Origin: Mangrovibacterium lignilyticum | GTDB taxonomy: Bacteria; Bacteroidota; Bacteroidia; Bacteroidales; Prolixibacteraceae | Direction: 5' to 3' | Assembly (NCBI RefSeq): GCF_010882175.1 | Contig: NZ_WKLH01000002.1 | Coordinates: 372,001 to 436,000 of the forward strand | DNA length: 64,000 nucleotides | In this document: one piece after another, positions 1-64,000 of the stretch | Layout of the letters: every line of letters starts with the position of its first letter | How positions within the stretch are numbered: position 1 is the first letter of the stretch | Translations under genes and position numbers: made by a program | Notes under the pieces: generated by a model | Seen by the model: the letters and a program-made list of their open reading frames with translations, nothing else | Database searches by the model: none | Told to the model about the DNA's origin: nothing

Positions 1-1
1 A

Positions 2-1006
2 TTTTTGATGTTTCTTTTTTCTTCCTGTGCATCATCGTATAAAAATTTGCTGATTGAGACGGCTCGTCCATCCTCTCATATGCTCCCTGATGATATTAAC
101 AGTTTGACTTTAGTCAACCGGGGAATAACGGGCGACTTTCAAAACTTTGAGGCTGATAGTTTGCAACAATTTTTCTATTCCCGTGGTTTTGATTATAATT
201 CAGTAGTGCTGGATAGTATGGCTGCTGATACTACGCTGAAAGCATTAGGAGAATTACTGTTTGAGTCTGGCAGGTATGATGTGGTAATTCCGGAAGAAAG
301 ATACCTGGATCGGAATAAGGCATTCTATTTAATGCCTGAAAAGCTGGATTGGGACGAAGTCTCAGAAATGTGCAATACATTCGATACCGACGCTCTGCTG
401 GTTATTGAGCGCTATTACAATAAAATAATGACCAAATATAAAGTGTACGCGTCTCCTGATGGAACACCTCAATATGCATCTGCCTCAATTGATTCGAAGT
501 ACGATGCAGTGGTCAAGATATATGATCCTGCCCGAAAAGAGATTATTCGTCAGCTGGTGGTTGACGATACAATATCCTGGCAGGACGCTGATTCATCAAC
601 GAAAGCCCTTTTTTCGCGTTTACCAAAAATTAAAGACTGTTTGATCCAGACTGGTATTCAGGTTGCCTTGGAAATAGACAGTCATCTGTCACCTAGTTGG
701 GTTAAAGAAAACCGTATTTTCTTTCTAATTGAAGATGGCGACGCTTCACGCATAAATAAACTGGCTGAAGAGCATAACTGGCAAGGTGCCTATGACTATT
801 GGCTTTCATACTCCAATTCCGACAAAAAAGCAATAAAAAGCAAAGCTGAATTTAACTTATCCCTAGCCTCCGAAATGTTGGGTGACCTGGATTCAGCAGT
901 TGAATGGGCAAACAAATCGTATTACACGAAATACATGCAGCAAACCCAAAACTATTTACTGAAACTGAAGCAACGACAAGAAGTACTGGAGCGATTCCAA
1001 AAATAA
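2..1006 (+). CDS. Lipoprotein, DUF6340-like, 5' end outside the window
   Basis: The reading frame is open to the window edge and begins inside a hydrophobic stretch ending in FLFSSC, which looks like the end of a lipoprotein signal peptide with its lipobox cysteine. The real start therefore probably lies a few codons upstream, so the gene is 5' partial. The rest is a soluble domain of about 310 residues. The C-terminal part (WQGAYDYWLSYSN and ESMLGDLDSAVEWANKS-like segments) resembles two helical TPR-like repeats. The overall pattern matches what I recall of DUF6340, a Bacteroidota lipoprotein family of unknown function. It converges on lgt with a 13-bp gap. The family assignment is from memory and the function is unknown. 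Confidence 0.75.
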   Translation, partial: FLMFLFSSCASSYKNLLIETARPSSHMLPDDINSLTLVNRGITGDFQNFEADSLQQFFYSRGFDYNSVVLDSMAADTTLKALGELLFESGRYDVVIPEERYLDRNKAFYLMPEKLDWDEVSEMCNTFDTDALLVIERYYNKIMTKYKVYASPDGTPQYASASIDSKYDAVVKIYDPARKEIIRQLVVDDTISWQDADSSTKALFSRLPKIKDCLIQTGIQVALEIDSHLSPSWVKENRIFFLIEDGDASRINKLAEEHNWQGAYDYWLSYSNSDKKAIKSKAEFNLSLASEMLGDLDSAVEWANKSYYTKYMQQTQNYLLKLKQRQEVLERFQK

Positions 1007-1019
1007 ATAGCAAAAACTA

Positions 1020-1841
1020 TTAATTCTTTGCAGCCGGATAATTGACTTCCGGCTTTTTTATTGCTCTAAAAATCAGATAAAGACCACCAATTATAAAAGG
1101 GATACTCAGAATTTGCCCCATATTTAAAGCCATTCCAGCCTCAAACGCTTCCTGATCCTCTTTGATAAACTCGATTAAAAAGCGAGAGCAGAAAACCAAG
1201 ACAAAGAACAGTCCGACAATGAAGCCTTCGTTCTTTCTAAGATTGGTTTTAAAGAAGATATAAATTAGCAAACCGAACGTAAAAAGGTAGGATAAGGATT
1301 CGTAGATTTGAGTTGGGTGCTTGGCAACTGTTTCTCCGTTGTGTTCAAAAATGAATCCCCAAGGCAAGTTTGTTGCCACACCATAGATTTCTGAATTCAT
1401 CAGGTTACCTAAGCGAATCATAGACGCAACCAAAGCTGTTGGCACAACTACACGGTCCAACACCCACAGCACTGACCGTTTCGATACTTTACGGCTCCAG
1501 AAAAACAAAGCAATGAAAATCCCCAGTGCCCCGCCGTGACTGGCCAATCCACCGTGCCAAACTTTAATGATTTCAGCCGGATGCTGAGAGTAATAGTCCC
1601 ATCCGTAAAAGAAAACATGCCCTAATCGAGCACCAATAACAGTGGCTACCAACATGTAAATAAACAAGCTCTCCAACCACTTTTCATTTGATTTTTCAAA
1701 CTTGAACATCTTCTCAACGATGTTGTAACCAATCAAAAAACCACTGGCAAAGAGCAATCCGTACCAACGTACAGAAAGCGATCCGATATGAAAAATTTCA
1801 GGATTGACGTTCCAGTGAATGAAAGCTAATGTCGATTGCAT
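1020..1841 (-). CDS. lgt: Prolipoprotein diacylglyceryl transferase
   Basis: This is an inner-membrane enzyme of 273 residues that transfers diacylglycerol from phosphatidylglycerol to the lipobox cysteine of prolipoproteins, the first step of lipoprotein maturation. The sequence is polytopic. It carries the family signature GGLASHGGALG, holding the conserved His, then RLGNLMNSEIYG with the conserved Arg, and HPTQIYESL. Length fits the family (about 260-290). It is read in the same direction as secA upstream, with an 89-bp gap containing a terminator, so it probably has its own promoter. Many lipoproteins in this window, such as the kelch, DUF4270 and SPOR proteins, would be its substrates. 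Confidence 0.96.
   Translation of the reverse strand: MQSTLAFIHWNVNPEIFHIGSLSVRWYGLLFASGFLIGYNIVEKMFKFEKSNEKWLESLFIYMLVATVIGARLGHVFFYGWDYYSQHPAEIIKVWHGGLASHGGALGIFIALFFWSRKVSKRSVLWVLDRVVVPTALVASMIRLGNLMNSEIYGVATNLPWGFIFEHNGETVAKHPTQIYESLSYLFTFGLLIYIFFKTNLRKNEGFIVGLFFVLVFCSRFLIEFIKEDQEAFEAGMALNMGQILSIPFIIGGLYLIFRAIKKPEVNYPAAKN
1032..1059 (+). terminator. Rho-independent terminator of the upstream lipoprotein gene, inside the lgt 3' end
   Basis: AGCCGG (1032-1037) pairs with CCGGCT (1049-1054) and is followed by six T on the plus strand. It lies within the last codons of the convergent lgt gene, so these bases also encode the Lgt C-terminus. Confidence 0.6.
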
Positions 1842-1903
1842 TTTCCGGAGTTTGTAATTTTGTCTGTTACCACAGACTTAAAAATTTTGATTACTATAAA
1901 GCT

Positions 1904-1936
1904 AAAAAAAGAATAAGTAGCCGAAGCTACTTATTC
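1904..1936 (-). terminator. Rho-independent terminator overlapping the secA stop codon
   Basis: An 11-bp perfect stem (1911-1921 with 1926-1936) closes a TTCG tetraloop as read on the minus strand and is followed by seven T (plus-strand A at 1904-1910). The secA stop codon at 1931-1933 lies inside the upstream arm. Confidence 0.9.
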
Positions 1937-4900
1937 CAATCCTTTACCGTGACAACTCTTATATTTTTTACCACTTCCACAAGGACAAGGATCGTTACGA
2001 CCGACCTTCTTCTCGACTCTAACAGGCTGAACCTTTTGTGGTTCTTTATGTTCCTGTTGGCGACCGGAACCAAGCTCCGGAACTTCCGATTTTTGAGTCG
2101 AGTACTTACTCATATCCGTCCGCCGTGCAGCTTCTGCTTCACGCACCTGGTTCGGATCAGAGATCGGAATGTGACCTTTCATTAAAGTGGATACAATGTC
2201 TTTATTGACCTTCTGAATCATCTCTTTGAACAGGTTAAACGATTCAAACTTATAGATCAGAAGTGGATCTTTTTGCTCATATGCAGCATTTTGCACCGAT
2301 TGTTTCAAATCGTCCATTTCACGAAGTTGCTCTTTCCACGATTCATCAATCGTTGCCAAAACAATTTGTTTCTGATACGATTTCACCAATTCTTTGCCTT
2401 TGTTGCTGTATGCTTTCTCTAGGTTGGTTACGATTTGGAAAATTCGCTTACCATCAGAGATTGGCACTACAATATTTTGGTACAAATGCGATTTGGTTTC
2501 ATATACATCCTTAATAACCGGGAAAGCTTGTTTTGAGATAGTTTCCACCTTCCGGGTGTAAGAATTGATCATTGCATGATAAATGCGGTCCACAATTTCA
2601 TCGGGGTTCAATTGTTTGAATTCATCCTCTGAAATCGGAGAACCTATGGACATTAAACGCATCAACTCCATATTGAAGTCTTCGAAATCGCCCTCGTAGT
2701 ACTCATTCACTAAAGCTTCCAGTGAATCGTACATCATGTTCAGCAGGTCAACCTCCAAACGTTCACCATACAATGCGTGACGACGTTTTTTATAAATTAC
2801 CTCGCGCTGTGAATTCATCACATCATCGTATTCCAGCAGACGCTTACGGATACCGAAGTTGTTCTCTTCAACTTTTTTCTGTGCCCGTTCAATCGATTTG
2901 GTAATCATGGAATGCTGGATAACCTCGCCTTCCTCCAAACCTAAACGGTCCATAATTCCTGTGATACGATCCGAGTTGAAAAGGCGCATCAAATCGTCTT
3001 CCAACGAAACGAAGAATTGCGAAGACCCCGGATCTCCTTGACGTCCGGCACGACCGCGCAGCTGTCGGTCAACGCGCCGAGAGTCGTGACGTTCGGTACC
3101 AATAATCGCCAATCCACCGGCTTTTTTTACCTCAGTAGTCAACTTGATGTCGGTACCACGACCAGCCATATTAGTCGCAATGGTTACCATTCCTTGTTTA
3201 CCGGCATCGGCAACAATGTCTGCCTCGCGGGCGTGCAGTTTCGCATTCAGCACGTTGTGCTTGATCCCGCGAATCTTCAACATCCGGCTCAGTAATTCAG
3301 AGATTTCTACAGAAGTTGTACCAACCAATACAGGACGACCAGCTTGATTCAATTCAACAATCTCCAATATTACCGCGTTATATTTTTCACGTTTGGTTTT
3401 ATAAACCTTATCATTCCAGTCGTTACGAACAATCGGGCGGTTTGTAGGAATAACCACAACATCCAACTTGTAGATGTCCCAGAATTCTCCTGCTTCAGTC
3501 TCCGCAGTACCTGTCATACCGCCCAGTTTGTGATACATCCGGAAATAGTTTTGAAGGGTCACTGTCGCAAATGTTTGCGTGGCCGCTTCAACTTTTACCC
3601 GTTCTTTCGCTTCAATTGCCTGATGCAATCCATCCGAATAACGGCGGCCTTCCATGATACGACCTGTTTGCTCGTCAACAATTTTCACTTTGTTGTCAAT
3701 TACCACATATTCCACGTCTTTCTCAAACATGGCGTAGGCTTTCAACAACTGGTTGATGGTATGGACACGTTCTGATTTTACAGCATAATTCTGCAGCAAA
3801 ATGTCCTTCTTTTCAATCTTTTCTTCGCTACCTAAATCGGCGTCGTTTTCAATTTCAGCAACTGAAGAACCCACATCTGGTAAAATAAAGAATTCAGGAT
3901 CTTCAACATCTGACGATATTAAGTCAATCCCTTTATCAGTTAACTCAACCGAGTTTTGTTTTTCGTCAATTATAAAGAAAAGAGGATCGGTTACAACATG
4001 CATATTCTTGCTATTGTCCTGCATGTAATAATTCTCAGTCTTCTGCATCACTGCTTTGATGCCCTCTTCGCTCAAAAACTTAATCAACGATTTCGTTTTC
4101 GGCATCCCTTTCTGGGCTCGCAGCAATTGCATTGCTCCTTCTTCTTTTTCATCTTTTGTAGCGTCTGCTTTGTTGAGCAAACGTTTTGCGTCAGTCAAAC
4201 ATTGAGTTGTGTAATTGCGCTGTGCTGCGACTAAACGCTCCACCCGCGGCATTAACTCTTCAAATTTTTGATTGTCACCTTTGGGAACCGGACCGGAAAT
4301 GATCAACGGTGTACGAGCATCATCAATCAACACGGAGTCAACCTCGTCGACAATGGCATAATGATGTTTGCGTTGAACCAGGTCGCGTGGGTTAATCGCC
4401 ATATTATCACGCAGATAATCGAAACCAAATTCGTTATTGGTACCATAAGTGATATCCGCATTGTAAGCTTTCCGGCGAGCATCGGAGTTTGGCTGGTGTT
4501 TATCAATGCAATCGATACTTAAACCGTGGAACTCAAAGATTGGTCCCATCCATTCCGAGTCACGTTTTGCCAGGTAGTCGTTTACAGTTACCACATGTAC
4601 GCCTCTTCCTGCTAATGCATTCAAAAATACGGGCAGTGTAGCAACCAATGTTTTACCTTCACCTGTGGCCATCTCCGCAATTTTCCCTGAGTGCAGAACA
4701 ATACCACCAACAAGTTGTACATCATAGTGTATCATTTGCCAGGTAATTTCCGTTCCGCCGGCAATCCAGGAGTTATACCAAATAGCTTTCTCCCCGTCAA
4801 TTTCAACATTGTCCTTTGCAGCAGCTGTGTCGCGGTCAAAATCGTTCGCCTGAACGACTATTTTTTCATTTTCCGTAAAACGCTTGGCTGTTTCTTTTAT

Positions 4901-5242
4901 AACAGAAAAAGCAGCAGGAAGTATTTCATCTAAAACTTCTTCAATCTTAAGGTCAATCTGTTCTTCCAGTTTATCAACTCGTTGATAAAGTTGTTCACTT
5001 TCCTGGATGTCGGCATCCTCAGCTTGAGCTTTTAACGAAGCAATTTCATCTTCTTCCGGCTTGATCCGCTCTTTTAAAGTATTCTTTAATTTCTCGGATT
5101 CTGCTCTAAGCTCATCATTGGAGAGCTGGGTGATCCGGGCATATTCTATTTTGATATTCTCAAGAATCGGAGTGATTTCTTTAATATCCCGGTCTGATTT
5201 GTTCCCCAGAAATTTTCCAAGGATTTTACTGATAAAGGCCAT
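1931..5242 (-). CDS. secA: Preprotein translocase ATPase SecA
   Basis: SecA is the peripheral membrane ATPase that drives unfolded preproteins through SecYEG. The 1103-residue product has Walker A ([13 protein letters not shown]), the [15 protein letters not shown] segment, the motor motifs [12 protein letters not shown] and [17 protein letters not shown], a helical scaffold/wing region, and a C-terminal zinc-binding SEC-C tail ([15 protein letters not shown]). It is about 200 residues longer than E. coli SecA. The extra length lies in insertions and a long linker before the tail, as is usual in Bacteroidota. It starts at an ATG followed by [11 protein letters not shown] strong terminator overlaps its stop codon, so it is probably transcribed alone. 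Confidence 0.98.
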
Positions 5243-5477
5243 TCTATTTAATTTTTCGTATAATTCTACTTAACTGCCCACAAAAGTAATTATAATGAAT
5301 TACGATACTTATTGGCGGGTTCTTTTTTTTCAATAATAATCATGCCATTTCGGAAAGCCCTAAATATAGAGACAGAATTACATATTCCCGAATTTTTAGT
5401 GACATAAAAGCAGCTTTGTTAGGTGTTTGGCAAATAGGTGGAAAGCTCTATTTTTGTCTTTTCCGAGATTAAAAAAT

Positions 5478-5660
5478 ATGACTGAGAATTTCCAGAAAAA
5501 ATGCTTCGTGTGCGAAGAGCCTGTTAATGAAGGCTGTTCAAAAAATATCGAGATTAATCTTCCAGTGTGTGAAAACTGCAGGGGAACTGAAAACGAGAAA
5601 AAAGCAGTAAAAGATTTGCAGGAAGGAATGGCAGACGGATTTGTATGCGGGTGTATCTAA
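5478..5660 (+). CDS. 60-residue cysteine-rich protein, possible zinc ribbon
   Basis: Starting from the ATG at 5478, the frame gives 60 residues with seven cysteines: a CFVC pair near residues 9-12, C20, a CENC pair at 31-34, and a terminal CGC. Two CxxC knuckles about 20 residues apart suggest a small zinc-binding fold (inference). The longer frame beginning at 5427 adds 17 residues with no clear merit. The gene stands alone between secA (divergent) and an unknown secreted protein (convergent). I do not recognise a family. Confidence 0.6.
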   Translation: MTENFQKKCFVCEEPVNEGCSKNIEINLPVCENCRGTENEKKAVKDLQEGMADGFVCGCI

Positions 5661-5669
5661 AATAAAGTA

Positions 5670-5695
5670 GCCGCTTTCAGGGGGACGAAAGCGGC
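5670..5695 (-). terminator. Hairpin between convergent small genes, weak terminator
   Basis: GCCGCTTTC (5670-5678) pairs with GAAAGCGGC (5687-5695). Read on the minus strand it is followed by a T-rich but interrupted tract (TACTTTATTTTA), so it may end the 5729-6199 transcript. Confidence 0.45.
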
Positions 5696-5728
5696 ACTCG
5701 AATTGATAAAATTTAATTATTAAAACGG

Positions 5729-6199
5729 CTAATTCAACAAATGTTGATAGCTGGGATTTACCAGATCAGGCAGAAAACCTGCGATTAGAGCCAAAGCTCG
5801 TTGATCATCAACCTTATCCGGAGTCAGGATACGCTGTTTCGAAAGTTCTGTTTCATTTAATATAGCACGAGTCAATTCAACGGGGAACATCCTTTCTGAA
5901 GATTTTACCATACGGGCACCAAAACCTTTTTTTGTACATTCATAAACCACTTCAAAATGATCGCCACGAACGACGTAGGTTTTACAGTGTTTTCCGTTTT
6001 TAAATGAAATAACGATGGGGCTTTCATCGGTAGCATAAGCTAACCGCCAGGCTTTATCAACTCCCTGAATGAGATTTGCCTGCTCCATGGGCTCAATTGT
6101 GTAATCATCATAAGTACGATTACCACTTGCTGCACTCAACGACAAACTTAGACTCAGCAAAACAACTACTGTTGCAAATTGGAAGATTCTGTTTTTCAT
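5729..6199 (-). CDS. Secreted protein of unknown function
   Basis: The product has 156 residues. A Sec signal peptide is clear (KNR, then a Leu/Ser-rich hydrophobic core ending near SLSAASG, residues 1-26). The mature part of about 130 residues has two cysteines (KHCKTY and VYECTKK) that could form a disulphide in the periplasm, and no repeats or membrane segments. I do not recognise the family. It lies alone, upstream of (in its own reading direction) a weak hairpin, with nothing around it that suggests a role. Confidence 0.7.
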   Translation of the reverse strand: MKNRIFQFATVVVLLSLSLSLSAASGNRTYDDYTIEPMEQANLIQGVDKAWRLAYATDESPIVISFKNGKHCKTYVVRGDHFEVVYECTKKGFGARMVKSSERMFPVELTRAILNETELSKQRILTPDKVDDQRALALIAGFLPDLVNPSYQHLLN

Positions 6200-6393
6200 G
6201 ACTGTTCGTTTTAAATGTTTAATTTCTGAAATTGTTTTCTAATTGATCTCTTGTAGTTTGCTTCTCACCTTTAGTAGACGATCAGAAAATCAAATAATTA
6301 CAGTCAGAACCTTCACTTTCGACAAACAAAGTCAGTCAACAGGTAAACGAGGCAAAATAATCTGTAAACAACAATTATGAATGAAAGAGAATG

Positions 6394-7551
6394 CTAAGAA
6401 TTGGTCGTTTGAAGACTTGATTGAAGGTATTTTTCCAATCGATTTAAGCCTTCGGTAATATTTTCGAGTGAGTTAGCGTAGGAAAAACGCAGATAGCCCT
6501 CGCCTCCTGGCCCGAAATCAATTCCCGGAGTTACTCCAACATGGGCTTTTTCTAGGATATCGAAGGCTAAATGATAGGAATCACTGGAGAGATGACTCGC
6601 ATCGACAAAGATGTAAAACGCACCGGTGGGTTCAACCGGAATGTTAAAGCCCAACTGCCTAAGCCTCTGAATCATAAACTTACGACGTTCATCGTAAACT
6701 TCGACCATTTCGGAAACAGCTTTAGCACCTTGCTTCAGTGCGGCAATTCCTCCTCTTTGAGCAGTAGAACTAGCGCAAATAAACAGGTTCTGCTGAATCT
6801 TCTGCAGGGTTCGGATATAAGGTTTGGGAGCAATTAAATAGCCCAGGCGCAAACCTGTCATCGCATAGCGCTTGGAAAAACCGTTCAAAACAAAAGCCTG
6901 ATCGGTAAATTCTAAGATGCTCCTCGCCTTTTGTCCGTAAACCAATCCGTGATAAATTTCATCTGAAATAATGGGTACATTCAGCGAAGCCATCATTTGA
7001 AGTGACTCATCTGTCAGCAAATTTCCCGTTGGATTCATCGGGCTATTGATAATGATCGCACGCGTTCGCTCATTAATTTTCGCGATAATATCTTCAGCAT
7101 GAAATTGGAAACCATCCAAGGGAGATACCGGTACACGAACGATTTTTGCTCCAATATAATGGATAAAATTGTCGTAACACGCATAGGCTGGATCAGAAAT
7201 AATCACTTCATCCCCGGTTTCACATAAAACAGAAAGTGCCATTAAAATAGCCGGCGAAGAGCCCGATGTTACAATGATTTGATCAGGATCTACAGTTACT
7301 CCATATTCCTGCTGATACTGATCGGCTATTGCTTGTCTCAACTCCGGATCGCCTAAACTGTGGGTGTAGTGCGTACGCCCACCATTTAAAGCATTGCAGA
7401 CGGCTTCTTTCACACATACCGGAATATCAAAGTCTGGCTCACCCACCTCGAGATGAATGATGCTCTTCCCTTCTTTTTCCATGGCGTGTGCTTTTTCAAG
7501 CACTTCCATTACAATAAATGGATTGATTTCTTTTACACGTGAAGCTGTCAT
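6394..7551 (-). CDS. PLP-dependent class I/II aminotransferase
   Basis: This is a fold-type I aminotransferase of 385 residues, the normal length for the AspB/AspC-like group. Visible features are the substrate/PLP-pocket segment HLEVGEPDFDIP near residue 35, GSSPAILMAL (phosphate-binding turn), NSPMNPTGNLL (Asn contacting the PLP ring), SDEIYHGLVYG, and the Schiff-base lysine in NGFSKRYAMTGLRLGY with the following Arg. The C-terminal FSYANS segment carries the conserved carboxylate-binding region. The substrate cannot be told from sequence alone. The gene is monocistronic by spacing, with 194 bp before the next gene on one side and 85 bp on the other. Confidence 0.9.
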   Translation of the reverse strand: MTASRVKEINPFIVMEVLEKAHAMEKEGKSIIHLEVGEPDFDIPVCVKEAVCNALNGGRTHYTHSLGDPELRQAIADQYQQEYGVTVDPDQIIVTSGSSPAILMALSVLCETGDEVIISDPAYACYDNFIHYIGAKIVRVPVSPLDGFQFHAEDIIAKINERTRAIIINSPMNPTGNLLTDESLQMMASLNVPIISDEIYHGLVYGQKARSILEFTDQAFVLNGFSKRYAMTGLRLGYLIAPKPYIRTLQKIQQNLFICASSTAQRGGIAALKQGAKAVSEMVEVYDERRKFMIQRLRQLGFNIPVEPTGAFYIFVDASHLSSDSYHLAFDILEKAHVGVTPGIDFGPGGEGYLRFSYANSLENITEGLNRLEKYLQSSLQTTNS

Positions 7552-7636
7552 GCGGATCCTTGGTTCGTGGAGCGAAAATACTGAACTTTATCAGTCAAAA
7601 CAAGATGAAACCTTCTGATTCTTTGTCAAAATTTCA

Positions 7637-8152
7637 TCAATAGCCGGAAGATTGATGATTAATCTGAATTCCTCCACCGATTCGGAATTTATCCGATACT
7701 TTATACTCCATATAAAAGTTAATCCCTTGAAAATTCATCTTGTTCGGATCAAAATTCAGAGGCGTTGGATTAAAAATAGAATTCGCAGAAAAACTACTTC
7801 CGCCAATTTTAAATTTGTCAGACAACCTATAAACTGCAGCAGAATTCAGCGAATAGCCCGAAATGAATGGATTTATCCAATAGGCATTTGTAAACGGATG
7901 GACTAAGCGTGAGTCAATGATTTGGGGAGTATTTATTTGAAGATCTAAAATATTGCTCTCTGCAAAATTTAGCTTCGGGGAAATCAATTCTGAGTTAACC
8001 GCACCAAAGATTGAATTGGCACTAAAATTAAATAATTCGTGGTATAAAAATTCGTACTCGGCTGGATCCGTTTCAAATACGATAGAATCGGATTGTGCGT
8101 AGGAACTCGCCCCAACCAAAAACAATAGAATCAGAAAAAGTAACTGTTTCAT
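7637..8152 (-). CDS. Secreted beta-rich protein, possible small outer-membrane protein
   Basis: The product has 171 residues, with a signal peptide (KQLLFLILLFLVGASSYAQ, cut after Ala-Gln). The mature part is rich in Ser, Asn and aromatic residues, and the hexapeptide SANSIF occurs twice (near residues 46 and 123). It ends with alternating segments such as YKVSDKFRIGGGIQIN that look like amphipathic outer-membrane strands. Its length allows only a small barrel or a fragment of one. No family is recognised. It is followed in the same direction by nothing closer than the aminotransferase 85 bp away. Confidence 0.65.
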   Translation of the reverse strand: MKQLLFLILLFLVGASSYAQSDSIVFETDPAEYEFLYHELFNFSANSIFGAVNSELISPKLNFAESNILDLQINTPQIIDSRLVHPFTNAYWINPFISGYSLNSAAVYRLSDKFKIGGSSFSANSIFNPTPLNFDPNKMNFQGINFYMEYKVSDKFRIGGGIQINHQSSGY

Positions 8153-8242
8153 TCTTCAAAAATAAACCTGATTTCTCGACTTTTGAAATTAAACAGCTAC
8201 TTTTTCCTATCTGCCAAACATTGACGTCGAAGAGAACCTTGT

Positions 8243-8824
8243 TTAAAGGAATTTAATCCCCAGAGTAATCATAAACAGGTTACTCTTCTCTTCGCTGCCG
8301 TTGCTGCTTGAGTGAATATCGCCAAAACTGTTTTCCATCCGGGCATCAAGCGACAGAAACAAAAAATCGACTCCTGCTCCGTATTGTATCCCAACATAGT
8401 TGTCTTTAATATTCTCGGGGTCAAAACTACCGCCACTGGTTTCTCCGTCTTTTTTGGTTACAAATGAGAATACAGGACCGGCGTTTAGGCGAACATTGAC
8501 TGAAGCAGCTTTAAAGACCTTGTACCCCAGTAAAACGGGAACATCAATGGTTTTCAGATCAAATGATTCGGTTGAACTAATTTCTTCCAGTTTACCGCCC
8601 TTTGAAGTAAAATAAGCTTCAGGCTGTATATACCAATCTTTCAAATTCACCCTGGCAAAAGCACCAACCAAAAAGTTACTAATGGAACCATCGTTAAACT
8701 GGTCCAAACTTGTTGTTATTTTTGACGAATTATAACCTGCTTTTAAGCCCAGGTTTATCGGAGAGCCGGCATAGGTTAATTGAAACGAAAGAAACAGGAT
8801 TCCTGCTAATAATAGTTTTCTCAT
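8243..8824 (-). CDS. Outer-membrane beta-barrel protein, PorT-like
   Basis: The product has 193 residues with a signal peptide (RKLLLAGILFLSFQLTYA) followed by GSPINLGLKAGYNSSKI, the typical opening of Bacteroidota small barrel proteins (OMP_b-brl_2 type). Alternating strands end in SLDARMENSFGDIH and a terminal LFMITLGIKFL, with a hydrophobic residue near the end as expected for barrel insertion. It is likely an eight-stranded barrel. Ligand and role are unknown. It lies 90 bp upstream of the other small secreted protein in the same direction, so the two may be co-transcribed. Confidence 0.8.
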   Translation of the reverse strand: MRKLLLAGILFLSFQLTYAGSPINLGLKAGYNSSKITTSLDQFNDGSISNFLVGAFARVNLKDWYIQPEAYFTSKGGKLEEISSTESFDLKTIDVPVLLGYKVFKAASVNVRLNAGPVFSFVTKKDGETSGGSFDPENIKDNYVGIQYGAGVDFLFLSLDARMENSFGDIHSSSNGSEEKSNLFMITLGIKFL

Positions 8825-8956
8825 GGCTTGAATTTTAGTTTTTTATGTATTATATAATCAGTAATTATAGGCTACTAAACTACAATTTCGGGTATTAAAT
8901 CCAATGTTCTTAACACCTGATGAATACAAACGGGGAACTAAAATAATTATTGCCAA

Positions 8957-9547
8957 TTACTGGTTCCAGACGAGATCGCAGGCATCAGCCGGCATCCAAT
9001 GCCTGTCTTTGCCATCCCACTTCACATTACAGCCGATTGGGTTGGTAACCGGCACAGAAACGGCCTTATCTGCAATCAATTCTTCCAAAGCCCGATCCAG
9101 GTCATTGACAGTCATTTTCGAGGTATCACGAGGACTGTCCACTGCCCGCCCAGTATAAACTAATTTTCGATCCTGATCAAAAACATAGAAATGAGGCGTA
9201 CGCAAAGCGCCATACGACAATGCAATATCCTGGCTTTCATCATATAAGTAAACCCATGGAAAATTGAATTCCTCCATTCGTTTTACCATATGCGGGAAAT
9301 CGTCATCCTGGTAAGTGTTTTTACTGTTTGAATTGATAGCGACAAAACCGACGCCTTGATCCTGAAATCTCAAAACCGTTTTGCGTGTGACTTCGTCACT
9401 TCCAATAACATACGGGCAGTGATTGCAGGTGAAGAAAATTACCAGAAAACGACTGTCCGAGAAACTATCGAGGGTATAATTTTTCCCGTCTGTTGCAGGC
9501 AAGTCAAACGGAATTGCCTTATCTCCAATTTTAAGTGTAAAACTCAT
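8957..9547 (-). CDS. Thioredoxin-fold redoxin with a CxxC active site
   Basis: The product has 196 residues without a signal peptide and is therefore cytoplasmic. It has the AhpC/TSA-redoxin layout: [19 protein letters not shown], then the active-site segment [10 protein letters not shown] with a CxxC pair, and a thioredoxin-like TPHFYVFDQ containing the cis-proline. This matches thioredoxin-family proteins with a CNHCP motif, common in Bacteroidota and cyanobacteria and usually annotated as thioredoxin family or peroxiredoxin-like. Two further cysteines near the C-terminus (IGCNVKW and DACDLV) could take part in thiol chemistry. The substrate is unknown. It appears monocistronic. Confidence 0.87.
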
Positions 9548-9824
9548 AATCTAACTTTTTAAAGAATAACAACAGGAATATAATTTTGGTTGTCTCCTAT
9601 TCTTGTCTTCGGGATATCAAAAAGTATAAAACCGCGAAATATTGAAACCAAAATGTTAAGAATATTAAGCAAATGAGAAGAAAAACAACTAATTCTACCG
9701 TTTTAGGCTAAAAAAAACGCCATGGTATTGGAAAATAAAAAAAAAATCGAGTAGTTTGGGAAATATGAATTCTAATTCTCTAATTACTTTTTAAACTTCT
9801 GTAATCTAAGTTAATAGCTTAAAA

Positions 9825-10037
9825 ATGAAAACGAATAAGCCTTCAAAAAAGAATTTCAAGCATTCTGATATTGAGAAAACTGACATTGGTGGCCAAATTG
9901 GCAAGGGTGCTAAAAGAGACAAAAGCGGCAAAAAGCGTTTATCAATTTACGATGAATTCGAAGATGAAGATTATGATCTGACGAATTACAAACGCGAAGA
10001 CGACGATTTGTATGATGAAGAAGACGAAGAGTATTGA
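9825..10037 (+). CDS. Charge-polarised small protein of unknown function
   Basis: The product has 70 residues. The first half is Lys-rich (KTNKPSKKNFKHSD, then KGAKRDKSGKKR) and the last 25 residues are almost entirely acidic with tyrosines, ending DLYDEEDEEY. No signal peptide, membrane segment or cysteine is present, so it is probably a disordered cytoplasmic protein. It starts at an ATG after an AT-rich 277-bp gap and converges on the broken dehydrogenase gene with 24 bp between. The family is not recognised. The strong charge order argues against a chance frame, but expression is unproven. Confidence 0.55.
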   Translation: MKTNKPSKKNFKHSDIEKTDIGGQIGKGAKRDKSGKKRLSIYDEFEDEDYDLTNYKREDDDLYDEEDEEY

Positions 10038-10061
10038 CTCACCAAGGTCGTCGTCGTCAAT

Positions 10062-11026
10062 CTATAACTTTGGACTATTAACAACATTTTGAGGTTTATT
10101 GCTTAAATAAGCCTCAAAATTAGCTGCAAGAATTTCCATTAATCGTGTTCGAGCTTCTCTTGTTGCCCATGCTATGTGTGGTGTAATGTAACAGTTTTGC
10201 GCTTTTATCAATGGATTTGCTTTTGACGGTGGCTCGGTTGAAAGGACATCGAGCCCTGCCCCCGCCAGGTGTCCGTTATTTAAGGAATTGGCTAAGTCTT
10301 CTTCCTGAATTAATGGACCACGACCAGTATTGATTAAGACTGCTCCTTTTTTCATCAGGCCAAATTTATCTTTATTCATAAATTCTTTGTTATCCCCTGT
10401 TAACGGGCAGTTCAAACTCACAAAATCGGACTGTTGAAGTAATTCGTCCAATTCGACCTGCATCATGCCCTCCGGAATTTCCTTTTTCACCGACCGATTT
10501 TGAAAAATCACTCTCATTCCAAAAGCCTGAGCAATTTCAGCAACCCGCTGCCCTATTTTACCAAATCCAATAATCCCTAAAACTTTACCGGATAACTCTA
10601 CCTGAGGACTTAATGTAAACGAAAAATCGTCACTGTCTGACCAAGCATCCTTTTTTACTTCCGTAGCATGCAAAGCTACTTGGTTCGCGATATTTAAGAT
10701 GAATGAAAAAACCAATTGCGCGACGGAGTCAGTGCTATAGGCCGGAATATTGGTTACAGTAATCCCTGCGTTATCTGCTGCATCGAGGTCCACCACATTG
10801 TACCCCGTAGCCGAAACTCCGATGTATTTAGTTTTGATGCCCCCTCAAGTAACTCCTTTGTCAGAGTTACTTTATTGGTAACAATAGCTGTTGCATCCTG
10901 AATGCGTTTATGAACATCCTCCGGTGCCGTACGCTCATGCAATTCCAAATCGCCTAGTTTACTCAACAGATCCCAGGAGAGATCTCCCGGATTTAAGGCA
11001 TACCCATCTAAAACTACAATTTTCAT
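10062..11026 (-). pseudogene. D-2-hydroxyacid dehydrogenase, broken by a one-base frameshift
   Basis: Two frames together encode a full NAD-dependent D-2-hydroxyacid dehydrogenase, close to glycerate/hydroxypyruvate reductases. The N-terminal part (11026 to about 10830) runs through VLDGYALNPGDLSW and ends at EGASKL. The C-terminal part (about 10830 to 10062) continues KYIGVSATGYNVVDL and has the Rossmann motif GIIGFGKIGQRV, the catalytic-region NTGRGPLIQEEDL and the catalytic-His segment TPHIAWATREAR. Inserting one base in the T run at 10827-10830 (CTAAATAC read for expected CTAAAATAC on the minus strand) joins them in frame. It is either a real pseudogene or a homopolymer sequencing error. 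Every other motif is intact, so the break is recent or artefactual. Confidence 0.85.
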
Positions 11027-11101
11027 TTCCGAAATATTACATTAAACGAATGGTGGTACTTTCAACTAGAATTAACGTTGGTCTTTCCATTTCTGTTCTA
11101 T

Positions 11102-11134
11102 AAAAAAAATACTCCCGGGAAATCCCGGGAGTAT
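11102..11134 (-). terminator. Rho-independent terminator of the kelch gene
   Basis: A 12-bp perfect stem (11109-11120 with 11123-11134) contains CCCGGG and is followed on the minus strand by eight T (plus-strand A at 11102-11109). It lies 42 bp past the kelch stop codon. A T tract on the other side could also let it end plus-strand transcripts. Confidence 0.88.
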
Positions 11135-11175
11135 TCTATATCTTTTTTCTTCAAGCGATCACGTTCAATCTGCAA

Positions 11176-12225
11176 TTAATCGTATTCGTCGTATTCTGCG
11201 TTAGCATCAAAACGCCAGATATCATCGAAATAATAACTACTGTTTTGACCGGTTGTCAAGAAACCTTTATCGTTAATTGTGAAGGCAACGGCATTATAAC
11301 GTGCAGATCCTTCAAACGAAGTCTTCTCAACCCATAGGTCTGTGCTAGGATTGTATTCCCATACAGTGCTTCCTGACGTATTTTTTCCACCTGTCGCTAC
11401 ATAACCTTTTCCACCTGAGGTGAACGCTACTGCATTGTTTCTTACAATATCATAGTCATCATCAAAGTCATCGTCTGTCGCATCAGAAATAGAACGCAGC
11501 TTTGTCCATGTATTCGCAGAAGCGTTGTATTTGTAGAAATCGTCATTGTAGGTATTATCAACACCGGTACAAACATACGCTTCGCCATCGATTACAAATG
11601 CAACACCGTCAGATGATTTATTACCACCGTAACTGTTCACTTGCGTCCAAGCCATCGTTGATGGATCATAAGCGTAGAAATCTTTGTATGAGTTACCACC
11701 GTCACGTCCCATTCCAACGTAGCCAATACCATCAATAGTAAATGAAACGGCACCAATACGACCTGCTCCAGGGAAATCAGCAATCTGCTCCCAAGTATCA
11801 GAACTTGTGTCGTATTTGTAAAAATCGTTGCTGTAAACGCTTGCATTTGTGGTAGTCGTATAAAACCCGGTACCAACATACAAATCGCCACCTGCCTCAA
11901 AAGCAACAGCTGAGTTACGGGCTTCTCCCGGGAAATCAGCAATTTGTGTCCATTGGTTTGCAGTGGCATCATATTTCCAGAAATCATTCAACCTATCTTT
12001 ATCCTGGTCAAACCCTAATCCGATGTAGCCAACATTATCAACTGTTGTTCCCGCTGCATCGGTTCTTTTATAACCTTCAAATTGAGACAACTCAACCCAG
12101 TTTCCTACCAAGTCTTCATCATCATCTCCACTACAAGAGACTAATGGTGCTATAATAGCCAGTACCAATCCAATCTTTAAGGCACGGATGGACCATTTAT
12201 GTACAAAGAAATTTTTTCGAATCAT
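11176..12225 (-). CDS. Kelch-repeat beta-propeller lipoprotein
   Basis: The product has 349 residues. A signal peptide (residues about 10-31) ends in the lipobox LVSC, followed by SGDDDED, an acidic stretch after the cysteine like the surface-export signal described for Bacteroidota lipoproteins. The rest is about six kelch-type repeats of about 48 residues. Each repeat has a glycine-rich strand (NVGYIGLGF, DLYVGTGF, GIGYVGMGR, EAYVCTGV, KGYVATGG, KGFLTTGQ) followed by DFYKYD-like and W-containing strands (NQWTQIADF). This predicts a six-bladed propeller exposed at the cell surface. It lies divergently from a DUF4270 lipoprotein and a barrel protein. Substrate or partner is unknown. Confidence 0.88.
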   Translation of the reverse strand: MIRKNFFVHKWSIRALKIGLVLAIIAPLVSCSGDDDEDLVGNWVELSQFEGYKRTDAAGTTVDNVGYIGLGFDQDKDRLNDFWKYDATANQWTQIADFPGEARNSAVAFEAGGDLYVGTGFYTTTTNASVYSNDFYKYDTSSDTWEQIADFPGAGRIGAVSFTIDGIGYVGMGRDGGNSYKDFYAYDPSTMAWTQVNSYGGNKSSDGVAFVIDGEAYVCTGVDNTYNDDFYKYNASANTWTKLRSISDATDDDFDDDYDIVRNNAVAFTSGGKGYVATGGKNTSGSTVWEYNPSTDLWVEKTSFEGSARYNAVAFTINDKGFLTTGQNSSYYFDDIWRFDANAEYDEYD

Positions 12226-12567
12226 TTGCTAAAAATTATTCAGTTTGGCCGCAAACATAAGTGGTTAACGATATCTAAAAAAAAATGATAGACGAACAGA
12301 CTATATTTTTATAGGTAATTCGAATATGTCTATATAATTACCCCGTTTATAGATAAATTTTAAAATTTCGTTAAAATAATTTGGTAATTTTAACAAAACT
12401 TAAGTGATCAACAGTATTATTTGCCGTTTCGTCGATACATTTAAAAACTTCATAGATACTTAGGCTATTTTAGTCTATATTTCTTTTGAGACTTCCAGTA
12501 ATATGATTGCTTTGCAGCCTAAGGTATCTTTTCTTAATATTGTATACAAAAATCATTCAAACTTTAT
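12226..12567. promoter_or_regulatory. Divergent intergenic region, kelch / DUF4270
   Basis: These 342 AT-rich bases separate the kelch gene (minus) from the DUF4270 gene (plus) and must hold both promoters. The heptamer GGTAATT occurs at 12314-12320, inverted at 12336-12342 (15-bp spacer), and again at 12383-12389. I cannot place promoter elements with confidence. Confidence 0.35.
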
Positions 12568-13902
12568 ATGAATAAAAATTGGCTTTTGGTGTTCATTATT
12601 GGCCTTATGGCGTCGTGTAACACCGATGTTGGTAATTTTGAAATTGGGCAGGATTTAGTTGAATCAGGATCGAAGATTGTGATGATCGATAGTTTTGCTG
12701 TTAATTTATCAACTGTACTAGTAGATTCTCTTGCAACGTCAGATCCAACATCGGCCTTAGTCGGGAAATATTCAAATCCGAAGATAGGAACCACGGAATT
12801 AAGACATTACTTCAATGTTGATTTGGCCAGTGATTACGCTTCAATTACTGAATTTGAAGATGTATTTGACTCCATTACGGTCAAATTCAACTATTCGGGC
12901 TTTAGCATTGGTGACACAATTACCCCCGTTACCTTTTCGCTTCACAGGCTAACTGATGAGTTAGACTTGTTGACAGATGCAAATAATCTGGATTATCTTT
13001 ATAATACCAGTTCTTTTAGTTATGATGAAACTCCACTTGGAAGCTACACCATTGTTCCTAGTCCATCAAACGATAGTATTGAATTCAAACTGGATCCGGC
13101 TTTAGGTGAAGAAATTATCAATTGGCTTTGGAATACTGAATCAATCAATCTTAATAATGACAATTTCCTGACTTTGCTGAAAGGATTTGTCATGACGGTT
13201 TCCTCGGATGATGATGTAATTCTCGGCTTTGACAATTCCAATGAGGATGATATCCAGTTGAAACTGTATACCCATGTTGTTGATCTAACGATTACTGAAA
13301 ACACATACGAATTCAATAAGACAACAGAAGGAACCAGTTTCAATCAATCAATCGCCGACAGGAGCAACACTCCCTTTTCAGGCCTAAAGGTGCAATCAGA
13401 AGCTTTACCGTCAGACTCCACTGGAAACATAAGCTATATTCAGGGAACAACCGGGGTATTAAGCCGACTCGATTTTCCTAGCATAGAGAAAATTTTTACT
13501 CTTGAAGATCGGGTTCTGATTAAAGCTGAAATTAAATTACCTGCCGCAAGTGAGAATAATTACAGTGATCTTCCTTCTTCGCTGAATTTTTACGCGACCA
13601 ATCGATTTAACGATTTTAGCACAAGCAATGTTTTATCGGTTACTTCATCGTCAGGAACCACTGTAAGTGTCTCTGCAACTCTCGTATCGAATTATTTGAC
13701 AAACGAATATTACTATGTTGCAGATATTACGGATTATTTGCAAAGCGAATTGTCCGATGATACTTATGATACTAACCATGGTCTTTTTGTAGGCTTCACA
13801 TCGACGAATATCTACAACCAGGCACAGCTCCTGATTTTAAATGCAGGAAGCGCTAAGAATCAAAAACCAACGTTGAATCTCTATTTTCTAGAATATGAAT
13901 AA
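12568..13902 (+). CDS. DUF4270 family lipoprotein
   Basis: The product has 444 residues. A short signal peptide ends in the lipobox LMASC near residue 16. The mature start NTDVGNFEIGQDLVES and the following VDSLATSDPTSALVGKYSNPKIGTTE are characteristic of DUF4270, a large Bacteroidota family of outer-membrane-associated lipoproteins of unknown function. The remainder is beta-rich and ends with QKPTLNLYFLEYE. The stop codon overlaps the start of the next gene by 8 bp, so the two are translationally coupled. A connection with a surface transport or adhesion process is inferred from its neighbours (kelch lipoprotein, FadL-like barrel). Confidence 0.9.
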   Translation: MNKNWLLVFIIGLMASCNTDVGNFEIGQDLVESGSKIVMIDSFAVNLSTVLVDSLATSDPTSALVGKYSNPKIGTTELRHYFNVDLASDYASITEFEDVFDSITVKFNYSGFSIGDTITPVTFSLHRLTDELDLLTDANNLDYLYNTSSFSYDETPLGSYTIVPSPSNDSIEFKLDPALGEEIINWLWNTESINLNNDNFLTLLKGFVMTVSSDDDVILGFDNSNEDDIQLKLYTHVVDLTITENTYEFNKTTEGTSFNQSIADRSNTPFSGLKVQSEALPSDSTGNISYIQGTTGVLSRLDFPSIEKIFTLEDRVLIKAEIKLPAASENNYSDLPSSLNFYATNRFNDFSTSNVLSVTSSSGTTVSVSATLVSNYLTNEYYYVADITDYLQSELSDDTYDTNHGLFVGFTSTNIYNQAQLLILNAGSAKNQKPTLNLYFLEYE

Positions 13903-15157
13903 GCATTTCATCCCTGTTCACATATTAGCCACATTGCTTGGACTTGTATTGATGTACCCTTCTACGGGGATGGCTCAAAATAACACGCGCTCACCCTACT
14001 CTATGTACGGATTAGGAGAACTTCGGTCTCAGTTAAACCCGGTAAACACAGGAATGGGTGGAGCTGGATTTGGATTGAGTTCAAAAACCTTCATTAACAC
14101 TTTAAACCCGGCTTCATATCAAGGCATCGACAGTTTAAGCTTTGTTTTTGATACGGGAATCGAAGGAAAGTATACAACCTTTAAATCGCAAGGTAAATCA
14201 GCCAGCTTACAAGATGCCAATTTTAGCTATTTGGCGCTCGGATGGCGAATCAACTCATTTATTGCTGCTGGATTTGGGCTGAATCCTTTTAGTTCTGCCG
14301 GATATGAAATCAACACTACGGCTGAGGTTGAAGGTACTCAATCTGAGTATCCGTTGAACATTATCGGGTCAGGAGATATCAGCCGGGCCTACGGAGCCAT
14401 ATCAATTGCTCCGATTCCAAATCTGTCGATTGGTATTAAAACCTCTTTCCTTTTTGGATCGCTAAAACAAACACAGTATCATAATTTGTCGGTGATCGGA
14501 AGTACATCAGTTTACAACGAAACCACGGATTATTTTCACAATTTCTATTTTGAATTTGGAGCGCAATACGCGTTAAAGATCCAAAAATACAGTGTGACTA
14601 TCGGTGCGATTTACAACCCGGGGCAAGCATTGGTTACCAAACGCGACCAGACATCTTATAACTCGTCTGGTGTTGTATTCGACTCTAGCTCGGACAGCCA
14701 AAAAGATTTTAAGATTCCAGAAGAAATCGGGGTCGGTTTCGTGGTTGATAACAATAAAAATCTACTCTACGCGCTTGATGCAGGTATGCAAAAATGGTCG
14801 GACTACAGCTATGATTTGAGCGGAGTTAAATTGAAAAACAATCCATACATCAGAACAGGTTTGCAATTTACACCAAGCACAAACTTCCTGGCCAGTTTTT
14901 TTAGCAAAGTCAATTACCGACTTGGCTTCAATTACTCTAAATCATACCTCGATTTGAGAGGCATTCAACTGGAAGAAGTGGCCGGTTCGTTTGGATTGGG
15001 ATTGCCCATCCGCAATGGCAAGTCAAAAATCGATGTAAGTTTTGAAGCTGGCACCAAAGGAACAACTTCAAAACGCCTGATTCAGGAAAACTTTGTTCGC
15101 CTGCGTGTTGGATTCTCCATGCATGATTTATGGTTCCAACAACGAAAATTCAACTAA
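13895..15157 (+). CDS. FadL/OMPP1-like outer-membrane barrel protein
   Basis: The product has 420 residues. A signal peptide (residues 1-27, ending GMAQ) precedes NNTRSPYSMYGLGEL and NTGMGGAGFGLSSKTFINTLNPASY, the opening seen in Bacteroidota FadL-like or PorV-like proteins of the outer-membrane transport superfamily. About fourteen amphipathic strands follow, and the chain ends FSMHDLWFQQRKFN. The ATG at 13895 overlaps the DUF4270 stop codon by 8 bp, so the pair forms an operon and the proteins probably act together at the outer membrane. Cargo is unknown. It converges on the response regulator gene with only 3 bp between stops. Confidence 0.8.
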   Translation: MNKHFIPVHILATLLGLVLMYPSTGMAQNNTRSPYSMYGLGELRSQLNPVNTGMGGAGFGLSSKTFINTLNPASYQGIDSLSFVFDTGIEGKYTTFKSQGKSASLQDANFSYLALGWRINSFIAAGFGLNPFSSAGYEINTTAEVEGTQSEYPLNIIGSGDISRAYGAISIAPIPNLSIGIKTSFLFGSLKQTQYHNLSVIGSTSVYNETTDYFHNFYFEFGAQYALKIQKYSVTIGAIYNPGQALVTKRDQTSYNSSGVVFDSSSDSQKDFKIPEEIGVGFVVDNNKNLLYALDAGMQKWSDYSYDLSGVKLKNNPYIRTGLQFTPSTNFLASFFSKVNYRLGFNYSKSYLDLRGIQLEEVAGSFGLGLPIRNGKSKIDVSFEAGTKGTTSKRLIQENFVRLRVGFSMHDLWFQQRKFN

Positions 15158-15160
15158 AAA

Positions 15161-15889
15161 CTACAAGGTAAACCGATTGATAACTGAACTTTGGAAATCA
15201 CTCTTATAATTGTCTCCAACAGGTATCCATCGGTCATGAATAATAATCCTGTTTTTAGTTACTGATTTGATCTTATTCGTATTAATAATAAACGATTTAT
15301 GAACTCTTAGAAAATGGCTTGACGGTAAACTGTCGGCCATTTTTTTTAGGGAATTAAGGGTGATAATCGGTTTGTCTTCGTTTTGAATAAAGATTTTCAC
15401 ATAATCTTTCAGGCCTTCAATAAATAAGATCTGGTTCAATTGAATTTTCACAGACTTATAGTCCGATTTAACCATGATGAAATCTTGCTCTGAGTCCGAA
15501 TTTTCGCTGATTTCTTCGCGTTTAACTTTCCGGTTCGAGGCGTATAACTGATAAGCTTTATTGGCAGCTCTCAGGAAGCGTTTAAATGGTATTGGTTTGA
15601 GCAAATAGTCAACCGCATTCAGTTCAAAAGCTTCCAAGGCATATTCCGAAAACGCCGTTGTAAAGATAAACATGGGCTTGGCATCTAAACTGCTAATAAA
15701 CTCGACGCCGGAAACATTCGGCAAATGAATGTCTAAAAAGATCAAATCGATGCTCGTCTTCTGCAGAATTTCTAAAGCTTCGAAGACCGAACTACATTTC
15801 TTCTCCAATTTCAAAAACGGAATATGTGAAATATAATCCTCAAGGATTTGTTGTGCTAACGGTTCATCATCAATTATGATACACTTCAT
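15161..15889 (-). CDS. LytTR-family response regulator
   Basis: The product has 242 residues. The N-terminal receiver domain (1-120) shows the acidic pair IIDDEP, the phosphoacceptor Asp in LIFLDIHLPN, the Thr in FTTAFSEYA and the Lys in LLKPIPFKR. The C-terminal LytTR DNA-binding domain (about 140-240) includes ILFIEGLKDYVKI and FLRVHKSFIINTNKI. It binds DNA when phosphorylated by the kinase encoded directly upstream, whose frame overlaps its start by 20 bp. Targets are unknown. The adjacent convergent barrel gene and lipoproteins are possible but unproven targets. Confidence 0.95.
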   Translation of the reverse strand: MKCIIIDDEPLAQQILEDYISHIPFLKLEKKCSSVFEALEILQKTSIDLIFLDIHLPNVSGVEFISSLDAKPMFIFTTAFSEYALEAFELNAVDYLLKPIPFKRFLRAANKAYQLYASNRKVKREEISENSDSEQDFIMVKSDYKSVKIQLNQILFIEGLKDYVKIFIQNEDKPIITLNSLKKMADSLPSSHFLRVHKSFIINTNKIKSVTKNRIIIHDRWIPVGDNYKSDFQSSVINRFTL

Positions 15890-16970
15890 GGTTCGTATTC
15901 TCTAGTTTTAGTTTCAATTCAACGATATATAATGAATTCTTTTCAATAATGTTCATTTTGTGGCGTCCTGGATAAAGTAAATCCAAACGCTTCTGAATAT
16001 TATCCAGTCCGATGCCTGTTTCGTCACCTCCGAGCCGGTTCTTTTTCTTTTGATTGGGAATCACCGGGTTGGAAACTAAAAAGCTAAGCTCATCGTTCCC
16101 TATGCCAATATGCACTTTAATGGTATTTCTTTTTGAATAATCAATTCCATGTTTAAAAGCATTCTCAACCAATACAGTAAACAATAGCGGTTCGATTAAA
16201 ATATCTTTTGGCTTCCCACTTACCTGGTAGTCTATTTTAACCATCTCTGCTAACCGCAGTTTTTGTAAGTCGATAAAGTTAGCGATATGAGTCAATTCTT
16301 TTTTCAGTAAGACCTTGGGCGCACTCGCATCGTAAATAATGTAGCGCATAACAACCGACAGCATCATAATTACGTCCGGTGTTTTATCCGATTTTCTCCG
16401 GGCTAAGGCATAAATGCCGTTCAGTGTATTAAAAAAGAAATGCGGGTTGATCTGTGCTTTCAAATAAGAAAGCTCGGCTAACAACTTTTTATTTTCAATT
16501 TCTTTCAGCTGAGTTTCATTTTTAAACCACTCCTTCGTAACCCGGATGCTTGTGCTAATTGCCAATGAAACAACACACAGCAATATCATCCCAAAGTTGA
16601 CAAAAAATGGGTTGCTGGATGAATTTATCCATCCATTCCCTCCTGAATATTTAATTACAGGAGGAGGTATATTAAACAGGTCCTTAAACGACAGTTCGAT
16701 AAAATGATTCACACAAAATACGATTGTCAGGGCTCCAACAACAGAGATTGCATATTGCTTTAATTTGCGTTTGGAAAGGTATCGTGGAATCAGCAAATTG
16801 TAATTTAAGTAAAAGATACCCGCCAAAAAAATCAACCCTTTAACCAGTCTAAATTGATTATCAGCCGGACTAAATTGCAAGAGTATAAAATGGAAAACAA
16901 GCGTAATAACACACCACAGTAAAAAATGCCATACGATCTTCAGTATTGTATTTTCATTACGTTTAACCAT
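15870..16970 (-). CDS. Sensor histidine kinase, PF06580/LytS type
   Basis: The product has 366 residues. Four transmembrane helices occupy about residues 12-145, with no large periplasmic domain. A short coiled coil follows (KNETQLKEIENKKLLAEL), then the His_kinase domain with the phosphoacceptor His in NPHFFFNTLNGIYAL, and a HATPase domain with ENAFKHG (N box) and GIGLDNIQKRLDLLYP. This architecture pairs with LytTR regulators throughout Bacteroidota. The stop lies inside the regulator gene (20-bp overlap), so the two form an operon. The signal sensed is unknown. Confidence 0.95.
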   Translation of the reverse strand: MVKRNENTILKIVWHFLLWCVITLVFHFILLQFSPADNQFRLVKGLIFLAGIFYLNYNLLIPRYLSKRKLKQYAISVVGALTIVFCVNHFIELSFKDLFNIPPPVIKYSGGNGWINSSSNPFFVNFGMILLCVVSLAISTSIRVTKEWFKNETQLKEIENKKLLAELSYLKAQINPHFFFNTLNGIYALARRKSDKTPDVIMMLSVVMRYIIYDASAPKVLLKKELTHIANFIDLQKLRLAEMVKIDYQVSGKPKDILIEPLLFTVLVENAFKHGIDYSKRNTIKVHIGIGNDELSFLVSNPVIPNQKKKNRLGGDETGIGLDNIQKRLDLLYPGRHKMNIIEKNSLYIVELKLKLENTNHEVYHN

Positions 16971-17168
16971 CCTAGTATTCCTGACAAGGCTCTTAAATTA
17001 GATAATTGGAGCTATTTTTTCTGTAAACCACAAATTTGTCATTAATTAATCATTTATCAAACTGTATTTGTTAAGTAGAACGATCGATAAAGTGAACTTC
17101 ATTCGAAACTTTATTCAATAATCCACTTTCATTCGATACTCCCCTACCAAAAACAGCAAAAAAACCAC

Positions 17169-17198
17169 AAAAAAAGCAGAGTAACGATGCTACTCTGC
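17169..17198 (-). terminator. Rho-independent terminator of sucAB
   Basis: GCAGAGTA (17176-17183) pairs with TACTCTGC (17191-17198). On the minus strand a run of seven T follows (plus-strand A at 17169-17175). It lies 28 bp past the sucB stop codon. Confidence 0.9.
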
Positions 17199-17225
17199 CA
17201 ATATCCAACAATATTTTTCTGTCCA

Positions 17226-18470
17226 CTAAATTTGAAGTAATAACTCTTCGGGAGCTTTACCATCAGTTAAAAGCAGTTGCGGATTTTCCAATAAATTCTT
17301 CAGTTTTACCAGAAAACCAACTGAGTCTTTCCCATCAATGATCCGGTGATCGTATGACAGTGCAACATACATCATCGGGCGAATTACCACCTGTCCATCG
17401 ACTGCCACCGGTCGATCAACAATGTTATGCATACCCAAAATCGCCGACTGTGGAGGATTGATAATCGGTGTTGAAAGCAACGAACCGAATGTTCCACCAT
17501 TTGTAATGGTAAATGTCCCACCTGTCAGTTCTTCCACTGATATTTTCTTCGTTCTGGCTTTTTCAGCCAGTTCCTTAATCTCCAATTCAATTGCCGGAAT
17601 ACTTTTACTTTCAGCATTACGAACAATCGGAACCATTAAGCCTTTTGGAGTCGATACAGCAATACCAACATCAACAAAAGCCGGAGTCAAAATCTCTTCG
17701 CCATCAATCATTGAATTCACTGCCGGGTGAAATTGAGCGGCCGTAGCAACAGCTTTTGTAAAGAATGACATAAAGCCGAGCTTGAATCCGTGTTTCTCAA
17801 CAAATTTCGGTTGGTATTTCTTACGGAGATCCATAATTGGACTCATATCAACCTCATTAAAAGTTGTCAGCATCGCTGTTTCGTTTTTCACCGAAACCAA
17901 GCGTTGACTTAACTTGCGACGAAGCATGGACATTTTCTCGCGTTTTTCCTCTCTCGAGAAAAGTGCTTTCGCATTGTTTACAACAGCTTGCTCTACCGGA
18001 TGACTAACAACAGCTTCAACTTCTTTCTTACCGATGCGTTGCAAGCCATTAATGATATCATCCACCGAGAAATGGTGTTCTTCCATCATTTCTCGGGCTA
18101 CAGCCGTCGTTTTAATTTTGGGATGATCCTTTTCTGCAACAGGAGCTTTTTCGGCTGTGATGGTCTCTTTAGCTACCGGTTCTTCTTCTTTCTTTTCCTC
18201 TTTCGGCGAAGCCTGACCAGGCGCTTCTCCGGCCGCATCTGTATCAATTGTACAGGCGAGCTCTCCAACCGCAACAGTGTCGCCTTCTTCTACTTTAAAA
18301 CTGATTTTTCCCGACTCTGTGGCAACTAGGGTTAGCGTCGCTTTGTCGGATTCAATTTCAGCTACTTCTTCATTTTTAGAAACGATACTTCCATCTTCTA
18401 CAAGCCATTTACCTAACTCTACCTCGGTTATGGATTCACCGGGTGTAGGTATTTTAATCTCAATGATCAT
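17226..18470 (-). CDS. sucB: 2-oxoglutarate dehydrogenase E2, dihydrolipoyl succinyltransferase
   Basis: The E2 core transfers the succinyl group from lipoyl-lysine to CoA in the oxoglutarate dehydrogenase complex of the TCA cycle. The product has 414 residues. The lipoyl domain (1-75) has the modified Lys in ESDKATLTL. An Ala/Pro/Glu/Lys-rich linker (about 80-115) leads to the peripheral-subunit-binding domain ([17 protein letters not shown]), a second linker and the catalytic domain with [16 protein letters not shown], whose His is catalytic. Length matches E. coli SucB (405). It lies 15 bp downstream of sucA, so the two are one operon. No lipoamide dehydrogenase gene lies nearby, so E3 must be encoded elsewhere. 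Confidence 0.97.
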
Positions 18471-18485
18471 GATTTTTTATTTTTT

Positions 18486-21212
18486 TCAAGCGAAAATAGT
18501 TTCGCTAAATATTGTATTCATAATTTTTTCGAGGCGCAGATTATGTTGTTTCATTAAACCACCCGCTGGCGTACCACTTTCAGGTCTCGATGCTACGATA
18601 ATATCCAGGTGCTTTAGTTTACGTTGAATGAATGGCCAAGCTCCCATGTTTTCCGGCTCATCCTGTGCCCAGATCAACCGTTTGGCCTTTTTATATTTCT
18701 TGAGAATTGCTTCAATTTGATCGATTGGCAACGGGAAAAGTTGTTCCAGACGGACAATCGCAGTTGTTTCATCTCCGCGATCTATTCGTGCTTTTACCAA
18801 GTCGTAGTATAAACGGCCACTGGTAAACACGATTTGTTTAACCTCGGTTGGGTTTGCAATGTGATCATCAATCACTTCCTGAAAACTTCCTTCTGCCAGT
18901 TCGTTCAATGTACAATTAACCATTGGGTGCCGCAGCAAACTTTTCGGTGTGAAAACAACCAATGGCATCCGGGTATCCCAAAGCAAATGACGGCGTAACA
19001 TATGGAACAGACTATCGGGCGAAGTTGGAACTACCACCTGTATATTGTTATTGGCAGCAAGGGTTAAAAAACGTTCAATACGACCACTGGAGTGCTCTGG
19101 TCCCTGACCTTCGTATCCATGAGGTAAGAACAGCACAAGGTTGTTCATCAATCCCCATTTTTCTTCGGCCGAAGTAATATATTGATCGATTATAACCTGA
19201 GCAACATTCGAGAAATCACCAAATTGCGCTTCCCAAATGGTGAGTGCATTAGGCTGTACCATAGCATATCCATATTCAAAGCCCATGACACCGTATTCCG
19301 ACAGGTGTGAATTATAAATATGGAAAGGTGCCTGTTCCGGAGAGATGTTCTTTAAGGGGAAGTATTTCTCGTCCATATCTTCCACGACAAAAGACGCGTG
19401 ACGATGTGCAAAAGTTCCTCGTTCACTATCTTGTCCGCTTATTCGAACCGGAAAACCTTCATCCAGCAAACTGGCATAAGCAAGCAACTCGGCCATAGCC
19501 CAGTCCAGTTTATTATCCGAAAGCATCATTTTACGATCGGAAATAATCCGGTTTACTTTGCTAAAGAAAACTTTATCTTGAGGAAGCGTTGTAATTCGCT
19601 CACCTAATTGCTGCAGCTTATCTTTTGAAACTTTCGTATCAATCCGCTTAGTAAAGTCAGTTTTACGCGGCTTATGGAAATTTTCATATTCCTGAACTAA
19701 GAATTGTTTGATTTTCAGCTTGTCGATTTTCTCCGACTCACTGTACATTTCATCCAGATAGCTGTCAAAATTCAGGACATCCTGCTTAATCTGATCTTGA
19801 CTCAGGATTCCCAGGGTGGTCAGTTTCTCACCATAAATATCTCTTGGGTTTTTATGTTTGGCAATTGCTTTGTATAATAAGGGCTGTGTAAAACGAGGTT
19901 CATCGCCTTCATTATGACCGTATTTGCGGTAGCAAAGAATATCGATAAAAACATCAGAGTGGAATTTCTGACGGTATTCCATCGCCAATTTAATCGTATA
20001 TACCAAGGCCTCCACATCGTCTCCATTAACGTGAAAAACGGGAGAACGGGTCACTTTAGCAACGTCGGTGCTATATGTACTTGAGCGTGCATCAAGGTAG
20101 TTGGTTGTAAACCCAACCTGATTGTTAATCACAAGGTGGATAGTACCGCCTGTTCGATAACCAGTTAACTGAGACATTTGAATAATCTCATAAACAATCC
20201 CCTGAGCAGCAATAGCAGCATCACCATGAATTACAATTGGCGCCAGTTTGTCTTCGTCGCCTCCATATAAAGAATCAATACGTGACCGGGACATCCCCTG
20301 CACCAAACTGGCAACAGTTTCCAAATGAGACGGATTCGGCACCAAACTTAATTTGATATCTCTACCCGAATCTGATTTAATGGTATTTTCAAATCCAAGG
20401 TGGTATTTCACATCCCCCATCGAAATATCTTCTTCGTATTCGGTACCATAGAATTCTTTGAAAATATTTTGATACGGCTTTTTCATAATATTGCTCAGCA
20501 CATTCAGGCGACCGCGGTGAGCCATTCCGATGATAAACTCACTGATACCAAGCTCTGATCCGTGTTCAATAACGGCATCCAAAGCCGGAACTAAACTTTC
20601 AGCTCCTTCCAATGAAAATCGTTTTTGACCAACAAATTTTTTGTGAATGTAGCTTTCGAAGCCAACTGCCACTTTTAAATGATAAAAAATATGCTTCCGC
20701 TTTTCATCAGTAAAAGGCTGCGAGTTTTTCGAGCTTTCCATCTTGGTTTGCATCCAGTCTACTATTTCCGGATGCCGGATATACATGTATTCAATACCAA
20801 TTGAATCGCAGTAGGTCGCTTCCAGGTGTGCTATAATATCTTTTAACTTGGCCGGCCCGATCCCAATGCTATTACCAGCTTGAAAAACCTTTTCCAGATC
20901 GTTTTTGTCCAGACCGAAGTTTTCAATGTCAAGGGTAGGTTTGTACTTTCGCCGGGCGCGAACAGGGTTCGTTTTAGTAAACAGGTGTCCACGTTGGCGA
21001 TATCCGTGAATCAAATTCAGAATGGCGAATTCCTTGTCAATATTACTTCCTGAGAATTCCGATTTGCTCTGGTAATTAGTACGCGCTAACTCAAAGCCTT
21101 TAAAGAAATGCCTCCAACTTTCTTCAATACTTTCAGGATCTCTCAGATAATCCTGATAAAGCTCATCTACGGCTGCAATTTCTTGATTTCCAACTAGAGA
21201 ATATTTATCCAT
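18486..21212 (-). CDS. sucA: 2-oxoglutarate dehydrogenase E1
   Basis: This is the thiamine-diphosphate-dependent E1 that decarboxylates 2-oxoglutarate and succinylates the lipoyl group of SucB. The product has 908 residues. The N-terminal segment (KYSLVGNQEIAAVDELYQ, then WRHFFKGFELA) is the E2-binding region typical of SucA. The central part shows GMAHRGRLNVL, the ThDP-binding segment IHGDAAIAAQGIVYE with NNQVGFTTN, and GHNEGDEPRFTQP. The C-terminal transketolase-like part has ISGQDSERGTFAHRHA and LPHGYEGQGPEHSS. Length is close to E. coli SucA (933). It is the first gene of sucAB and has a 224-bp AT-rich upstream region. Confidence 0.98.
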   Translation of the reverse strand: MDKYSLVGNQEIAAVDELYQDYLRDPESIEESWRHFFKGFELARTNYQSKSEFSGSNIDKEFAILNLIHGYRQRGHLFTKTNPVRARRKYKPTLDIENFGLDKNDLEKVFQAGNSIGIGPAKLKDIIAHLEATYCDSIGIEYMYIRHPEIVDWMQTKMESSKNSQPFTDEKRKHIFYHLKVAVGFESYIHKKFVGQKRFSLEGAESLVPALDAVIEHGSELGISEFIIGMAHRGRLNVLSNIMKKPYQNIFKEFYGTEYEEDISMGDVKYHLGFENTIKSDSGRDIKLSLVPNPSHLETVASLVQGMSRSRIDSLYGGDEDKLAPIVIHGDAAIAAQGIVYEIIQMSQLTGYRTGGTIHLVINNQVGFTTNYLDARSSTYSTDVAKVTRSPVFHVNGDDVEALVYTIKLAMEYRQKFHSDVFIDILCYRKYGHNEGDEPRFTQPLLYKAIAKHKNPRDIYGEKLTTLGILSQDQIKQDVLNFDSYLDEMYSESEKIDKLKIKQFLVQEYENFHKPRKTDFTKRIDTKVSKDKLQQLGERITTLPQDKVFFSKVNRIISDRKMMLSDNKLDWAMAELLAYASLLDEGFPVRISGQDSERGTFAHRHASFVVEDMDEKYFPLKNISPEQAPFHIYNSHLSEYGVMGFEYGYAMVQPNALTIWEAQFGDFSNVAQVIIDQYITSAEEKWGLMNNLVLFLPHGYEGQGPEHSSGRIERFLTLAANNNIQVVVPTSPDSLFHMLRRHLLWDTRMPLVVFTPKSLLRHPMVNCTLNELAEGSFQEVIDDHIANPTEVKQIVFTSGRLYYDLVKARIDRGDETTAIVRLEQLFPLPIDQIEAILKKYKKAKRLIWAQDEPENMGAWPFIQRKLKHLDIIVASRPESGTPAGGLMKQHNLRLEKIMNTIFSETIFA

Positions 21213-21426
21213 TTTGTTGCGTTCGATTATTCCGACCTTATGTTTTAAAAAGCTCTAAAGATTAACAAATGGTAGTTTTTAAAGTTTAACAAATGTCTTG
21301 AATTCTGTAACGATTTTAAACTTTTCATAAACCTAGGTAGTTATTTATAGAAATTCAAACAGAGACCACAAATCATTAGTCATTCCTGAGAATTATCTTG
21401 TTTTTGAACTGAACTCGAACTTTAAC

Positions 21427-21431
21427 GGAGG
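21427..21431 (+). promoter_or_regulatory. Strong Shine-Dalgarno before the Rieske gene
   Basis: GGAGG lies five bases before the ATG at 21437. A perfect Shine-Dalgarno is uncommon in this window and supports this start codon. Confidence 0.6.
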
Positions 21432-21436
21432 AAATT

Positions 21437-21865
21437 ATGAGACGACGCGATTTTATTTCAAAAGTAGCAATTGGCGGGAGTATTTTATTTGCATCACCAT
21501 TCTACCTGAATTCTTGCAGTAAAGGTGGTGATAGCTCAACTGATTCCCCTGATAGTTCAAACACTGGCCCGATCACCATTGATTTAACGGACAGTCAATT
21601 TTCAGCGCTGGACACCGTTGGCGGATATGCCTACTATGGTAAATACATGATTATCCGGAACGGCGAATCCAGCTTCGTGGTTTTGAGCAAATATTGCACA
21701 CACCAAAACTTCACCCTGGAATATTTACCGGATACGAATCAAATCCGATGCAATAATCACGGGTCAATGTTTACCATTGACGGGGCTGTCATTAATGGTC
21801 CGGCAAGCAGAAGCCTGGCAAGCTACACTGCAACTGTTTCTGACAACATGCTGACGATAAGCTAA
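21437..21865 (+). CDS. Rieske [2Fe-2S] lipoprotein
   Basis: The product has 142 residues. The N-terminus has a twin-arginine-like motif (RRRDFISK) followed by a hydrophobic segment and a possible lipobox (YLNSC), then a Ser/Asp-rich linker to about residue 48. The Rieske domain has both cluster-binding boxes: CTH in KYCTHQNF and CNNH in IRCNNHGSMF, plus the proline-loop region NGPASRSLASY. It probably carries a [2Fe-2S] cluster outside the cytoplasm, exported folded by Tat. It is monocistronic. It lacks the b-type cytochrome partner expected for a bc complex, so its electron partner is unknown. Many Bacteroidota encode such solitary Rieske proteins. Confidence 0.92.
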   Translation: MRRRDFISKVAIGGSILFASPFYLNSCSKGGDSSTDSPDSSNTGPITIDLTDSQFSALDTVGGYAYYGKYMIIRNGESSFVVLSKYCTHQNFTLEYLPDTNQIRCNNHGSMFTIDGAVINGPASRSLASYTATVSDNMLTIS

Positions 21866-22036
21866 AAGGTCATAATATATTTGAGCTATCAGTTGGAGGC
21901 CGGCACTTTCCGAGTTAAGACATTTCTCTTAGTTTTCAGAAACTAATTGTGTGTATTGGCTAATGACGCAAACTGTTTGGAGGCTGCCTTTTCTGTATCT
22001 CTTCAGAGCGACTTAGGCTATCCGGTCAATTCAAAA

Positions 22037-23338
22037 TCACTCCTTTTTTAAGCGGGTAAACGCAATAATCAGCAAACTCACCATAAAAAATGACGATAAC
22101 AGCAAGGCGCTGTTTCTCATACTTCCGGTAATCTGTTCAATAATTCCAAATCCCAACATCCCAAATACAATCGCTAGTTTCTCAGTGCTGTCATAAAAAG
22201 TGAAATAAGAAGCAGTGTCAGCTGCTCCGGAGGGAATCAGTTTTGACCAGGTGGAACGGGCTTGCGACTGGATTCCGCCCATAACTAAACCAACCAGCGC
22301 ACCCAGTCCATAAAACTGGTATTCATTTTGGATTAAATAAGCTGAAGCACAAACAAAAATCCAAATAGAGAGCATCCATAGCAACGAGGTTTTATTCCCG
22401 TATTTTGTCGATACTTTAGCGAACAGGATCGCACCCAGAATTGCGACAATCTGGATAATCAGAATGGTGATGATCAGCTTCGAGCCGGTAATACCAAGTT
22501 CAGCACTTCCAAATAAGGAGGCAATAATGATAATGGTTTGAACCCCCATACTAAAAAAGAAAAACGCCAGCAAAAAGCGATACATCGCCTGATGTTGTTT
22601 TATATAACTAAAAACATGGATGACCTCTTTGAATCCGCGGGTCAGGATTTTTGTATCCAATTTAATTTTCCTGCTATCCTCGCGCAGGTAGTAAAAAGCA
22701 AATTGAGATATTGCCAGCCACCAAATACCGACTTCAACAAAAGCATATTTTATTGCTTCCAGCTTCCCTGAAAATCCAAACAACTCATATTTTTCGATCG
22801 AAAATAAGTTGAATATCAGCAGCAGCATACTTCCGGCGTACCCAAATGAAAACCCTCTTGCACTGATTCGGTCCTGCCTGTCGGGAGTTGCAATGAGGGG
22901 AAGAAACGAATTGTAATAGACAAGTGAACCGGCAAACCCTATAACTGCAAGTGCAGGAAGGCCTATTCCCAGACCAATATTTTCCCCGTTAAAACCAAAC
23001 AGTCCCATGCAAGACAAAGCACCGATTAGCGTAAACATTTGCATAAATCGTTTGCGATATCCTCCCAAATCAGCAATTCCGGATAGGAACAGGGTTAAGA
23101 AAATAATGACAAAATAACCGAAAGCAATCGCGTATTCATACAACACCGTATTCTTGATCGTTATTCCTAAAAAGTTGACCATTTCCGATCCAAAAGCCTG
23201 TTTGGTAACTTCCTGGTAAAAAATAGGATACAATACCGTAGCAATACTCAGATTGTAGGCTGAATTAGCAATATCGTACGAGCACCAGGCATTGATGACT
23301 TTGCTTGAATTGACAGGCATTTTGGAAGTACTTTTCAT
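22037..23338 (-). CDS. MFS transporter, UMF1/Atg22-like family
   Basis: The product has 433 residues with about twelve transmembrane helices. The opening NAWCSYDIANSAYNLSIATVLYPIFY matches the UMF1 (Atg22-like) branch of the major facilitator superfamily, whose hallmark is W(C/S)xYDxANS. The loop GGYRKRFMQ after helix 2-3 and GLVMGGIQSQARSTWSKLIP after helix 10 also fit. The substrate is unknown; yeast Atg22 exports amino acids from vacuoles, but bacterial members are uncharacterised. Spacing suggests a single-gene transcript. Confidence 0.88.
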   Translation of the reverse strand: MKSTSKMPVNSSKVINAWCSYDIANSAYNLSIATVLYPIFYQEVTKQAFGSEMVNFLGITIKNTVLYEYAIAFGYFVIIFLTLFLSGIADLGGYRKRFMQMFTLIGALSCMGLFGFNGENIGLGIGLPALAVIGFAGSLVYYNSFLPLIATPDRQDRISARGFSFGYAGSMLLLIFNLFSIEKYELFGFSGKLEAIKYAFVEVGIWWLAISQFAFYYLREDSRKIKLDTKILTRGFKEVIHVFSYIKQHQAMYRFLLAFFFFSMGVQTIIIIASLFGSAELGITGSKLIITILIIQIVAILGAILFAKVSTKYGNKTSLLWMLSIWIFVCASAYLIQNEYQFYGLGALVGLVMGGIQSQARSTWSKLIPSGAADTASYFTFYDSTEKLAIVFGMLGFGIIEQITGSMRNSALLLSSFFMVSLLIIAFTRLKKE

Positions 23339-23567
23339 GGTTGATCAACTAAAATGGATATTGCTAAATTTACTTTTTTATTTTTATATCCAAATATTCT
23401 CCCGGATTCCGGTGTATCGTTTTTAGCATTAACAAACATGATAAAACGAGAAATTTTGAAATACTTGACCAGATTTCTGCCATAACCAAGGTATCTGAAT
23501 ACAAGTATAACAACCCAACAAGGAGTCTGAATGAACGGCAAAAGGTATTAATCACATCAAAAAAACC

Positions 23568-26243
23568 ATGAGGAATCACTCTCCTATTATTATTCGCTTT
23601 GTGAAAAGTTTACTATTCATTGTCCGAAAAATTCTTTCATTACGGTACAACGTAACGGTTAAGGGAGGCGAAATTTTAGAAAACTCCTCTTCTGTCTTTA
23701 TATTACCGAACCATCAGGCTCTGATTGATCCGATTCTTTTAATGTGTCACATTCATCGCAATTCCAAAGCAATTCCGGTCATCATTTCAAATTATTACGA
23801 CATCCCCGTGCTAAAATCCATATTTAAAATGTGGGGAGCCATTCGGGTCAGTAACCTGGAATCAGGCAGCCGTAACGTTAAAGTGCTAAACGAAGTATCC
23901 CGCTCCGTGCTCAAAGGATTCAACCGGGGTGAAAACATTCTGCTCTATCCGAGCGGACAGCTTGCCGGGAAGGGCTACGAAAGGATTTTCAACAAACAAT
24001 CTGCACACAAAATTGCCAGCCGTGTACCCGATAATGTAAAAATAGTGGGGGTACGAATGACCGGTTTATGGGGAAGTATGTGGTCGAAAGCATGGACCGG
24101 CGAATCACCCAATTTTTCCGTTCAATTGCTGAAAGGCATGTTTTATATCCTGGCGAACCTTATTTTCTTTTTACCCAAGCGAAAGGTTGTTTTTGAATTT
24201 GAAGATCTGACGTCTGCAGCGAAGCAAAAAGCCCGTGAGGGACGCAACGAATTTAATTCCTACCTGGAGGAATTCTATAATCTTCATGGTGAAGAACAAG
24301 CGGTTTTTCTGAAGCATTTCTTTTTCATGCCCCAGTTAAAGAAAGAACCGCCAAGTCAAATTGATCAATCGGAAGAAGAAATTCAATCTGCTGCCCTGCC
24401 AACCGATGATGAGATCATTCAACCGGGCTTGCTGGAGAAAGTCAAAGGAATCGTTGCCATTGTCATCGGCGCTGACCCGGAAGAAATAACACTTGATTCC
24501 TATTTGAGTCATGATTTGGGCGCCGATTCACTCAACCTGGTGGAGATAATGTCTGAAATTGAAAACCAGTTTGACACATTTTCAACCCCTCAAATAAACG
24601 ACATTAAAACAATCGGCGACTTATGCCTTGTGGCCATGGGCCAATTTACATCTGAAGCGGATCTAAAACCCTCCTACCTGGAGAAATCATTATCCAAAAC
24701 CGGAAACATTCAGGTTGATCCGGAGAAAAACATACTTTGGCAATTTTTGGATACGTTCACCAGCAACCCCAAAGACTATTTTTCATATGATGCCATGTTG
24801 GGCTGTACCAACCGGAAGAATTTCATGCTGAAAGCAGCCGTGGTTTCAAAAATCATCAAAAAGCGCGTCAACGGACCGCGTGTTGGTATTATGCTGCCTG
24901 CACTGCAAAGTACCACAACGCTGATAATTGCAAGTTACATGGCCGGCAAAATACCGGTTATGCTCAACTGGACAGTCGGCAAAAAAGTGCTGGAACATTG
25001 CATGAAAACGGCCGATGTTGACGTGATTCTTTCAGCCGGAACTTTCATTCGGAGAATTGAGGAGCAACTACCGGAAAGTGTTATAAACAAACTGGTACTG
25101 CTTGAAAAAGAAGTTCCGCGGGCTGGCATTATTACCAAACTGAAAGGATTGATCACTGCCAAATTTCCACGATCTTTTCTGCCATACAAGCAACTGAATG
25201 AAACGGCTGTAGTGCTGTTTACATCGGGCAGCGAAGCCATGCCCAAAGCTGTTCCGCTCACGCATAAAAACATCGTCAGCGATTTGCACGGGGTTTTCTC
25301 AAGCCTGCAAATTGAAAACAATTTGACTTTCCTGGGGTTTCTGCCTCCGTTCCACAGCTTTGGCTTTACCGTATTGTCGGTTCTTCCGCTGGTTTCGGGC
25401 GTGAAAGTGGCATACACGCCCAACCCAACCGATGCGCGTGAAGTCCTGAAAATCCTGAAGCATACCAAAGCAAATATTCTGTTGGGCACCCCCGGGTTCC
25501 TAAAACTGATGATGGGCCGGGGCACTTCATATTTCTTTAAGTCAGTACGCTATGTAATCACCGGCGCGGAAGCCATGCCTCCCGTTCTGAAGGAGCTTTT
25601 TGACCAACTCACGACCAACGCACTGTTGCTCGAGGGCTACGGAATTACCGAATGTGCGCCCGTGCTGACCATAAATCCTCTGGAAAAACAAAAATTAAAT
25701 AGCGTCGGGAAATTCATTCAGGATGTTGAAGGTCTGATCGTTGATCTGGACACAGGAAAGCCTTGCCGGACCGGTGAGCCGGGAATGATTTATGCGCGGG
25801 GCAAGAATGTGTTTCATGGATATTTGGGTGAAGGAGGAACAAGTCCGTTTGAACAAATCGGCGGAAAAACCTGGTACAAAACAGGAGACCTCGGCTATCT
25901 CGACGAGGAAGGTTACCTGTTCATTACAGGGCGGCTGAAACGCTTTATTAAAATAGCCGGCGAAATGATCAGCTTGCCGTTTATTGAAAAAATACTGCTT
26001 GAGAAATACGGTGAGGAAGAGCAACAGGTCCTCGCGGTGGAAGGTTCCGACACAATTACGCCGCCACAGGTTGTCCTGTTTACAATTCGCCCTTTCGATT
26101 TGGACCAGGTGAACAGCTACCTGATGAAAAACGGCGTGGCTCCGATAGCCAGAATAAAACGGATCATTCAAACCGATGAAATACCGCTGTTAGGAACCGG
26201 AAAAACAGATTACAAAGTGTTGCGCAAGATGATTGAATCGTAA
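23568..26243 (+). CDS. PlsC acyltransferase - acyl carrier protein - AMP-dependent acyl ligase fusion
   Basis: The product has 891 residues and three recognisable units. Residues 1-230 form a PlsC-type acyltransferase with H49xxxxD54 in NHQALIDP and YPSGQLAGKG. A short linker leads to an acyl carrier domain (about 285-365) with the phosphopantetheine Ser321 in DLGADSLNLVEIM. Residues about 400-891 form an ANL-family acyl-activating enzyme with VLFTSGSEAMPKAVPLTH, GYGITECAPVL, YKTGDLGYLDEEG and catalytic Lys879 in GTGKTDYK. E. coli Aas joins the acyltransferase and ligase parts without an ACP. Here the carrier is built in, suggesting that fatty acid is loaded on the internal ACP and passed to a lysophospholipid. 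That flow is inferred. Base composition is GC-richer than the window average. Confidence 0.9.
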   Translation: MRNHSPIIIRFVKSLLFIVRKILSLRYNVTVKGGEILENSSSVFILPNHQALIDPILLMCHIHRNSKAIPVIISNYYDIPVLKSIFKMWGAIRVSNLESGSRNVKVLNEVSRSVLKGFNRGENILLYPSGQLAGKGYERIFNKQSAHKIASRVPDNVKIVGVRMTGLWGSMWSKAWTGESPNFSVQLLKGMFYILANLIFFLPKRKVVFEFEDLTSAAKQKAREGRNEFNSYLEEFYNLHGEEQAVFLKHFFFMPQLKKEPPSQIDQSEEEIQSAALPTDDEIIQPGLLEKVKGIVAIVIGADPEEITLDSYLSHDLGADSLNLVEIMSEIENQFDTFSTPQINDIKTIGDLCLVAMGQFTSEADLKPSYLEKSLSKTGNIQVDPEKNILWQFLDTFTSNPKDYFSYDAMLGCTNRKNFMLKAAVVSKIIKKRVNGPRVGIMLPALQSTTTLIIASYMAGKIPVMLNWTVGKKVLEHCMKTADVDVILSAGTFIRRIEEQLPESVINKLVLLEKEVPRAGIITKLKGLITAKFPRSFLPYKQLNETAVVLFTSGSEAMPKAVPLTHKNIVSDLHGVFSSLQIENNLTFLGFLPPFHSFGFTVLSVLPLVSGVKVAYTPNPTDAREVLKILKHTKANILLGTPGFLKLMMGRGTSYFFKSVRYVITGAEAMPPVLKELFDQLTTNALLLEGYGITECAPVLTINPLEKQKLNSVGKFIQDVEGLIVDLDTGKPCRTGEPGMIYARGKNVFHGYLGEGGTSPFEQIGGKTWYKTGDLGYLDEEGYLFITGRLKRFIKIAGEMISLPFIEKILLEKYGEEEQQVLAVEGSDTITPPQVVLFTIRPFDLDQVNSYLMKNGVAPIARIKRIIQTDEIPLLGTGKTDYKVLRKMIES

Positions 26244-26505
26244 CCAGCCTTGTTCCCGAATAAGAATTGATTCTTGTATTGAAAAGAAGATTCGCCAACC
26301 ATTCAGGCTGACTTCCTTGCCCCCTGCCCATCAACCCGGATCGAAACAACAGCCAATATGCGCCCCCAAACACGGTGGCTGAAGCCCAGATTGCCCGGTA
26401 AGGCAGCTCAATCGGCTCGGGCAATGCACGCAATACCCTATTTTGTCAAAATTTTTCCTTTATTGACCAGCCGATTGTATTAAATTCGCTTTCAAAATAA
26501 GAACT

Positions 26506-27510
26506 ATGAACCGCCTCCTTCGGATTCTTTTGGCAACACTTCTTTTCCTGTTATTTTTATATGTCGTTGGCCCGCAGTTTCCGGCTCCCGAATTGACAAA
26601 CGAATTACCCAAAGTTGAAGTTCAGCTTCGCAACCTCGACCAATACCTTGCTAAAAAGGAAAGCAAGCTCCCGGTTAAACCGGACAATCAAAGCGTGGTG
26701 GTTTGGGCTAACGACAGCCTCAAACAGCAAACCGAATGGTGTCTGCTTTATTTACACGGCTTCTCGGCATCGCGCATGGAAGGGTTCCCGACGCATGTCA
26801 ACTTCGCCGCTCATTTTGGGATGAATGCTTACCTGCCCCGCCTGGCATCGCACGGACTCGATGTTTCGGAACCGCTATTGGATATGACGCCGGACCGCCT
26901 GTACGAATCTGCGAAAGAAGCGCTTCAAATTGCCCATCTTTTAGGTAAAAAGGTGATCATCATGAGTACATCGACCGGAGGAACGCTTTCGCTAAAACTG
27001 GCGGCCGAATTTCCGGACCTCACCGATGCACTCATCCTGCTGTCTCCGAACGTGGCCATCAATAACAAAGCGGCATTTATGCTGTCGCAGCCCTGGGGCT
27101 TGCAAATTGCGCGACAGGTGTATGACGGGGATTACCGCTACGTCAACACAAATTTCGATGACGAAGAATGTGCCTACTGGAACTGTTTCTACCGGCTCGA
27201 AGCCGTTGTTTACCTCGAGCAGCTGGTCAATGCAACCATGGTACCCCGCACATTTAACCAGGTGAAAGCTCCGGTTTTTCTGGGCTATTATTATAAGGAT
27301 GAAGCGCACCAGGATGAGGTGGTTCGGGTTGATGCCGCCTTAAAAATGTTTGATGCGCTTGGAACGACAGCCGAACTGAAGCAAAAGCAAGCTTTCGATT
27401 CGGGGGTGCATGTAATTGGAAGCGGTATGTTCTCGACATGCCAGAATGAAGTGGAAAATGCAACCATTCGGTTTGCCGAAAAAACAATGGGCATTTCACC
27501 GCTCAAATAA
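26506..27510 (+). CDS. Alpha/beta hydrolase, membrane-anchored or secreted
   Basis: The product has 334 residues. The first 20 residues form a hydrophobic segment (LLRILLATLLFLLFLYVVG), a signal anchor or signal peptide. The core is an alpha/beta hydrolase with the oxyanion-region HG in LLYLHGFSASRMEGF, the nucleophile Ser156 in MSTSTGG (Ser replaces the usual first Gly of GxSxG), a probable acid in YYKDEAHQ and the catalytic His in SGVHVIGSG. The closest recalled group is the serine aminopeptidase S33/monoacylglycerol-lipase-like hydrolases. It lies 262 bp downstream of the acyl ligase fusion in the same direction, so a lipid-related role is plausible. The substrate is unknown. Confidence 0.85.
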   Translation: MNRLLRILLATLLFLLFLYVVGPQFPAPELTNELPKVEVQLRNLDQYLAKKESKLPVKPDNQSVVVWANDSLKQQTEWCLLYLHGFSASRMEGFPTHVNFAAHFGMNAYLPRLASHGLDVSEPLLDMTPDRLYESAKEALQIAHLLGKKVIIMSTSTGGTLSLKLAAEFPDLTDALILLSPNVAINNKAAFMLSQPWGLQIARQVYDGDYRYVNTNFDDEECAYWNCFYRLEAVVYLEQLVNATMVPRTFNQVKAPVFLGYYYKDEAHQDEVVRVDAALKMFDALGTTAELKQKQAFDSGVHVIGSGMFSTCQNEVENATIRFAEKTMGISPLK

Positions 27511-27640
27511 GCGAAGTCCCCGCCGATCGATTACCGGAACAAAGTCTTTGGGCACGCATTCGAACTGGTAGGTTGAAGCGCTGCAAGGGCAGTTGTGTGC
27601 TTTCAAAAAGAAAAAGGAGCAGAAACCCGGCGAAGATTCT

Positions 27641-27901
27641 GTCGAAAATTTCGAAACCGCCAAATTGGTTGTCGGGAGCTTGTCGAAATTTTCGACAGCG
27701 CCAAAAGTGTTCTCGCGGACCTGTCGAAAATTTCGACAGCAGGAAAAGAGTCCATTTGGCCTCTCCGAAAATTTCGACAGCATGAAAACAGTCCATTTGG
27801 CCTCTTCGAAATTTTCGACAGCATGAAAAGGGTCCTGTTGGCCCTTTCGAAAATTTCGACGGCACCAATTGGACCGAAATGGCCTTTTCGAAAATTTCGA
27901 C
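27641..27901. repeat. Array of seven palindromic cores at exact 41-bp spacing
   Basis: Seven copies of a 15-bp odd palindrome, consensus GTCGAAAWTTTCGAC, start at 27641, 27682, 27723, 27764, 27805, 27846 and 27887, every step being exactly 41 bp. The central 11 bases CGAAAWTTTCG are invariant in all seven. The centre is T in copies 2 and 5 and A in the rest. The first base is G in copies 1-3 and T in 4-7. The 26-bp spacers are related but diverged: most begin AGC and most end in GGCC plus two pyrimidines. It lies between the alpha/beta hydrolase stop and the rimO terminator. Forty-one base pairs is close to four helical turns, so all sites would face the same side of the DNA. Confidence 0.95.
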
Positions 27902-27932
27902 GACCAGAAGGCTGCTTGGCGCGCAGCAAATT

Positions 27933-27964
27933 AAAAAGGCCAACTCCCTTTTCGAAAGTTGGCC
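27933..27964 (-). terminator. Rho-independent terminator of rimO
   Basis: GGCCAACT (27938-27945) pairs with AGTTGGCC (27957-27964). On the minus strand five T follow (plus-strand A at 27933-27937). The loop contains TTCGAA, resembling a half-site of the adjacent array. The stem begins 14 bp past the rimO stop codon. Confidence 0.88.
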
Positions 27965-27977
27965 CTTGTTCTATTTT

Positions 27978-29276
27978 TTAGATTGAACCGAAAAGATCGA
28001 ATTCGGTCGCATCGTTTATTTTAATGTCGTATAACTGTCCGACCTGCATGCCCGCTGCTTTGTCGATGAGCACTTCGCAGTCAACCTCGGGCGAATCATA
28101 TTCTGTTCGTCCAACAAAGTATTCTTCCTCTTCCCGATCAACCAAAACCTGCAACGTTTTGCCAATTTGCTTTTGACTGAATTGAGCGGAAATACCCTGT
28201 TGCATGTCCATGAGTTCGGCAGCACGAGCTTCCTTCACTTCCTGCGGGATATCATCTTTATACATTTTGTAGGCATAGGTATCGTCCTCGCTTGAGTAAG
28301 CAAAAACGCCCATCCGCTCGAACGGATATTCCTGAACAAAGGCCTTCAATTCTTCAAAGTCTTCCTCTGTTTCGCCGGGGTGGCCAACCAGGAAAGTTGT
28401 ACGCAATGCAATTCCGGGAACGTCTTCGCGGATCTTGTTAACCAGCTTAATCGTTTCGTCTTTGGTAATTTTGCGACGCATAATTCCCAACATCCGATCG
28501 GTAATATGTTGCAATGGAATATCGAGGTAATTAGCCACATTCTTGCGTTCACGCATCACCTTCAACACCTCCATCGGAAATTTCGACGGGTAAGCGTAAT
28601 GCAAACGAATCCATTCCAAACCTTCAATGTCAGCCAGTTTGTCAATCAATTCAGCCAGTTTACTTTCGCCGTAACGATCAATTCCGTAATACGACAAGTC
28701 CTGCGCGATAACCAACAATTCCTTCACGCCGCCGGCAACCATTCCCTTCGCTTCTTCGACCAAACTCTCCATTTCACGCGATTTGTGATTCCCCGTAAAC
28801 TGTGGGATAGCACAGAAAGAACAGTGGCGATTGCAGCCTTCACTGATTTTCAAATATGAAAAATGTGCCGGAGTGGTTCTCACCCGGTGATACATTTTTT
28901 GCTCGTAGAAAGTAGCATTTAAATCCTTCACCACCTCTTTGAAATCGAACTTGCCGTAGAACTTATCTACTTCCGGAATTTCCTTGGTCAGATCTTCTTT
29001 GTAGCGAGCCGACAGGCAGCCCATCACCAACAATTTATCTAATTTGCCGGCTTTGCGCGCGTCCGCAAAATTAAGGATGGTATTTACCGACTCTTCTTTG
29101 GCGTCGGCAATAAAACCACAGGTATTTAGAATGACAATGTTTGCATCATCTTTGTCCGAATCATGCACGACCTGAAACCCGTTTAGGTCCAGCTGATTCA
29201 GCAACATTTCCGAATCAACCAGGTTTTTCGAACACCCCAGGGTCATGATATTAACTTTTCCTCTCTTCATATTCAT
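27978..29276 (-). CDS. rimO: Ribosomal protein S12 methylthiotransferase RimO
   Basis: This radical-SAM enzyme adds a methylthio group to the conserved aspartate of ribosomal protein S12. The product has 432 residues in three domains. The N-terminal UPF0004 domain has cysteines in TLGCSKNLVDSE, NTCGFI and MGCLSARY for one [4Fe-4S] cluster. The radical-SAM domain has CNRHCSFC (CxxxCxxC) and the C-terminal TRAM domain spans about 370-432. The start is ATG, three codons upstream of KRGKVNIMTLGC. It follows ftsY in the same direction with a 164-bp gap, matching the ftsY-rimO order usual in Bacteroidota. Confidence 0.97.
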   Translation of the reverse strand: MNMKRGKVNIMTLGCSKNLVDSEMLLNQLDLNGFQVVHDSDKDDANIVILNTCGFIADAKEESVNTILNFADARKAGKLDKLLVMGCLSARYKEDLTKEIPEVDKFYGKFDFKEVVKDLNATFYEQKMYHRVRTTPAHFSYLKISEGCNRHCSFCAIPQFTGNHKSREMESLVEEAKGMVAGGVKELLVIAQDLSYYGIDRYGESKLAELIDKLADIEGLEWIRLHYAYPSKFPMEVLKVMRERKNVANYLDIPLQHITDRMLGIMRRKITKDETIKLVNKIREDVPGIALRTTFLVGHPGETEEDFEELKAFVQEYPFERMGVFAYSSEDDTYAYKMYKDDIPQEVKEARAAELMDMQQGISAQFSQKQIGKTLQVLVDREEEEYFVGRTEYDSPEVDCEVLIDKAAGMQVGQLYDIKINDATEFDLFGSI

Positions 29277-29440
29277 GTCAAATTATTTCGTCCACTACAA
29301 CAATCGAATACCGCTCTGGTTTTAAAAAGCTGATATTCGTGATACCGACTGCGATTGAATAATGACAGACACAGTCATTCAGGCGATTGCCAAGATCACC
29401 TGAGAATTCGTTATCGATTGGTTGATTTTTATTTTGTATT

Positions 29441-30391
29441 TCAGGAAAACAGTGAGTCTACAAATTCAGCACGGCGGAAAATCTGTAAATCCTCAATTTT
29501 CTCACCAATGCCAATGTATTTCACCGGGATTTTAAATTGATCGCTAATGCCGATCACAACGCCTCCCTTGGCTGTCCCATCCAGCTTGGTTAGCGCGAGC
29601 GAGGTCACTTCAGTTGTCTTTGTAAACTGTTTGGCTTGTTCAAAGGCATTTTGTCCGGTTGAACCGTCAAGCACCAATAAAACTTCGTGCGGGGCATCCG
29701 GAACCACTTTCTGCATCACTTTTTTGATCTTGGAAAGTTCGCTCATCAGGTTGACTTTATTGTGCAAACGACCGGCAGTATCAATAATCACGACATCAGC
29801 ACCCGAGGCTTTGGCCGATTTCAGCGTATCAAAAGCTACCGAAGCCGGATCTGAGCCCATATTCTGACGAATAATCGGCACATCTACCCGCTTGGCCCAA
29901 ACTTCCAGCTGGTCAATTGCAGCCGCACGAAACGTATCTGCAGCACCCAAAACAACCTTTTTGCCGGCTTGCTTAAAGTTGTACGCTAATTTCCCAATCG
30001 TAGTCGTTTTTCCAACTCCATTGACACCAACAACCATCAAAACATAGGGGTTTTCGCTCTTCGGAAGGTCAAAATCGGTCACATCTTCCGTGTTATTCTC
30101 TTCCAGCAGCGCAGCTATTTCTTCCTTCAGAATTGAATTCAATTCATCAACGCCAAGGTATTTGTCCCGGTCAACACGCTCTTCAATCCGGCGAATAATT
30201 TTCAACGTCGTGTCCACACCCACATCCGAAGTAATCAATACTTCTTCCAGGTTATCCAACACCTCATCATCAACCTTTGATTTACCTACAACTGCGCGAC
30301 TCAGCTTCTGAAAAACACTTTCCTTAGTTTTGGAAAGGCCTTGATCAAGGCTCTCTTTTTTAGCTTTGGAAAATAATCCGAAAAGACCCAT
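29441..30391 (-). CDS. ftsY: Signal recognition particle receptor FtsY
   Basis: FtsY is the SRP GTPase receptor that brings ribosome-nascent-chain complexes to the Sec translocon. The product has 316 residues, short because Bacteroidota FtsY lacks the long acidic A domain of E. coli. The N domain covers about 1-95. The G domain has VGVNGVGKTTTIGKLAY (P loop), DTFRAAAIDQLEVWA, IDTAGRL and LTKLDGTAKGG, and ends in YIGIGEKIEDL. It starts at ATG followed by GLFGLFSKAKK, a basic amphipathic membrane-binding start. Confidence 0.98.
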   Translation of the reverse strand: MGLFGLFSKAKKESLDQGLSKTKESVFQKLSRAVVGKSKVDDEVLDNLEEVLITSDVGVDTTLKIIRRIEERVDRDKYLGVDELNSILKEEIAALLEENNTEDVTDFDLPKSENPYVLMVVGVNGVGKTTTIGKLAYNFKQAGKKVVLGAADTFRAAAIDQLEVWAKRVDVPIIRQNMGSDPASVAFDTLKSAKASGADVVIIDTAGRLHNKVNLMSELSKIKKVMQKVVPDAPHEVLLVLDGSTGQNAFEQAKQFTKTTEVTSLALTKLDGTAKGGVVIGISDQFKIPVKYIGIGEKIEDLQIFRRAEFVDSLFS

Positions 30392-30485
30392 ATAACTTGT
30401 ATTTTGAGTGCGCCAATTTACAAAATTATGCCGAATAACAGGTAAGTATTTAGCAGATTAGCTGAGTTTTTGGAAACAAAATAAT

Positions 30486-31256
30486 TCACTCTTTACGAAG
30501 CTGCCGGATTTCCTCTTTCATTTCCGTTAAGATATCAGAAAGGCGACTAATTTCCAAGTGATTAGGCTGTGGTAGATTGAAGCTCAAAACACCATCAGCT
30601 TTCCATAGTTCAAGGACGGTTTCCACATCAATTGTGTAAGGTTCATAAACCGAATTATCCGATTGAAGTCGTAATTCACGATTGCCCTGCAAAAATACGC
30701 GCTTGTAAACTAATCCTTCATCTTTGGTTATTAAAACATAAGTCTGCCCTTCTTTAATTGCTGAAATGGTCTCCACAAATTCGCAGAAAACATACGACCC
30801 GGGCTGAACAGGCAACATACTATCGCCTTTAATTTGAAAAACACGAAACGTTTTCCCCGGCGATAATTCCGGCACCGGCATATTGAAAGCAGCCAACTGC
30901 CCCAGGTACTCTGGATCGGCAAAACCATTCAAATATCCGGCCGATGCTTTGATCGGAATAATCGGAATCAGCTCATTATTTTGAGCATCAACAACGATTG
31001 ACAAAACTCTCAAATCCTTTTCAACCGGCCCATTCGCGCCGACTCCGACCGCTTTCAAATCCGAACTGATGAACTGATCAAGTGTCAAGTTGAAATGCGC
31101 AGCAATTTGCTGAATGACCAAAATTTTGGGGGTCGCCCTACCCTCTTCGTACGCACCAATGAGGGAACGTTTCAGGTTTAAAACATCTGCCAAATCCTGC
31201 TGTGTCATCTGCTGACTTTGCCGGAGATATTTTAGATTATCCGGAAGAAAATTCAT
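30486..31256 (-). CDS. HTH-XRE / peptidase S24 repressor, LexA/CI-like
   Basis: From the ATG at 31256 the product has 256 residues; an upstream in-frame ATG at 31283 would add nine. The N-terminal XRE helix-turn-helix (about 4-60) has MTQQDLADVLNLKRSLIGAYE. A linker leads to a C-terminal S24 domain with the nucleophile Ser in KGDSMLPVQPGSYVF and the general-base Lys in LVYKRVF. Proteins of this kind repress their own promoters and, in LexA or CI, self-cleave when RecA filaments form. I see no clear Ala-Gly cleavage bond, so self-cleavage is uncertain. It is divergent from a radical-SAM/DNA-metabolism pair across a 114-bp region with a perfect inverted repeat. Confidence 0.88.
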   Translation of the reverse strand: MNFLPDNLKYLRQSQQMTQQDLADVLNLKRSLIGAYEEGRATPKILVIQQIAAHFNLTLDQFISSDLKAVGVGANGPVEKDLRVLSIVVDAQNNELIPIIPIKASAGYLNGFADPEYLGQLAAFNMPVPELSPGKTFRVFQIKGDSMLPVQPGSYVFCEFVETISAIKEGQTYVLITKDEGLVYKRVFLQGNRELRLQSDNSVYEPYTIDVETVLELWKADGVLSFNLPQPNHLEISRLSDILTEMKEEIRQLRKE

Positions 31257-31281
31257 GCTGCTCAAATTTTTAGTATCCCAC

Positions 31282-31320
31282 ATAAAATTAGCTAATATTT
31301 TCAGGTATAACTAATTTTAT
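31282..31320. promoter_or_regulatory. Perfect 10-bp inverted repeat, candidate repressor operator
   Basis: ATAAAATTAG (31282-31291) is repeated inverted as CTAATTTTAT (31311-31320) across a 19-bp spacer. TTAGCTAA at 31288-31295 is itself a palindrome. The site lies in the divergent region between the S24 repressor and the radical-SAM gene, where an autoregulatory operator would be expected. Confidence 0.5.
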
Positions 31321-31370
31321 TAGTATTTTTGATCCAAATCATTGGATCGTGTCGCTAAAAATAGGATAAT

Positions 31371-32678
31371 ATGAAAGATTCTGTACATGAAAAACTAAAA
31401 ATATTAGCCGACGCAGCAAAATATGATGTCTCCTGTGCATCAAGCGGAAGTAATCGAAGCAACAGCAAAGGAGGAATAGGAAGTGCTGTAGCTTTCGGCA
31501 TTTGCCACAGCTTTACGGACGACGGCCGCTGCGTGAGTCTTCTGAAGATGTTGATGACCAACCACTGCATTTTCGATTGCGCCTATTGTATCAACCGCCG
31601 TACAAACGACCGGCCGCGAGCTACGATGTCGGTTCAGGAAGTCGTTGATCTGACAATCAATTTTTATCGCAGGAATTATATTGAAGGCTTGTTCCTCAGT
31701 TCCGGTGTGATCAAAAATCCGGATTTCACAATGGAGCGCCTCATGCTTGTAGCCAAAAAATTGCGAACCGAAGAACGCTACAATGGCTATATTCATCTCA
31801 AAGCTATTCCTGGCTCCAGCGCTGAATTAATCAGACAGGCCGGGCTATTCGCTGATAGGTTAAGCGTAAATATTGAGATTCCAACCGAACAACAATTAAA
31901 ACGTCTGGCGCCGGAGAAAAACTTCGACACCGTCCTTCAACCGATGAATCAAATCCATCAGGGCATTCAGATCTACAAAGAAGAACGGCGCAAATACCGC
32001 CAGACAGAGCGATTCGCTCCAGCCGGACAAAGCACCCAGCTAATCGTTGGCGCAACACCTGAAAGCGACCGCCAGATCTTAAGTTTGGCTACCGGTCTTT
32101 ACCAACATCAGAGTTTAAAGCGAGTTTATTATTCCGGCTATTTGCCCGTTAACGACTACGACAAGCGACTCCCCGCGGTGCAGTCACCACCATTGGTACG
32201 CGAGAACCGACTTTACCAAAGCGACTGGTTGATGCGCTTTTACCACTTTAAAGCCGATGAAATTCTCAGTGATGATCAACCATTTCTGGACCTGGAAATT
32301 GATCCGAAGCTGGCTTATGCTTTGAGAAATTTGCACCTCTTCCCTGTCGACATTAACCGAGCCGACTACGAAATGATCCTGCGTGTTCCGGGCATTGGCG
32401 TTCAATCAGCCAAAATGATTGTTGATGCGCGACGCTTTCATCGATTGAACAGTTTTCACTTGAAGAAGATCGGGATTGTCATGAAGCGAGCCCAATACTT
32501 CATTACCTGCAATGAACTTCCTGCCCGAAAAGGCTATTGGGATTCGCAGGTTCTGCGCAGTCATATCATCCACGAAAGCCAAACCAAATACCGCAAAGTC
32601 GGCGATACACAATTGAGCTTATTTCATCATTCACCTCCTGTAAGCATCCCTGAATTACCGGTTCACTTCAAACACTAA
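31371..32678 (+). CDS. Putative DNA modification/repair radical SAM protein (rSAM_link_UDG type)
   Basis: The product has 435 residues. The N-terminus KILADAAKYDVSCASSGSNR is typical of the family. The radical-SAM cluster box is CIFDCAYC, CxxxCxxC spacing. Near the C-terminus a helix-hairpin-helix DNA-binding segment is visible (RVPGIGVQSAKMIVDARRF). This matches my recollection of TIGR03916, a radical-SAM family found next to a uracil-DNA-glycosylase-linked partner. It starts at ATG 31371 and runs into the partner gene with a 3-bp gap, so the two are one operon. The reaction is not established. A DNA repair or modification role is inferred from the family and its partner. Confidence 0.9.
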   Translation: MKDSVHEKLKILADAAKYDVSCASSGSNRSNSKGGIGSAVAFGICHSFTDDGRCVSLLKMLMTNHCIFDCAYCINRRTNDRPRATMSVQEVVDLTINFYRRNYIEGLFLSSGVIKNPDFTMERLMLVAKKLRTEERYNGYIHLKAIPGSSAELIRQAGLFADRLSVNIEIPTEQQLKRLAPEKNFDTVLQPMNQIHQGIQIYKEERRKYRQTERFAPAGQSTQLIVGATPESDRQILSLATGLYQHQSLKRVYYSGYLPVNDYDKRLPAVQSPPLVRENRLYQSDWLMRFYHFKADEILSDDQPFLDLEIDPKLAYALRNLHLFPVDINRADYEMILRVPGIGVQSAKMIVDARRFHRLNSFHLKKIGIVMKRAQYFITCNELPARKGYWDSQVLRSHIIHESQTKYRKVGDTQLSLFHHSPPVSIPELPVHFKH

Positions 32679-32681
32679 ACA

Positions 32682-33449
32682 ATGGCAATAATCGTATACG
32701 ACGGCACCTTCGCAGGATTCTTAACGGTTGTTTTCGAGTGTTACGCCCGGAAGCTGAAACCAACGAATATTTGCAGGGAAACAGCCTTCCAGGAGAGCCT
32801 ATTTAGTGAGCAGGTGCAAATTGAAACCGACGAGCAGAAATCAACTCGCGTATGGCACGGATTAGTCAAAAAACTTCACCCCCGAAATCGCGAGTTACCG
32901 ATTCGGACTTTCCTCTCGGAGGAAGACGGGATTGAAATGCGCTTGTTTCGATTTATATGCAGGGCTTTTGAATCATCCAATAGAATTGATACCGATTTTG
33001 CAGACCAGGATGTTTTGGCCTTAAAAAAGATTGAACGTCAGGTGATGAAAGAGTCGATGAGGGTACTCCAATTTGTACGTTTTCAGCAAACCATTGACGA
33101 CATTTATTTCGCTGCCCTTGAGCCGCAATATGATGTGCTACCCTATTCGATCAAGCATTTTCGCAATCGTTTTGCTGACCAGCGCTGGCTGATCTACGAT
33201 TTGAAACGGGATTACGGTTTTTTCTACAATCTGGAAACTGTCAGGGAAGTGGTGTTGAATGAAAAAACATTCTCAACGTACAACGGCAAGCTGTCAGAAA
33301 ACCTGTTAAAAGAAGACGAAATGATTTATCAAACGCTTTGGAAAAGCTATTTTAAACACATCAATATCGATGAACGCAAAAATCAGAAGCTGCAACGCCA
33401 ACACATGCCACACCGTCATTGGAAGTTTTTGCCGGAGAAGAACCAGTAA
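32682..33449 (+). CDS. DNA-metabolism partner protein, TIGR03915/DUF4130-like
   Basis: The product has 255 residues. The opening IIVYDGTFAGFLTVVFECY and the segments RVLQFVRFQ, DIYFAALEPQYDVLPY, HFRNRFADQRWLIYD and KRDYGFFYN match the family annotated as probable DNA metabolism protein (TIGR03915, DUF4130). In many genomes it accompanies or is fused to a uracil-DNA glycosylase. Here no glycosylase domain is attached and none lies in the window. It follows the radical-SAM gene after 3 bp. It ends QRQHMPHRHWKFLPEK, where the MPxRxWKFLPE motif is typical. The biochemical role is unknown. Confidence 0.9.
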   Translation: MAIIVYDGTFAGFLTVVFECYARKLKPTNICRETAFQESLFSEQVQIETDEQKSTRVWHGLVKKLHPRNRELPIRTFLSEEDGIEMRLFRFICRAFESSNRIDTDFADQDVLALKKIERQVMKESMRVLQFVRFQQTIDDIYFAALEPQYDVLPYSIKHFRNRFADQRWLIYDLKRDYGFFYNLETVREVVLNEKTFSTYNGKLSENLLKEDEMIYQTLWKSYFKHINIDERKNQKLQRQHMPHRHWKFLPEKNQ

Positions 33450-33485
33450 TGAGATTCAACGGTCGTGACCCAAAAAACAAGACAC

Positions 33486-33515
33486 AAAAAAAGCTTCCAC
33501 AAATGTGAAAGCTTT
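33486..33515 (-). terminator. Rho-independent terminator after the rpmB-rpmG-DUF4295 operon
   Basis: AAAGCTTCCAC (33490-33500) pairs with GTGAAAGCTTT (33505-33515) with one G-U wobble. On the minus strand a run of seven T follows. It also lies 40 bp past the plus-strand DNA-metabolism gene and could serve both sides. Confidence 0.88.
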
Positions 33516-33533
33516 TCTATAGCAAAGTATATA

Positions 33534-33686
33534 TTACTTTTTAAAATAATCTTTAACCATTTCGTTTGGCACTACACCTTCTTGAAATGTATATGCACCG
33601 GATTTAGATGACTTGGTCATCTTAATTACTTTCGCATAACCTTTACCGGCACCTTTTTGCAATGATGCAACTGCTTTCTTAGCCAT
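33534..33686 (-). CDS. DUF4295 family small protein
   Basis: This is a 50-residue basic protein beginning MAKKAVASLQKGAGKGYAKV and ending KDYFKK. Bacteroidota almost always encode such a protein directly after L33 (DUF4295), which suggests a ribosome-associated role; the function is not established. It starts 8 bp after the rpmG stop codon, so it belongs to the rpmB-rpmG operon, and a strong terminator follows its stop. Confidence 0.9.
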   Translation of the reverse strand: MAKKAVASLQKGAGKGYAKVIKMTKSSKSGAYTFQEGVVPNEMVKDYFKK

Positions 33687-33694
33687 ATCTCAAA

Positions 33695-33877
33695 TTATTT
33701 AATTTCGCGGTGAACAGTTACTTTTTTCAAGTTTGAGTTGTATTTTTTCAACTCCAAACGTTCTGCTGTATTCTTACGGTTTTTAGTTGTAATATACCGT
33801 GAAGTTCCCGGAACTCCGGTTTCTTTTTGTTCGGTACATTCCAAGATAACCTGAACTCTATTTCCTTTTTTAGCCAT
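33695..33877 (-). CDS. rpmG: 50S ribosomal protein L33
   Basis: The product has 60 residues, [19 protein letters not shown] at the start and [21 protein letters not shown] in the centre, the L33 signature. It lacks the CxxC pairs of zinc-binding L33 forms; only one cysteine is present, so this is the zinc-free type. It lies 11 bp after rpmB and 8 bp before the DUF4295 gene in one operon. Confidence 0.97.
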
Positions 33878-33888
33878 TTTCTACGGTT

Positions 33889-34131
33889 TTAAATAGTTGT
33901 TACCAAACCTTTTTCTTTGGCATTTTTCAATGCCGAACTCAGTCCATTCTTGTTAATGGTACGCAACCCGGCAGCCGAAACAGTCAATGAAATCCAACGA
34001 TCTTCTTCTGGAAGATAGAATTTCTTTTTGAACAAGTTCGGACTGAACCGACGTTTGGTTCTTCTTTTCGAGTGAGAAACATTGTTTCCCACCATCGCTT
34101 TTTTTCCGGTTATTTGACAAATTCTTGACAT
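33889..34131 (-). CDS. rpmB: 50S ribosomal protein L28
   Basis: The product has 80 residues. The signature opening [20 protein letters not shown] is followed by [15 protein letters not shown] and ends in a C-terminal helix ([13 protein letters not shown]). Length and pattern are normal for bacterial L28. It is the first gene of the rpmB-rpmG-DUF4295 operon and has 562 bp of noncoding DNA upstream. Confidence 0.97.
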
Positions 34132-34693
34132 TGTCTTATTTTTTTTACAAAGATCACACGTTTTTCAAACAGTTCGCAAAATAAGCGCTTTTTATTTAAA
34201 TAATCAAACCGTTAGTAAAGTTTTTTGCACTTTTTTGCAAGTAAAATGACTTTTAGAAGTAAACAATCCCACAATCAGTTATACGATGATTCAAATCCTT
34301 GACTTTTCCTATGAATAGAGAAGTGCTTTCTGATAAGTCAAAGATATCTTTTTAGGCTCAATTCATCTGCAAATTTCACAAAACAAACTTCAATTTTATC
34401 TCTATGATCTCGTTAAATTGGGTAGCAAAAAATACAACTAAAGCAGGAACCCGGAAAACAAGCACCATGGACGTGGGATCACATGCCAAATCATTCAACC
34501 AAACGCCCTGTATATTAAACACAAGCGTCACATGTGACTATTCATGATTACTGCTAAGAAAGTATTTCTTATTGGTTGACATTGTCGGAAACTTGCTGTA
34601 ACTTTCATTGGCTTTACAAATAGACTTGCATGCAACAATTCCGTAGAAAACAAATCGGTTCTCAAAGATAAAAAACAATAAATTCAAGTTATT
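34132..34693. other. Noncoding gap of 562 bp between rpmB and a peroxiredoxin gene
   Basis: No convincing gene is present. The region should hold the divergent promoters of rpmB (minus) and the peroxiredoxin (plus). It contains a perfect 12-bp palindrome GTCACATGTGAC at 34527-34538, about 155 bp before the peroxiredoxin ATG. The left part is AT-rich with several T tracts. Confidence 0.5.
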
Positions 34694-35338
34694 ATGGAAG
34701 ACCAAATTTATCAAATGCCTAGAATAGGTGATATGGCTCCCGATTTTCAAGCCAACACAACCTATGGGCCTCTTAAATTTTCGGAATACAATAAGGGAAG
34801 CTGGGTAATTCTGTTTTCTCACCCGGCAGATTTCACCCCTGTGTGCACCACCGAAATGAGCGGATTCGCTTTAAATAGCGAAGAATTTAAAGCGCTAAAC
34901 ACAAAGCTAATCGGTTTAAGTATCGATAGTATCCACGCTCATGTGGCATGGGTGAACAATGTTAAGAAGAACTCCGGGGTGCTGTTCAACTTCCCGATTA
35001 TTGCTGATATCGACATGAAGGTGTCGAAACTTTACGGCATGTTGCAGCCCAACGAAAGTGAAACAGCTGCTGTTCGGGCTGTTTTTATCATCGACCCTAC
35101 CGGAAAAGTGCGGTTGATTATGTATTACCCGCTGAATGTTGGCCGCAATATGAACGAAATCCTTCGGGTATTGAAGGCCTTGCAAACATCAGACAAACAT
35201 GGTGTAGCACTACCGTTGAACTGGGTTCCTGGTGAAAAAGTAATTGTTCCTCCTCCTAAAACAGTTGCAGAAATGGAAGAGCGCGAAAAATCAGATTATG
35301 AAATGATGGATTTTTACCTGGCCAAAAAAGATTTATAA
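34694..35338 (+). CDS. 1-Cys peroxiredoxin (Prx6-like)
   Basis: The product has 214 residues. It reduces hydrogen and organic peroxides through the peroxidatic Cys in HPADFTPVCTTEMSGF, the canonical PxxxTxxC box. That cysteine is the only one in the protein, so it must be of the 1-Cys type and be resolved by an external thiol. The C-terminal extension with ALPLNWVPGEKVIVPPP is characteristic of the Prx6/AhpC-like group. No signal peptide is present, so it is cytoplasmic. It is monocistronic, followed by a strong terminator. The palindrome in the upstream gap is a possible redox-regulator site, but that is speculative. Confidence 0.95.
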   Translation: MEDQIYQMPRIGDMAPDFQANTTYGPLKFSEYNKGSWVILFSHPADFTPVCTTEMSGFALNSEEFKALNTKLIGLSIDSIHAHVAWVNNVKKNSGVLFNFPIIADIDMKVSKLYGMLQPNESETAAVRAVFIIDPTGKVRLIMYYPLNVGRNMNEILRVLKALQTSDKHGVALPLNWVPGEKVIVPPPKTVAEMEEREKSDYEMMDFYLAKKDL

Positions 35339-35360
35339 TAGCTATTTCTTAAGGATTCTA

Positions 35361-35392
35361 AAGGAGACCGAATTCATCTGTCTCCTTTTTTT
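35361..35392 (+). terminator. Rho-independent terminator of the peroxiredoxin gene
   Basis: AAGGAGAC (35361-35368) pairs with GTCTCCTT (35380-35387), followed by a T run to 35392. Confidence 0.9.
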
Positions 35393-35438
35393 ATATTTAT
35401 CAAAAACAACTTATCTTCGGAGAAGTAATCTGAAACGA

Positions 35439-36254
35439 ATGAATACCGAGCAACAGCGCTTTTATCCTACTTTTTTAGGTGCCGCACACCTGGTTATTTT
35501 ATACATATTTATTCAGACGATAGTAGACTTTCCGTTGGCGATTTGGGATTATTATCACGGAACTGATTTATTGTACAATCCAACCAAAAAGATAATCCTT
35601 GGTATTGGCTCAATTAGTTTTATCCTGTATTTCGGTTACCGAAAGGCCGGGACCTCGTTAAAAAATCTGTTCCCGCTAAAACGATTCAATCCATTGATCT
35701 TAATTCCAATGACCCTGTTTTTGATAAGCGCTCACGTTTTCCTGAACGAAGTTAACATCTGGGTCGATAAGGCCATACCTGCCCCACCCTGGTTCTGGGA
35801 AATGTTTGACAAAATTTTCAATAATGATTTTGGCATATGGGGAGCACTATTAAAAGTTGTCATCATTGCCCCGATCATTGAAGAACTGATCTTTCGTGGC
35901 ATCATCATGCACGGATTTATGCGAAATTACCCCAATTTGATTGCCATCTTTTTCTCCGGGCTGTTGTTTGCACTCTTTCACCTGAACCCATGGCAGTTTC
36001 CGGCAACCTTTATTTTGGGCTGTCTGCTCGGTTGGATCATGATCGTCACCCGTAATATCCTGGCCTGCATCCTGGGACATGCCATCAATAATTTACTGGT
36101 ATTACTAAGCATTGAATATTATCGGGAATTGTCTGAGTTTTCGTTTTTCCTCCTCGAACGCAAAGAACAATTGCATATCAGTTATCTCCTGGCTCTCTTC
36201 AGTTTAGTCATTATTGGTCTGTTCGCAGCATTTAAACGTAAGCCCGCCGTTTAA
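35439..36254 (+). CDS. CPBP family intramembrane glutamic endopeptidase
   Basis: The product has 271 residues with about eight transmembrane helices. The CPBP (Rce1-like, ABI) core shows the three conserved motifs in order: EELIFRG (EExxxR), FALFHLNPW (FxxxH) and GHAINN (HxxxN). These Glu, His and Asn residues form the intramembrane catalytic site. Bacterial members have been linked to protein maturation and stress tolerance; the substrate here is unknown. The stop codon overlaps the next gene's start (TAATG), so the two are translationally coupled. Confidence 0.93.
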   Translation: MNTEQQRFYPTFLGAAHLVILYIFIQTIVDFPLAIWDYYHGTDLLYNPTKKIILGIGSISFILYFGYRKAGTSLKNLFPLKRFNPLILIPMTLFLISAHVFLNEVNIWVDKAIPAPPWFWEMFDKIFNNDFGIWGALLKVVIIAPIIEELIFRGIIMHGFMRNYPNLIAIFFSGLLFALFHLNPWQFPATFILGCLLGWIMIVTRNILACILGHAINNLLVLLSIEYYRELSEFSFFLLERKEQLHISYLLALFSLVIIGLFAAFKRKPAV

Positions 36255-36733
36255 TGGATTATGTGCTAATTACGATTGGTTCGCTGATGATGATTGTCAG
36301 CATTGCGGGAGCAGTACTTCCGGTTTTACCCGGACCTCCGCTAAGTTATGCCGGGTTACTTTTGCTCCACTTCACCTCAAGATACCAGTTCAGTACGAAA
36401 TTTTTAATTCTTTGGGCAGTCATAGCGTTGGCTGTTTACCTGCTCGACCAGCTGATTCCCGCGTGGGGAACAAAGAAGTTCGGCGGAAGCAAACATGGAG
36501 TTTGGGGAAGTATTATCGGTCTGTTACTGGGAATTGTTTTTCTGGGACCTTTGGGGATAATCATTGGGCCATTTGTTGGAGCTGCTGTCGGTGAGCTATT
36601 AGCTGGAAAACGTTCCTCGCAAGCCTTAAGATCAGGGATCGGTTCTCTGATGGGATTTATGGCCGGAACCATTCTAAAGCTAGTTGTTTCGGGGATGATG
36701 TGCTGGTATTTTATTGAAAAGTTAATTTACTAG
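36254..36733 (+). CDS. DUF456 integral membrane protein
   Basis: The product has 159 residues with about four transmembrane helices. Glycine-rich helical hairpins (IAGAVLPVLPGPPLSYAG, then LGPLGIIIGPFVGAAVGELLAG) match DUF456, a widespread family of unknown function. The ATG shares its A with the stop of the CPBP protease gene, so the pair is co-translated and may act together in the membrane. The relationship is inferred from context only. Confidence 0.9.
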   Translation: MDYVLITIGSLMMIVSIAGAVLPVLPGPPLSYAGLLLLHFTSRYQFSTKFLILWAVIALAVYLLDQLIPAWGTKKFGGSKHGVWGSIIGLLLGIVFLGPLGIIIGPFVGAAVGELLAGKRSSQALRSGIGSLMGFMAGTILKLVVSGMMCWYFIEKLIY

Positions 36734-36850
36734 GCTCGTTTTCAATTTGTAACAGATTATGACAATCATTTTTCGCAGCTTCAGATCAAATTACAGTGAA
36801 AATGTATATTCTTGTCCTGAAAACAAAAACAATACAAGCTCCCAAACAAC

Positions 36851-37669
36851 ATGAAAACGTTTAAACAAAATTATCTTTTTTACCTCTTTCTGGCCGCTTT
36901 CACCTGTTTGCTAAACCTTTCAGCCGGAGCCTGGGGAAGTACAGGACACCGGGCTGTCGCTCAAATTGCCTGGGAACAGTTGACTCCGGAAAGTAAAAGC
37001 AAGATCAAAAGCATCCTCGGCGACGACTATTTACCATTTGTTGCCACCTGGGCCGATGATATTCGTTCCGAAAAAGACAATCCGCTTGGAACCGTGCCAC
37101 ACTATGTGAATATGGATTTTACCGACAGTTACGAGACAGCTAAAAAAAATGCTAACGGCGATATCGTAACCCTACTGAACGGCATGATCGACACGCTTAA
37201 TAATTCCACATCGACGAATGAGGAAAAAGCAACGGCCTTGAAGTTTATTATCCACCTTGTGGCCGACGTTCACCAACCCATGCACATTGGGTTAGCTGAA
37301 GATTTGGGTGGTAATACAGTTGAGGTAAAATGGTTTGAAGAGGTCTCAAACCTACACAAGGTATGGGACGAAAATATGATCGATTACAGCCGGTTGAGTT
37401 ATACCGAATTGGCCCGCTTTGCGGGAAAGCCCGCCGATGTAGATCTGCCCAAACTATTGGATAGTTCGATTGCAGACTGGGCCGATGAGTCTCACGAAAT
37501 TACCAAAACCATCTACAATCACTTAGGAATAAAATCATATAGCTACGCTTACTATTACCAGTTCTTCCCTGTTGTTCTGGAACAAATTCAAAAGGCCGGT
37601 TACCGCTTAGGAGATCTGTTAAACGAACTCATGCAGACACCAAAACAATCAAAATCTGCATCCTTATAA
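36851..37669 (+). CDS. Secreted S1/P1-type nuclease
   Basis: The product has 272 residues. A signal peptide (residues about 1-26) is cut so that the mature chain begins Trp-Gly-Ser-Thr-Gly-His (WGSTGHRAVAQIA); in S1/P1 nucleases the N-terminal Trp amine binds zinc. Other zinc ligands are visible in ATWADDIRSE, PHYVNMDF, FIIHLVADVHQPMHIG, DLGGNTVEVKWF and NLHKVWDENMI. It should cleave single-stranded DNA or RNA, or remove 3'-phosphates, outside the cytoplasm, perhaps to scavenge phosphate and nucleosides. It is a single gene. Confidence 0.95.
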   Translation: MKTFKQNYLFYLFLAAFTCLLNLSAGAWGSTGHRAVAQIAWEQLTPESKSKIKSILGDDYLPFVATWADDIRSEKDNPLGTVPHYVNMDFTDSYETAKKNANGDIVTLLNGMIDTLNNSTSTNEEKATALKFIIHLVADVHQPMHIGLAEDLGGNTVEVKWFEEVSNLHKVWDENMIDYSRLSYTELARFAGKPADVDLPKLLDSSIADWADESHEITKTIYNHLGIKSYSYAYYYQFFPVVLEQIQKAGYRLGDLLNELMQTPKQSKSASL

Positions 37670-37836
37670 GTCGAACCATTAATTATCGTCGATTATCAAC
37701 CAACGATTGTTCCGAGCTATAATAATTATTACTTTTAGCTTGATTTTATTTTAAGAATAAAATGTGCTTATTATTTTAAAACTGGTCATTGAAAGCTCAA
37801 GACAAACATTGCAATGACGTTTATAATCTGAAATTC

Positions 37837-38232
37837 ATGAAAAAATTCGCTACAGCAGCATTCGTATTCGCACTACTGTTCTCGTCCTGCAAAGATAAGC
37901 CTAAATCTTTACCGGCAGAAATGGTCAAACAACCGGTTAAAGACACAATTGCAACTCCTGTGCAAGCTGCACCTGTCGCACCAGCGCCCAAACCCGAAGA
38001 CAAATATTTCCTGATTGCCGGCAGTTTTCTGAAAGCAGACCTGGCAGAAGCTTATAAAACAGAGTTGGAGCACCAAGGCTATCAATCGCAGGTTGTACAG
38101 CGTAACTGGGGGCCTAATAGCGAATATTTTCGCGTAGCATACAAAGCATTTCACGATAAAAGCGCTGCTTACAACGAACTGAACATAGCCATCAATGAAG
38201 AAGGCAAAACTGTCTGGTTGCTCGTCAAATAA
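37837..38232 (+). CDS. SPOR-domain lipoprotein
   Basis: From the ATG at 37837 the product has 131 residues; a longer frame from 37789 would place extra residues before the signal peptide. The signal peptide ends in the lipobox LFSSC near residue 16. A Pro/Ala-rich linker (about 30-55) leads to a C-terminal SPOR domain (KYFLIAGSFLKADLAEAYK, then NSEYFRVAYKAF). SPOR domains bind glycan strands lacking stem peptides, concentrating at division sites, so a role in the cell envelope at septation is likely. It is monocistronic with its own terminator. Confidence 0.88.
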   Translation: MKKFATAAFVFALLFSSCKDKPKSLPAEMVKQPVKDTIATPVQAAPVAPAPKPEDKYFLIAGSFLKADLAEAYKTELEHQGYQSQVVQRNWGPNSEYFRVAYKAFHDKSAAYNELNIAINEEGKTVWLLVK

Positions 38233-38256
38233 GCAAACAACTCCATCACATTATAC

Positions 38257-38281
38257 AAGAGGCCTAACCGGCCTCTTTTTT
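38257..38281 (+). terminator. Rho-independent terminator of the SPOR lipoprotein gene
   Basis: AAGAGGCC (38257-38264) pairs with GGCCTCTT (38270-38277), with T at 38276-38281. Confidence 0.92.
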
Positions 38282-38512
38282 ATTTTCTAAAAAAGGCAAT
38301 CGCTTAATTCCTAATTTCAGTTCACTAACACTTCCCCCAACGCAGGTCATTTTCCGGGTCTACAGATCATGCTTGTATCGTTTTAACGCAGGCAGAAGTC
38401 GACAAAAATCGCGTCCTACCTGCTACAATAAGCAGAATTTCAGGAAAATTACGGATTGAACGTACTCTTTCTTATCCTTAATTTGAACACAAAAACCTAA
38501 AAATCAATAATC

Positions 38513-38974
38513 ATGAAAAAAATTCTTGTTCTATTGCTTGGCTTCATTTTTATTGCTGTAGGATGTAATAAGAATGATGATTTTGTGAATGACGCCACTC
38601 AATCCACCTTAAAATCGGCCGACACAAAAACCTACCAGTGGAAAACTGAAAGCGGATACTTCACTCCACTAATTTGTGATGGTGAAATGATTGATTACCT
38701 GGAAGGGGACATTACAGCGCATTTTCGCTGGCATATTTTGGCTAATGAAGACAAATGGGTTTTGGTCAATTTTGAAGGAGAACTTACCAGCCAGATGACC
38801 GGCGAAACCTTTAAAATAAAGGAAAAAGACCGGATTAAATTTGAAGAGGGTATGATGGATAACTATACAATTCACTGGAATATTATGGGTGATATGGGGA
38901 ACCACTATGTTGGGAGTGGCTATGTTGCTCTTGATACATGGGAAGTTGTTGCGGAGAAGTCGTTATGCCCATAG
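38513..38974 (+). CDS. Lipoprotein of unknown function
   Basis: The product has 153 residues. A signal peptide ends in the lipobox IAVGC near residue 18. The mature protein is beta-rich, with alternating segments such as GDITAHFRWHI, WVLVNFEGELTSQM and HYVGSGYVALDTW that suggest a single beta-sandwich or barrel domain. Two further cysteines occur, in LICDGE and at the end (KSLCP). It has its own terminator and stands between unrelated genes. I do not recognise the family. Confidence 0.72.
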   Translation: MKKILVLLLGFIFIAVGCNKNDDFVNDATQSTLKSADTKTYQWKTESGYFTPLICDGEMIDYLEGDITAHFRWHILANEDKWVLVNFEGELTSQMTGETFKIKEKDRIKFEEGMMDNYTIHWNIMGDMGNHYVGSGYVALDTWEVVAEKSLCP

Positions 38975-39000
38975 GCAAACTGGGATAAATAGAGCTGGTT

Positions 39001-39044
39001 AAAGCGGGATTAGATCTCTAGAGATATATTTTCCCGCTTTTATT
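39001..39044 (+). terminator. Rho-independent terminator of the unknown lipoprotein gene
   Basis: AAAGCGGGA (39001-39009) pairs with TCCCGCTTT (39032-39040). The loop can itself fold through AGATCTCTAGAGAT. The final T tract is broken by an A (TTTTATTTT). Confidence 0.75.
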
Positions 39045-39166
39045 TTGACCAAAAGATCAAATAGGTTCTTTTTTTTCCTTTTATGTTACAAAAAACAACT
39101 GTTTTAGAATATAAACCATTAATCTTTTTGAGCAGCAAAAATGTTATAAATTAAAAAAGTGAATCT

Positions 39167-39637
39167 ATGGAATTAAATAAAGAGAGAGTAATGCGCGAAA
39201 TATTTGAGGAATTTAAGAAAATGGATGCCTTTAAAACGCGTTTCAAAAATGATTTTTATGCGGCATTCAGCTCGGCAATCACTGATATTTATCAAGTACA
39301 GGAAACCGACGAATTAATCGAATTTATTGATGCAATGGCAGAAGAAGCCTTACGCCTTTCAAACGCGGTAGTCGAGAAAGACCGTACTTACCCCGAATAC
39401 CGTCAGGAAATGGAATTGAAATCTTTTTCGGTCCTGCTGGCAAAGCAGACTATTTCTTCGGACCAGACAGTTGAAATTCAGAAGGTAAAATACGAATTAA
39501 ACAAAATCTTGCTGAAATACTTCCCGGCTATTTTTGAGCTGTCGTCTTTTGGATATCGATTGCTCGACCGGAACGTGCAATATTTTGCTCACCAGTTCAC
39601 CAATGCTGTTCGTCGCGAAGCTAATAAAACGACCTGA
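39167..39637 (+). CDS. Unknown helical cytoplasmic protein
   Basis: The product has 156 residues, has no signal peptide or cysteine, and is rich in Glu, Lys and Phe, with predicted helices throughout (ERVMREIFEEFKKMDAFKTRF, then DELIEFIDAMAEEALRL). The ATG follows an AT-rich leader. It is a single gene and I do not recognise the family. Confidence 0.65.
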   Translation: MELNKERVMREIFEEFKKMDAFKTRFKNDFYAAFSSAITDIYQVQETDELIEFIDAMAEEALRLSNAVVEKDRTYPEYRQEMELKSFSVLLAKQTISSDQTVEIQKVKYELNKILLKYFPAIFELSSFGYRLLDRNVQYFAHQFTNAVRREANKTT

Positions 39638-39825
39638 TGTATTTTATGTGCTCTACGTCCCTTTAGGCAATAAGTTTTTGCTCTAAATGCAATGAATATT
39701 TGCAGTATTGTAAGGCTAAGTCTGCTGCGTCTATTGTTATTCAAAACAGATCGCACCACCGTTCTCCCAAATAACTTCCGGATCTCTGAATTTCAGTTTT
39801 TCAACAAGATGCCTCTTCCCTCTTA

Positions 39826-40047
39826 TTACAAAAAACCGTATGCTATAGAAGCTGCAATAATGCCAGCCAAAGTAAGCCAGGCATACGGACTCGCAAAATT
39901 CAACGTTAACCCCATATTCGGATTATACTTCGGGACGACCAAACGTGGATCTCTCCGGTTGTGATAAAAAGGGCCAACCCAGTTACCCGGATCTTTACTC
40001 ATTCGGTCTAAGATTTCCTTTTCCAGTTTAATTTTCATTTCAGTCAT
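39826..40047 (-). CDS. DUF5808-like small membrane protein
   Basis: The product has 73 residues; an ATG three codons in is an alternative start. The soluble half has DRMSKDPGNWVGPFYHNRRD and PRLVVPKYNPNMGLTLNFA, matching what I recall of DUF5808, where a short W-x-G-x-F-Y-x-N-x-x-D-P-R segment precedes a transmembrane helix. The C-terminal 20 residues (YAWLTLAGIIAASIAYGF) form one membrane helix. Function is unknown. It is convergent with the preceding unknown gene. Confidence 0.72.
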   Translation of the reverse strand: MTEMKIKLEKEILDRMSKDPGNWVGPFYHNRRDPRLVVPKYNPNMGLTLNFASPYAWLTLAGIIAASIAYGFL

Positions 40048-40319
40048 TTTTAAATCAGAATATACGCGCTACCCGTTTAGAACGATCGTTTAATTGGTTC
40101 GCAATTATAAATGTAATAAAACTACTTCAAAAAACATTTCTACAAACCATAGTTTTTATTAGTTATTAGATTGAATTCCCATTTCAATCCTAATCGGCGA
40201 TCCTGCAACGAAGAAAAAATGAAGCTTAAAAACTGGATGAAAGAGACGACCTGCTTCTGTTTCGCGTTTCATTTGTTGCTTTTATTCCTTAAATTGAAGT
40301 GCAAATTAATCCTTCAAGC

Positions 40320-41966
40320 ATGAAATTTTCCAAACTTATTTTCACGATCATTACGGGATTATTCATCTCATGTAGTCATTCCTCTAAAATGAAAGTTGAT
40401 TTAATCGTTTCCAATACGCAGGCCTATCTGGTTGATGCGGATTTCTCGACCGCCAATTGCCTGATTATTAATGACGGCAAAATTGTAGCAGCCGGCGACT
40501 TCGATGAATTGGCCGAAAGGTATGAGTCGGCCCAAATGCTTGACGCCAAAGGCGCTTTCATCTATCCCGGTTTTCACGATGCCCATTGTCATTTCTTCAG
40601 TTACGGGGTAAACTGCATGAAATATGCCGACCTAACCGGCACCAAAAATCCGGAAGAAATATATGAGCGGATAAAAGCACACTACGCGCAATACGGCGGT
40701 GATTGGGTTCTGGGAAGCGGCTGGGATCAGAATGACTGGGACGAAATCGGCTTTCCGGATAACTCAAGGCTGAATGAACTGTTCCCTGATGTGCCGGTCT
40801 TTCTGGAACGGATCGACGGGCATGCGGGTTGGTGTAATTCAAAAGCATTGGAACTGGCTGAAATTAGTTCTACGACGAAGGTTGAAGGTGGAGAAATTTT
40901 ACTAAAAGACGGTCAGCCTACGGGGATACTAATAGACCGAGCTGCTATTTCAGTGGCACAGCTAATTCCAAATTTAACCAAAGCAGAAAACGAAAAATCG
41001 CTTCAACTGGCACAAGCAAATTGTTTTGCAGTCGGATTAACCTCTGTTACCGACTGCGGGCTTGACAAAGATATTATTCTACTGATGGATGAGATGCAAC
41101 AAGCAGGAAGACTGAAAATGCGGGTAAATGCAATGATTTCGCCTACAGAAGAAAACCTGGATTATTTCATGAAGCAGAGAGAATACAAAACTGACTACTT
41201 GCATGTGAATACCGTTAAGTTATACGCTGATGGGGCTCTAGGTTCACGCGGAGCGCTGCTAATTGAGGATTATTCGGATGATCCCGGCAATCACGGGCTA
41301 CATCTTAGCTCCGAAGAGTCGATCAAAGAAATTTGTAAACTGGCATTTGAAAACAATTACCAGGTTGCGACACATGCCATCGGCGATGCCGGAAACCGCG
41401 AAGTACTGGATATTTATTCTGCCCTGCTTAAAGGCAAAAATGATCGACGCTGGCGAATAGAGCATGCGCAGGTGTTTCATCCGGACGATTTTGATCGTTT
41501 AGCTGCCTTTTCGGTCATTCCTTCGGTTCAGGCAACACACTGTACGTCCGACATGTATTGGGCCGTTGATCGGCTTGGAGAGGACCGATTGAAAGGTGCC
41601 TATGCCTACGAACAATTATTACAGCAAAACGGATGGCTACCAAACGGGACCGACTTTCCGGTGGAGAACATCAACCCAATGTATACATTTTGTGCTTCGG
41701 TTTTCAGGCAGGATGCAAATGATTTTCCAGAAGGTGGTTTTCAAATTGAAAATGCTTTGTCCAGGCAAGAAACCTTGCGTTCCATGACCATATGGGCTGC
41801 TAAAGCCGGTTTTGAAGAAGAAGAAAAAGGGTGTTTAGAACCGGGCAAATGGGCGGACTTTGTATTAATGGATATTGATTTGATGACCGCCAGCCGGAAG
41901 CAAATTCATGAAGCCAAAATATTGAAAACCTATTCGTCGGGAGAATTAGTTTATAGCGCCAAATAA
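40320..41966 (+). CDS. YtcJ-like amidohydrolase, lipoprotein form
   Basis: The preferred ATG is at 40320 (548 residues), because it begins a signal peptide ending in the lipobox FISC; an upstream in-frame start at 40299 would add seven residues before it. The enzyme domain has a composite-domain start (DLIVSNTQAYLVDADF), the metal box HDAHCHFF, DGHAGWCNSKALELA, YADGALGSRGALL, ATHAIGDAGNREV and IEHAQVFHP, the order seen in YtcJ/amidohydrolase-3 proteins. It should be a metal-dependent hydrolase with a TIM-barrel fold, anchored outside the inner membrane. The substrate is unknown. It is convergent with the fucose regulator, 19 bp away. Confidence 0.9.
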   Translation: MKFSKLIFTIITGLFISCSHSSKMKVDLIVSNTQAYLVDADFSTANCLIINDGKIVAAGDFDELAERYESAQMLDAKGAFIYPGFHDAHCHFFSYGVNCMKYADLTGTKNPEEIYERIKAHYAQYGGDWVLGSGWDQNDWDEIGFPDNSRLNELFPDVPVFLERIDGHAGWCNSKALELAEISSTTKVEGGEILLKDGQPTGILIDRAAISVAQLIPNLTKAENEKSLQLAQANCFAVGLTSVTDCGLDKDIILLMDEMQQAGRLKMRVNAMISPTEENLDYFMKQREYKTDYLHVNTVKLYADGALGSRGALLIEDYSDDPGNHGLHLSSEESIKEICKLAFENNYQVATHAIGDAGNREVLDIYSALLKGKNDRRWRIEHAQVFHPDDFDRLAAFSVIPSVQATHCTSDMYWAVDRLGEDRLKGAYAYEQLLQQNGWLPNGTDFPVENINPMYTFCASVFRQDANDFPEGGFQIENALSRQETLRSMTIWAAKAGFEEEEKGCLEPGKWADFVLMDIDLMTASRKQIHEAKILKTYSSGELVYSAK

Positions 41967-41985
41967 GGCTTCTAATTCAACCGAT

Positions 41986-42978
41986 TTACAATGATCCGCG
42001 AAGAATTAGCTTCGGAGGAAGTGTCTCAAAGATCTTCTCTTTCGACTCAACAAAACGGGCCGCTTTAGCTCCCATTTCAGAAAAGTCAACCGAGATCACA
42101 GTAATGCCATCGCCCACCAGTTCTTTCAGAGGTGAATCGTTATAGGCAATCAAACCAACATCTTTTCCAAGCTGAAGGCCTTGTTTCTTACAGCTTTTAA
42201 CAATGTAAACCAAGTCCTCTTCTTTAATGACAAAATAAGCTTGACCAACCTGAACTAATTGATCCGTTAACCGATCTATAATACTGTGGGTAATCGAGTT
42301 ATTTTCACAAAATGAAATAAATGAATCGATAAATTCGACCGGATGAGGTGTCGTTTGGGGGAAGACCAGGTTAAACTGGTTGTAAGTTGAAATGCGCTCG
42401 GCAACTTCCTGCAAACAGGCAACCGGACCTTCTGCGAAATCCTGCGTCAACGTTGAAATATCAGTACTATCAGGCGTTCCCATATCCAAAATCAATAGTT
42501 TATTGGGATCAATTTTGCGTACCACCTCTTCCATCCGGTGATGCTTGATGTTCATCACAATATACATGCTGTACCTCCCCAGACTATTTTGAATTAACTG
42601 CTCAAACACATCTGGGTTGTAATGATGAAAAAGTAGATCAACCACATAGTTTTCAGGCAAATTATTGCGAAAATTGCTGTATAGTTGTTCTTTAAAGGCA
42701 CTAAAGTCGTCGAGCAGCATCATCACCTTAAACGAAACTGAATTCACAAAATACCCTTTAGTCGGCGTTGATGAAATAATACTGCGTTGCTTTAATAGGC
42801 TGTAAGCTTTAAAAATCGTGTCGCGCGATAAGCCGCTGGATTTACTCAACTGGTTAACGGAAGGTAAAAAGTCACCTTCTTTTAAGTCGCCGTTGCTAAT
42901 TGCCTCGTTGATGGCATGTAACAACTGCTGAATTTTAGTTTGAGCCGAAGCTTTGTTAATTGAAAATTGAAAACTCAT
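41986..42978 (-). CDS. GntR-type regulator with sugar-binding domain, probable fucose regulator
   Basis: The product has 330 residues. The N-terminal winged helix of GntR type (about 10-75) has EAISNGDLKEGDFLPSVNQL and SGLSRDTIFKAYSLLK. The C-terminal part (about 95-330) resembles a LacI-type periplasmic-binding fold with LGKDVGLIAYNDSPLKELV and TVISVDFSEMGAKAARFV. This combination occurs in Bacteroidota sugar regulators such as the fucose regulator FucR of Bacteroides. It lies 259 bp after fucP in the same direction, with a terminator directly before its start codon. By context it should respond to L-fucose, fuculose or a phosphorylated product. Confidence 0.85.
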   Translation of the reverse strand: MSFQFSINKASAQTKIQQLLHAINEAISNGDLKEGDFLPSVNQLSKSSGLSRDTIFKAYSLLKQRSIISSTPTKGYFVNSVSFKVMMLLDDFSAFKEQLYSNFRNNLPENYVVDLLFHHYNPDVFEQLIQNSLGRYSMYIVMNIKHHRMEEVVRKIDPNKLLILDMGTPDSTDISTLTQDFAEGPVACLQEVAERISTYNQFNLVFPQTTPHPVEFIDSFISFCENNSITHSIIDRLTDQLVQVGQAYFVIKEEDLVYIVKSCKKQGLQLGKDVGLIAYNDSPLKELVGDGITVISVDFSEMGAKAARFVESKEKIFETLPPKLILRGSL

Positions 42979-42995
42979 AGTTCACATTCGCGTAC

Positions 42996-43027
42996 AAAAA
43001 AGCCTGAATTGCCACTGCAATTCAGGC
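42996..43027 (-). terminator. Rho-independent terminator between fucP and the regulator gene
   Basis: An 11-bp perfect stem GCCTGAATTGC / GCAATTCAGGC (43002-43012 with 43017-43027) is followed on the minus strand by six T. The T tract ends only 17 bp before the regulator's ATG at 42978, so it ends the fuc transcript or acts in the regulator leader. Confidence 0.9.
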
Positions 43028-43237
43028 CTATAAACCCAACAACTTATCTGAATATAGTAGAAAAGCATTAACATCCGAGATTGGATATTAATTGAAGTTT
43101 TCATAAAGCAACCGGTAAAGGCTGCCATTATATTCGCTTCAAAAATAGCAATTCTGCCCGAATTACCACTAACTTCTGTCAAAGCTTTTCCTAAAAAACA
43201 ATTTAATCTCATCCTTGAATCAGTTCGTTTTATGAAC

Positions 43238-44548
43238 CTAATCTGCATAATAGTGAATCGTAAAGGTGCGATAGCCATAAATGCCGATTATGACAAAACA
43301 AATGAGCGGTATCACAAACGAAATATTCACTGCAGGCAGGTTAAACAAGGTTTCCTGATCGATAACATATGCTTGAATCTTTGGCAGGAAAGTACCACCA
43401 ACGATAGACATGATTAATCCTGCAGCACCAAATTTGGCATCCTCGCCCATGCCGCGCAACGCAATTCCGTAGATCGTTGGAAACATAAGCGACATACAAG
43501 CCGAAATTCCAACCAGACAGTATAATCCCCAAATATCCTGAAACAGGATGGTTCCTGCAGACAGGCCTATCGCTCCAACGGATAAGATCATCAGCAAGCG
43601 CCCCGGACGAATATATTTAAGCAAAAAGGTACAAACGAATCGTGCTACCAAAAAGCTACCCATCGCAAAAATATTATGCATTTGAGCCTTTTGTGCAGCT
43701 TCTCCGGCACTCATCCCAAACTGCTCCATGAAAATTCGCTGTCCGTATTGCACGATGAAAGTCCAACACATGATTTGCGCCCCTACATAAAAAAGTTGAG
43801 CTACAACTCCTTCGTAATAACGCGGCACTTTCATCAGGTTTTTCAATGCTCCGATAAGATTCAAATCATGCGAAGACTCCTCGTTCCTTGGCATTTTAGC
43901 AAATAGGATGACAAGAAATACCGCGATGATAACACCCCCGATAGCGACATAAGGCGAACTCAAAATATCGAGATCGTGCGTTTTCAACGCATCAAATTGT
44001 TCGGGTGACAGCAAAACCCGTTCATCGGCTCCCCGAGGATCGAGACGAGCCTGAATCAACGTTTTAGCGACAAACATTCCAGTCAGAGAGCCCATCGGGT
44101 TGAACGCCTGCGCCAGGTTCAACCGGCGGGTAGCTGTGCTGTCGGGTCCCATAAACAGAATATAAGGATTGGCACTTGTCTCTAAAAAAGAAAGGCCGCA
44201 GGTCATCACAAAATAGGCAACCAAGAAGGGATAATACATGCCGATAGCATTGGCCGGGATAAACAGCAAAGCACCAGTGGCATAAAGCCCTAGCCCCATC
44301 AGAATACCTGCTTTATAGGAATATTTACGAATGAAAAAGGCAGCTGGGAAGGCCATCGCCCCGTAGCCACCGTAAAATACAACTTGCACCCAGGTTCCTC
44401 CACCAACCCCCATATTGAAAATACGGGAAAAGGCTTCCACCATCGGATTGGTAATATCATTGGCGAAGCCCCACAAGGCAAAGCAACTGGTAATTAAAAC
44501 AAACGGAATGATGTATTCCGTCGGTACAACTCTTTGTTTGGTTTTCAC
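43238..44548 (-). CDS. fucP: L-fucose:H+ symporter
   Basis: This is a major facilitator superfamily protein of 436 residues with twelve transmembrane helices that imports L-fucose with protons. FucP-family features include CFALWGFANDITNPMVEAF in helix 1, where the acidic residue corresponds to the proton-coupling Asp of E. coli FucP, GLSFLETSANPYIL with the second acidic position, and NPMGSLTGMF. Neighbours are an L-fucose isomerase and a mutarotase-like protein, which supports fucose as substrate over other sugars of the FHS family. It lies 36 bp after the DUF6786 gene and is followed by a terminator. Confidence 0.93.
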   Translation of the reverse strand: MKTKQRVVPTEYIIPFVLITSCFALWGFANDITNPMVEAFSRIFNMGVGGGTWVQVVFYGGYGAMAFPAAFFIRKYSYKAGILMGLGLYATGALLFIPANAIGMYYPFLVAYFVMTCGLSFLETSANPYILFMGPDSTATRRLNLAQAFNPMGSLTGMFVAKTLIQARLDPRGADERVLLSPEQFDALKTHDLDILSSPYVAIGGVIIAVFLVILFAKMPRNEESSHDLNLIGALKNLMKVPRYYEGVVAQLFYVGAQIMCWTFIVQYGQRIFMEQFGMSAGEAAQKAQMHNIFAMGSFLVARFVCTFLLKYIRPGRLLMILSVGAIGLSAGTILFQDIWGLYCLVGISACMSLMFPTIYGIALRGMGEDAKFGAAGLIMSIVGGTFLPKIQAYVIDQETLFNLPAVNISFVIPLICFVIIGIYGYRTFTIHYYAD

Positions 44549-44584
44549 GATTGGTTTTGTTTGTTTAGTTATTTGGTTTGAATA

Positions 44585-45727
44585 TCAATCAAAGGCATCT
44601 TTTAAAGTCAGTAATGAAACACCCAGCACCGTTTTAGCAATCTCATTTAAGTCGGATTCAGTTCCTTCAAAATGATAGGTCCGCTGGATGTGAATATGGC
44701 TCTCCCCTGGCTTCAACTGAAGCGCCTCTGAAGAGGACTCCAGCTCGTAAAAAGGCCCAAGTTGCGAGCCATTCGCTAAAGGACCGTCATTGTAGGCATT
44801 GATTAGATCCCCCTTAAAAGGCTCCGTTTGCACTTCTTCCCAAGCCGAATTGACATAGTCAGTGGCATAAGGATTAAGGGTCGTCTCAAGAATAGTCAGT
44901 CGCATATTTTGGTGGTCGTAACTCCCCAGAAAGCGCTTGGCACGCGCTGGAGGAATACCAATTTTACTCCGGCACTGACCATCGGCTTTCAACAGGATAT
45001 AATCATCTAGGATTTTAATACGATCAGACGGAATTTCGCCAAAATAGTCCGATTTGACTACCGGTCTTTCCCCATCCGGGTTAAATGGCACGATAATTAC
45101 AACATCCGGTGAAGGATTGTACATCGATAACATCCATATTGATGGTAAACCATCGACCTTACTCCACGCATTATTCCCTGTATTTTTAACCTGGTTCAAC
45201 GATTCATAAGCAACAGACTTCACCGATGAACCGGGTTGATGATTCAAAACAAAGGAAATTTCGTCGGGCATAATAATACCTACACGGCGGGTTACAGCCA
45301 AGTAAAATTCGGTTCCCGAATAGTTTTTCAAACTAAATTCTTTGTATAAAGTTGCCAGTTCCGGCATCACTTCCTGTACTTCCCAAGGCATGGTATCAAT
45401 CGCTTGCGGAACTTTCCAGTTATCCATTGTCAAAGGCTTTCCTTTTTCAAAATAAAAAGAAAACTGACCACCTTCGGGACCAAGCCAGAAGCGCTCTTCG
45501 CCGCCAAAAGCATTAAATTGTTTCGAACGTTCCTCCGTGCTAATCAGCTCGTGATTTACCCATCCAAAAGAATAACCGCCTTTGCCGGAAGTGCTACTGG
45601 TCATAACCCTTCCCTGCAAATCGGGAGCAACTATAACGCGCGACTCTTCACCGACCAGTTCAATTACCGTTTGGCTTTTTTGAAGACACTCCAGGTCGAA
45701 TCCGTATTGTCCTTTTTTAAATGACAT
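44585..45727 (-). CDS. DUF6786-like protein, galactose-mutarotase-like
   Basis: The product has 380 residues without a signal peptide. VIVAPDLQGRVMTSSTSG and FGGEERFWLGPEGGQF match what I recall of DUF6786, a Bacteroidota family. The beta-rich pattern with a late conserved His-containing segment (ESHIHIQRTYHF) suggests a galactose-mutarotase-like beta-sandwich. It lies in the operon between fucI and fucP, so it may interconvert fucose anomers in place of FucU. That role is inferred from context and fold impression. The family assignment is tentative. Confidence 0.7.
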   Translation of the reverse strand: MSFKKGQYGFDLECLQKSQTVIELVGEESRVIVAPDLQGRVMTSSTSGKGGYSFGWVNHELISTEERSKQFNAFGGEERFWLGPEGGQFSFYFEKGKPLTMDNWKVPQAIDTMPWEVQEVMPELATLYKEFSLKNYSGTEFYLAVTRRVGIIMPDEISFVLNHQPGSSVKSVAYESLNQVKNTGNNAWSKVDGLPSIWMLSMYNPSPDVVIIVPFNPDGERPVVKSDYFGEIPSDRIKILDDYILLKADGQCRSKIGIPPARAKRFLGSYDHQNMRLTILETTLNPYATDYVNSAWEEVQTEPFKGDLINAYNDGPLANGSQLGPFYELESSSEALQLKPGESHIHIQRTYHFEGTESDLNEIAKTVLGVSLLTLKDAFD

Positions 45728-45753
45728 GTCGTAGAATTAAATCAAATTAGAAA

Positions 45754-45785
45754 CAGTGGTTTCGGCAAAAAAACCGAAACCACTG
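45754..45785 (-). other. Strong hairpin between fucI and the DUF6786 gene
   Basis: A 12-bp perfect stem (45754-45765 with 45774-45785) with an A-rich loop lies within the operon. On the minus strand it is followed by TTTCTAATTT, not a clean T run. It may be a partial terminator or an RNA-stabilising/processing element that lowers expression of downstream genes. Confidence 0.6.
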
Positions 45786-45818
45786 AAATATTCGCTAAGA
45801 TAAAATTCATTTATTGAA

Positions 45819-47600
45819 TCAGGCAAACATAGGCCCGTAAGTTTGGCAAGCTTTATAGTCCGCCGCTTCCTTATCCATTCCGAATGAAGCCCATGCACTT
45901 GGCCGGAAAATAGCATTCTCCGCAACATTGTGCATACACACCGGAATCCGTAGGATTGATGCCAAGGTGATCAAATCGGCACCGATATGTCCAAAGGAGA
46001 TCGCTCCATGATTGGCACCCCAGTTTGCCATTACGCTGTAAACATCCTGAAAAGCACCTTCACCAGTCAGGCGAGGTACAAACCAGGTTGTCGGCCAGGT
46101 TGGATTGGTTCGTTCATCCAGCACCTCGTGAACATCATCAGGCAATTCAACCGTCCAACCTTCTGCAATTTGCAAAACGGGTCCAAGTCCTTTCACCCAA
46201 TTTACGCGTGACATGGTTACCGGCATTTCACCCGCTGTTTTAAATTGAGAAGAATAGCCGCCACCGCGGAAGTAGCCCAAGTCGGCCGGACTCCAAACCG
46301 TATTTTCAAGGCAAGCCGCTGCATCTTCATCCGTAATATCCCAGAACGCTTTCATGACTGGATTACCATCAACATCTTTTTGCTGCGCTGTAGCATCTAA
46401 GGTCGTGGATCCGGAGTTGATCAAGTGGATAATTCCATCTTTAGCCAAACCGGAAAGTTCTTTTCCGGTAACCCGCTTCACGGATTCTGGACTCCAGAAA
46501 GTCCGAACATCGGAAAATATTTGTGCTGTATTGGTTAGCAAGTGTCCAAAAAGCATGGGCACCGCATTTAAGCTATCGTTTTCAGTCGCAAACACAAAGG
46601 CCTCGCGAATACCATTCCAGTCGAAGGATGAATTTAAAATAGCCTCCGTGAAGTCAGCATTCGGGTAATAATCGGTCCACTGTCGCTGCCCCTGAAAACC
46701 TCCTGTGATGGCGTTGTGCCCTTTCGCTTCTTCGCCAAAACCTAATTCGGCCAGTTTAGGATTGCCAATCATCAGGTCGCGGCAAATGAGAGTCATTTTC
46801 ACCACAGTATCCCACTCCCAATCTTTACGTTCCCGATCCGACTGGCTTTCAGTCGCATTGCGGTCTTCGCCTTCGCTGCAATTCTCCTTCACCCAAGCCA
46901 AAGCCTTTGCAAATTCATCTTTATCGTAAATATCCTGATCGATACGACGTTTGACTTCAACCGAATCAACAAACTCGGTGCGCATCCCCAGGTAATCCTG
47001 GAAAAAGTCCGGATTAACCATTGAACCTGCAATCCCCATTGAGGTGTAGCCAATTGACAAATAAGATTTACCTTTCATTTGAGCGGCGGCCAAAGCAGCC
47101 TTGACGAACCGCAGGATCTTTTCTTTGACATCAGCCGGAATGCTTGTGTCGCCAGCATCCTGCACATCGCGGCCGTAGATGCCAAAAGCCGGTAGTCCTT
47201 TTTGCGTATAACCCGCCAATGCTGCGGCCAGATATACAGCGCCAGGACGCTCCGTTCCGTTGAAACCCCAAACTGCTTTAGGGATCGAAGGATCGGCATC
47301 CATCACTTCTGTTCCATAACACCAACATGGCGTAACAGTCAATGATACCTCCACTCCTTCCCGCTTGAATTGGTCAGCGCATTTAGCAGCATCGGCAACA
47401 CCACCGATCGTCGTATCGGCAATAACGCATTCAACTTTCTCACCCGAAGGGAAACGTAAATTTTCTTCGATTAAAGTAGCGGCAGCTTTGGCCATGTTCA
47501 TGGTTTGAACTTCAAGCGATTCGCGAACACCGCGTTCACGTCCATCAATGACAGGACGGATACCTACTTTGGGTAAACGTCCGATTAAACGGTTTGACAT
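45819..47600 (-). CDS. fucI: L-fucose isomerase
   Basis: The enzyme converts L-fucose to L-fuculose with Mn2+. The product has 593 residues, the normal length (E. coli 591). Family features are [22 protein letters not shown] at the start, [48 protein letters not shown], and the late active-site region with [23 protein letters not shown]. It is the first gene of fucI-DUF6786-fucP and lies divergent from the dicarboxylate symporter across a 241-bp region with candidate operators. No fuculokinase or fuculose-phosphate aldolase gene follows. Confidence 0.97.
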
Positions 47601-47630
47601 ATTAGATTCTATTTTATTGGTTCATTGTAT

Positions 47631-47740
47631 TGTGCTGTACTGTGCTGCAATTTAGAATATTTTCTTTTAGCTTGTTTTATGCTGATAAACATTTTTTATC
47701 ATTAGATTTGTGACAAACGGTTCTGAAATTGTTTGATAAA
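47631..47740. promoter_or_regulatory. Divergent fucI / symporter region with repeated motifs
   Basis: The 241-bp region (47601-47841) contains an inverted repeat TGATAAA / TTTATCA (47683-47689 and 47695-47701, 5-bp spacer), a third TGATAAA at 47734-47740, and a direct repeat TGTGCTG at 47631-47637 and 47641-47647. These are candidate operators for the GntR-type regulator of the locus. Confidence 0.4.
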
Positions 47741-47841
47741 ATGTACAAATTGACAGCGTTCATTCCTGAAAACAGACATTTAAGTATTCGATGAATAGAA
47801 GCCGGTAATATTCTATATTTTAGAAATTTAAACTCACGCAT

Positions 47842-49062
47842 ATGTCTCTCTTAAAAATAAAATTGCACTGGCAAATTCTAATTGCCTTAGTAGTTGCTGT
47901 ATTCCTTGGTTATCTCTTCGGCGATCAAGTAAAGTACATTGCCTGGATGGGAGACATCTTCCTGCGCTTGTTAAAAATGATTATTATCCCGCTTATCTTC
48001 AGTTCGATTGTAAGTGGTGTTACGAGTATGGGGAGCGGGAAAAATTTAGGACGATTAGGACTGAAAACACTATTCTACTACATGGTAACTTCACTCTTTG
48101 CCATTCTAACTGGTCTAGTAATGGTAAACCTGATTAAACCGGGAGTTGGTGTTGATATGGGACTCACAGCCAATACCGGGACATTTGAGGCACACGAATC
48201 CCATATTTCAGACATTTTTGTGCGGATGATTCCTGAAAATATCTTTCAGTCCCTCGTAAATGGAGACATCCTTTCCATTATCTTTTTTGCAATCCTTTTT
48301 GGTTTTTTCATCAATGCGGCCAAAACCAAATACCAGCAAACACTCACGAACTTTTTCGATAGCGCCTTTGACGTGATGATGCAGATGACCATGTTTATCA
48401 TTCGGTTTACACCACTTGGTATTTTAGGAATTGTTGCTAAAGAAGTGGCTCGAAATGCAGAACAGCTTACCTCTCTTGCCGGTAGTATGGCCATTTACAT
48501 GCTAACCGTTATCCTGGCATTAAGTATCCATGCCTTTATAACGCTACCTGTCATCGTTAAAGTTGTCGGCAGGGCACATCCCTTCCGACACCTAAAAAAT
48601 ATGATCTCGCCCCTTTTAACGGCATTTTCAACATCTTCATCAAGCGCTACGTTACCACTGACAATTGAAGCCGTAGAAAAAGACAGTGGAGTATCCAACA
48701 AAATTACCAGCTTTACCTTACCACTGGGTGCTACAATAAATATGGACGGAACAGCCTTGTACGAATGTGTTGCCGCCATGTTCATCGCACAGGTGTACGG
48801 CATCGACTTGAGTTTTAGCCAGCAAATGCTGGTTGTTGTCACCGCGCTGATGGCTTCAATAGGAGCTGCCGGTATCCCAATGGCCGGTCTGGTCATGATT
48901 ACAATTATTCTGTCGGCTGTAAATCTGCCACTCGAAGGTGTCGGCCTTATTCTGGCTGTTGACCGGATTCTGGACATGTACCGAACTTCAGTCAATGTTT
49001 GGAGCGACAGCTGCGGTGCTGTTATTATCGCTAAAAGTGAAGGTGAAAAAACATTGGTTTAA
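47842..49062 (+). CDS. Dicarboxylate/amino acid:cation symporter (DAACS family)
   Basis: The product has 406 residues with eight membrane helices and two re-entrant loops, the GltPh/GltP fold. The signature serine-rich hairpin TAFSTSSSSATLPLT, the helix-7 motif GATINMDGTALYE and the helix-8 Asp/Arg region DRILDMYRTSVNVWSDSCGA are clear. The Arg in DMYRTS favours acidic amino acid substrates (glutamate/aspartate) or C4-dicarboxylates, driven by H+ or Na+. It has no functional link to the divergent fucose locus that I can see. A hairpin for the opposite strand's operon follows its stop. Confidence 0.94.
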   Translation: MSLLKIKLHWQILIALVVAVFLGYLFGDQVKYIAWMGDIFLRLLKMIIIPLIFSSIVSGVTSMGSGKNLGRLGLKTLFYYMVTSLFAILTGLVMVNLIKPGVGVDMGLTANTGTFEAHESHISDIFVRMIPENIFQSLVNGDILSIIFFAILFGFFINAAKTKYQQTLTNFFDSAFDVMMQMTMFIIRFTPLGILGIVAKEVARNAEQLTSLAGSMAIYMLTVILALSIHAFITLPVIVKVVGRAHPFRHLKNMISPLLTAFSTSSSSATLPLTIEAVEKDSGVSNKITSFTLPLGATINMDGTALYECVAAMFIAQVYGIDLSFSQQMLVVVTALMASIGAAGIPMAGLVMITIILSAVNLPLEGVGLILAVDRILDMYRTSVNVWSDSCGAVIIAKSEGEKTLV

Positions 49063-49114
49063 AAACGAAGAGTTTTACGGGACTTTGTCGATGCCGGAGG
49101 AACCGGCTTAGCGC

Positions 49115-49163
49115 AAAAAAAATTCCCTCATTTATTGGCGCTAACCGAATAAACAAGGGAATC
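49115..49163 (-). terminator. Rho-independent terminator after the aroC-DUF134 genes
   Basis: ATTCCCT near 49122-49128 pairs with AGGGAAT at 49156-49162, extended by TTTATT/AATAAA in the stem. On the minus strand eight T follow (plus-strand A at 49115-49122). It lies 34 bp past the DUF134 stop codon. Confidence 0.8.
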
Positions 49164-49196
49164 TTTAGGGGTGCAGTGGAAATAGAAAACTAAAGA

Positions 49197-49613
49197 CTAG
49201 TTTTCATCTGAATAAAAATCATTCAAAGTGATTATTTCCAAAGAATTACACACAGGACAGGTTTTCTCGGCTTCAACGAAACGGTTGAACTTTGCCTGGC
49301 AGTTGTTACAGTAAAACCAATTCTCATCGAACTGGAAATTACCGCCACGGATTATCAGGTCTTTCCCCTCCACCATCGATTGAGCTACCTTATTTCTGGC
49401 CGACTCGTAGATTCGTGTCAGGGTTGGACGTGAAACATCCATACAAACAGCTGCCTCTTCCTGGGTCATATTCTCATAGTCCAATAATTTAATGGCTTCG
49501 TACTCCTCAAAATAAAGCACAACCTGCTCTGAGCGATTTTTCGGCCCATAAACAGATAATCCTTTAATCGAAGGAGGAGCCAGTAATCGGCGATCTCTTT
49601 TTTTCCGTGGCAT
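49197..49613 (-). CDS. DUF134 family DNA-binding protein with zinc ribbon
   Basis: The product has 138 residues. The N-terminal part has the DUF134 helix-turn-helix: VVLYFEEYEAIKLLDYENMT and QEEAAVCMDVSRPTLTRIYE. The C-terminal 35 residues form a zinc ribbon with two CxxC pairs (YCNNCQAKF and CPVCNSLE). It is probably a transcription regulator. The stop/start of aroC and this gene share one base, so it is translated together with aroC, an unusual partner. Targets are unknown. Confidence 0.88.
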   Translation of the reverse strand: MPRKKRDRRLLAPPSIKGLSVYGPKNRSEQVVLYFEEYEAIKLLDYENMTQEEAAVCMDVSRPTLTRIYESARNKVAQSMVEGKDLIIRGGNFQFDENWFYCNNCQAKFNRFVEAEKTCPVCNSLEIITLNDFYSDEN

Positions 49614-50686
49614 TAAATCTGATTTATTTTATTCAATAAGTAATGATCGGCTAAAACAAGCGCTGCCATTGCTTCAACAATAGGCACTGCCCTTGGGAGA
49701 ACACAGGGGTCATGTCTTCCTTTCGGATTGATGACCGTTTCATTTTCTTCTTTATCAACTGTTTGTTGCTCTTTTAATAAGGTGGCAATGGGTTTGAAGG
49801 CGACATTAAAATAAATGTCTTCTCCGTTGCTGATTCCGCCCTGGATACCTCCGGAATGGTTCGTTTTTGTCCGAATTCCGCTTTCCGTCTTGACAAAAAT
49901 ATCGTTGTGCAGCGATCCGGATGACTTGGTTCCTTCGAAACCGGAACCATATTCAAAACCCTTCACGGCATTGATTCCTAACATGGCATGCCCCAAATCG
50001 GCATGTAATTTATTAAACACCGGCTCTCCAAAACCGGCCGGAACACCTTGGATAACTCCTTGAATAACTCCTCCAACGGTATCGTGATCTCTACCCGCTT
50101 CTTCAATACGGGCAATCATTTTATCGGCAGTTTCCGCATCCGGACAGCGAACAATATTTGAATCGATCTGACTCAGATCCAACTCCTGATAGCTTTTTGT
50201 TAATTCAATTTCGCCTACACGTTTCACAAAAGCATCAAGCTGAATGCCTTGCTTTTTCAACAGCAATTTGGCAATAGCACCAGCTACTACCCGGGCAATT
50301 GTTTCCCGTGCTGAAGATCGGCCACCTCCGCGATGGTCGCGACTACCGTATTTTTTGATGTAGGTATAATCGGCATGCGAAGGACGAAAAACATCTTTCA
50401 GATTATTGTAATCATTGGAATGCTGATCTTTATTCCAAATGATAAAACCAATCGGTGTTCCTTGTGTTTTTCCTTCAAAAATACCGGATAAAAATTCGAC
50501 CTGATCAGATTCTGCTCGCTGTGTGGTGATCTTGGATTGACCTGGTTTGCGGCGGTTCAATTCATTTTGAATGAAATCCATGTCAATTTCCAATCCTGCA
50601 GGGCATCCATCAATGATACCACCAATACCGCGTCCGTGCGATTCACCAAAAGAAGTTAATCTGAAGATTTGTCCAAAGCTATTCAT
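49613..50686 (-). CDS. aroC: Chorismate synthase
   Basis: The enzyme makes chorismate from 5-enolpyruvylshikimate-3-phosphate, the last step of the shikimate pathway, using reduced FMN. The product has 357 residues, the usual length. Signatures are [21 protein letters not shown] near the start, with a catalytic-region His, then [37 protein letters not shown] and the C-terminal [18 protein letters not shown]. The other shikimate genes are not here. It lies 74 bp after the slyD-like gene, with a strong hairpin between, and overlaps the DUF134 gene by one base. Confidence 0.98.
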
Positions 50687-50702
50687 TAGATGTAAAATAT
50701 AA

Positions 50703-50731
50703 CCTTGCCACTGAGAGTCTCAATGGCAAGG
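50703..50731 (-). terminator. Terminator or attenuator between slyD-like and aroC
   Basis: CCTTGCCA (50703-50710) pairs with TGGCAAGG (50724-50731), with an inner TGAGA/TCTCA pairing. On the minus strand the following bases are TTATATTTTA, an imperfect T tract. It lies 17 bp before the aroC ATG, so partial read-through is possible. Confidence 0.65.
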
Positions 50732-50759
50732 TGAGAGAATTAATGAGTTTTCGAGTCAA

Positions 50760-51365
50760 TTAGTGGCCACAACCGCAACCACCTTGTGTACTTTCAGTCG
50801 AACATGATTCGTCTTCACATCCGCAACCGCCGTCGCCACAGCTGGATTCGCCATCGCCACAACCACAACCGCTTCCACATCCACCTTGAACGCTGGCTGC
50901 AATTTCTTCGTCAGTTGCTTCACGCACTTCCAAAATATCACCTTTGAAATGTAAATCTTCACCTGCAAGCGGGTGATTGAAGTCCATTTTTACAGTTTCT
51001 TCAGTAACTTCCAAAACCAAGCCATTCATGCGCTGACCGCTGGTGCTCATCATTGGAACTGTATTTCCGACTTTGATCATTTCGTCGTCAAATTTACCTT
51101 CCATGATAAAGATAGACTTCGGAAGATCAACAATTGCATTCTCGTCAACCTCACCGTAAGCATCTGCGCTATTCAAGTTTATTTCGAATGATTTTCCTTG
51201 TTCCAAACCTTCCAACAGAGCCTCAAACTTAGGAAGCATTGTACCAGCTCCGTAAATAAAGTTCAATGGTCTCTCAGCTGTCGCCTGTTCGATCATTTCA
51301 CCCTCTGCACCACCGATTCTCAGATCGTAGGTCAGAGAAACCATTTTGTTTTTTGAAATCGCCAT
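50760..51365 (-). CDS. slyD: SlyD-like FKBP peptidyl-prolyl isomerase with cysteine-rich metal-binding tail
   Basis: The product has 201 residues. The FKBP domain with IF insertion has MVSLTYDLRIGGAEGEMIEQ, PLNFIYGAGTMLPKFEALLEGL, and DFNHPLAGEDLHFKGDILEVREAT, the SlyD pattern. The last 45 residues form a tail with nine cysteines and a terminal His (CGSGCGCGDG, then CGDGGCGCEDESC and GGCGCGH). In E. coli SlyD a similar Cys/His tail binds nickel for hydrogenase maturation. Here it may bind nickel, zinc or copper (inference). It starts at ATG 51365 and is followed by a hairpin before aroC. Confidence 0.93.
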   Translation of the reverse strand: MAISKNKMVSLTYDLRIGGAEGEMIEQATAERPLNFIYGAGTMLPKFEALLEGLEQGKSFEINLNSADAYGEVDENAIVDLPKSIFIMEGKFDDEMIKVGNTVPMMSTSGQRMNGLVLEVTEETVKMDFNHPLAGEDLHFKGDILEVREATDEEIAASVQGGCGSGCGCGDGESSCGDGGCGCEDESCSTESTQGGCGCGH

Positions 51366-51786
51366 ATAAAATTATTTAGATTGATTTTTAATAATTAAAC
51401 TGCAAAGAAATAAAATTCATGCAGATAAAAAAAGACACCGTATTCTTATTTATTTTATTTAAAGATAACATCATAAACCAACATTAGTTTATTTCATCAG
51501 GCAACCATTCAATACTCTTAACAAATATTTATCAGGAGTTTCTCAATCGTTGCCAGTCCCTATTGTTTTGTGGTATCTTTCGGCAAGTAGTTTGTACCGA
51601 CTTAATATCCATTTTTTGCTTCCTGCCGAATTGATTTAGCCCCATTTAAAGTGGATATATCAAAAACGTTGCCAATCTTTTAAAATCGCATATGTGTCAT
51701 GCCCGACCTTACTCTTCGGGCTATGCATAAAAGAGCTGCAATTTTAAATCAAAAAATTGCAGCTCTTTTGGTTCGCAAAGTCTGGC
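51366..51786. other. Noncoding gap of 421 bp between slyD-like and lptD
   Basis: No convincing gene is present. The left part (51366-51500) is AT-rich and should contain the slyD promoter. The right end holds the lptD terminator hairpin. A smaller hairpin GCCCGA / TTCGGGC sits near 51703-51721. Confidence 0.5.
51729..51769 (-). terminator. Rho-independent terminator of lptD, potentially bidirectional
   Basis: A 15-bp perfect stem (51731-51745 with 51753-51767) built on AAGAGCTGCAATTTT. T runs follow on both sides (short on each), so it could stop transcription in either direction. Confidence 0.85.
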
Positions 51787-54507
51787 TTAATTATCGTACC
51801 AACTCTTCTTTTTGTCAATTTTCAAGTCTTTCAGCATCGAAGAAGATGCGTTTAGCGAGAAGCTGTAACTTTTCCGATCTCCGAAGGGCACAAAATTGAA
51901 ACTCATACTCCAACAGTGTAATGATCGTGAAACATTGAATGTGGTAAACGAGAACTTTCCGGCCTGGATATCAAAGTTTGTCGTCATAGACATGTTCCAT
52001 TTATCCGTCAAACTCATTCGACCATTAAAGTTAACACTCTGATTTACCGTTGCCGATTTGTACGGATTCGATTTTGAGTAGCTCATCGTGTAATCAAAAC
52101 GGAACTCCCAGGGAATGCTAAAATCGTAGTATTGGGGTCCCAGCATGGTTACCACAGGCATTGCTTCGCCAAATTCATCAAATCCCTGATCGACCATATC
52201 AGTGCCACTCGGTGGTTTTTGTCCACCTCCTCCTCCACCGGTTTTCTCTGATTTCTTATCTTTCGATTTAAAAGACATACCAAAGGACAAATTCGCATTC
52301 GTCAGTCGACCTAACTTGGCAATACCGTTCCGGTTATTCCAGGCAAACTGATTAATCTTCGTCGTCCCGGTTGTATCGGTCAAATACGGATCCAGTGTTC
52401 CTCCAAAATTAATACTGATTCCCTTGACCGTTGTTCTGCCTCGAATAGCGATATTGCTCAAGTTCAATGAGTCAGCAACCAGGTTGTATGATCCACTGAA
52501 ACTTAAATTGTCCAAAATTTTCACTTTGGTATATTTATCTTTGTCATCTTGATCGCCTGCACTAATCGTATCATTTTTCGCCGCAACTTTCGCTTCAACA
52601 TTATTGGACAAGCCAAATGATATTGCCCCGCTTTCGCCCCTGGACGTTGAACCGAAAACGCCGTTTTGGAACCGGTTATAATATTTCACCTTTCCGCGTT
52701 CATCAACATAGCGCTCCCAAAATCCATACTTAGGATCACCAAAGTCAGGACGATAACTAAAGCTCATCGTTGGTGTCATTTTATGACGAATAGCCTTAAT
52801 CCTCGAATTCGGATTTTTCACCAGGTACATCCCGTAAATATTGGTCGAAGCGCTTAATGCATAGGAATATTCATAGTTTCTTTTGAATCCGTAGATTGTA
52901 TCCTTCAATAAAACTTCTTCACCTGTCAAATCATTGAATATATAGCGAGAGCGTGTTTCATTGGTATACCAACGTTCTTTATAACTAAACGAAGGACTCA
53001 TATTAATGAATTTCAACAAGTTGAAACTAGGCAGAGTAATTGGAATGCTGTGTTGCCAACCGTTTTGCCAATCTTTCACCAACGACATTTTAAAAATAGA
53101 GTCTTCTCTTGCTGTTATTGAGTTTTTAATATTACCGGTATAACCGATGCTGATTTTCTCCCAGAACTTGACTTTCCCTACACGGTTCTTCTTGCGGAAA
53201 GGGTAGATTTTTGACATGCTGAAAGTCATCTCTGGAAAACTGATCGTCATGGTCGAGTCGGATGAATTTTGCGAGTGCCGGAAGTTCACCGACATATTGA
53301 AAGGTGAATTTTCCCACTTCTTGGAATAGCTGATACTGGACGACTTCTGCTGGTTCAAATAACTGTAAACATTGTACGAGTTTTGTTTATCGTAACTGGA
53401 ACTCGACATGTTTACACTGGCAGAGAATGACTGGTAAGGATTCGCTTTTCCATCCTGAGAATGTGTCCACTGAACACTGAATCCCGGACTCCGGCTGTAA
53501 TCAGGCAATCCTTCCTCGCTGTATTTATTGACATTATAGCGGACATTAACACTTCCGTTAAACTTGTATCTCTTCCGGTAATTGGTATTGAAATAAGTTC
53601 CCCAGGAACCTTTGGAATAAAGGTCTCCTTTCAAGGTAACATCAAAATATTGAGATGCCGCCCAGTAGTAACCACCTTCCCTCAGGAAAAATCCCCGGCT
53701 GTTTTCTTCACCGTATGATGGAATAATAATACCTGATGAATAACTCGGTGAGTTCGGAAAGAATCCGAAAGGCAAAATCGGAAAATAAATCGGGAAATCT
53801 TCAAGCACCATATAAGCCGGTCCCGTAATAATCTTCTTATTTGAAATAACCTTAGCCTTGGTCATTTTCAGGTAAAAGTGCGGATGATCGGCATCACAGG
53901 TCGTGTACTTCCCGTTTTTGAGAATAAACGCATCTTTATCAATCTTTTTCGTGCGTGCACTATGCACATACCCCTCTCCTTGCTCTGTCTTTACATCTTC
54001 AATAATTCCCTTTTGCGACTGGAAGTTATAGCGTAGCGTTTTACACTCAAATTCATCCGTTCCGTCTTTAAATATCGGAGTTCCCTGCATAACGCCGGTT
54101 GAATCAGGCAAACCTTCAGCATAAACTTCTTTTGTATTTAGGTCCAAAACAATGTAGTCTGCGGTAAGCTCGATGTTTTCGTAGGTAACGAAACCTTCCT
54201 TGTACATGTAAACCTTTTTCCCGTCAAGCGAAATAATGATCGAATCGGTCGCATTATAGTTGATCGTTGCTTCCAATACCTGCTTTTTTTCCTTTGGAAC
54301 ATTCAAAACAGAATCACTGGCCAACGAATCAACAGAAAAGGTAAGACTATCCGGAATTGCCAGTGACAAAGTATCAGGGGCGATACTAATTAATGAATCC
54401 GGAAAGTCAAGTTCTTCGATCACCAGCTTGGGCTTTTCCTGCGCATGAGCAGCCAAGCCAGTTATAATAAAAAGATATATTATTAGTATACGTTTCAAGA
54501 TGCCCAT
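51787..54507 (-). CDS. lptD: LPS-assembly outer-membrane protein LptD
   Basis: LptD with LptE inserts lipopolysaccharide in the outer leaflet. From the ATG at 54507 the product has 906 residues; the frame extends to a TTG at 54540 but the ATG sits right before a signal peptide (ILKRILIIYLFIITGLAAHA). A Ser/Asp-rich segment follows, then an OstA-type periplasmic beta-jellyroll (about 80-230, TADYIVLDLNTKEVYAEG, then GIIEDVKTEQGEGYVHS), then a large C-terminal barrel with many aromatic strands. The match is to the Bacteroidota LptD version. It is divergent from the amidase-mlaD pair, a conserved envelope neighbourhood. Confidence 0.92.
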   Translation of the reverse strand: MGILKRILIIYLFIITGLAAHAQEKPKLVIEELDFPDSLISIAPDTLSLAIPDSLTFSVDSLASDSVLNVPKEKKQVLEATINYNATDSIIISLDGKKVYMYKEGFVTYENIELTADYIVLDLNTKEVYAEGLPDSTGVMQGTPIFKDGTDEFECKTLRYNFQSQKGIIEDVKTEQGEGYVHSARTKKIDKDAFILKNGKYTTCDADHPHFYLKMTKAKVISNKKIITGPAYMVLEDFPIYFPILPFGFFPNSPSYSSGIIIPSYGEENSRGFFLREGGYYWAASQYFDVTLKGDLYSKGSWGTYFNTNYRKRYKFNGSVNVRYNVNKYSEEGLPDYSRSPGFSVQWTHSQDGKANPYQSFSASVNMSSSSYDKQNSYNVYSYLNQQKSSSISYSKKWENSPFNMSVNFRHSQNSSDSTMTISFPEMTFSMSKIYPFRKKNRVGKVKFWEKISIGYTGNIKNSITAREDSIFKMSLVKDWQNGWQHSIPITLPSFNLLKFINMSPSFSYKERWYTNETRSRYIFNDLTGEEVLLKDTIYGFKRNYEYSYALSASTNIYGMYLVKNPNSRIKAIRHKMTPTMSFSYRPDFGDPKYGFWERYVDERGKVKYYNRFQNGVFGSTSRGESGAISFGLSNNVEAKVAAKNDTISAGDQDDKDKYTKVKILDNLSFSGSYNLVADSLNLSNIAIRGRTTVKGISINFGGTLDPYLTDTTGTTKINQFAWNNRNGIAKLGRLTNANLSFGMSFKSKDKKSEKTGGGGGGQKPPSGTDMVDQGFDEFGEAMPVVTMLGPQYYDFSIPWEFRFDYTMSYSKSNPYKSATVNQSVNFNGRMSLTDKWNMSMTTNFDIQAGKFSFTTFNVSRSLHCWSMSFNFVPFGDRKSYSFSLNASSSMLKDLKIDKKKSWYDN

Positions 54508-54628
54508 AAAAATTGCCTTCTGTGGCTTGTTGGTGTGCAAAAATATAAATTCATCGGCGACTAAGAGGTTAACAGCAGAAAAATAATATTAATATTTCTA
54601 TTTTTATCGAAGCTAATTTTAATTGTCC

Positions 54629-55837
54629 ATGATAAACAGAAGCTGGTTAGCCCTTTTGATATTGCTCACGTTTTGCTGCGTCACGAATAACTTAAACGCA
54701 AAAAATTTAAACGGAAAGAGTTTTAAAATTGTTATCGACCCTGGTCACGGAGGTCATGACCCGGGTGCTATTTATCAGAACATAAGGGAAAAAGACATTG
54801 TGTTGAAGCTTGCCCTGAAACTGGGAAAACAAATCGAGCAGGAAATGCCCGATGTGAAAATTGAATATACCCGATCAACAGATATTTTCATTCCACTGCA
54901 CGAACGAGCAGAGAAAGCCATCAACAGTAAAGCCGATTTATTTCTTTCGCTTCATGCAAATTCGTGCCCCACTCCCTCTGTTAGCGGAACCGAAACCTTT
55001 GTTTTAGGGATGCACAAGACTGAAGAAAACCTTGAAGTTGCAAAAAAGGAAAATGCTGTAATTTTAATTGAAGACGATTATTCGACCCGATATGAAGGGT
55101 TCGACCCCAATTCTTCAGAGTCCTATATCATGTTTGACTTGGTTCAGGAAGAGTATTTCGATCAAAGTGTCAGCATGGCTGCCCTGGTGCAGGGCAAATT
55201 TAAAAACCAGGCACTTCGACGGGATCGCGGGGTTAAACAAGCCGGGTTCCTGGTTCTTCGCCAAACAAGCATGCCGAGTATCTTAATTGAAGCGGGTTAC
55301 TTGAGTAATGCAGACGAGGCTGCCTATTTAAATTCAGCTAATGGACAAGAACAACTCGCAATAGCTATCTGCGACGCCGTAAAATCATACAAAGCCGGTT
55401 TTGAAACACGAAACGGTTTTGAATTGCACGATTTGGTCGTTGAAGAACAATTGGCAAGCGAAAAAGCAAATGAGGAAGATTCAAAGGAAAAAACTGTTGA
55501 AAAGGTGAATAAAAAGCTTGCCATCAGCACTGAACTCAAAAAAACAAATTCAATTGTTGAAAAACAACGTCCAAAAGAACTCTACTACAGTATCCAAATC
55601 GCTGTAGCAGGCAAAAAGCTCGACACCAAACCTTATAATTTCCGGGGGTTGAAGTCAATTTATATGGTTGAACACAATGGTGTTTATAAGTATTACTACG
55701 CCAAGGAACAAAGTTACAATGACGTTTTGAAGCGTAAATCGGAAGCACAACAGCATTACAATGATGCATTTGTAACGGCTTTTTGCGACGGGAAGCAAAT
55801 TTCGATCGAAGAAGCGAGGAATCTGCAATCGCCTTAG
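54629..55837 (+). CDS. N-acetylmuramoyl-L-alanine amidase, Amidase_3 type
   Basis: From the ATG at 54629 the product has 402 residues; a TTG two codons upstream is less likely. A signal peptide (residues about 1-22) is followed by the zinc amidase domain: IVIDPGHGGHDPGA with a zinc His, the Glu of IREKDIVLKLAL, LFLSLHANSCPTP with the second His and SILIEAGYLSN with the catalytic Glu. A charged linker (about 270-310) leads to a C-terminal SPOR-like domain (YYSIQIAVAGKKL). It cleaves stem peptides from peptidoglycan at division. It is followed by the MCE gene after 128 bp. Confidence 0.93.
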   Translation: MINRSWLALLILLTFCCVTNNLNAKNLNGKSFKIVIDPGHGGHDPGAIYQNIREKDIVLKLALKLGKQIEQEMPDVKIEYTRSTDIFIPLHERAEKAINSKADLFLSLHANSCPTPSVSGTETFVLGMHKTEENLEVAKKENAVILIEDDYSTRYEGFDPNSSESYIMFDLVQEEYFDQSVSMAALVQGKFKNQALRRDRGVKQAGFLVLRQTSMPSILIEAGYLSNADEAAYLNSANGQEQLAIAICDAVKSYKAGFETRNGFELHDLVVEEQLASEKANEEDSKEKTVEKVNKKLAISTELKKTNSIVEKQRPKELYYSIQIAVAGKKLDTKPYNFRGLKSIYMVEHNGVYKYYYAKEQSYNDVLKRKSEAQQHYNDAFVTAFCDGKQISIEEARNLQSP

Positions 55838-55965
55838 TTCTCTTCATCCGGTTTGTTTTCTACTCGAATGCTTAGTATTATTGCATAATGAAGGTCTTGT
55901 AAAACTTCATAAAAAGCCTGTATTGTTCCTATAATTAAACAACAAAAACCCTAAAAAAGATCAAC

Positions 55966-57228
55966 ATGAAAATTTCGAAATATGCCAAACTCGGTTTATT
56001 GATTATCTTAAGTGTTGCCATATTTATCTGGGGAATTAATTATTTAAAAGGTATTGACTATTTCAATACCAATACAACTTACTACGCCGCTTACGATCAT
56101 GTTGACGGGCTAATGAAGTCCAGTTCTGTCACAATCAATGGTTACCAGGTTGGGCAAGTAAAAGACATCCACTTTTCGGAGAAAAATGATGGCACATTGA
56201 TGGTCTCCTTTTCAATTGAGGGTAGCTTTAAAATACCGTTAGGTTCAGAAGCACGAATCATTTCGAGCGACATTATGGGAACCCGCTCCATTAAACTTCT
56301 CATTAATCCAAATAACGAATTTTACCAGGCAAACGATACAATTCCGTCAAGCGTAGAGGGCGATTTAAAGGAACAGGTGAGCATGCAGGTTTTGCCGTTG
56401 AAAAATAAGGCGGAACAACTTATAGCCTCACTCGATTCTGCGATTACCGTTATTACTTATGTCTTCAACCCTGAAGCCCGGAAAAATTTATCTGAAAGTT
56501 TTGCGCATATTAATCAAACCATCATCAACCTCGAGAGCGCTTCCGCCCAACTAGACCTGCTTCTGCATTCAGAAGGAGGCAATATCCAGGGGATTCTGGC
56601 CAACATGAACAAACTGAGTTCTTCGTTAGCTGAAAGCTCCGACGATTTTTCATCAATTGCCGGAAATCTCGCAAATATCACCGATAGTATTTCATCGGTC
56701 AACCTGAAGGAAATGATGGAAAACCTTGCGGAAACAACTGATGGAGTCAATCAAATCATTGCGAAAGTAAACTCCAAAGAAGGAACAGCCGGTCTACTGG
56801 TGAATGATCCCGAATTGTATCACAACCTGACACAATTGAGTCTCAGTTTGGATTACTTACTGAAAGATCTCCGTACAAACCCCAAACGGTATGTTCACTT
56901 TGCTGCACTCGATTTTGGAAAGAGCATCTATATTAACCCCGATAAAGATTCGGACATCAGCAATTCTGACTATACGTTTAAAATACACCTTGTATCCAGT
57001 CCCGATCGGCTTAATATCAACGGCCCCATGTTTGAAGGTTTCACCAAGGTTGAAGAAACCGAAATTGCGGGCATTTATAACTACTCAATCGGAAATTCAT
57101 CTGATATTCAGGAAATATATCCACTTTTAGAGAAGGCCAAGAAATCATTTCCGGATGCCAGCATCATTGCGTTCAAAAAAGGCCACCAAGTCAAGCTGGA
57201 TAAAGCTTTGCGTAAGATCAACAACTAA
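55966..57228 (+). CDS. MCE/MlaD family lipid-transport protein
   Basis: The product has 420 residues. One transmembrane helix near the N-terminus (LGLLIILSVAIFIWGINYL) leads to an MCE domain (about 38-120) with YDHVDGLMKSSSVTINGYQVG and GTRSIKLLINP. A long helical part (about 135-280) follows, with repeated SSSLAES and NLAETTDGV segments that could form the tunnel-like coil of MlaD/PqiB relatives. The last 130 residues have no recognised domain. It should anchor in the inner membrane and move lipids between membranes. In Bacteroidota it regularly follows the amidase gene. Confidence 0.88.
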   Translation: MKISKYAKLGLLIILSVAIFIWGINYLKGIDYFNTNTTYYAAYDHVDGLMKSSSVTINGYQVGQVKDIHFSEKNDGTLMVSFSIEGSFKIPLGSEARIISSDIMGTRSIKLLINPNNEFYQANDTIPSSVEGDLKEQVSMQVLPLKNKAEQLIASLDSAITVITYVFNPEARKNLSESFAHINQTIINLESASAQLDLLLHSEGGNIQGILANMNKLSSSLAESSDDFSSIAGNLANITDSISSVNLKEMMENLAETTDGVNQIIAKVNSKEGTAGLLVNDPELYHNLTQLSLSLDYLLKDLRTNPKRYVHFAALDFGKSIYINPDKDSDISNSDYTFKIHLVSSPDRLNINGPMFEGFTKVEETEIAGIYNYSIGNSSDIQEIYPLLEKAKKSFPDASIIAFKKGHQVKLDKALRKINN

Positions 57229-57505
57229 CTATGATTATAATATATATTTAGTGGCTAATTTCTAATCCCCTTTATTCTCGGTACTTAGCGAGAGTCTATA
57301 CTGCAACTAACTGATAAACAACACGTTGTATAGCATAAATTTTTTTCAACTTTTTAAGTAATTGAGTTCTAATCCCTTTATAATTATTCATAAAAAGTCA
57401 AGGGCTTTTGCATTTTTTTTATACTTTTTTTTTGAACACTTTTGTTTCAGGGAAAGAAAATAAAGGGAAAATTTTTGTCGAACTCAATTAATCCTGCTGT
57501 TCAAA

Positions 57506-58933
57506 ATGACTAATACTCATCTTGGTGTATGGGATCGTTGTCTCGGTGTGATTCGTGATAACGTTCCAACTATAAGTTTTAAAACTTGGTTTGAGCCGAT
57601 TGTTCCGCTTCGAATCGATAATCAGGTGTTGACCATCCAGGTACCTAGTCCGTTTTTTTACGAATATCTGGAAGAACAATACATTGATTTATTGCGCAAA
57701 ACTTTGCGTAAAGAAGTCGGGCAAGAAGCCAAATTAGAGTACGTGGTAGTAATGGGGAATCAAGCCAATGCGCAACCCTATACCGTGAAGTATCCAACCA
57801 ATAATAATTCAAAGATTCAGAACAAGCCGCTGAATGTGCCGCTTAAGACTGAGGGGAAACCCTCTATTAAAAATCCGTTTATCATTCCGGGAATTCAGAA
57901 ATTGCACGTTGACCCGCAATTGAAGTCGGATAATACCTTCGAAAACTATGTAGAAGGTGAATGCAACAGTTTGGCTCGTGCTGCCGGTTTTGCAGTAGCG
58001 CAAAACCCGGGTGGAACCGCGTTCAACCCACTGATGATTTTTGGAAATTCAGGCTTGGGAAAGACCCATCTCGCTCACGCCATCGGAATACAGGTAAAAG
58101 AACAATTTCCGGACAAAGTAGTGCTTTACGTAAATGCAAATAAATTCCAAACGCAGTTTACTGAAGCAACCCGTAATAATAACCGGAACGACTTCTTGCA
58201 CTTTTACCAAATGATTGATGTTCTGATTTTAGATGATGTACAGGAATTTGCAGGGAAAGAAAAAACGCAGGAGACTTTCTTCCACATCTTCAATCACCTT
58301 CATCAGAGTGGAAAACAGTTGATCTTAACATCGGATAAACCACCAATCGAGTTGAAAGGAATGGAGCAGCGTTTGCTGTCTCGTTTCAAATGGGGACTTA
58401 CCGCTGAACTTTTAGTGCCTGATTTTGAAACCCGCATGGAGATTCTGAAACGGAAAACGTACAAAGACGGAATCGAAATTAGCGACGAAGTGCTGGAATA
58501 CATTGCCTCGCACATTAGTAATAACGTACGTGAGCTTGAAGGCGCTTTGGTTTCACTGTTAGCACAGTCAACCTTAAATAAAAAAGAGGTTACCATCGAG
58601 CTGGCAAGCGATATGGTCAATAAATTGGTTAAAAGCTCCAAACGCGAATTATCAATCGATTATATTTCAAAAGTTGTCTGCGATTATTTCAATCTGCCGG
58701 TTGACAACTTGCAAACCAAAACCCGGAAGCGTGAAATTGTACAGGCTCGTCAATTAGCCATGTATTTCTCCAAAAGCATGACCAAATCGTCTCTGGCGTC
58801 TATTGGATCGCAAATTGGAAATAAAGACCACGCAACTGTTCTGCATGCTTGCAAAACAGTGAATAACCTCATTGAGACCGACAAGAACTTCAGGAGTTTT
58901 GTCGATGAAATAGAAAAGAAATTGAAAATGTAG
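57506..58933 (+). CDS. dnaA: Chromosomal replication initiator DnaA
   Basis: DnaA binds and opens the replication origin. The product has 475 residues. Domain I (1-85) has SFKTWFEPIVPL; domain II is a variable linker. Domain III has the P loop FGNSGLGKTHLAHAIG, Walker B DVLILDDVQEF and the AAA+ sensor regions (LLSRFKWGLTAELL). Domain IV (about 380-475) has the DnaA-box-binding signature GNKDHATVLHACKTV. The start ATG at 57506 follows 277 bp of AT-rich DNA in which I see no consensus DnaA boxes, so the origin is probably elsewhere. Confidence 0.98.
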   Translation: MTNTHLGVWDRCLGVIRDNVPTISFKTWFEPIVPLRIDNQVLTIQVPSPFFYEYLEEQYIDLLRKTLRKEVGQEAKLEYVVVMGNQANAQPYTVKYPTNNNSKIQNKPLNVPLKTEGKPSIKNPFIIPGIQKLHVDPQLKSDNTFENYVEGECNSLARAAGFAVAQNPGGTAFNPLMIFGNSGLGKTHLAHAIGIQVKEQFPDKVVLYVNANKFQTQFTEATRNNNRNDFLHFYQMIDVLILDDVQEFAGKEKTQETFFHIFNHLHQSGKQLILTSDKPPIELKGMEQRLLSRFKWGLTAELLVPDFETRMEILKRKTYKDGIEISDEVLEYIASHISNNVRELEGALVSLLAQSTLNKKEVTIELASDMVNKLVKSSKRELSIDYISKVVCDYFNLPVDNLQTKTRKREIVQARQLAMYFSKSMTKSSLASIGSQIGNKDHATVLHACKTVNNLIETDKNFRSFVDEIEKKLKM

Positions 58934-58941
58934 ATATTATC

Positions 58942-58971
58942 AGGCAGGTCTTTACGATCTGCCTTTTTTTT
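58942..58971 (+). terminator. Rho-independent terminator of dnaA
   Basis: AGGCAGGTC (58942-58950) pairs with GATCTGCCT (58956-58964) with one G-T wobble, followed by an uninterrupted T run to 58971. It lies 9 bp past the dnaA stop codon. Confidence 0.92.
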
Positions 58972-58981
58972 ACCTGTTAAA

Positions 58982-59581
58982 ATGACAGACTCTTATTTGA
59001 CGATAGCCGGACCAACAGAAGGGATTTTCAAAGATAAAGGCAGTAAATTCTTGGCTTTTGCCTACCCTGTTGAAACAGAAGACGAGATTAAGGAGCTCAT
59101 ACAGCACTTAAAAAAAGAACACTATTCTGCTCGTCACCATTGTTATGCCTGGCGTTTGGGTGCCGACAAAACACAATTCAGGGCAAATGATGATGGTGAA
59201 CCATCTTCCACTGCCGGTAAACCAATCTTAGGACAAATACAGCGACTCGATTTAACCAATGTTCTTATTGTGGTTGTTCGCTATTTTGGTGGCACCTTGT
59301 TGGGCGTAAGTGGCCTGATCAACGCGTATCGGTCTGCAGCAATTGCTGCATTAGACGAAGCAAAAATTGTAGAACAACTGGTTGAAGTACCATTTTGGGT
59401 TGAATTTGACTATCTGAATATGAACAGTGTCATGAAAGTATTTAAAGATGAGATTTTGCCGCAAAAGAAAACCGAATTTGACTTAAGGTGCAAAATTCGC
59501 TCTTCAATCCGGGAAAGCGAATCAGAACGGATTTTTAGCCTCCTTAAAAACATTGAGGGTGTTCGGATCAACCTCATTTAA
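58982..59581 (+). CDS. IMPACT/YigZ family protein
   Basis: The product has 199 residues. The N-terminal UPF0029 domain has KGSKFLAFAYPV, then the signature YAWRLGADKTQFRANDDGEPSSTAG-like block split at GADKTQ and DDGEPSSTAGKPIL, and RYFGGTLLGVSGLINAYRSA. A C-terminal ferredoxin-like domain (DUF1949) covers about 135-199. In eukaryotes IMPACT modulates translational control; the bacterial YigZ role is unproven. It starts 11 bp after the dnaA terminator. Confidence 0.93.
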   Translation: MTDSYLTIAGPTEGIFKDKGSKFLAFAYPVETEDEIKELIQHLKKEHYSARHHCYAWRLGADKTQFRANDDGEPSSTAGKPILGQIQRLDLTNVLIVVVRYFGGTLLGVSGLINAYRSAAIAALDEAKIVEQLVEVPFWVEFDYLNMNSVMKVFKDEILPQKKTEFDLRCKIRSSIRESESERIFSLLKNIEGVRINLI

Positions 59582-59668
59582 GTTGTTACCTGATTGTTAG
59601 TAAGTCATTAATAATTCCTGCTCAAAATCATGCTTTAATAAACAAGAGCTCCTTAAATTTATGTTTTA

Positions 59669-59887
59669 ATGAAGAGTCCGCTTAATCGATATTATTTTCC
59701 ACCGAATGGCAGCAACCGTTCCTTTATTTATTTCCCTTTTTTGAATTATTTTTCCCGTCGATTAAGCGTTCATTTTAAGCAATTTCACCTATCAGAAAAT
59801 TTAACGACTTTGAGAAACCAACAGTTACTTTTGTTCCTGTTGGTTTTTTTTGTGTCTGCGTGTCAAACTAAAAAACAAACACCATAA
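59669..59887 (+). CDS. Candidate pyrL-like leader ORF of pyrBI
   Basis: A 72-codon frame starts at ATG 59669 and its TAA stop (59885-59887) directly abuts the pyrB ATG at 59888. It runs through a U-rich tract (24 of the 38 bases at 59719-59756 are T, encoding a Phe/Tyr-rich stretch) and then straight through a strong terminator. This is the arrangement of the enterobacterial pyrL leader peptide, whose translation, coupled to UTP-dependent polymerase pausing, decides whether pyrBI is transcribed. The peptide itself has no recognised family. Its end (LLLFLLVFFVSAC) happens to look like a lipobox, so a tiny lipoprotein is an alternative reading. The leader role is inferred. Confidence 0.5.
   Translation: MKSPLNRYYFPPNGSNRSFIYFPFLNYFSRRLSVHFKQFHLSENLTTLRNQQLLLFLLVFFVSACQTKKQTP
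59816..59851 (+). terminator. Rho-independent terminator / attenuator before pyrB
   Basis: AACCAACAG (59816-59824) pairs with CTGTTGGTT (59837-59845), followed by a T run to 59851. It lies 36 bp before the pyrB ATG and about 235 bp after the previous gene, inside the candidate leader ORF. Confidence 0.85.
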
Positions 59888-60796
59888 ATGAAGAAAGATT
59901 TAATTTCCATCACTGACTATTCGAAAGAGGAGTACCTTCGGATTATGGAATTGGCTGCGGATTTTGAGCAAAATCCCAACCAAAAATTGTTGGAAGGCAA
60001 AGTTGTTGCCTCCCTCTTCTTTGAACCTTCAACCCGCACCAGGTTGAGCTTTGAAACGGCAATTAACCGACTGGGAGGAAGAATAATCGGTTTTTCAGAT
60101 TCTAATTCATCCAGTGTAACCAAAGGTGAAACCTTGCACGACACGATTCGCATGGTTTCTAATTATGCCGACCTGATTGTAATGCGCCACCCGTTGGAAG
60201 GAAGTGCCCGTTACGCATCGGAGGTATCGTCCGTTCCAATTATCAACGCCGGAGACGGAGCCAACCAGCATCCAACCCAAACCCTACTCGATATGTATTC
60301 GATCATGAAAACACAGGGGCGGCTGGATAACATTAACATCTTCATGGTAGGCGACCTCAAGTACGGAAGAACTGTTCATTCGCTACTAATGGCACTCTCC
60401 CAGTTCGAGAATCCGATCTTCAATTTCATTGCTCCTGATGAATTGCAAATGCCGGAGGAATACAAAATTTACTTGCGAGAGAAAGGGATTCGCTTTTTCG
60501 AACACCGCGAATTTACCGACATCATTTCGGAAGCCGATATCGTTTATATGACACGTGTACAAAAAGAACGTTTTTCGGACCCTATTGAATACGAACAAGT
60601 CAAGAATGTCTACATCCTGCGAAATAGCATGCTGGCCAATACCAAGCCTAATATGCGCATTCTGCATCCGCTGCCCCGTGTTAACGAGATTCACACTGAT
60701 GTAGATAAAAATGAAAAAGCTTATTATTTTGATCAAGCTTTGAACGGCGTTTTTGCCCGCGAAGCTATCATTGCCCACACCTTAAGTCTAAAATAA
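59888..60796 (+). CDS. pyrB: Aspartate carbamoyltransferase catalytic subunit
   Basis: The enzyme joins carbamoyl phosphate and aspartate, the committed step of pyrimidine synthesis. The product has 302 residues, a normal length. The carbamoyl-phosphate-binding motif [17 protein letters not shown] is intact, followed by [56 protein letters not shown] and [14 protein letters not shown]. The regulatory subunit gene follows after 6 bp, so this is a class B type (PyrB6-PyrI6) enzyme, feedback-controlled by CTP/ATP. A terminator in the leader suggests transcription attenuation. Confidence 0.98.
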
Positions 60797-60802
60797 GCAG
60801 CC

Positions 60803-61273
60803 ATGAGCGATAAAATAAAAAAGAAACTGAAACTGAAAGTCAGTGCAATCAGCGAAGGCACTGTTATCGACCATATTCCATCGGAAAACCTTTTTAAGGT
60901 CATCTCCATTCTCGAACTGGACAAAACTACAAACATGATTACCTTTGGCGCTAATCTCGACAGCGAGCAACAAGGTTCCAAAGCCATTATCAAAGTATCG
61001 AACCAGTTCTTTGCCAACGACGACATTAACCGGATTGCATTAATTGCTCCAAATGCGAAGCTAAACATTATACGCGACTATGAAGTTGTTGAGAAAAAAG
61101 TTGTTGAAGTTCCGGACCAGGTTATCGGGATTGTGAAATGTTTCAACCCTAAATGTATCACCAACAACGAAGATGTACTAACGTCATTCAAAGTAACATC
61201 AAAAAGTCCGTTAGCGTTGAAATGTAAATATTGTGAGAAAATCACTCACCAACACCAAATGGTAATCAAGTAA
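60803..61273 (+). CDS. pyrI: Aspartate carbamoyltransferase regulatory subunit
   Basis: The product has 156 residues. The N-terminal allosteric domain (VSAISEGTVIDHIP, then KAIIKVSNQFF) binds CTP and ATP. The C-terminal zinc domain has CFNPKCITNN and CKYCEKIT, the four cysteines that bind one zinc and hold PyrI to PyrB. It lies 6 bp after pyrB. The next gene starts 21 bp later and may belong to the same transcript. Confidence 0.97.
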   Translation: MSDKIKKKLKLKVSAISEGTVIDHIPSENLFKVISILELDKTTNMITFGANLDSEQQGSKAIIKVSNQFFANDDINRIALIAPNAKLNIIRDYEVVEKKVVEVPDQVIGIVKCFNPKCITNNEDVLTSFKVTSKSPLALKCKYCEKITHQHQMVIK

Positions 61274-61294
61274 TTTGTAAGTAGACAAAGAAAG

Positions 61295-61741
61295 ATGAAG
61301 AAAGAATTTAGTGCTTGTTTGGAAACCATTAAGCAGTTAGTTGAATCGAAAAACGAGGAGTTGTTACTCGGAATCTGCAAAATTCTCAAAGAGCAAATCT
61401 ACCATTACGATTGGGTCGGATTTTATGTCATGGAAAATGGAGGGTTGGTGCTTGGCCCCTATGTTGGAAAGCCAACCGAACATACCCACATCGCTGTGGG
61501 CAAAGGCGTTTGCGGGCAAGTAGCCGAACGGGAAGAAACCATGATAGTTCAGGATGTCAGCCAAATTGAAAATTACATTTCCTGTGGCTTGGATGTCCAA
61601 TCGGAGATTGTGGTTCCGGTGATGAAAAGTGGCAAATTTGTTGCCGAACTAGACATTGATAGCCACTCTCCTGCTCCGTTCACAAACGACGACCAGCTAT
61701 TTCTGGAAGAAGTATGTGAGCTCATCAGCGAGCAATTTTAA
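61295..61741 (+). CDS. GAF-domain free methionine-R-sulfoxide reductase
   Basis: The product has 148 residues and is a single GAF domain. KGVCGQVAEREE, NYISCGLDVQSEIVVPV and ELDIDSHSPAPF match the fRMsr pattern (E. coli YebR), where cysteines in the GVCG segment and the later segment reduce free methionine-R-sulfoxide. A catalytic role is likely but not certain, since the second cysteine box (YISCG) differs from the usual HIAC. It lies 21 bp after pyrI, perhaps only by proximity. Confidence 0.85.
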   Translation: MKKEFSACLETIKQLVESKNEELLLGICKILKEQIYHYDWVGFYVMENGGLVLGPYVGKPTEHTHIAVGKGVCGQVAEREETMIVQDVSQIENYISCGLDVQSEIVVPVMKSGKFVAELDIDSHSPAPFTNDDQLFLEEVCELISEQF

Positions 61742-61743
61742 GC

Positions 61744-61779
61744 AAAAAAAAAAAGTTCGCCGGGGAAACCCAGCGAACT
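61744..61779 (-). terminator. Rho-independent terminator of the RRM protein gene
   Basis: AGTTCGC (61754-61760) pairs with GCGAACT (61773-61779) with an inner GGG/CCC pairing. On the minus strand eleven T follow (plus-strand A from 61744 to 61754). It lies 26 bp past the RRM stop codon. Confidence 0.95.
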
Positions 61780-61805
61780 GTATTGCATAGCTTTTGAAAA
61801 GCTTC

Positions 61806-62219
61806 TTAGTAGCGTTCGCGTCTTTGTGGACGACCACCGTCGCGGTCTCTGCCGCCACCATAGCCACCACGATCACCGCCTCCCTGATTTCTCTGGAAAC
61901 GATCACCACCGCCAAAACCACCACCACCTCGGTTATAACCACCGTCACGACGAGGTCTACCTGAGCCGCCAGTGTTTTCTCTTGGTTTAGCTTCGTTCAC
62001 TTTGATGTTACGGCCTTGTACGTCCGCTCCGTCTAATTTAGCAACTGCAGCTGCACCTGCCTGGTCATCTGCCATTTCAACAAAACCAAAACCTTTTGCA
62101 CGTCCGGTTTCACGATCTGTAACCAATTTTACTGAAACAACTTCACCGAATTCAGCGAACAGTTCAGTAACATCTTCTTCCGAAAGATTGTAGTTTAAAT
62201 TACCTACGTAAATGTTCAT
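61806..62219 (-). CDS. RRM-domain RNA-binding protein with RGG-type tail
   Basis: From the ATG at 62219 the product has 137 residues; the frame extends four codons to a TTG but the ATG is immediately followed by NIYVGNLNYNL, the RNP2 motif. One RRM (about 1-80) also has RNP1 KGFGFVEM. The C-terminal 50 residues are Gly/Arg/Asp-rich (GGGGFGGGDRF, then GGDRGGYGGGRDRDGG), an RGG-like low-complexity tail. Proteins of this kind are abundant in Bacteroidota and cyanobacteria and bind RNA, possibly as RNA chaperones or post-transcriptional regulators. It is a single gene with an eleven-T terminator. Confidence 0.95.
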   Translation of the reverse strand: MNIYVGNLNYNLSEEDVTELFAEFGEVVSVKLVTDRETGRAKGFGFVEMADDQAGAAAVAKLDGADVQGRNIKVNEAKPRENTGGSGRPRRDGGYNRGGGGFGGGDRFQRNQGGGDRGGYGGGRDRDGGRPQRRERY

Positions 62220-62296
62220 AATCTGAGACAAATAAATAATTAAAAAAATAAATACACAGCTGGTAAAATCAAGGATTCTTCGGAACGGCGATTGTT

Positions 62297-62548
62297 TTGA
62301 AAATTAAAATAAAATCACAGGAACCTAAAAGCGATGACCCTACCCTAAATAAATACAAATGTTCAAAGAAACTGGTCATGCACGTAATTAAGGCACCGGA
62401 AGGCAGGTTACTTTCCTGTTCATTTATTACAAGTCATTACACCATAGCTCTATACAAAATTAAAGATAGTTTTGAATTGACAAGCGACTGTGAAAGTTTT
62501 TTTATTGAATATTCATCAGAATTAAATCTGATTGGCCGTGACAATTAA
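62297..62548 (+). CDS. Possible small ORF, unsupported by family
   Basis: An 83-codon frame opens with TTG at 62297 and has its stop overlapping the convergent methyltransferase stop (TTAA at 62545-62548). It is Lys/Ser-rich with no motif I recognise. It occupies the only sizeable gap here. A chance frame is quite possible. Confidence 0.25.
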   Translation: MKIKIKSQEPKSDDPTLNKYKCSKKLVMHVIKAPEGRLLSCSFITSHYTIALYKIKDSFELTSDCESFFIEYSSELNLIGRDN

Positions 62549-63735
62549 TCGACATAAAGAACCAATCCCTTTAGGTACTCACCTTCCGGATGATAAATAT
62601 TGACCGGATGATCGGCTGGCTGTGTTAACTGGTGCAGAATACGTACCTTTCGACCGGAAATGGCAGCTCCTGAAAATACTGCTTCACGAAACTTATCTTT
62701 CGTCACAACCTGGGAACAACTAAAGGTAAATACAATCCCACCGGACCGAATTTGCTCAAAAGCCCGGGCATTTAATCGTTTGTAGGCCTGCAGGGCTTGG
62801 CTTAAGGCATTTCGATGCTTGGCAAATGCCGGAGGATCAAGAATAATTAAATCATACTTGTCCTTGATATCCCGCATAAAATCGAAAGCATCTGCTACAT
62901 AAGCTTCATGCCTTGGGTCTTTCGGATAATTAAGTTCAACATTCTGACGGGTCAGCTCAATGGCTTTTGCCGAAGCGTCGACTGAATGCACCATTTTAGC
63001 ATCGCCTTGCATAGCGTAAAACGAGAATCCTCCGCTGTAACAAAACATGTTTAGAACATCGCGGTTCTTTGAAAATTCACGCACCAAACGACGGTTTTCC
63101 CGTTGATCGACAAAGAAGCCGGTTTTCTGCCCTTCAACCCAATCGACCCGAAAAGCGTTGTTGTATTCGTTCACGATAGTTGGACTCGACTCGCCCAACA
63201 AATAGCCGTTTTCAGGCTCAATATCTGCTTTAAAAGGTAATGTCTTGTCGCTCTTATCGTAGACAGCAACCAATTGATCGCCCAACAATTCTTTCAGTAT
63301 TTCAGCCAGTAAATGGCGAATGTGATACATCCCGACCGAATGTGCCTGGTAAACAGCAGTTCCATTGTAGAAGTCTATAATTAGGCCGGGCAAACCATCT
63401 CCTTCGCCATGCACAAGGCGGAAAACATTGGTCTGCTCATTGTGCAACAATCCTAATGATGAACGCAGGTTGATAGCCTCGGAAAGGCGTTGTTTCCAAA
63501 AATCGCGATCAATGGCCACATCTTTAAAACTCACGATGCGGACCGCGATCGAACCAATTTGATAATGGCCGGCAGCCAAAAATTCGTTGGAATTTGACAC
63601 TACCCGAACCAGGTCACCTTCTTTAACCTCGGCTGTTATTTTTTTGATTGCTCCGGAAAATACCCAAGGGTGAAAACGTTTTAATGATTGTTCTTTTCCC
63701 TTGTTAAGAACAACTGTAGCGACAGTGTTTGTCAT
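62545..63735 (-). CDS. Class I SAM-dependent rRNA methyltransferase, RlmI-like
   Basis: The product has 396 residues, typical of RlmI (E. coli 396), which makes m5C1962 in 23S rRNA. The N-terminal PUA domain (1-75, NKGKEQSLKRFHPWVFSGAI) is followed by an EEHEE-like linker and a Rossmann methyltransferase domain with KTGFFVDQRENRRLV, LNMFCYSGGFSFYAM (SAM-binding, with the conserved Cys), DLIILDPPAFAKHRN and FTFSCSQVV, whose Cys is catalytic in the family. It overlaps the exonuclease gene downstream of 63732 by 4 bp, so the two are translationally coupled. The exact rRNA target is inferred. Confidence 0.92.
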   Translation of the reverse strand: MTNTVATVVLNKGKEQSLKRFHPWVFSGAIKKITAEVKEGDLVRVVSNSNEFLAAGHYQIGSIAVRIVSFKDVAIDRDFWKQRLSEAINLRSSLGLLHNEQTNVFRLVHGEGDGLPGLIIDFYNGTAVYQAHSVGMYHIRHLLAEILKELLGDQLVAVYDKSDKTLPFKADIEPENGYLLGESSPTIVNEYNNAFRVDWVEGQKTGFFVDQRENRRLVREFSKNRDVLNMFCYSGGFSFYAMQGDAKMVHSVDASAKAIELTRQNVELNYPKDPRHEAYVADAFDFMRDIKDKYDLIILDPPAFAKHRNALSQALQAYKRLNARAFEQIRSGGIVFTFSCSQVVTKDKFREAVFSGAAISGRKVRILHQLTQPADHPVNIYHPEGEYLKGLVLYVD

Positions 63736-64000
63736 GATTGAGCTTCGATTAACGATTGAAAAATTTCGTGAGCGACCCAGGCGTCAGTGGCAGCATAAGT
63801 TTGTTGTCCACCCGATAGAACATCAGATTCCCAATTGGTCAGACGTTGCGATTTGGAGATGCGTACGCCCAATACAATTCCTGCAATCTTTTTCAGGCTG
63901 AAATCCTGGATACCGAAACCTTTCACTTTTTCTTGCAGCTCAACAAAACCGAACGGCTTGAAATTACTTAATCGCTGCAAGGCTTTAATATCATCACGAA
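63732..64000 (-). CDS. RNase D-like 3'-5' exonuclease, C-terminal part only
   Basis: The gene runs off the right edge of the window; only the last 89 codons or so are present. RISKSQRLTNWE and the late motif QTYAATDAWVAHEIFQSL (Y-x3-D, the ExoIII metal-binding Asp) match the DnaQ-like RNase D superfamily, and the preceding KALQRLSNFKPFGFVELQE is typical of Bacteroidota members. It would degrade RNA or DNA from 3' ends. The frame is open to the window edge, so the start is outside. Its last codons overlap the rRNA methyltransferase start by 4 bp, so the two are co-expressed. Confidence 0.88.
   Translation of the reverse strand, partial: RDDIKALQRLSNFKPFGFVELQEKVKGFGIQDFSLKKIAGIVLGVRISKSQRLTNWESDVLSGGQQTYAATDAWVAHEIFQSLIEAQS

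Follow-up and report, generated by a model that had tools for sequence, protein, structure and literature searches.

The window, i.e., the whole stretch of 64,000 nucleotides of the Mangrovibacterium lignilyticum genome that was analyzed, contains a gap of 467 bp between an alpha/beta hydrolase gene (26506 to 27510, plus strand; Abhydrolase_6, 28 bits, cut-off 26.3) and rimO (27978 to 29276, minus strand; TIGR01125, 473 bits, cut-off 357). The hydrolase gene converges on a tandem array (27641 to 27901, TRF period 41) that, like its cores, is assigned to neither strand. Seven exact CGAAAWTTTCG cores lie between 27643 and 27899, at 27643 to 27653, 27684 to 27694, 27725 to 27735, 27766 to 27776, 27807 to 27817, 27848 to 27858 and 27889 to 27899. 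All seven starts fit the exact 41-bp steps of the preliminary description, with 30 bp between adjacent 11-bp cores. Cores 1, 3, 4, 6 and 7 read CGAAAATTTCG, and cores 2 and 5 read CGAAATTTTCG. The 11-bp center, formerly taken as invariant, is so at all positions but the middle one (A in five copies, T in two). Similarly, of the seven 15-bp palindromes proposed, the complete form GTCGAAAWTTTCGAC is present in only two copies, at 27682 and 27723 (cores 2 and 3), the outer arm of the other five being short of one or both bases. Spacers from different units are related in sequence, with TRF matches of 75 to 81% among the repeats.

A terminator-like hairpin of 14 pairs (27935 to 27967, minus strand) is located between the array and rimO, on the strand of the latter and separate from the array. 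A weak site of the same kind, with five pairs (27580 to 27593, plus strand), is placed after the hydrolase stop and ahead of the array; it should be noted that these two sites are all that the terminator scan of the stretch recovered, against a mean of 1.5 in shuffled sequences. No sigma-70-like promoter was found in 27400 to 28100, by a scan that does not cover the promoters of Bacteroidota, and no Rfam model matched the window at its gathering score. The position beside rimO, noted in the preliminary description, looks incidental. When the regions downstream of the orthologous rimO genes were compared, no array was seen in any of three congeners: G001 has the same hydrolase-rimO pair (matched by eye) without it, and G002 and G003 have no AAAWTTT close to the end of rimO. 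A rimO-linked feature was therefore rejected.

Arrays across the source genome

The assembly (5.63 Mb, 16 contigs) contains four such arrays, at C9:399643 (the one in the window), C8:323706, C8:673659 and C8:1635667. The 13-mer TCGAAAWTTTCGA has 22 copies in the 5.63 Mb, all of them inside the four arrays, compared to one for the reversed control, and a two-core pattern gave 20 matches against none for its control. Both counts reject a chance origin of the cores, and the array is real. The four arrays have seven, six, six and six units at 41 bp, the last with five full cores and one that is one base off. Over these 25 units, nine of the 11 core positions are identical in 25/25 and the first one in 24/25, while identity at spacer positions goes down to 0.36, although a unit was admitted only if it deviated from AAAWTTT at no more than one position and had CG on one side or both, a criterion that favors the core. 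The middle base (A in 12 units, T in 13) fits a symmetric site. The arrays are still alike (71 to 79% identical to each other, cores included), so shared descent accounts for part of the regularity. In keeping with such symmetry, the array of the window also aligns to its own reverse strand, with 71% identity, and to those of the other arrays with 71 to 73%. At C8:673659, six units of this first type are followed by four units of another core in the same 41-bp phase (L026, 8908 to 9037; CTAAAATTTAACAG / GTTAAAATTTAACAG plus two decayed units). This in-phase junction of two core types indicates that the sequence changes and the register holds.

By a rough ORF rule, all four arrays are intergenic, apart from an overlap of 79 bp with one of the called ORFs; three are between convergent genes and one is in tandem orientation. 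The neighbors, called outside the window by this crude rule, code for the hydrolase and RimO, a glutamine amidotransferase-like and a DUF748 protein, and a CarboxypepD_reg protein and a 2-oxoacid oxidoreductase gamma-like one (the amidotransferase and gamma names being best matches below curated cut-offs). The two neighbors of the fourth array had no NCBIfam match. A plasmid or phage origin was also considered and rejected; with the sensitivity set for distant matches, searches of the plasmid and phage collections gave no match to the array, and in five viral contigs with two cores, the distance between neighboring cores was 21, 31, 33, 38, 40, 46, 145 or 263 bp and in no case 41.

Two further repeats of this genome deserve mention. 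One array (C8:545432 to 545639; L030, 7433 to 7640) has 42-bp steps and the core CAAATATTTTGCC / GAAAAATTGCC, in a gap flanked by two minus-strand ORFs. The other (C8:1261318 to 1261402; L031, 6319 to 6403) consists of AT-rich palindromic 22-bp repeats, TTTTAATACGTATTAAAATATT, directly upstream of an ORF that we take to resemble an HU-family DNA-binding protein of Bacteroidetes; conceivably, this is a self-regulated nucleoid protein.

Recurrence in relatives and in other bacteria

The phased palindromic architecture recurs in relatives. We searched 140 genomes of the family for three copies of GAAAWTTTC with both gaps free between 18 and 48 bases (steps of 27 to 57 bp). Nine genomes matched, with 46 matches (three in two genomes for the reversed control). 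Among the 43 of these 46 matches that were listed, all were 91 bp long, i.e., 41 + 41; 14 belong to the genome of the window, and without it, all 29 remaining matches, in eight genomes, keep the same 41 + 41. The steps of single-match arrays were inspected individually. The spacing rule of the preliminary description is thus exact in relatives, where the step was free to vary, and the further copies that it called for exist both in the source genome and in its relatives. Despite the 41-bp step, the spacers and the core flanks vary between species. The congener G001 has two types, TGAAAWTTTCA and AAAAAATTTT, the latter with steps of 40 to 42.

Looser patterns are less discriminating. An AAAWTTT scan of the 140 family genomes matched at least 92, no better than the control, and only evenly spaced series carry weight. 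Such series were found in G433, G437, G020, G445, G492 and G493, with steps of 40 to 42, among the matches listed in looser scans whose counts are not above controls; the follow-up covered 14 genomes mostly picked for high counts in the 140-genome scan, and only steps of 40 to 42 were permitted when walking from unit to unit. With the step fixed at 41 bp, 12/393 genomes matched against 10 for the reversed control, and several of these matches are AT-rich (two of the loci, L087 and L088, have TRF periods of 56 to 57). In the phylum sample, the triple GAAAWTTTC array was present in one of 395 genomes, the window's own (reversed control, one), and in none of the 389 genomes outside the order. Two side observations come from these surveys. 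In genome G354 (L090, 1352 to 1665), two arrays that differ in sequence directly adjoin each other, and TRF assigns a 41-bp period to each. In G028 (family f1), a dispersed element, AAATTTTCAGCATCCTAAAATATACCAACC...GATGATTAAAATTTTTGCG, is repeated on several contigs and is possibly an insertion-sequence end.

Contigs from 84,980 species were scanned for pairs of CGAAAWTTTCG at a free distance, which gave 49 loci. TRF reported a tandem repeat over the core in 15 of them, with a period of 41 in three, all from Bacteroidales MAGs: L053 with six units, a Tannerella MAG (L063) with five, and a Paludibacter MAG (L079) with five exact cores plus an altered one. The spacer GCATGAATCCGGATGATTTGGCCC of the Tannerella array is similar to GCATGAAAACAGTCCATTTGGCC in the window. 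Periods of 42 bp are found in Hymenobacter (L056, TGTCGAAATTTTCGACAG three times, 2.7 copies by TRF) and in a Prevotellaceae locus (L073, also 21). Elsewhere, the core appears with other periods, such as 52 bp in Cohnella xylanilytica, of the Paenibacillaceae (L039, core CGAAAATTTCGG), 51 in another Cohnella (L074), 52 in Actinopolyspora (L070, 2.3 copies), 51/25 in Patescibacteria (L042), 57 in Quinella (L034), and 45 and 20 in L040 (a Clostridia bin) and L061, respectively. In Rossellomorea aquimaris, one end of a 4.9-kb contig (L049, 1 to 356) consists of ca. nine repeats of 40 bp whose core is CGAAAATTTCG. One Bacteroidales bin has repeats of 39 bp (L054, 5462 to 5592) and 60 bp (L067, 124 to 251) with the CGAAAWTTTCG core; both lengths are multiples of three, and these repeats are perhaps inside reading frames. 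The 41-bp rule therefore holds strictly for the family matches and for three Bacteroidales loci besides, and is not general across bacteria.

Gene orientation bears on one explanation, transcriptional regulation, by which the cores would be multiple operators or the array a roadblock against read-through between convergent genes. Three of the four first-type arrays of the source genome do lie between convergent genes. However, when the rough ORF rule was applied to 24 arrays, both flanks could be called for 22, of which six were convergent, 13 tandem and three divergent (the Tannerella array, counted as convergent, appears tandem on re-reading). Together with the lack of a sigma-70-like promoter around the window array in a scan that leaves Bacteroidota promoters outside, this makes regulation very improbable.

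Conservation, symmetry and folding of the units

One array is common to three species of one genus (G509, G510 and G009), with six orthologous units. Differences in the cores were 0/66, 1/66 and 1/66 for the three pairs, against 11/153, 32/153 and 32/153 in the spacers (Fisher p of 0.037, 5.7e-5 and 5.7e-5, respectively). These pairs are not independent of one another, and the closest one alone gives p of 0.037. In the flanks, the same pairs differ at 19, 44 and 48 of 200 positions in the 200 bp upstream and at 29/299, 24/299 and 33/300 in the 300 bp downstream. Judging from these alignments, the spacers change at about the rate of the faster flank, with the cores held. The array at C8:673659 has an orthologue of three units in the congener G003, where the flanking genes are the same and a transposase gene has been inserted alongside. 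This case and the absence of a rimO array in congeners indicate that arrays are gained and lost at single sites. The transposase of G003 (L028, 1846 to 2334) is of the IS200/IS605 type (NF033573, 64 bits, cut-off 55), with CCCTTCGGG palindromes nearby.

The preliminary description had proposed that core and spacing are held and the spacers drift, and the exact step in relatives, the further copies and the conserved cores of the orthologous arrays all bear this out. On the same evidence, the decaying minisatellite that it offered as an alternative is unlikely. A related explanation comes second to a phased binding array: a non-functional satellite arising and spreading by slippage and copying, in which a mutational mechanism (e.g., hairpin-primed duplication) keeps the unit at 41 bp. 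This would fit the constant length with variable sequence, the several mutually similar arrays per genome, their patchy presence at orthologous sites, their placement between genes in mixed orientations, and the recurrence of this core elsewhere at other periods. However, orthologous cores conserved relative to their spacers, and an identical step where the spacers are no longer alike, would require selection or else a highly unusual mechanism, and we regard such a satellite as possible but rather unlikely.

AT content across 27 arrays (169 units) is symmetric, with peaks at the core (offset 0) and at offsets of ±14 to 16, and with GC-rich dips near ±4, ±10 and ±13; the peak at the core is built in, as these arrays were found through AAAWTTT. 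The set comprises neither the orthologous copy of G510 nor L173, the second series at L026, the two L090 arrays and the C8:545432 array. The bases flanking the core form different palindromes depending on the species: CTGTCG/CGACAG in the source genome, CTTCTG/CAGAAG and CTGTG/CACAG in G001, GTTCG/CGAAC in L053 and CTTTCG/CGAAAG in L063; in the G308 and G492 arrays, they are hardly palindromic. The consensus is symmetric at offsets 4 to 9 in 20, 19, 18, 12, 12 and 11 of the 27 arrays. Overall, flank complementarity was 92/162 against 69.4 ± 5.2 with mismatched array halves, a null that ignores the relatedness of the arrays, and none of 1,000 shuffles was as high. Inside units, covariation was absent (21 arrays, 130 units, gathered by steps of 40 to 42; offsets 1 to 21, z of -2.5 to 1.8). 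Flank symmetry thus covaries between arrays and not between units, as expected from independent half-sites for one dimeric protein per lineage. A hairpin selected in each unit was rejected, since it would require covariation within units.

A role as RNA was also weighed, in which a transcript through the array would fold into palindromic structures that act on its stability or termination, or that titrate a protein binding RNA. Both strands give much more stable folds than shuffled sequences (z of -7.5 and -8.3, 0/200 shuffles as low), and the 52-nt repeats of Bacillus coagulans are transcribed, according to the accessible text of PMC8625621. However, good folding is common to any palindromic repeat, the predicted fold pairs different units together, and the conserved AAAWTTT center would be a loop. 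The missing unit-level covariation, the lack of Rfam matches at gathering scores and the terminator-like sites that precede the array on both strands (two, where 1.5 are expected) also speak against this role, which we consider improbable.

A proposed phased binding array and its known counterparts

The array may well be a row of sites for a putative homodimeric DNA-binding protein with an architectural function. The binding-site array of the preliminary description is in this sense retained as the best reading of conservation and spacing, with the protein a putative one. Each 41-bp unit would bind one dimer, through a degenerate palindrome centered on AAAWTTT with specificity bases on either side and AT tracts ca. 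15 bp out on both sides of each center. With 41 bp (41/42 in some relatives), the step comes close to four turns of B-DNA, as already pointed out in that description, and would place the dimers on one face of the helix, where they could touch. Contacting dimers might then build a local nucleoprotein filament or a loop anchor at a small number of intergenic chromosomal sites. We infer the protein and its oligomerization, and expect the array to serve architecture or insulation and not to act as a promoter. Bait DNA for a protein search can be picked directly from the arrays, and if the protein is found, it would represent a new class of site-specific chromosome organizer in a phylum that is prominent among gut and marine bacteria.

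Several described systems invite comparison. CRISPR repeats are near-identical, 23 to 47 bp long and separated by unrelated spacers; here, in contrast, only 11 bp are conserved and the spacers are mutually related (75 to 81% TRF matches). REP/BIME elements are intergenic palindromic repeats, often near gene ends. REPs occur in high copies, by the accessible text of PMC3733652. Unlike them, the core 13-mer is confined to four arrays rather than dispersed. The parS of the F plasmid is one locus, adjacent to the par genes of that plasmid. Its sequence (sopC), with twelve 43-bp tandem repeats carrying ten 16-bp inverted repeats bound by ParB-F, has a layout very similar to that of the 41-bp arrays, as far as described in the accessible text of PMC6238139. 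However, the latter occupy four chromosomal gaps and have a different core, the plasmid collection gave no match, and the identified neighbors include no par gene, unlike the parA/parB genes that adjoin a ParB/parS-type centromere.

The closest counterparts are the constant-length, variable-sequence tandem repeats that Subirana and Messeguer reported in Bacillus and other Firmicutes and that they call enigmatic (PMC8161180, accessible text). With these and with parS at hand, it was too strong to say that no described element has this design. Resemblances to the accessible account of that class (mostly 4 to 10 copies) include four non-coding tandem arrays of at least four copies in the source genome, a length (41) that is not a multiple of three, one length common to several sequence families per genome, species-specific sequences, and short signals often with their reverse inside one repeat. 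Subirana and Messeguer propose a protein polymerizing on DNA, or small RNAs, so that the polymerizing-protein idea is the same as theirs and the credit belongs to them (PMC8161180, accessible text). The main text available of that paper does not contain "bacteroid," and the accessible text of their earlier survey (PMC6749651) has neither "bacteroid" nor "41 nt." In a literature search with thin coverage of subscription journals, we found no paper on a 41-bp Bacteroidota class; the J Bacteriol 2020 article of the same authors may overlap.

The unit lengths are different, 41 or 41/42 bp here versus the 52 and 20 to 21 nt published for Bacillus, where the few repeats of 40 to 41 are said to be related to those of 20 to 21; nor did we find in the accessible text an AAAWTTT palindrome or a core-versus-spacer test (PMC8161180). 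The 41-bp Bacteroidota form and its palindrome thus look new, as do the in-phase junction of two types and the comparison of core with spacer changes. By our inference, the published 20 to 21 and 52 would be about two and five helical turns. It is tempting, although doubtful, to see in steps of 21, 41 to 42 and 52 bp (ca. two, four and five turns) phased arrays in more than one phylum, on which fast-evolving dimers would form regular filaments at few chromosomal sites, i.e., a satellite-like chromatin element conserved in register and not in sequence. The Cohnella 52-bp array (L039), which carries a CGAAAWTTTCG-type core, provides a bridge between the 41 to 42 bp of Bacteroidota and the Bacillus-type lengths. 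In the arrays examined here, themselves repeats of fixed length and free sequence, the conserved core, the dyad and the helical phase are resolved.
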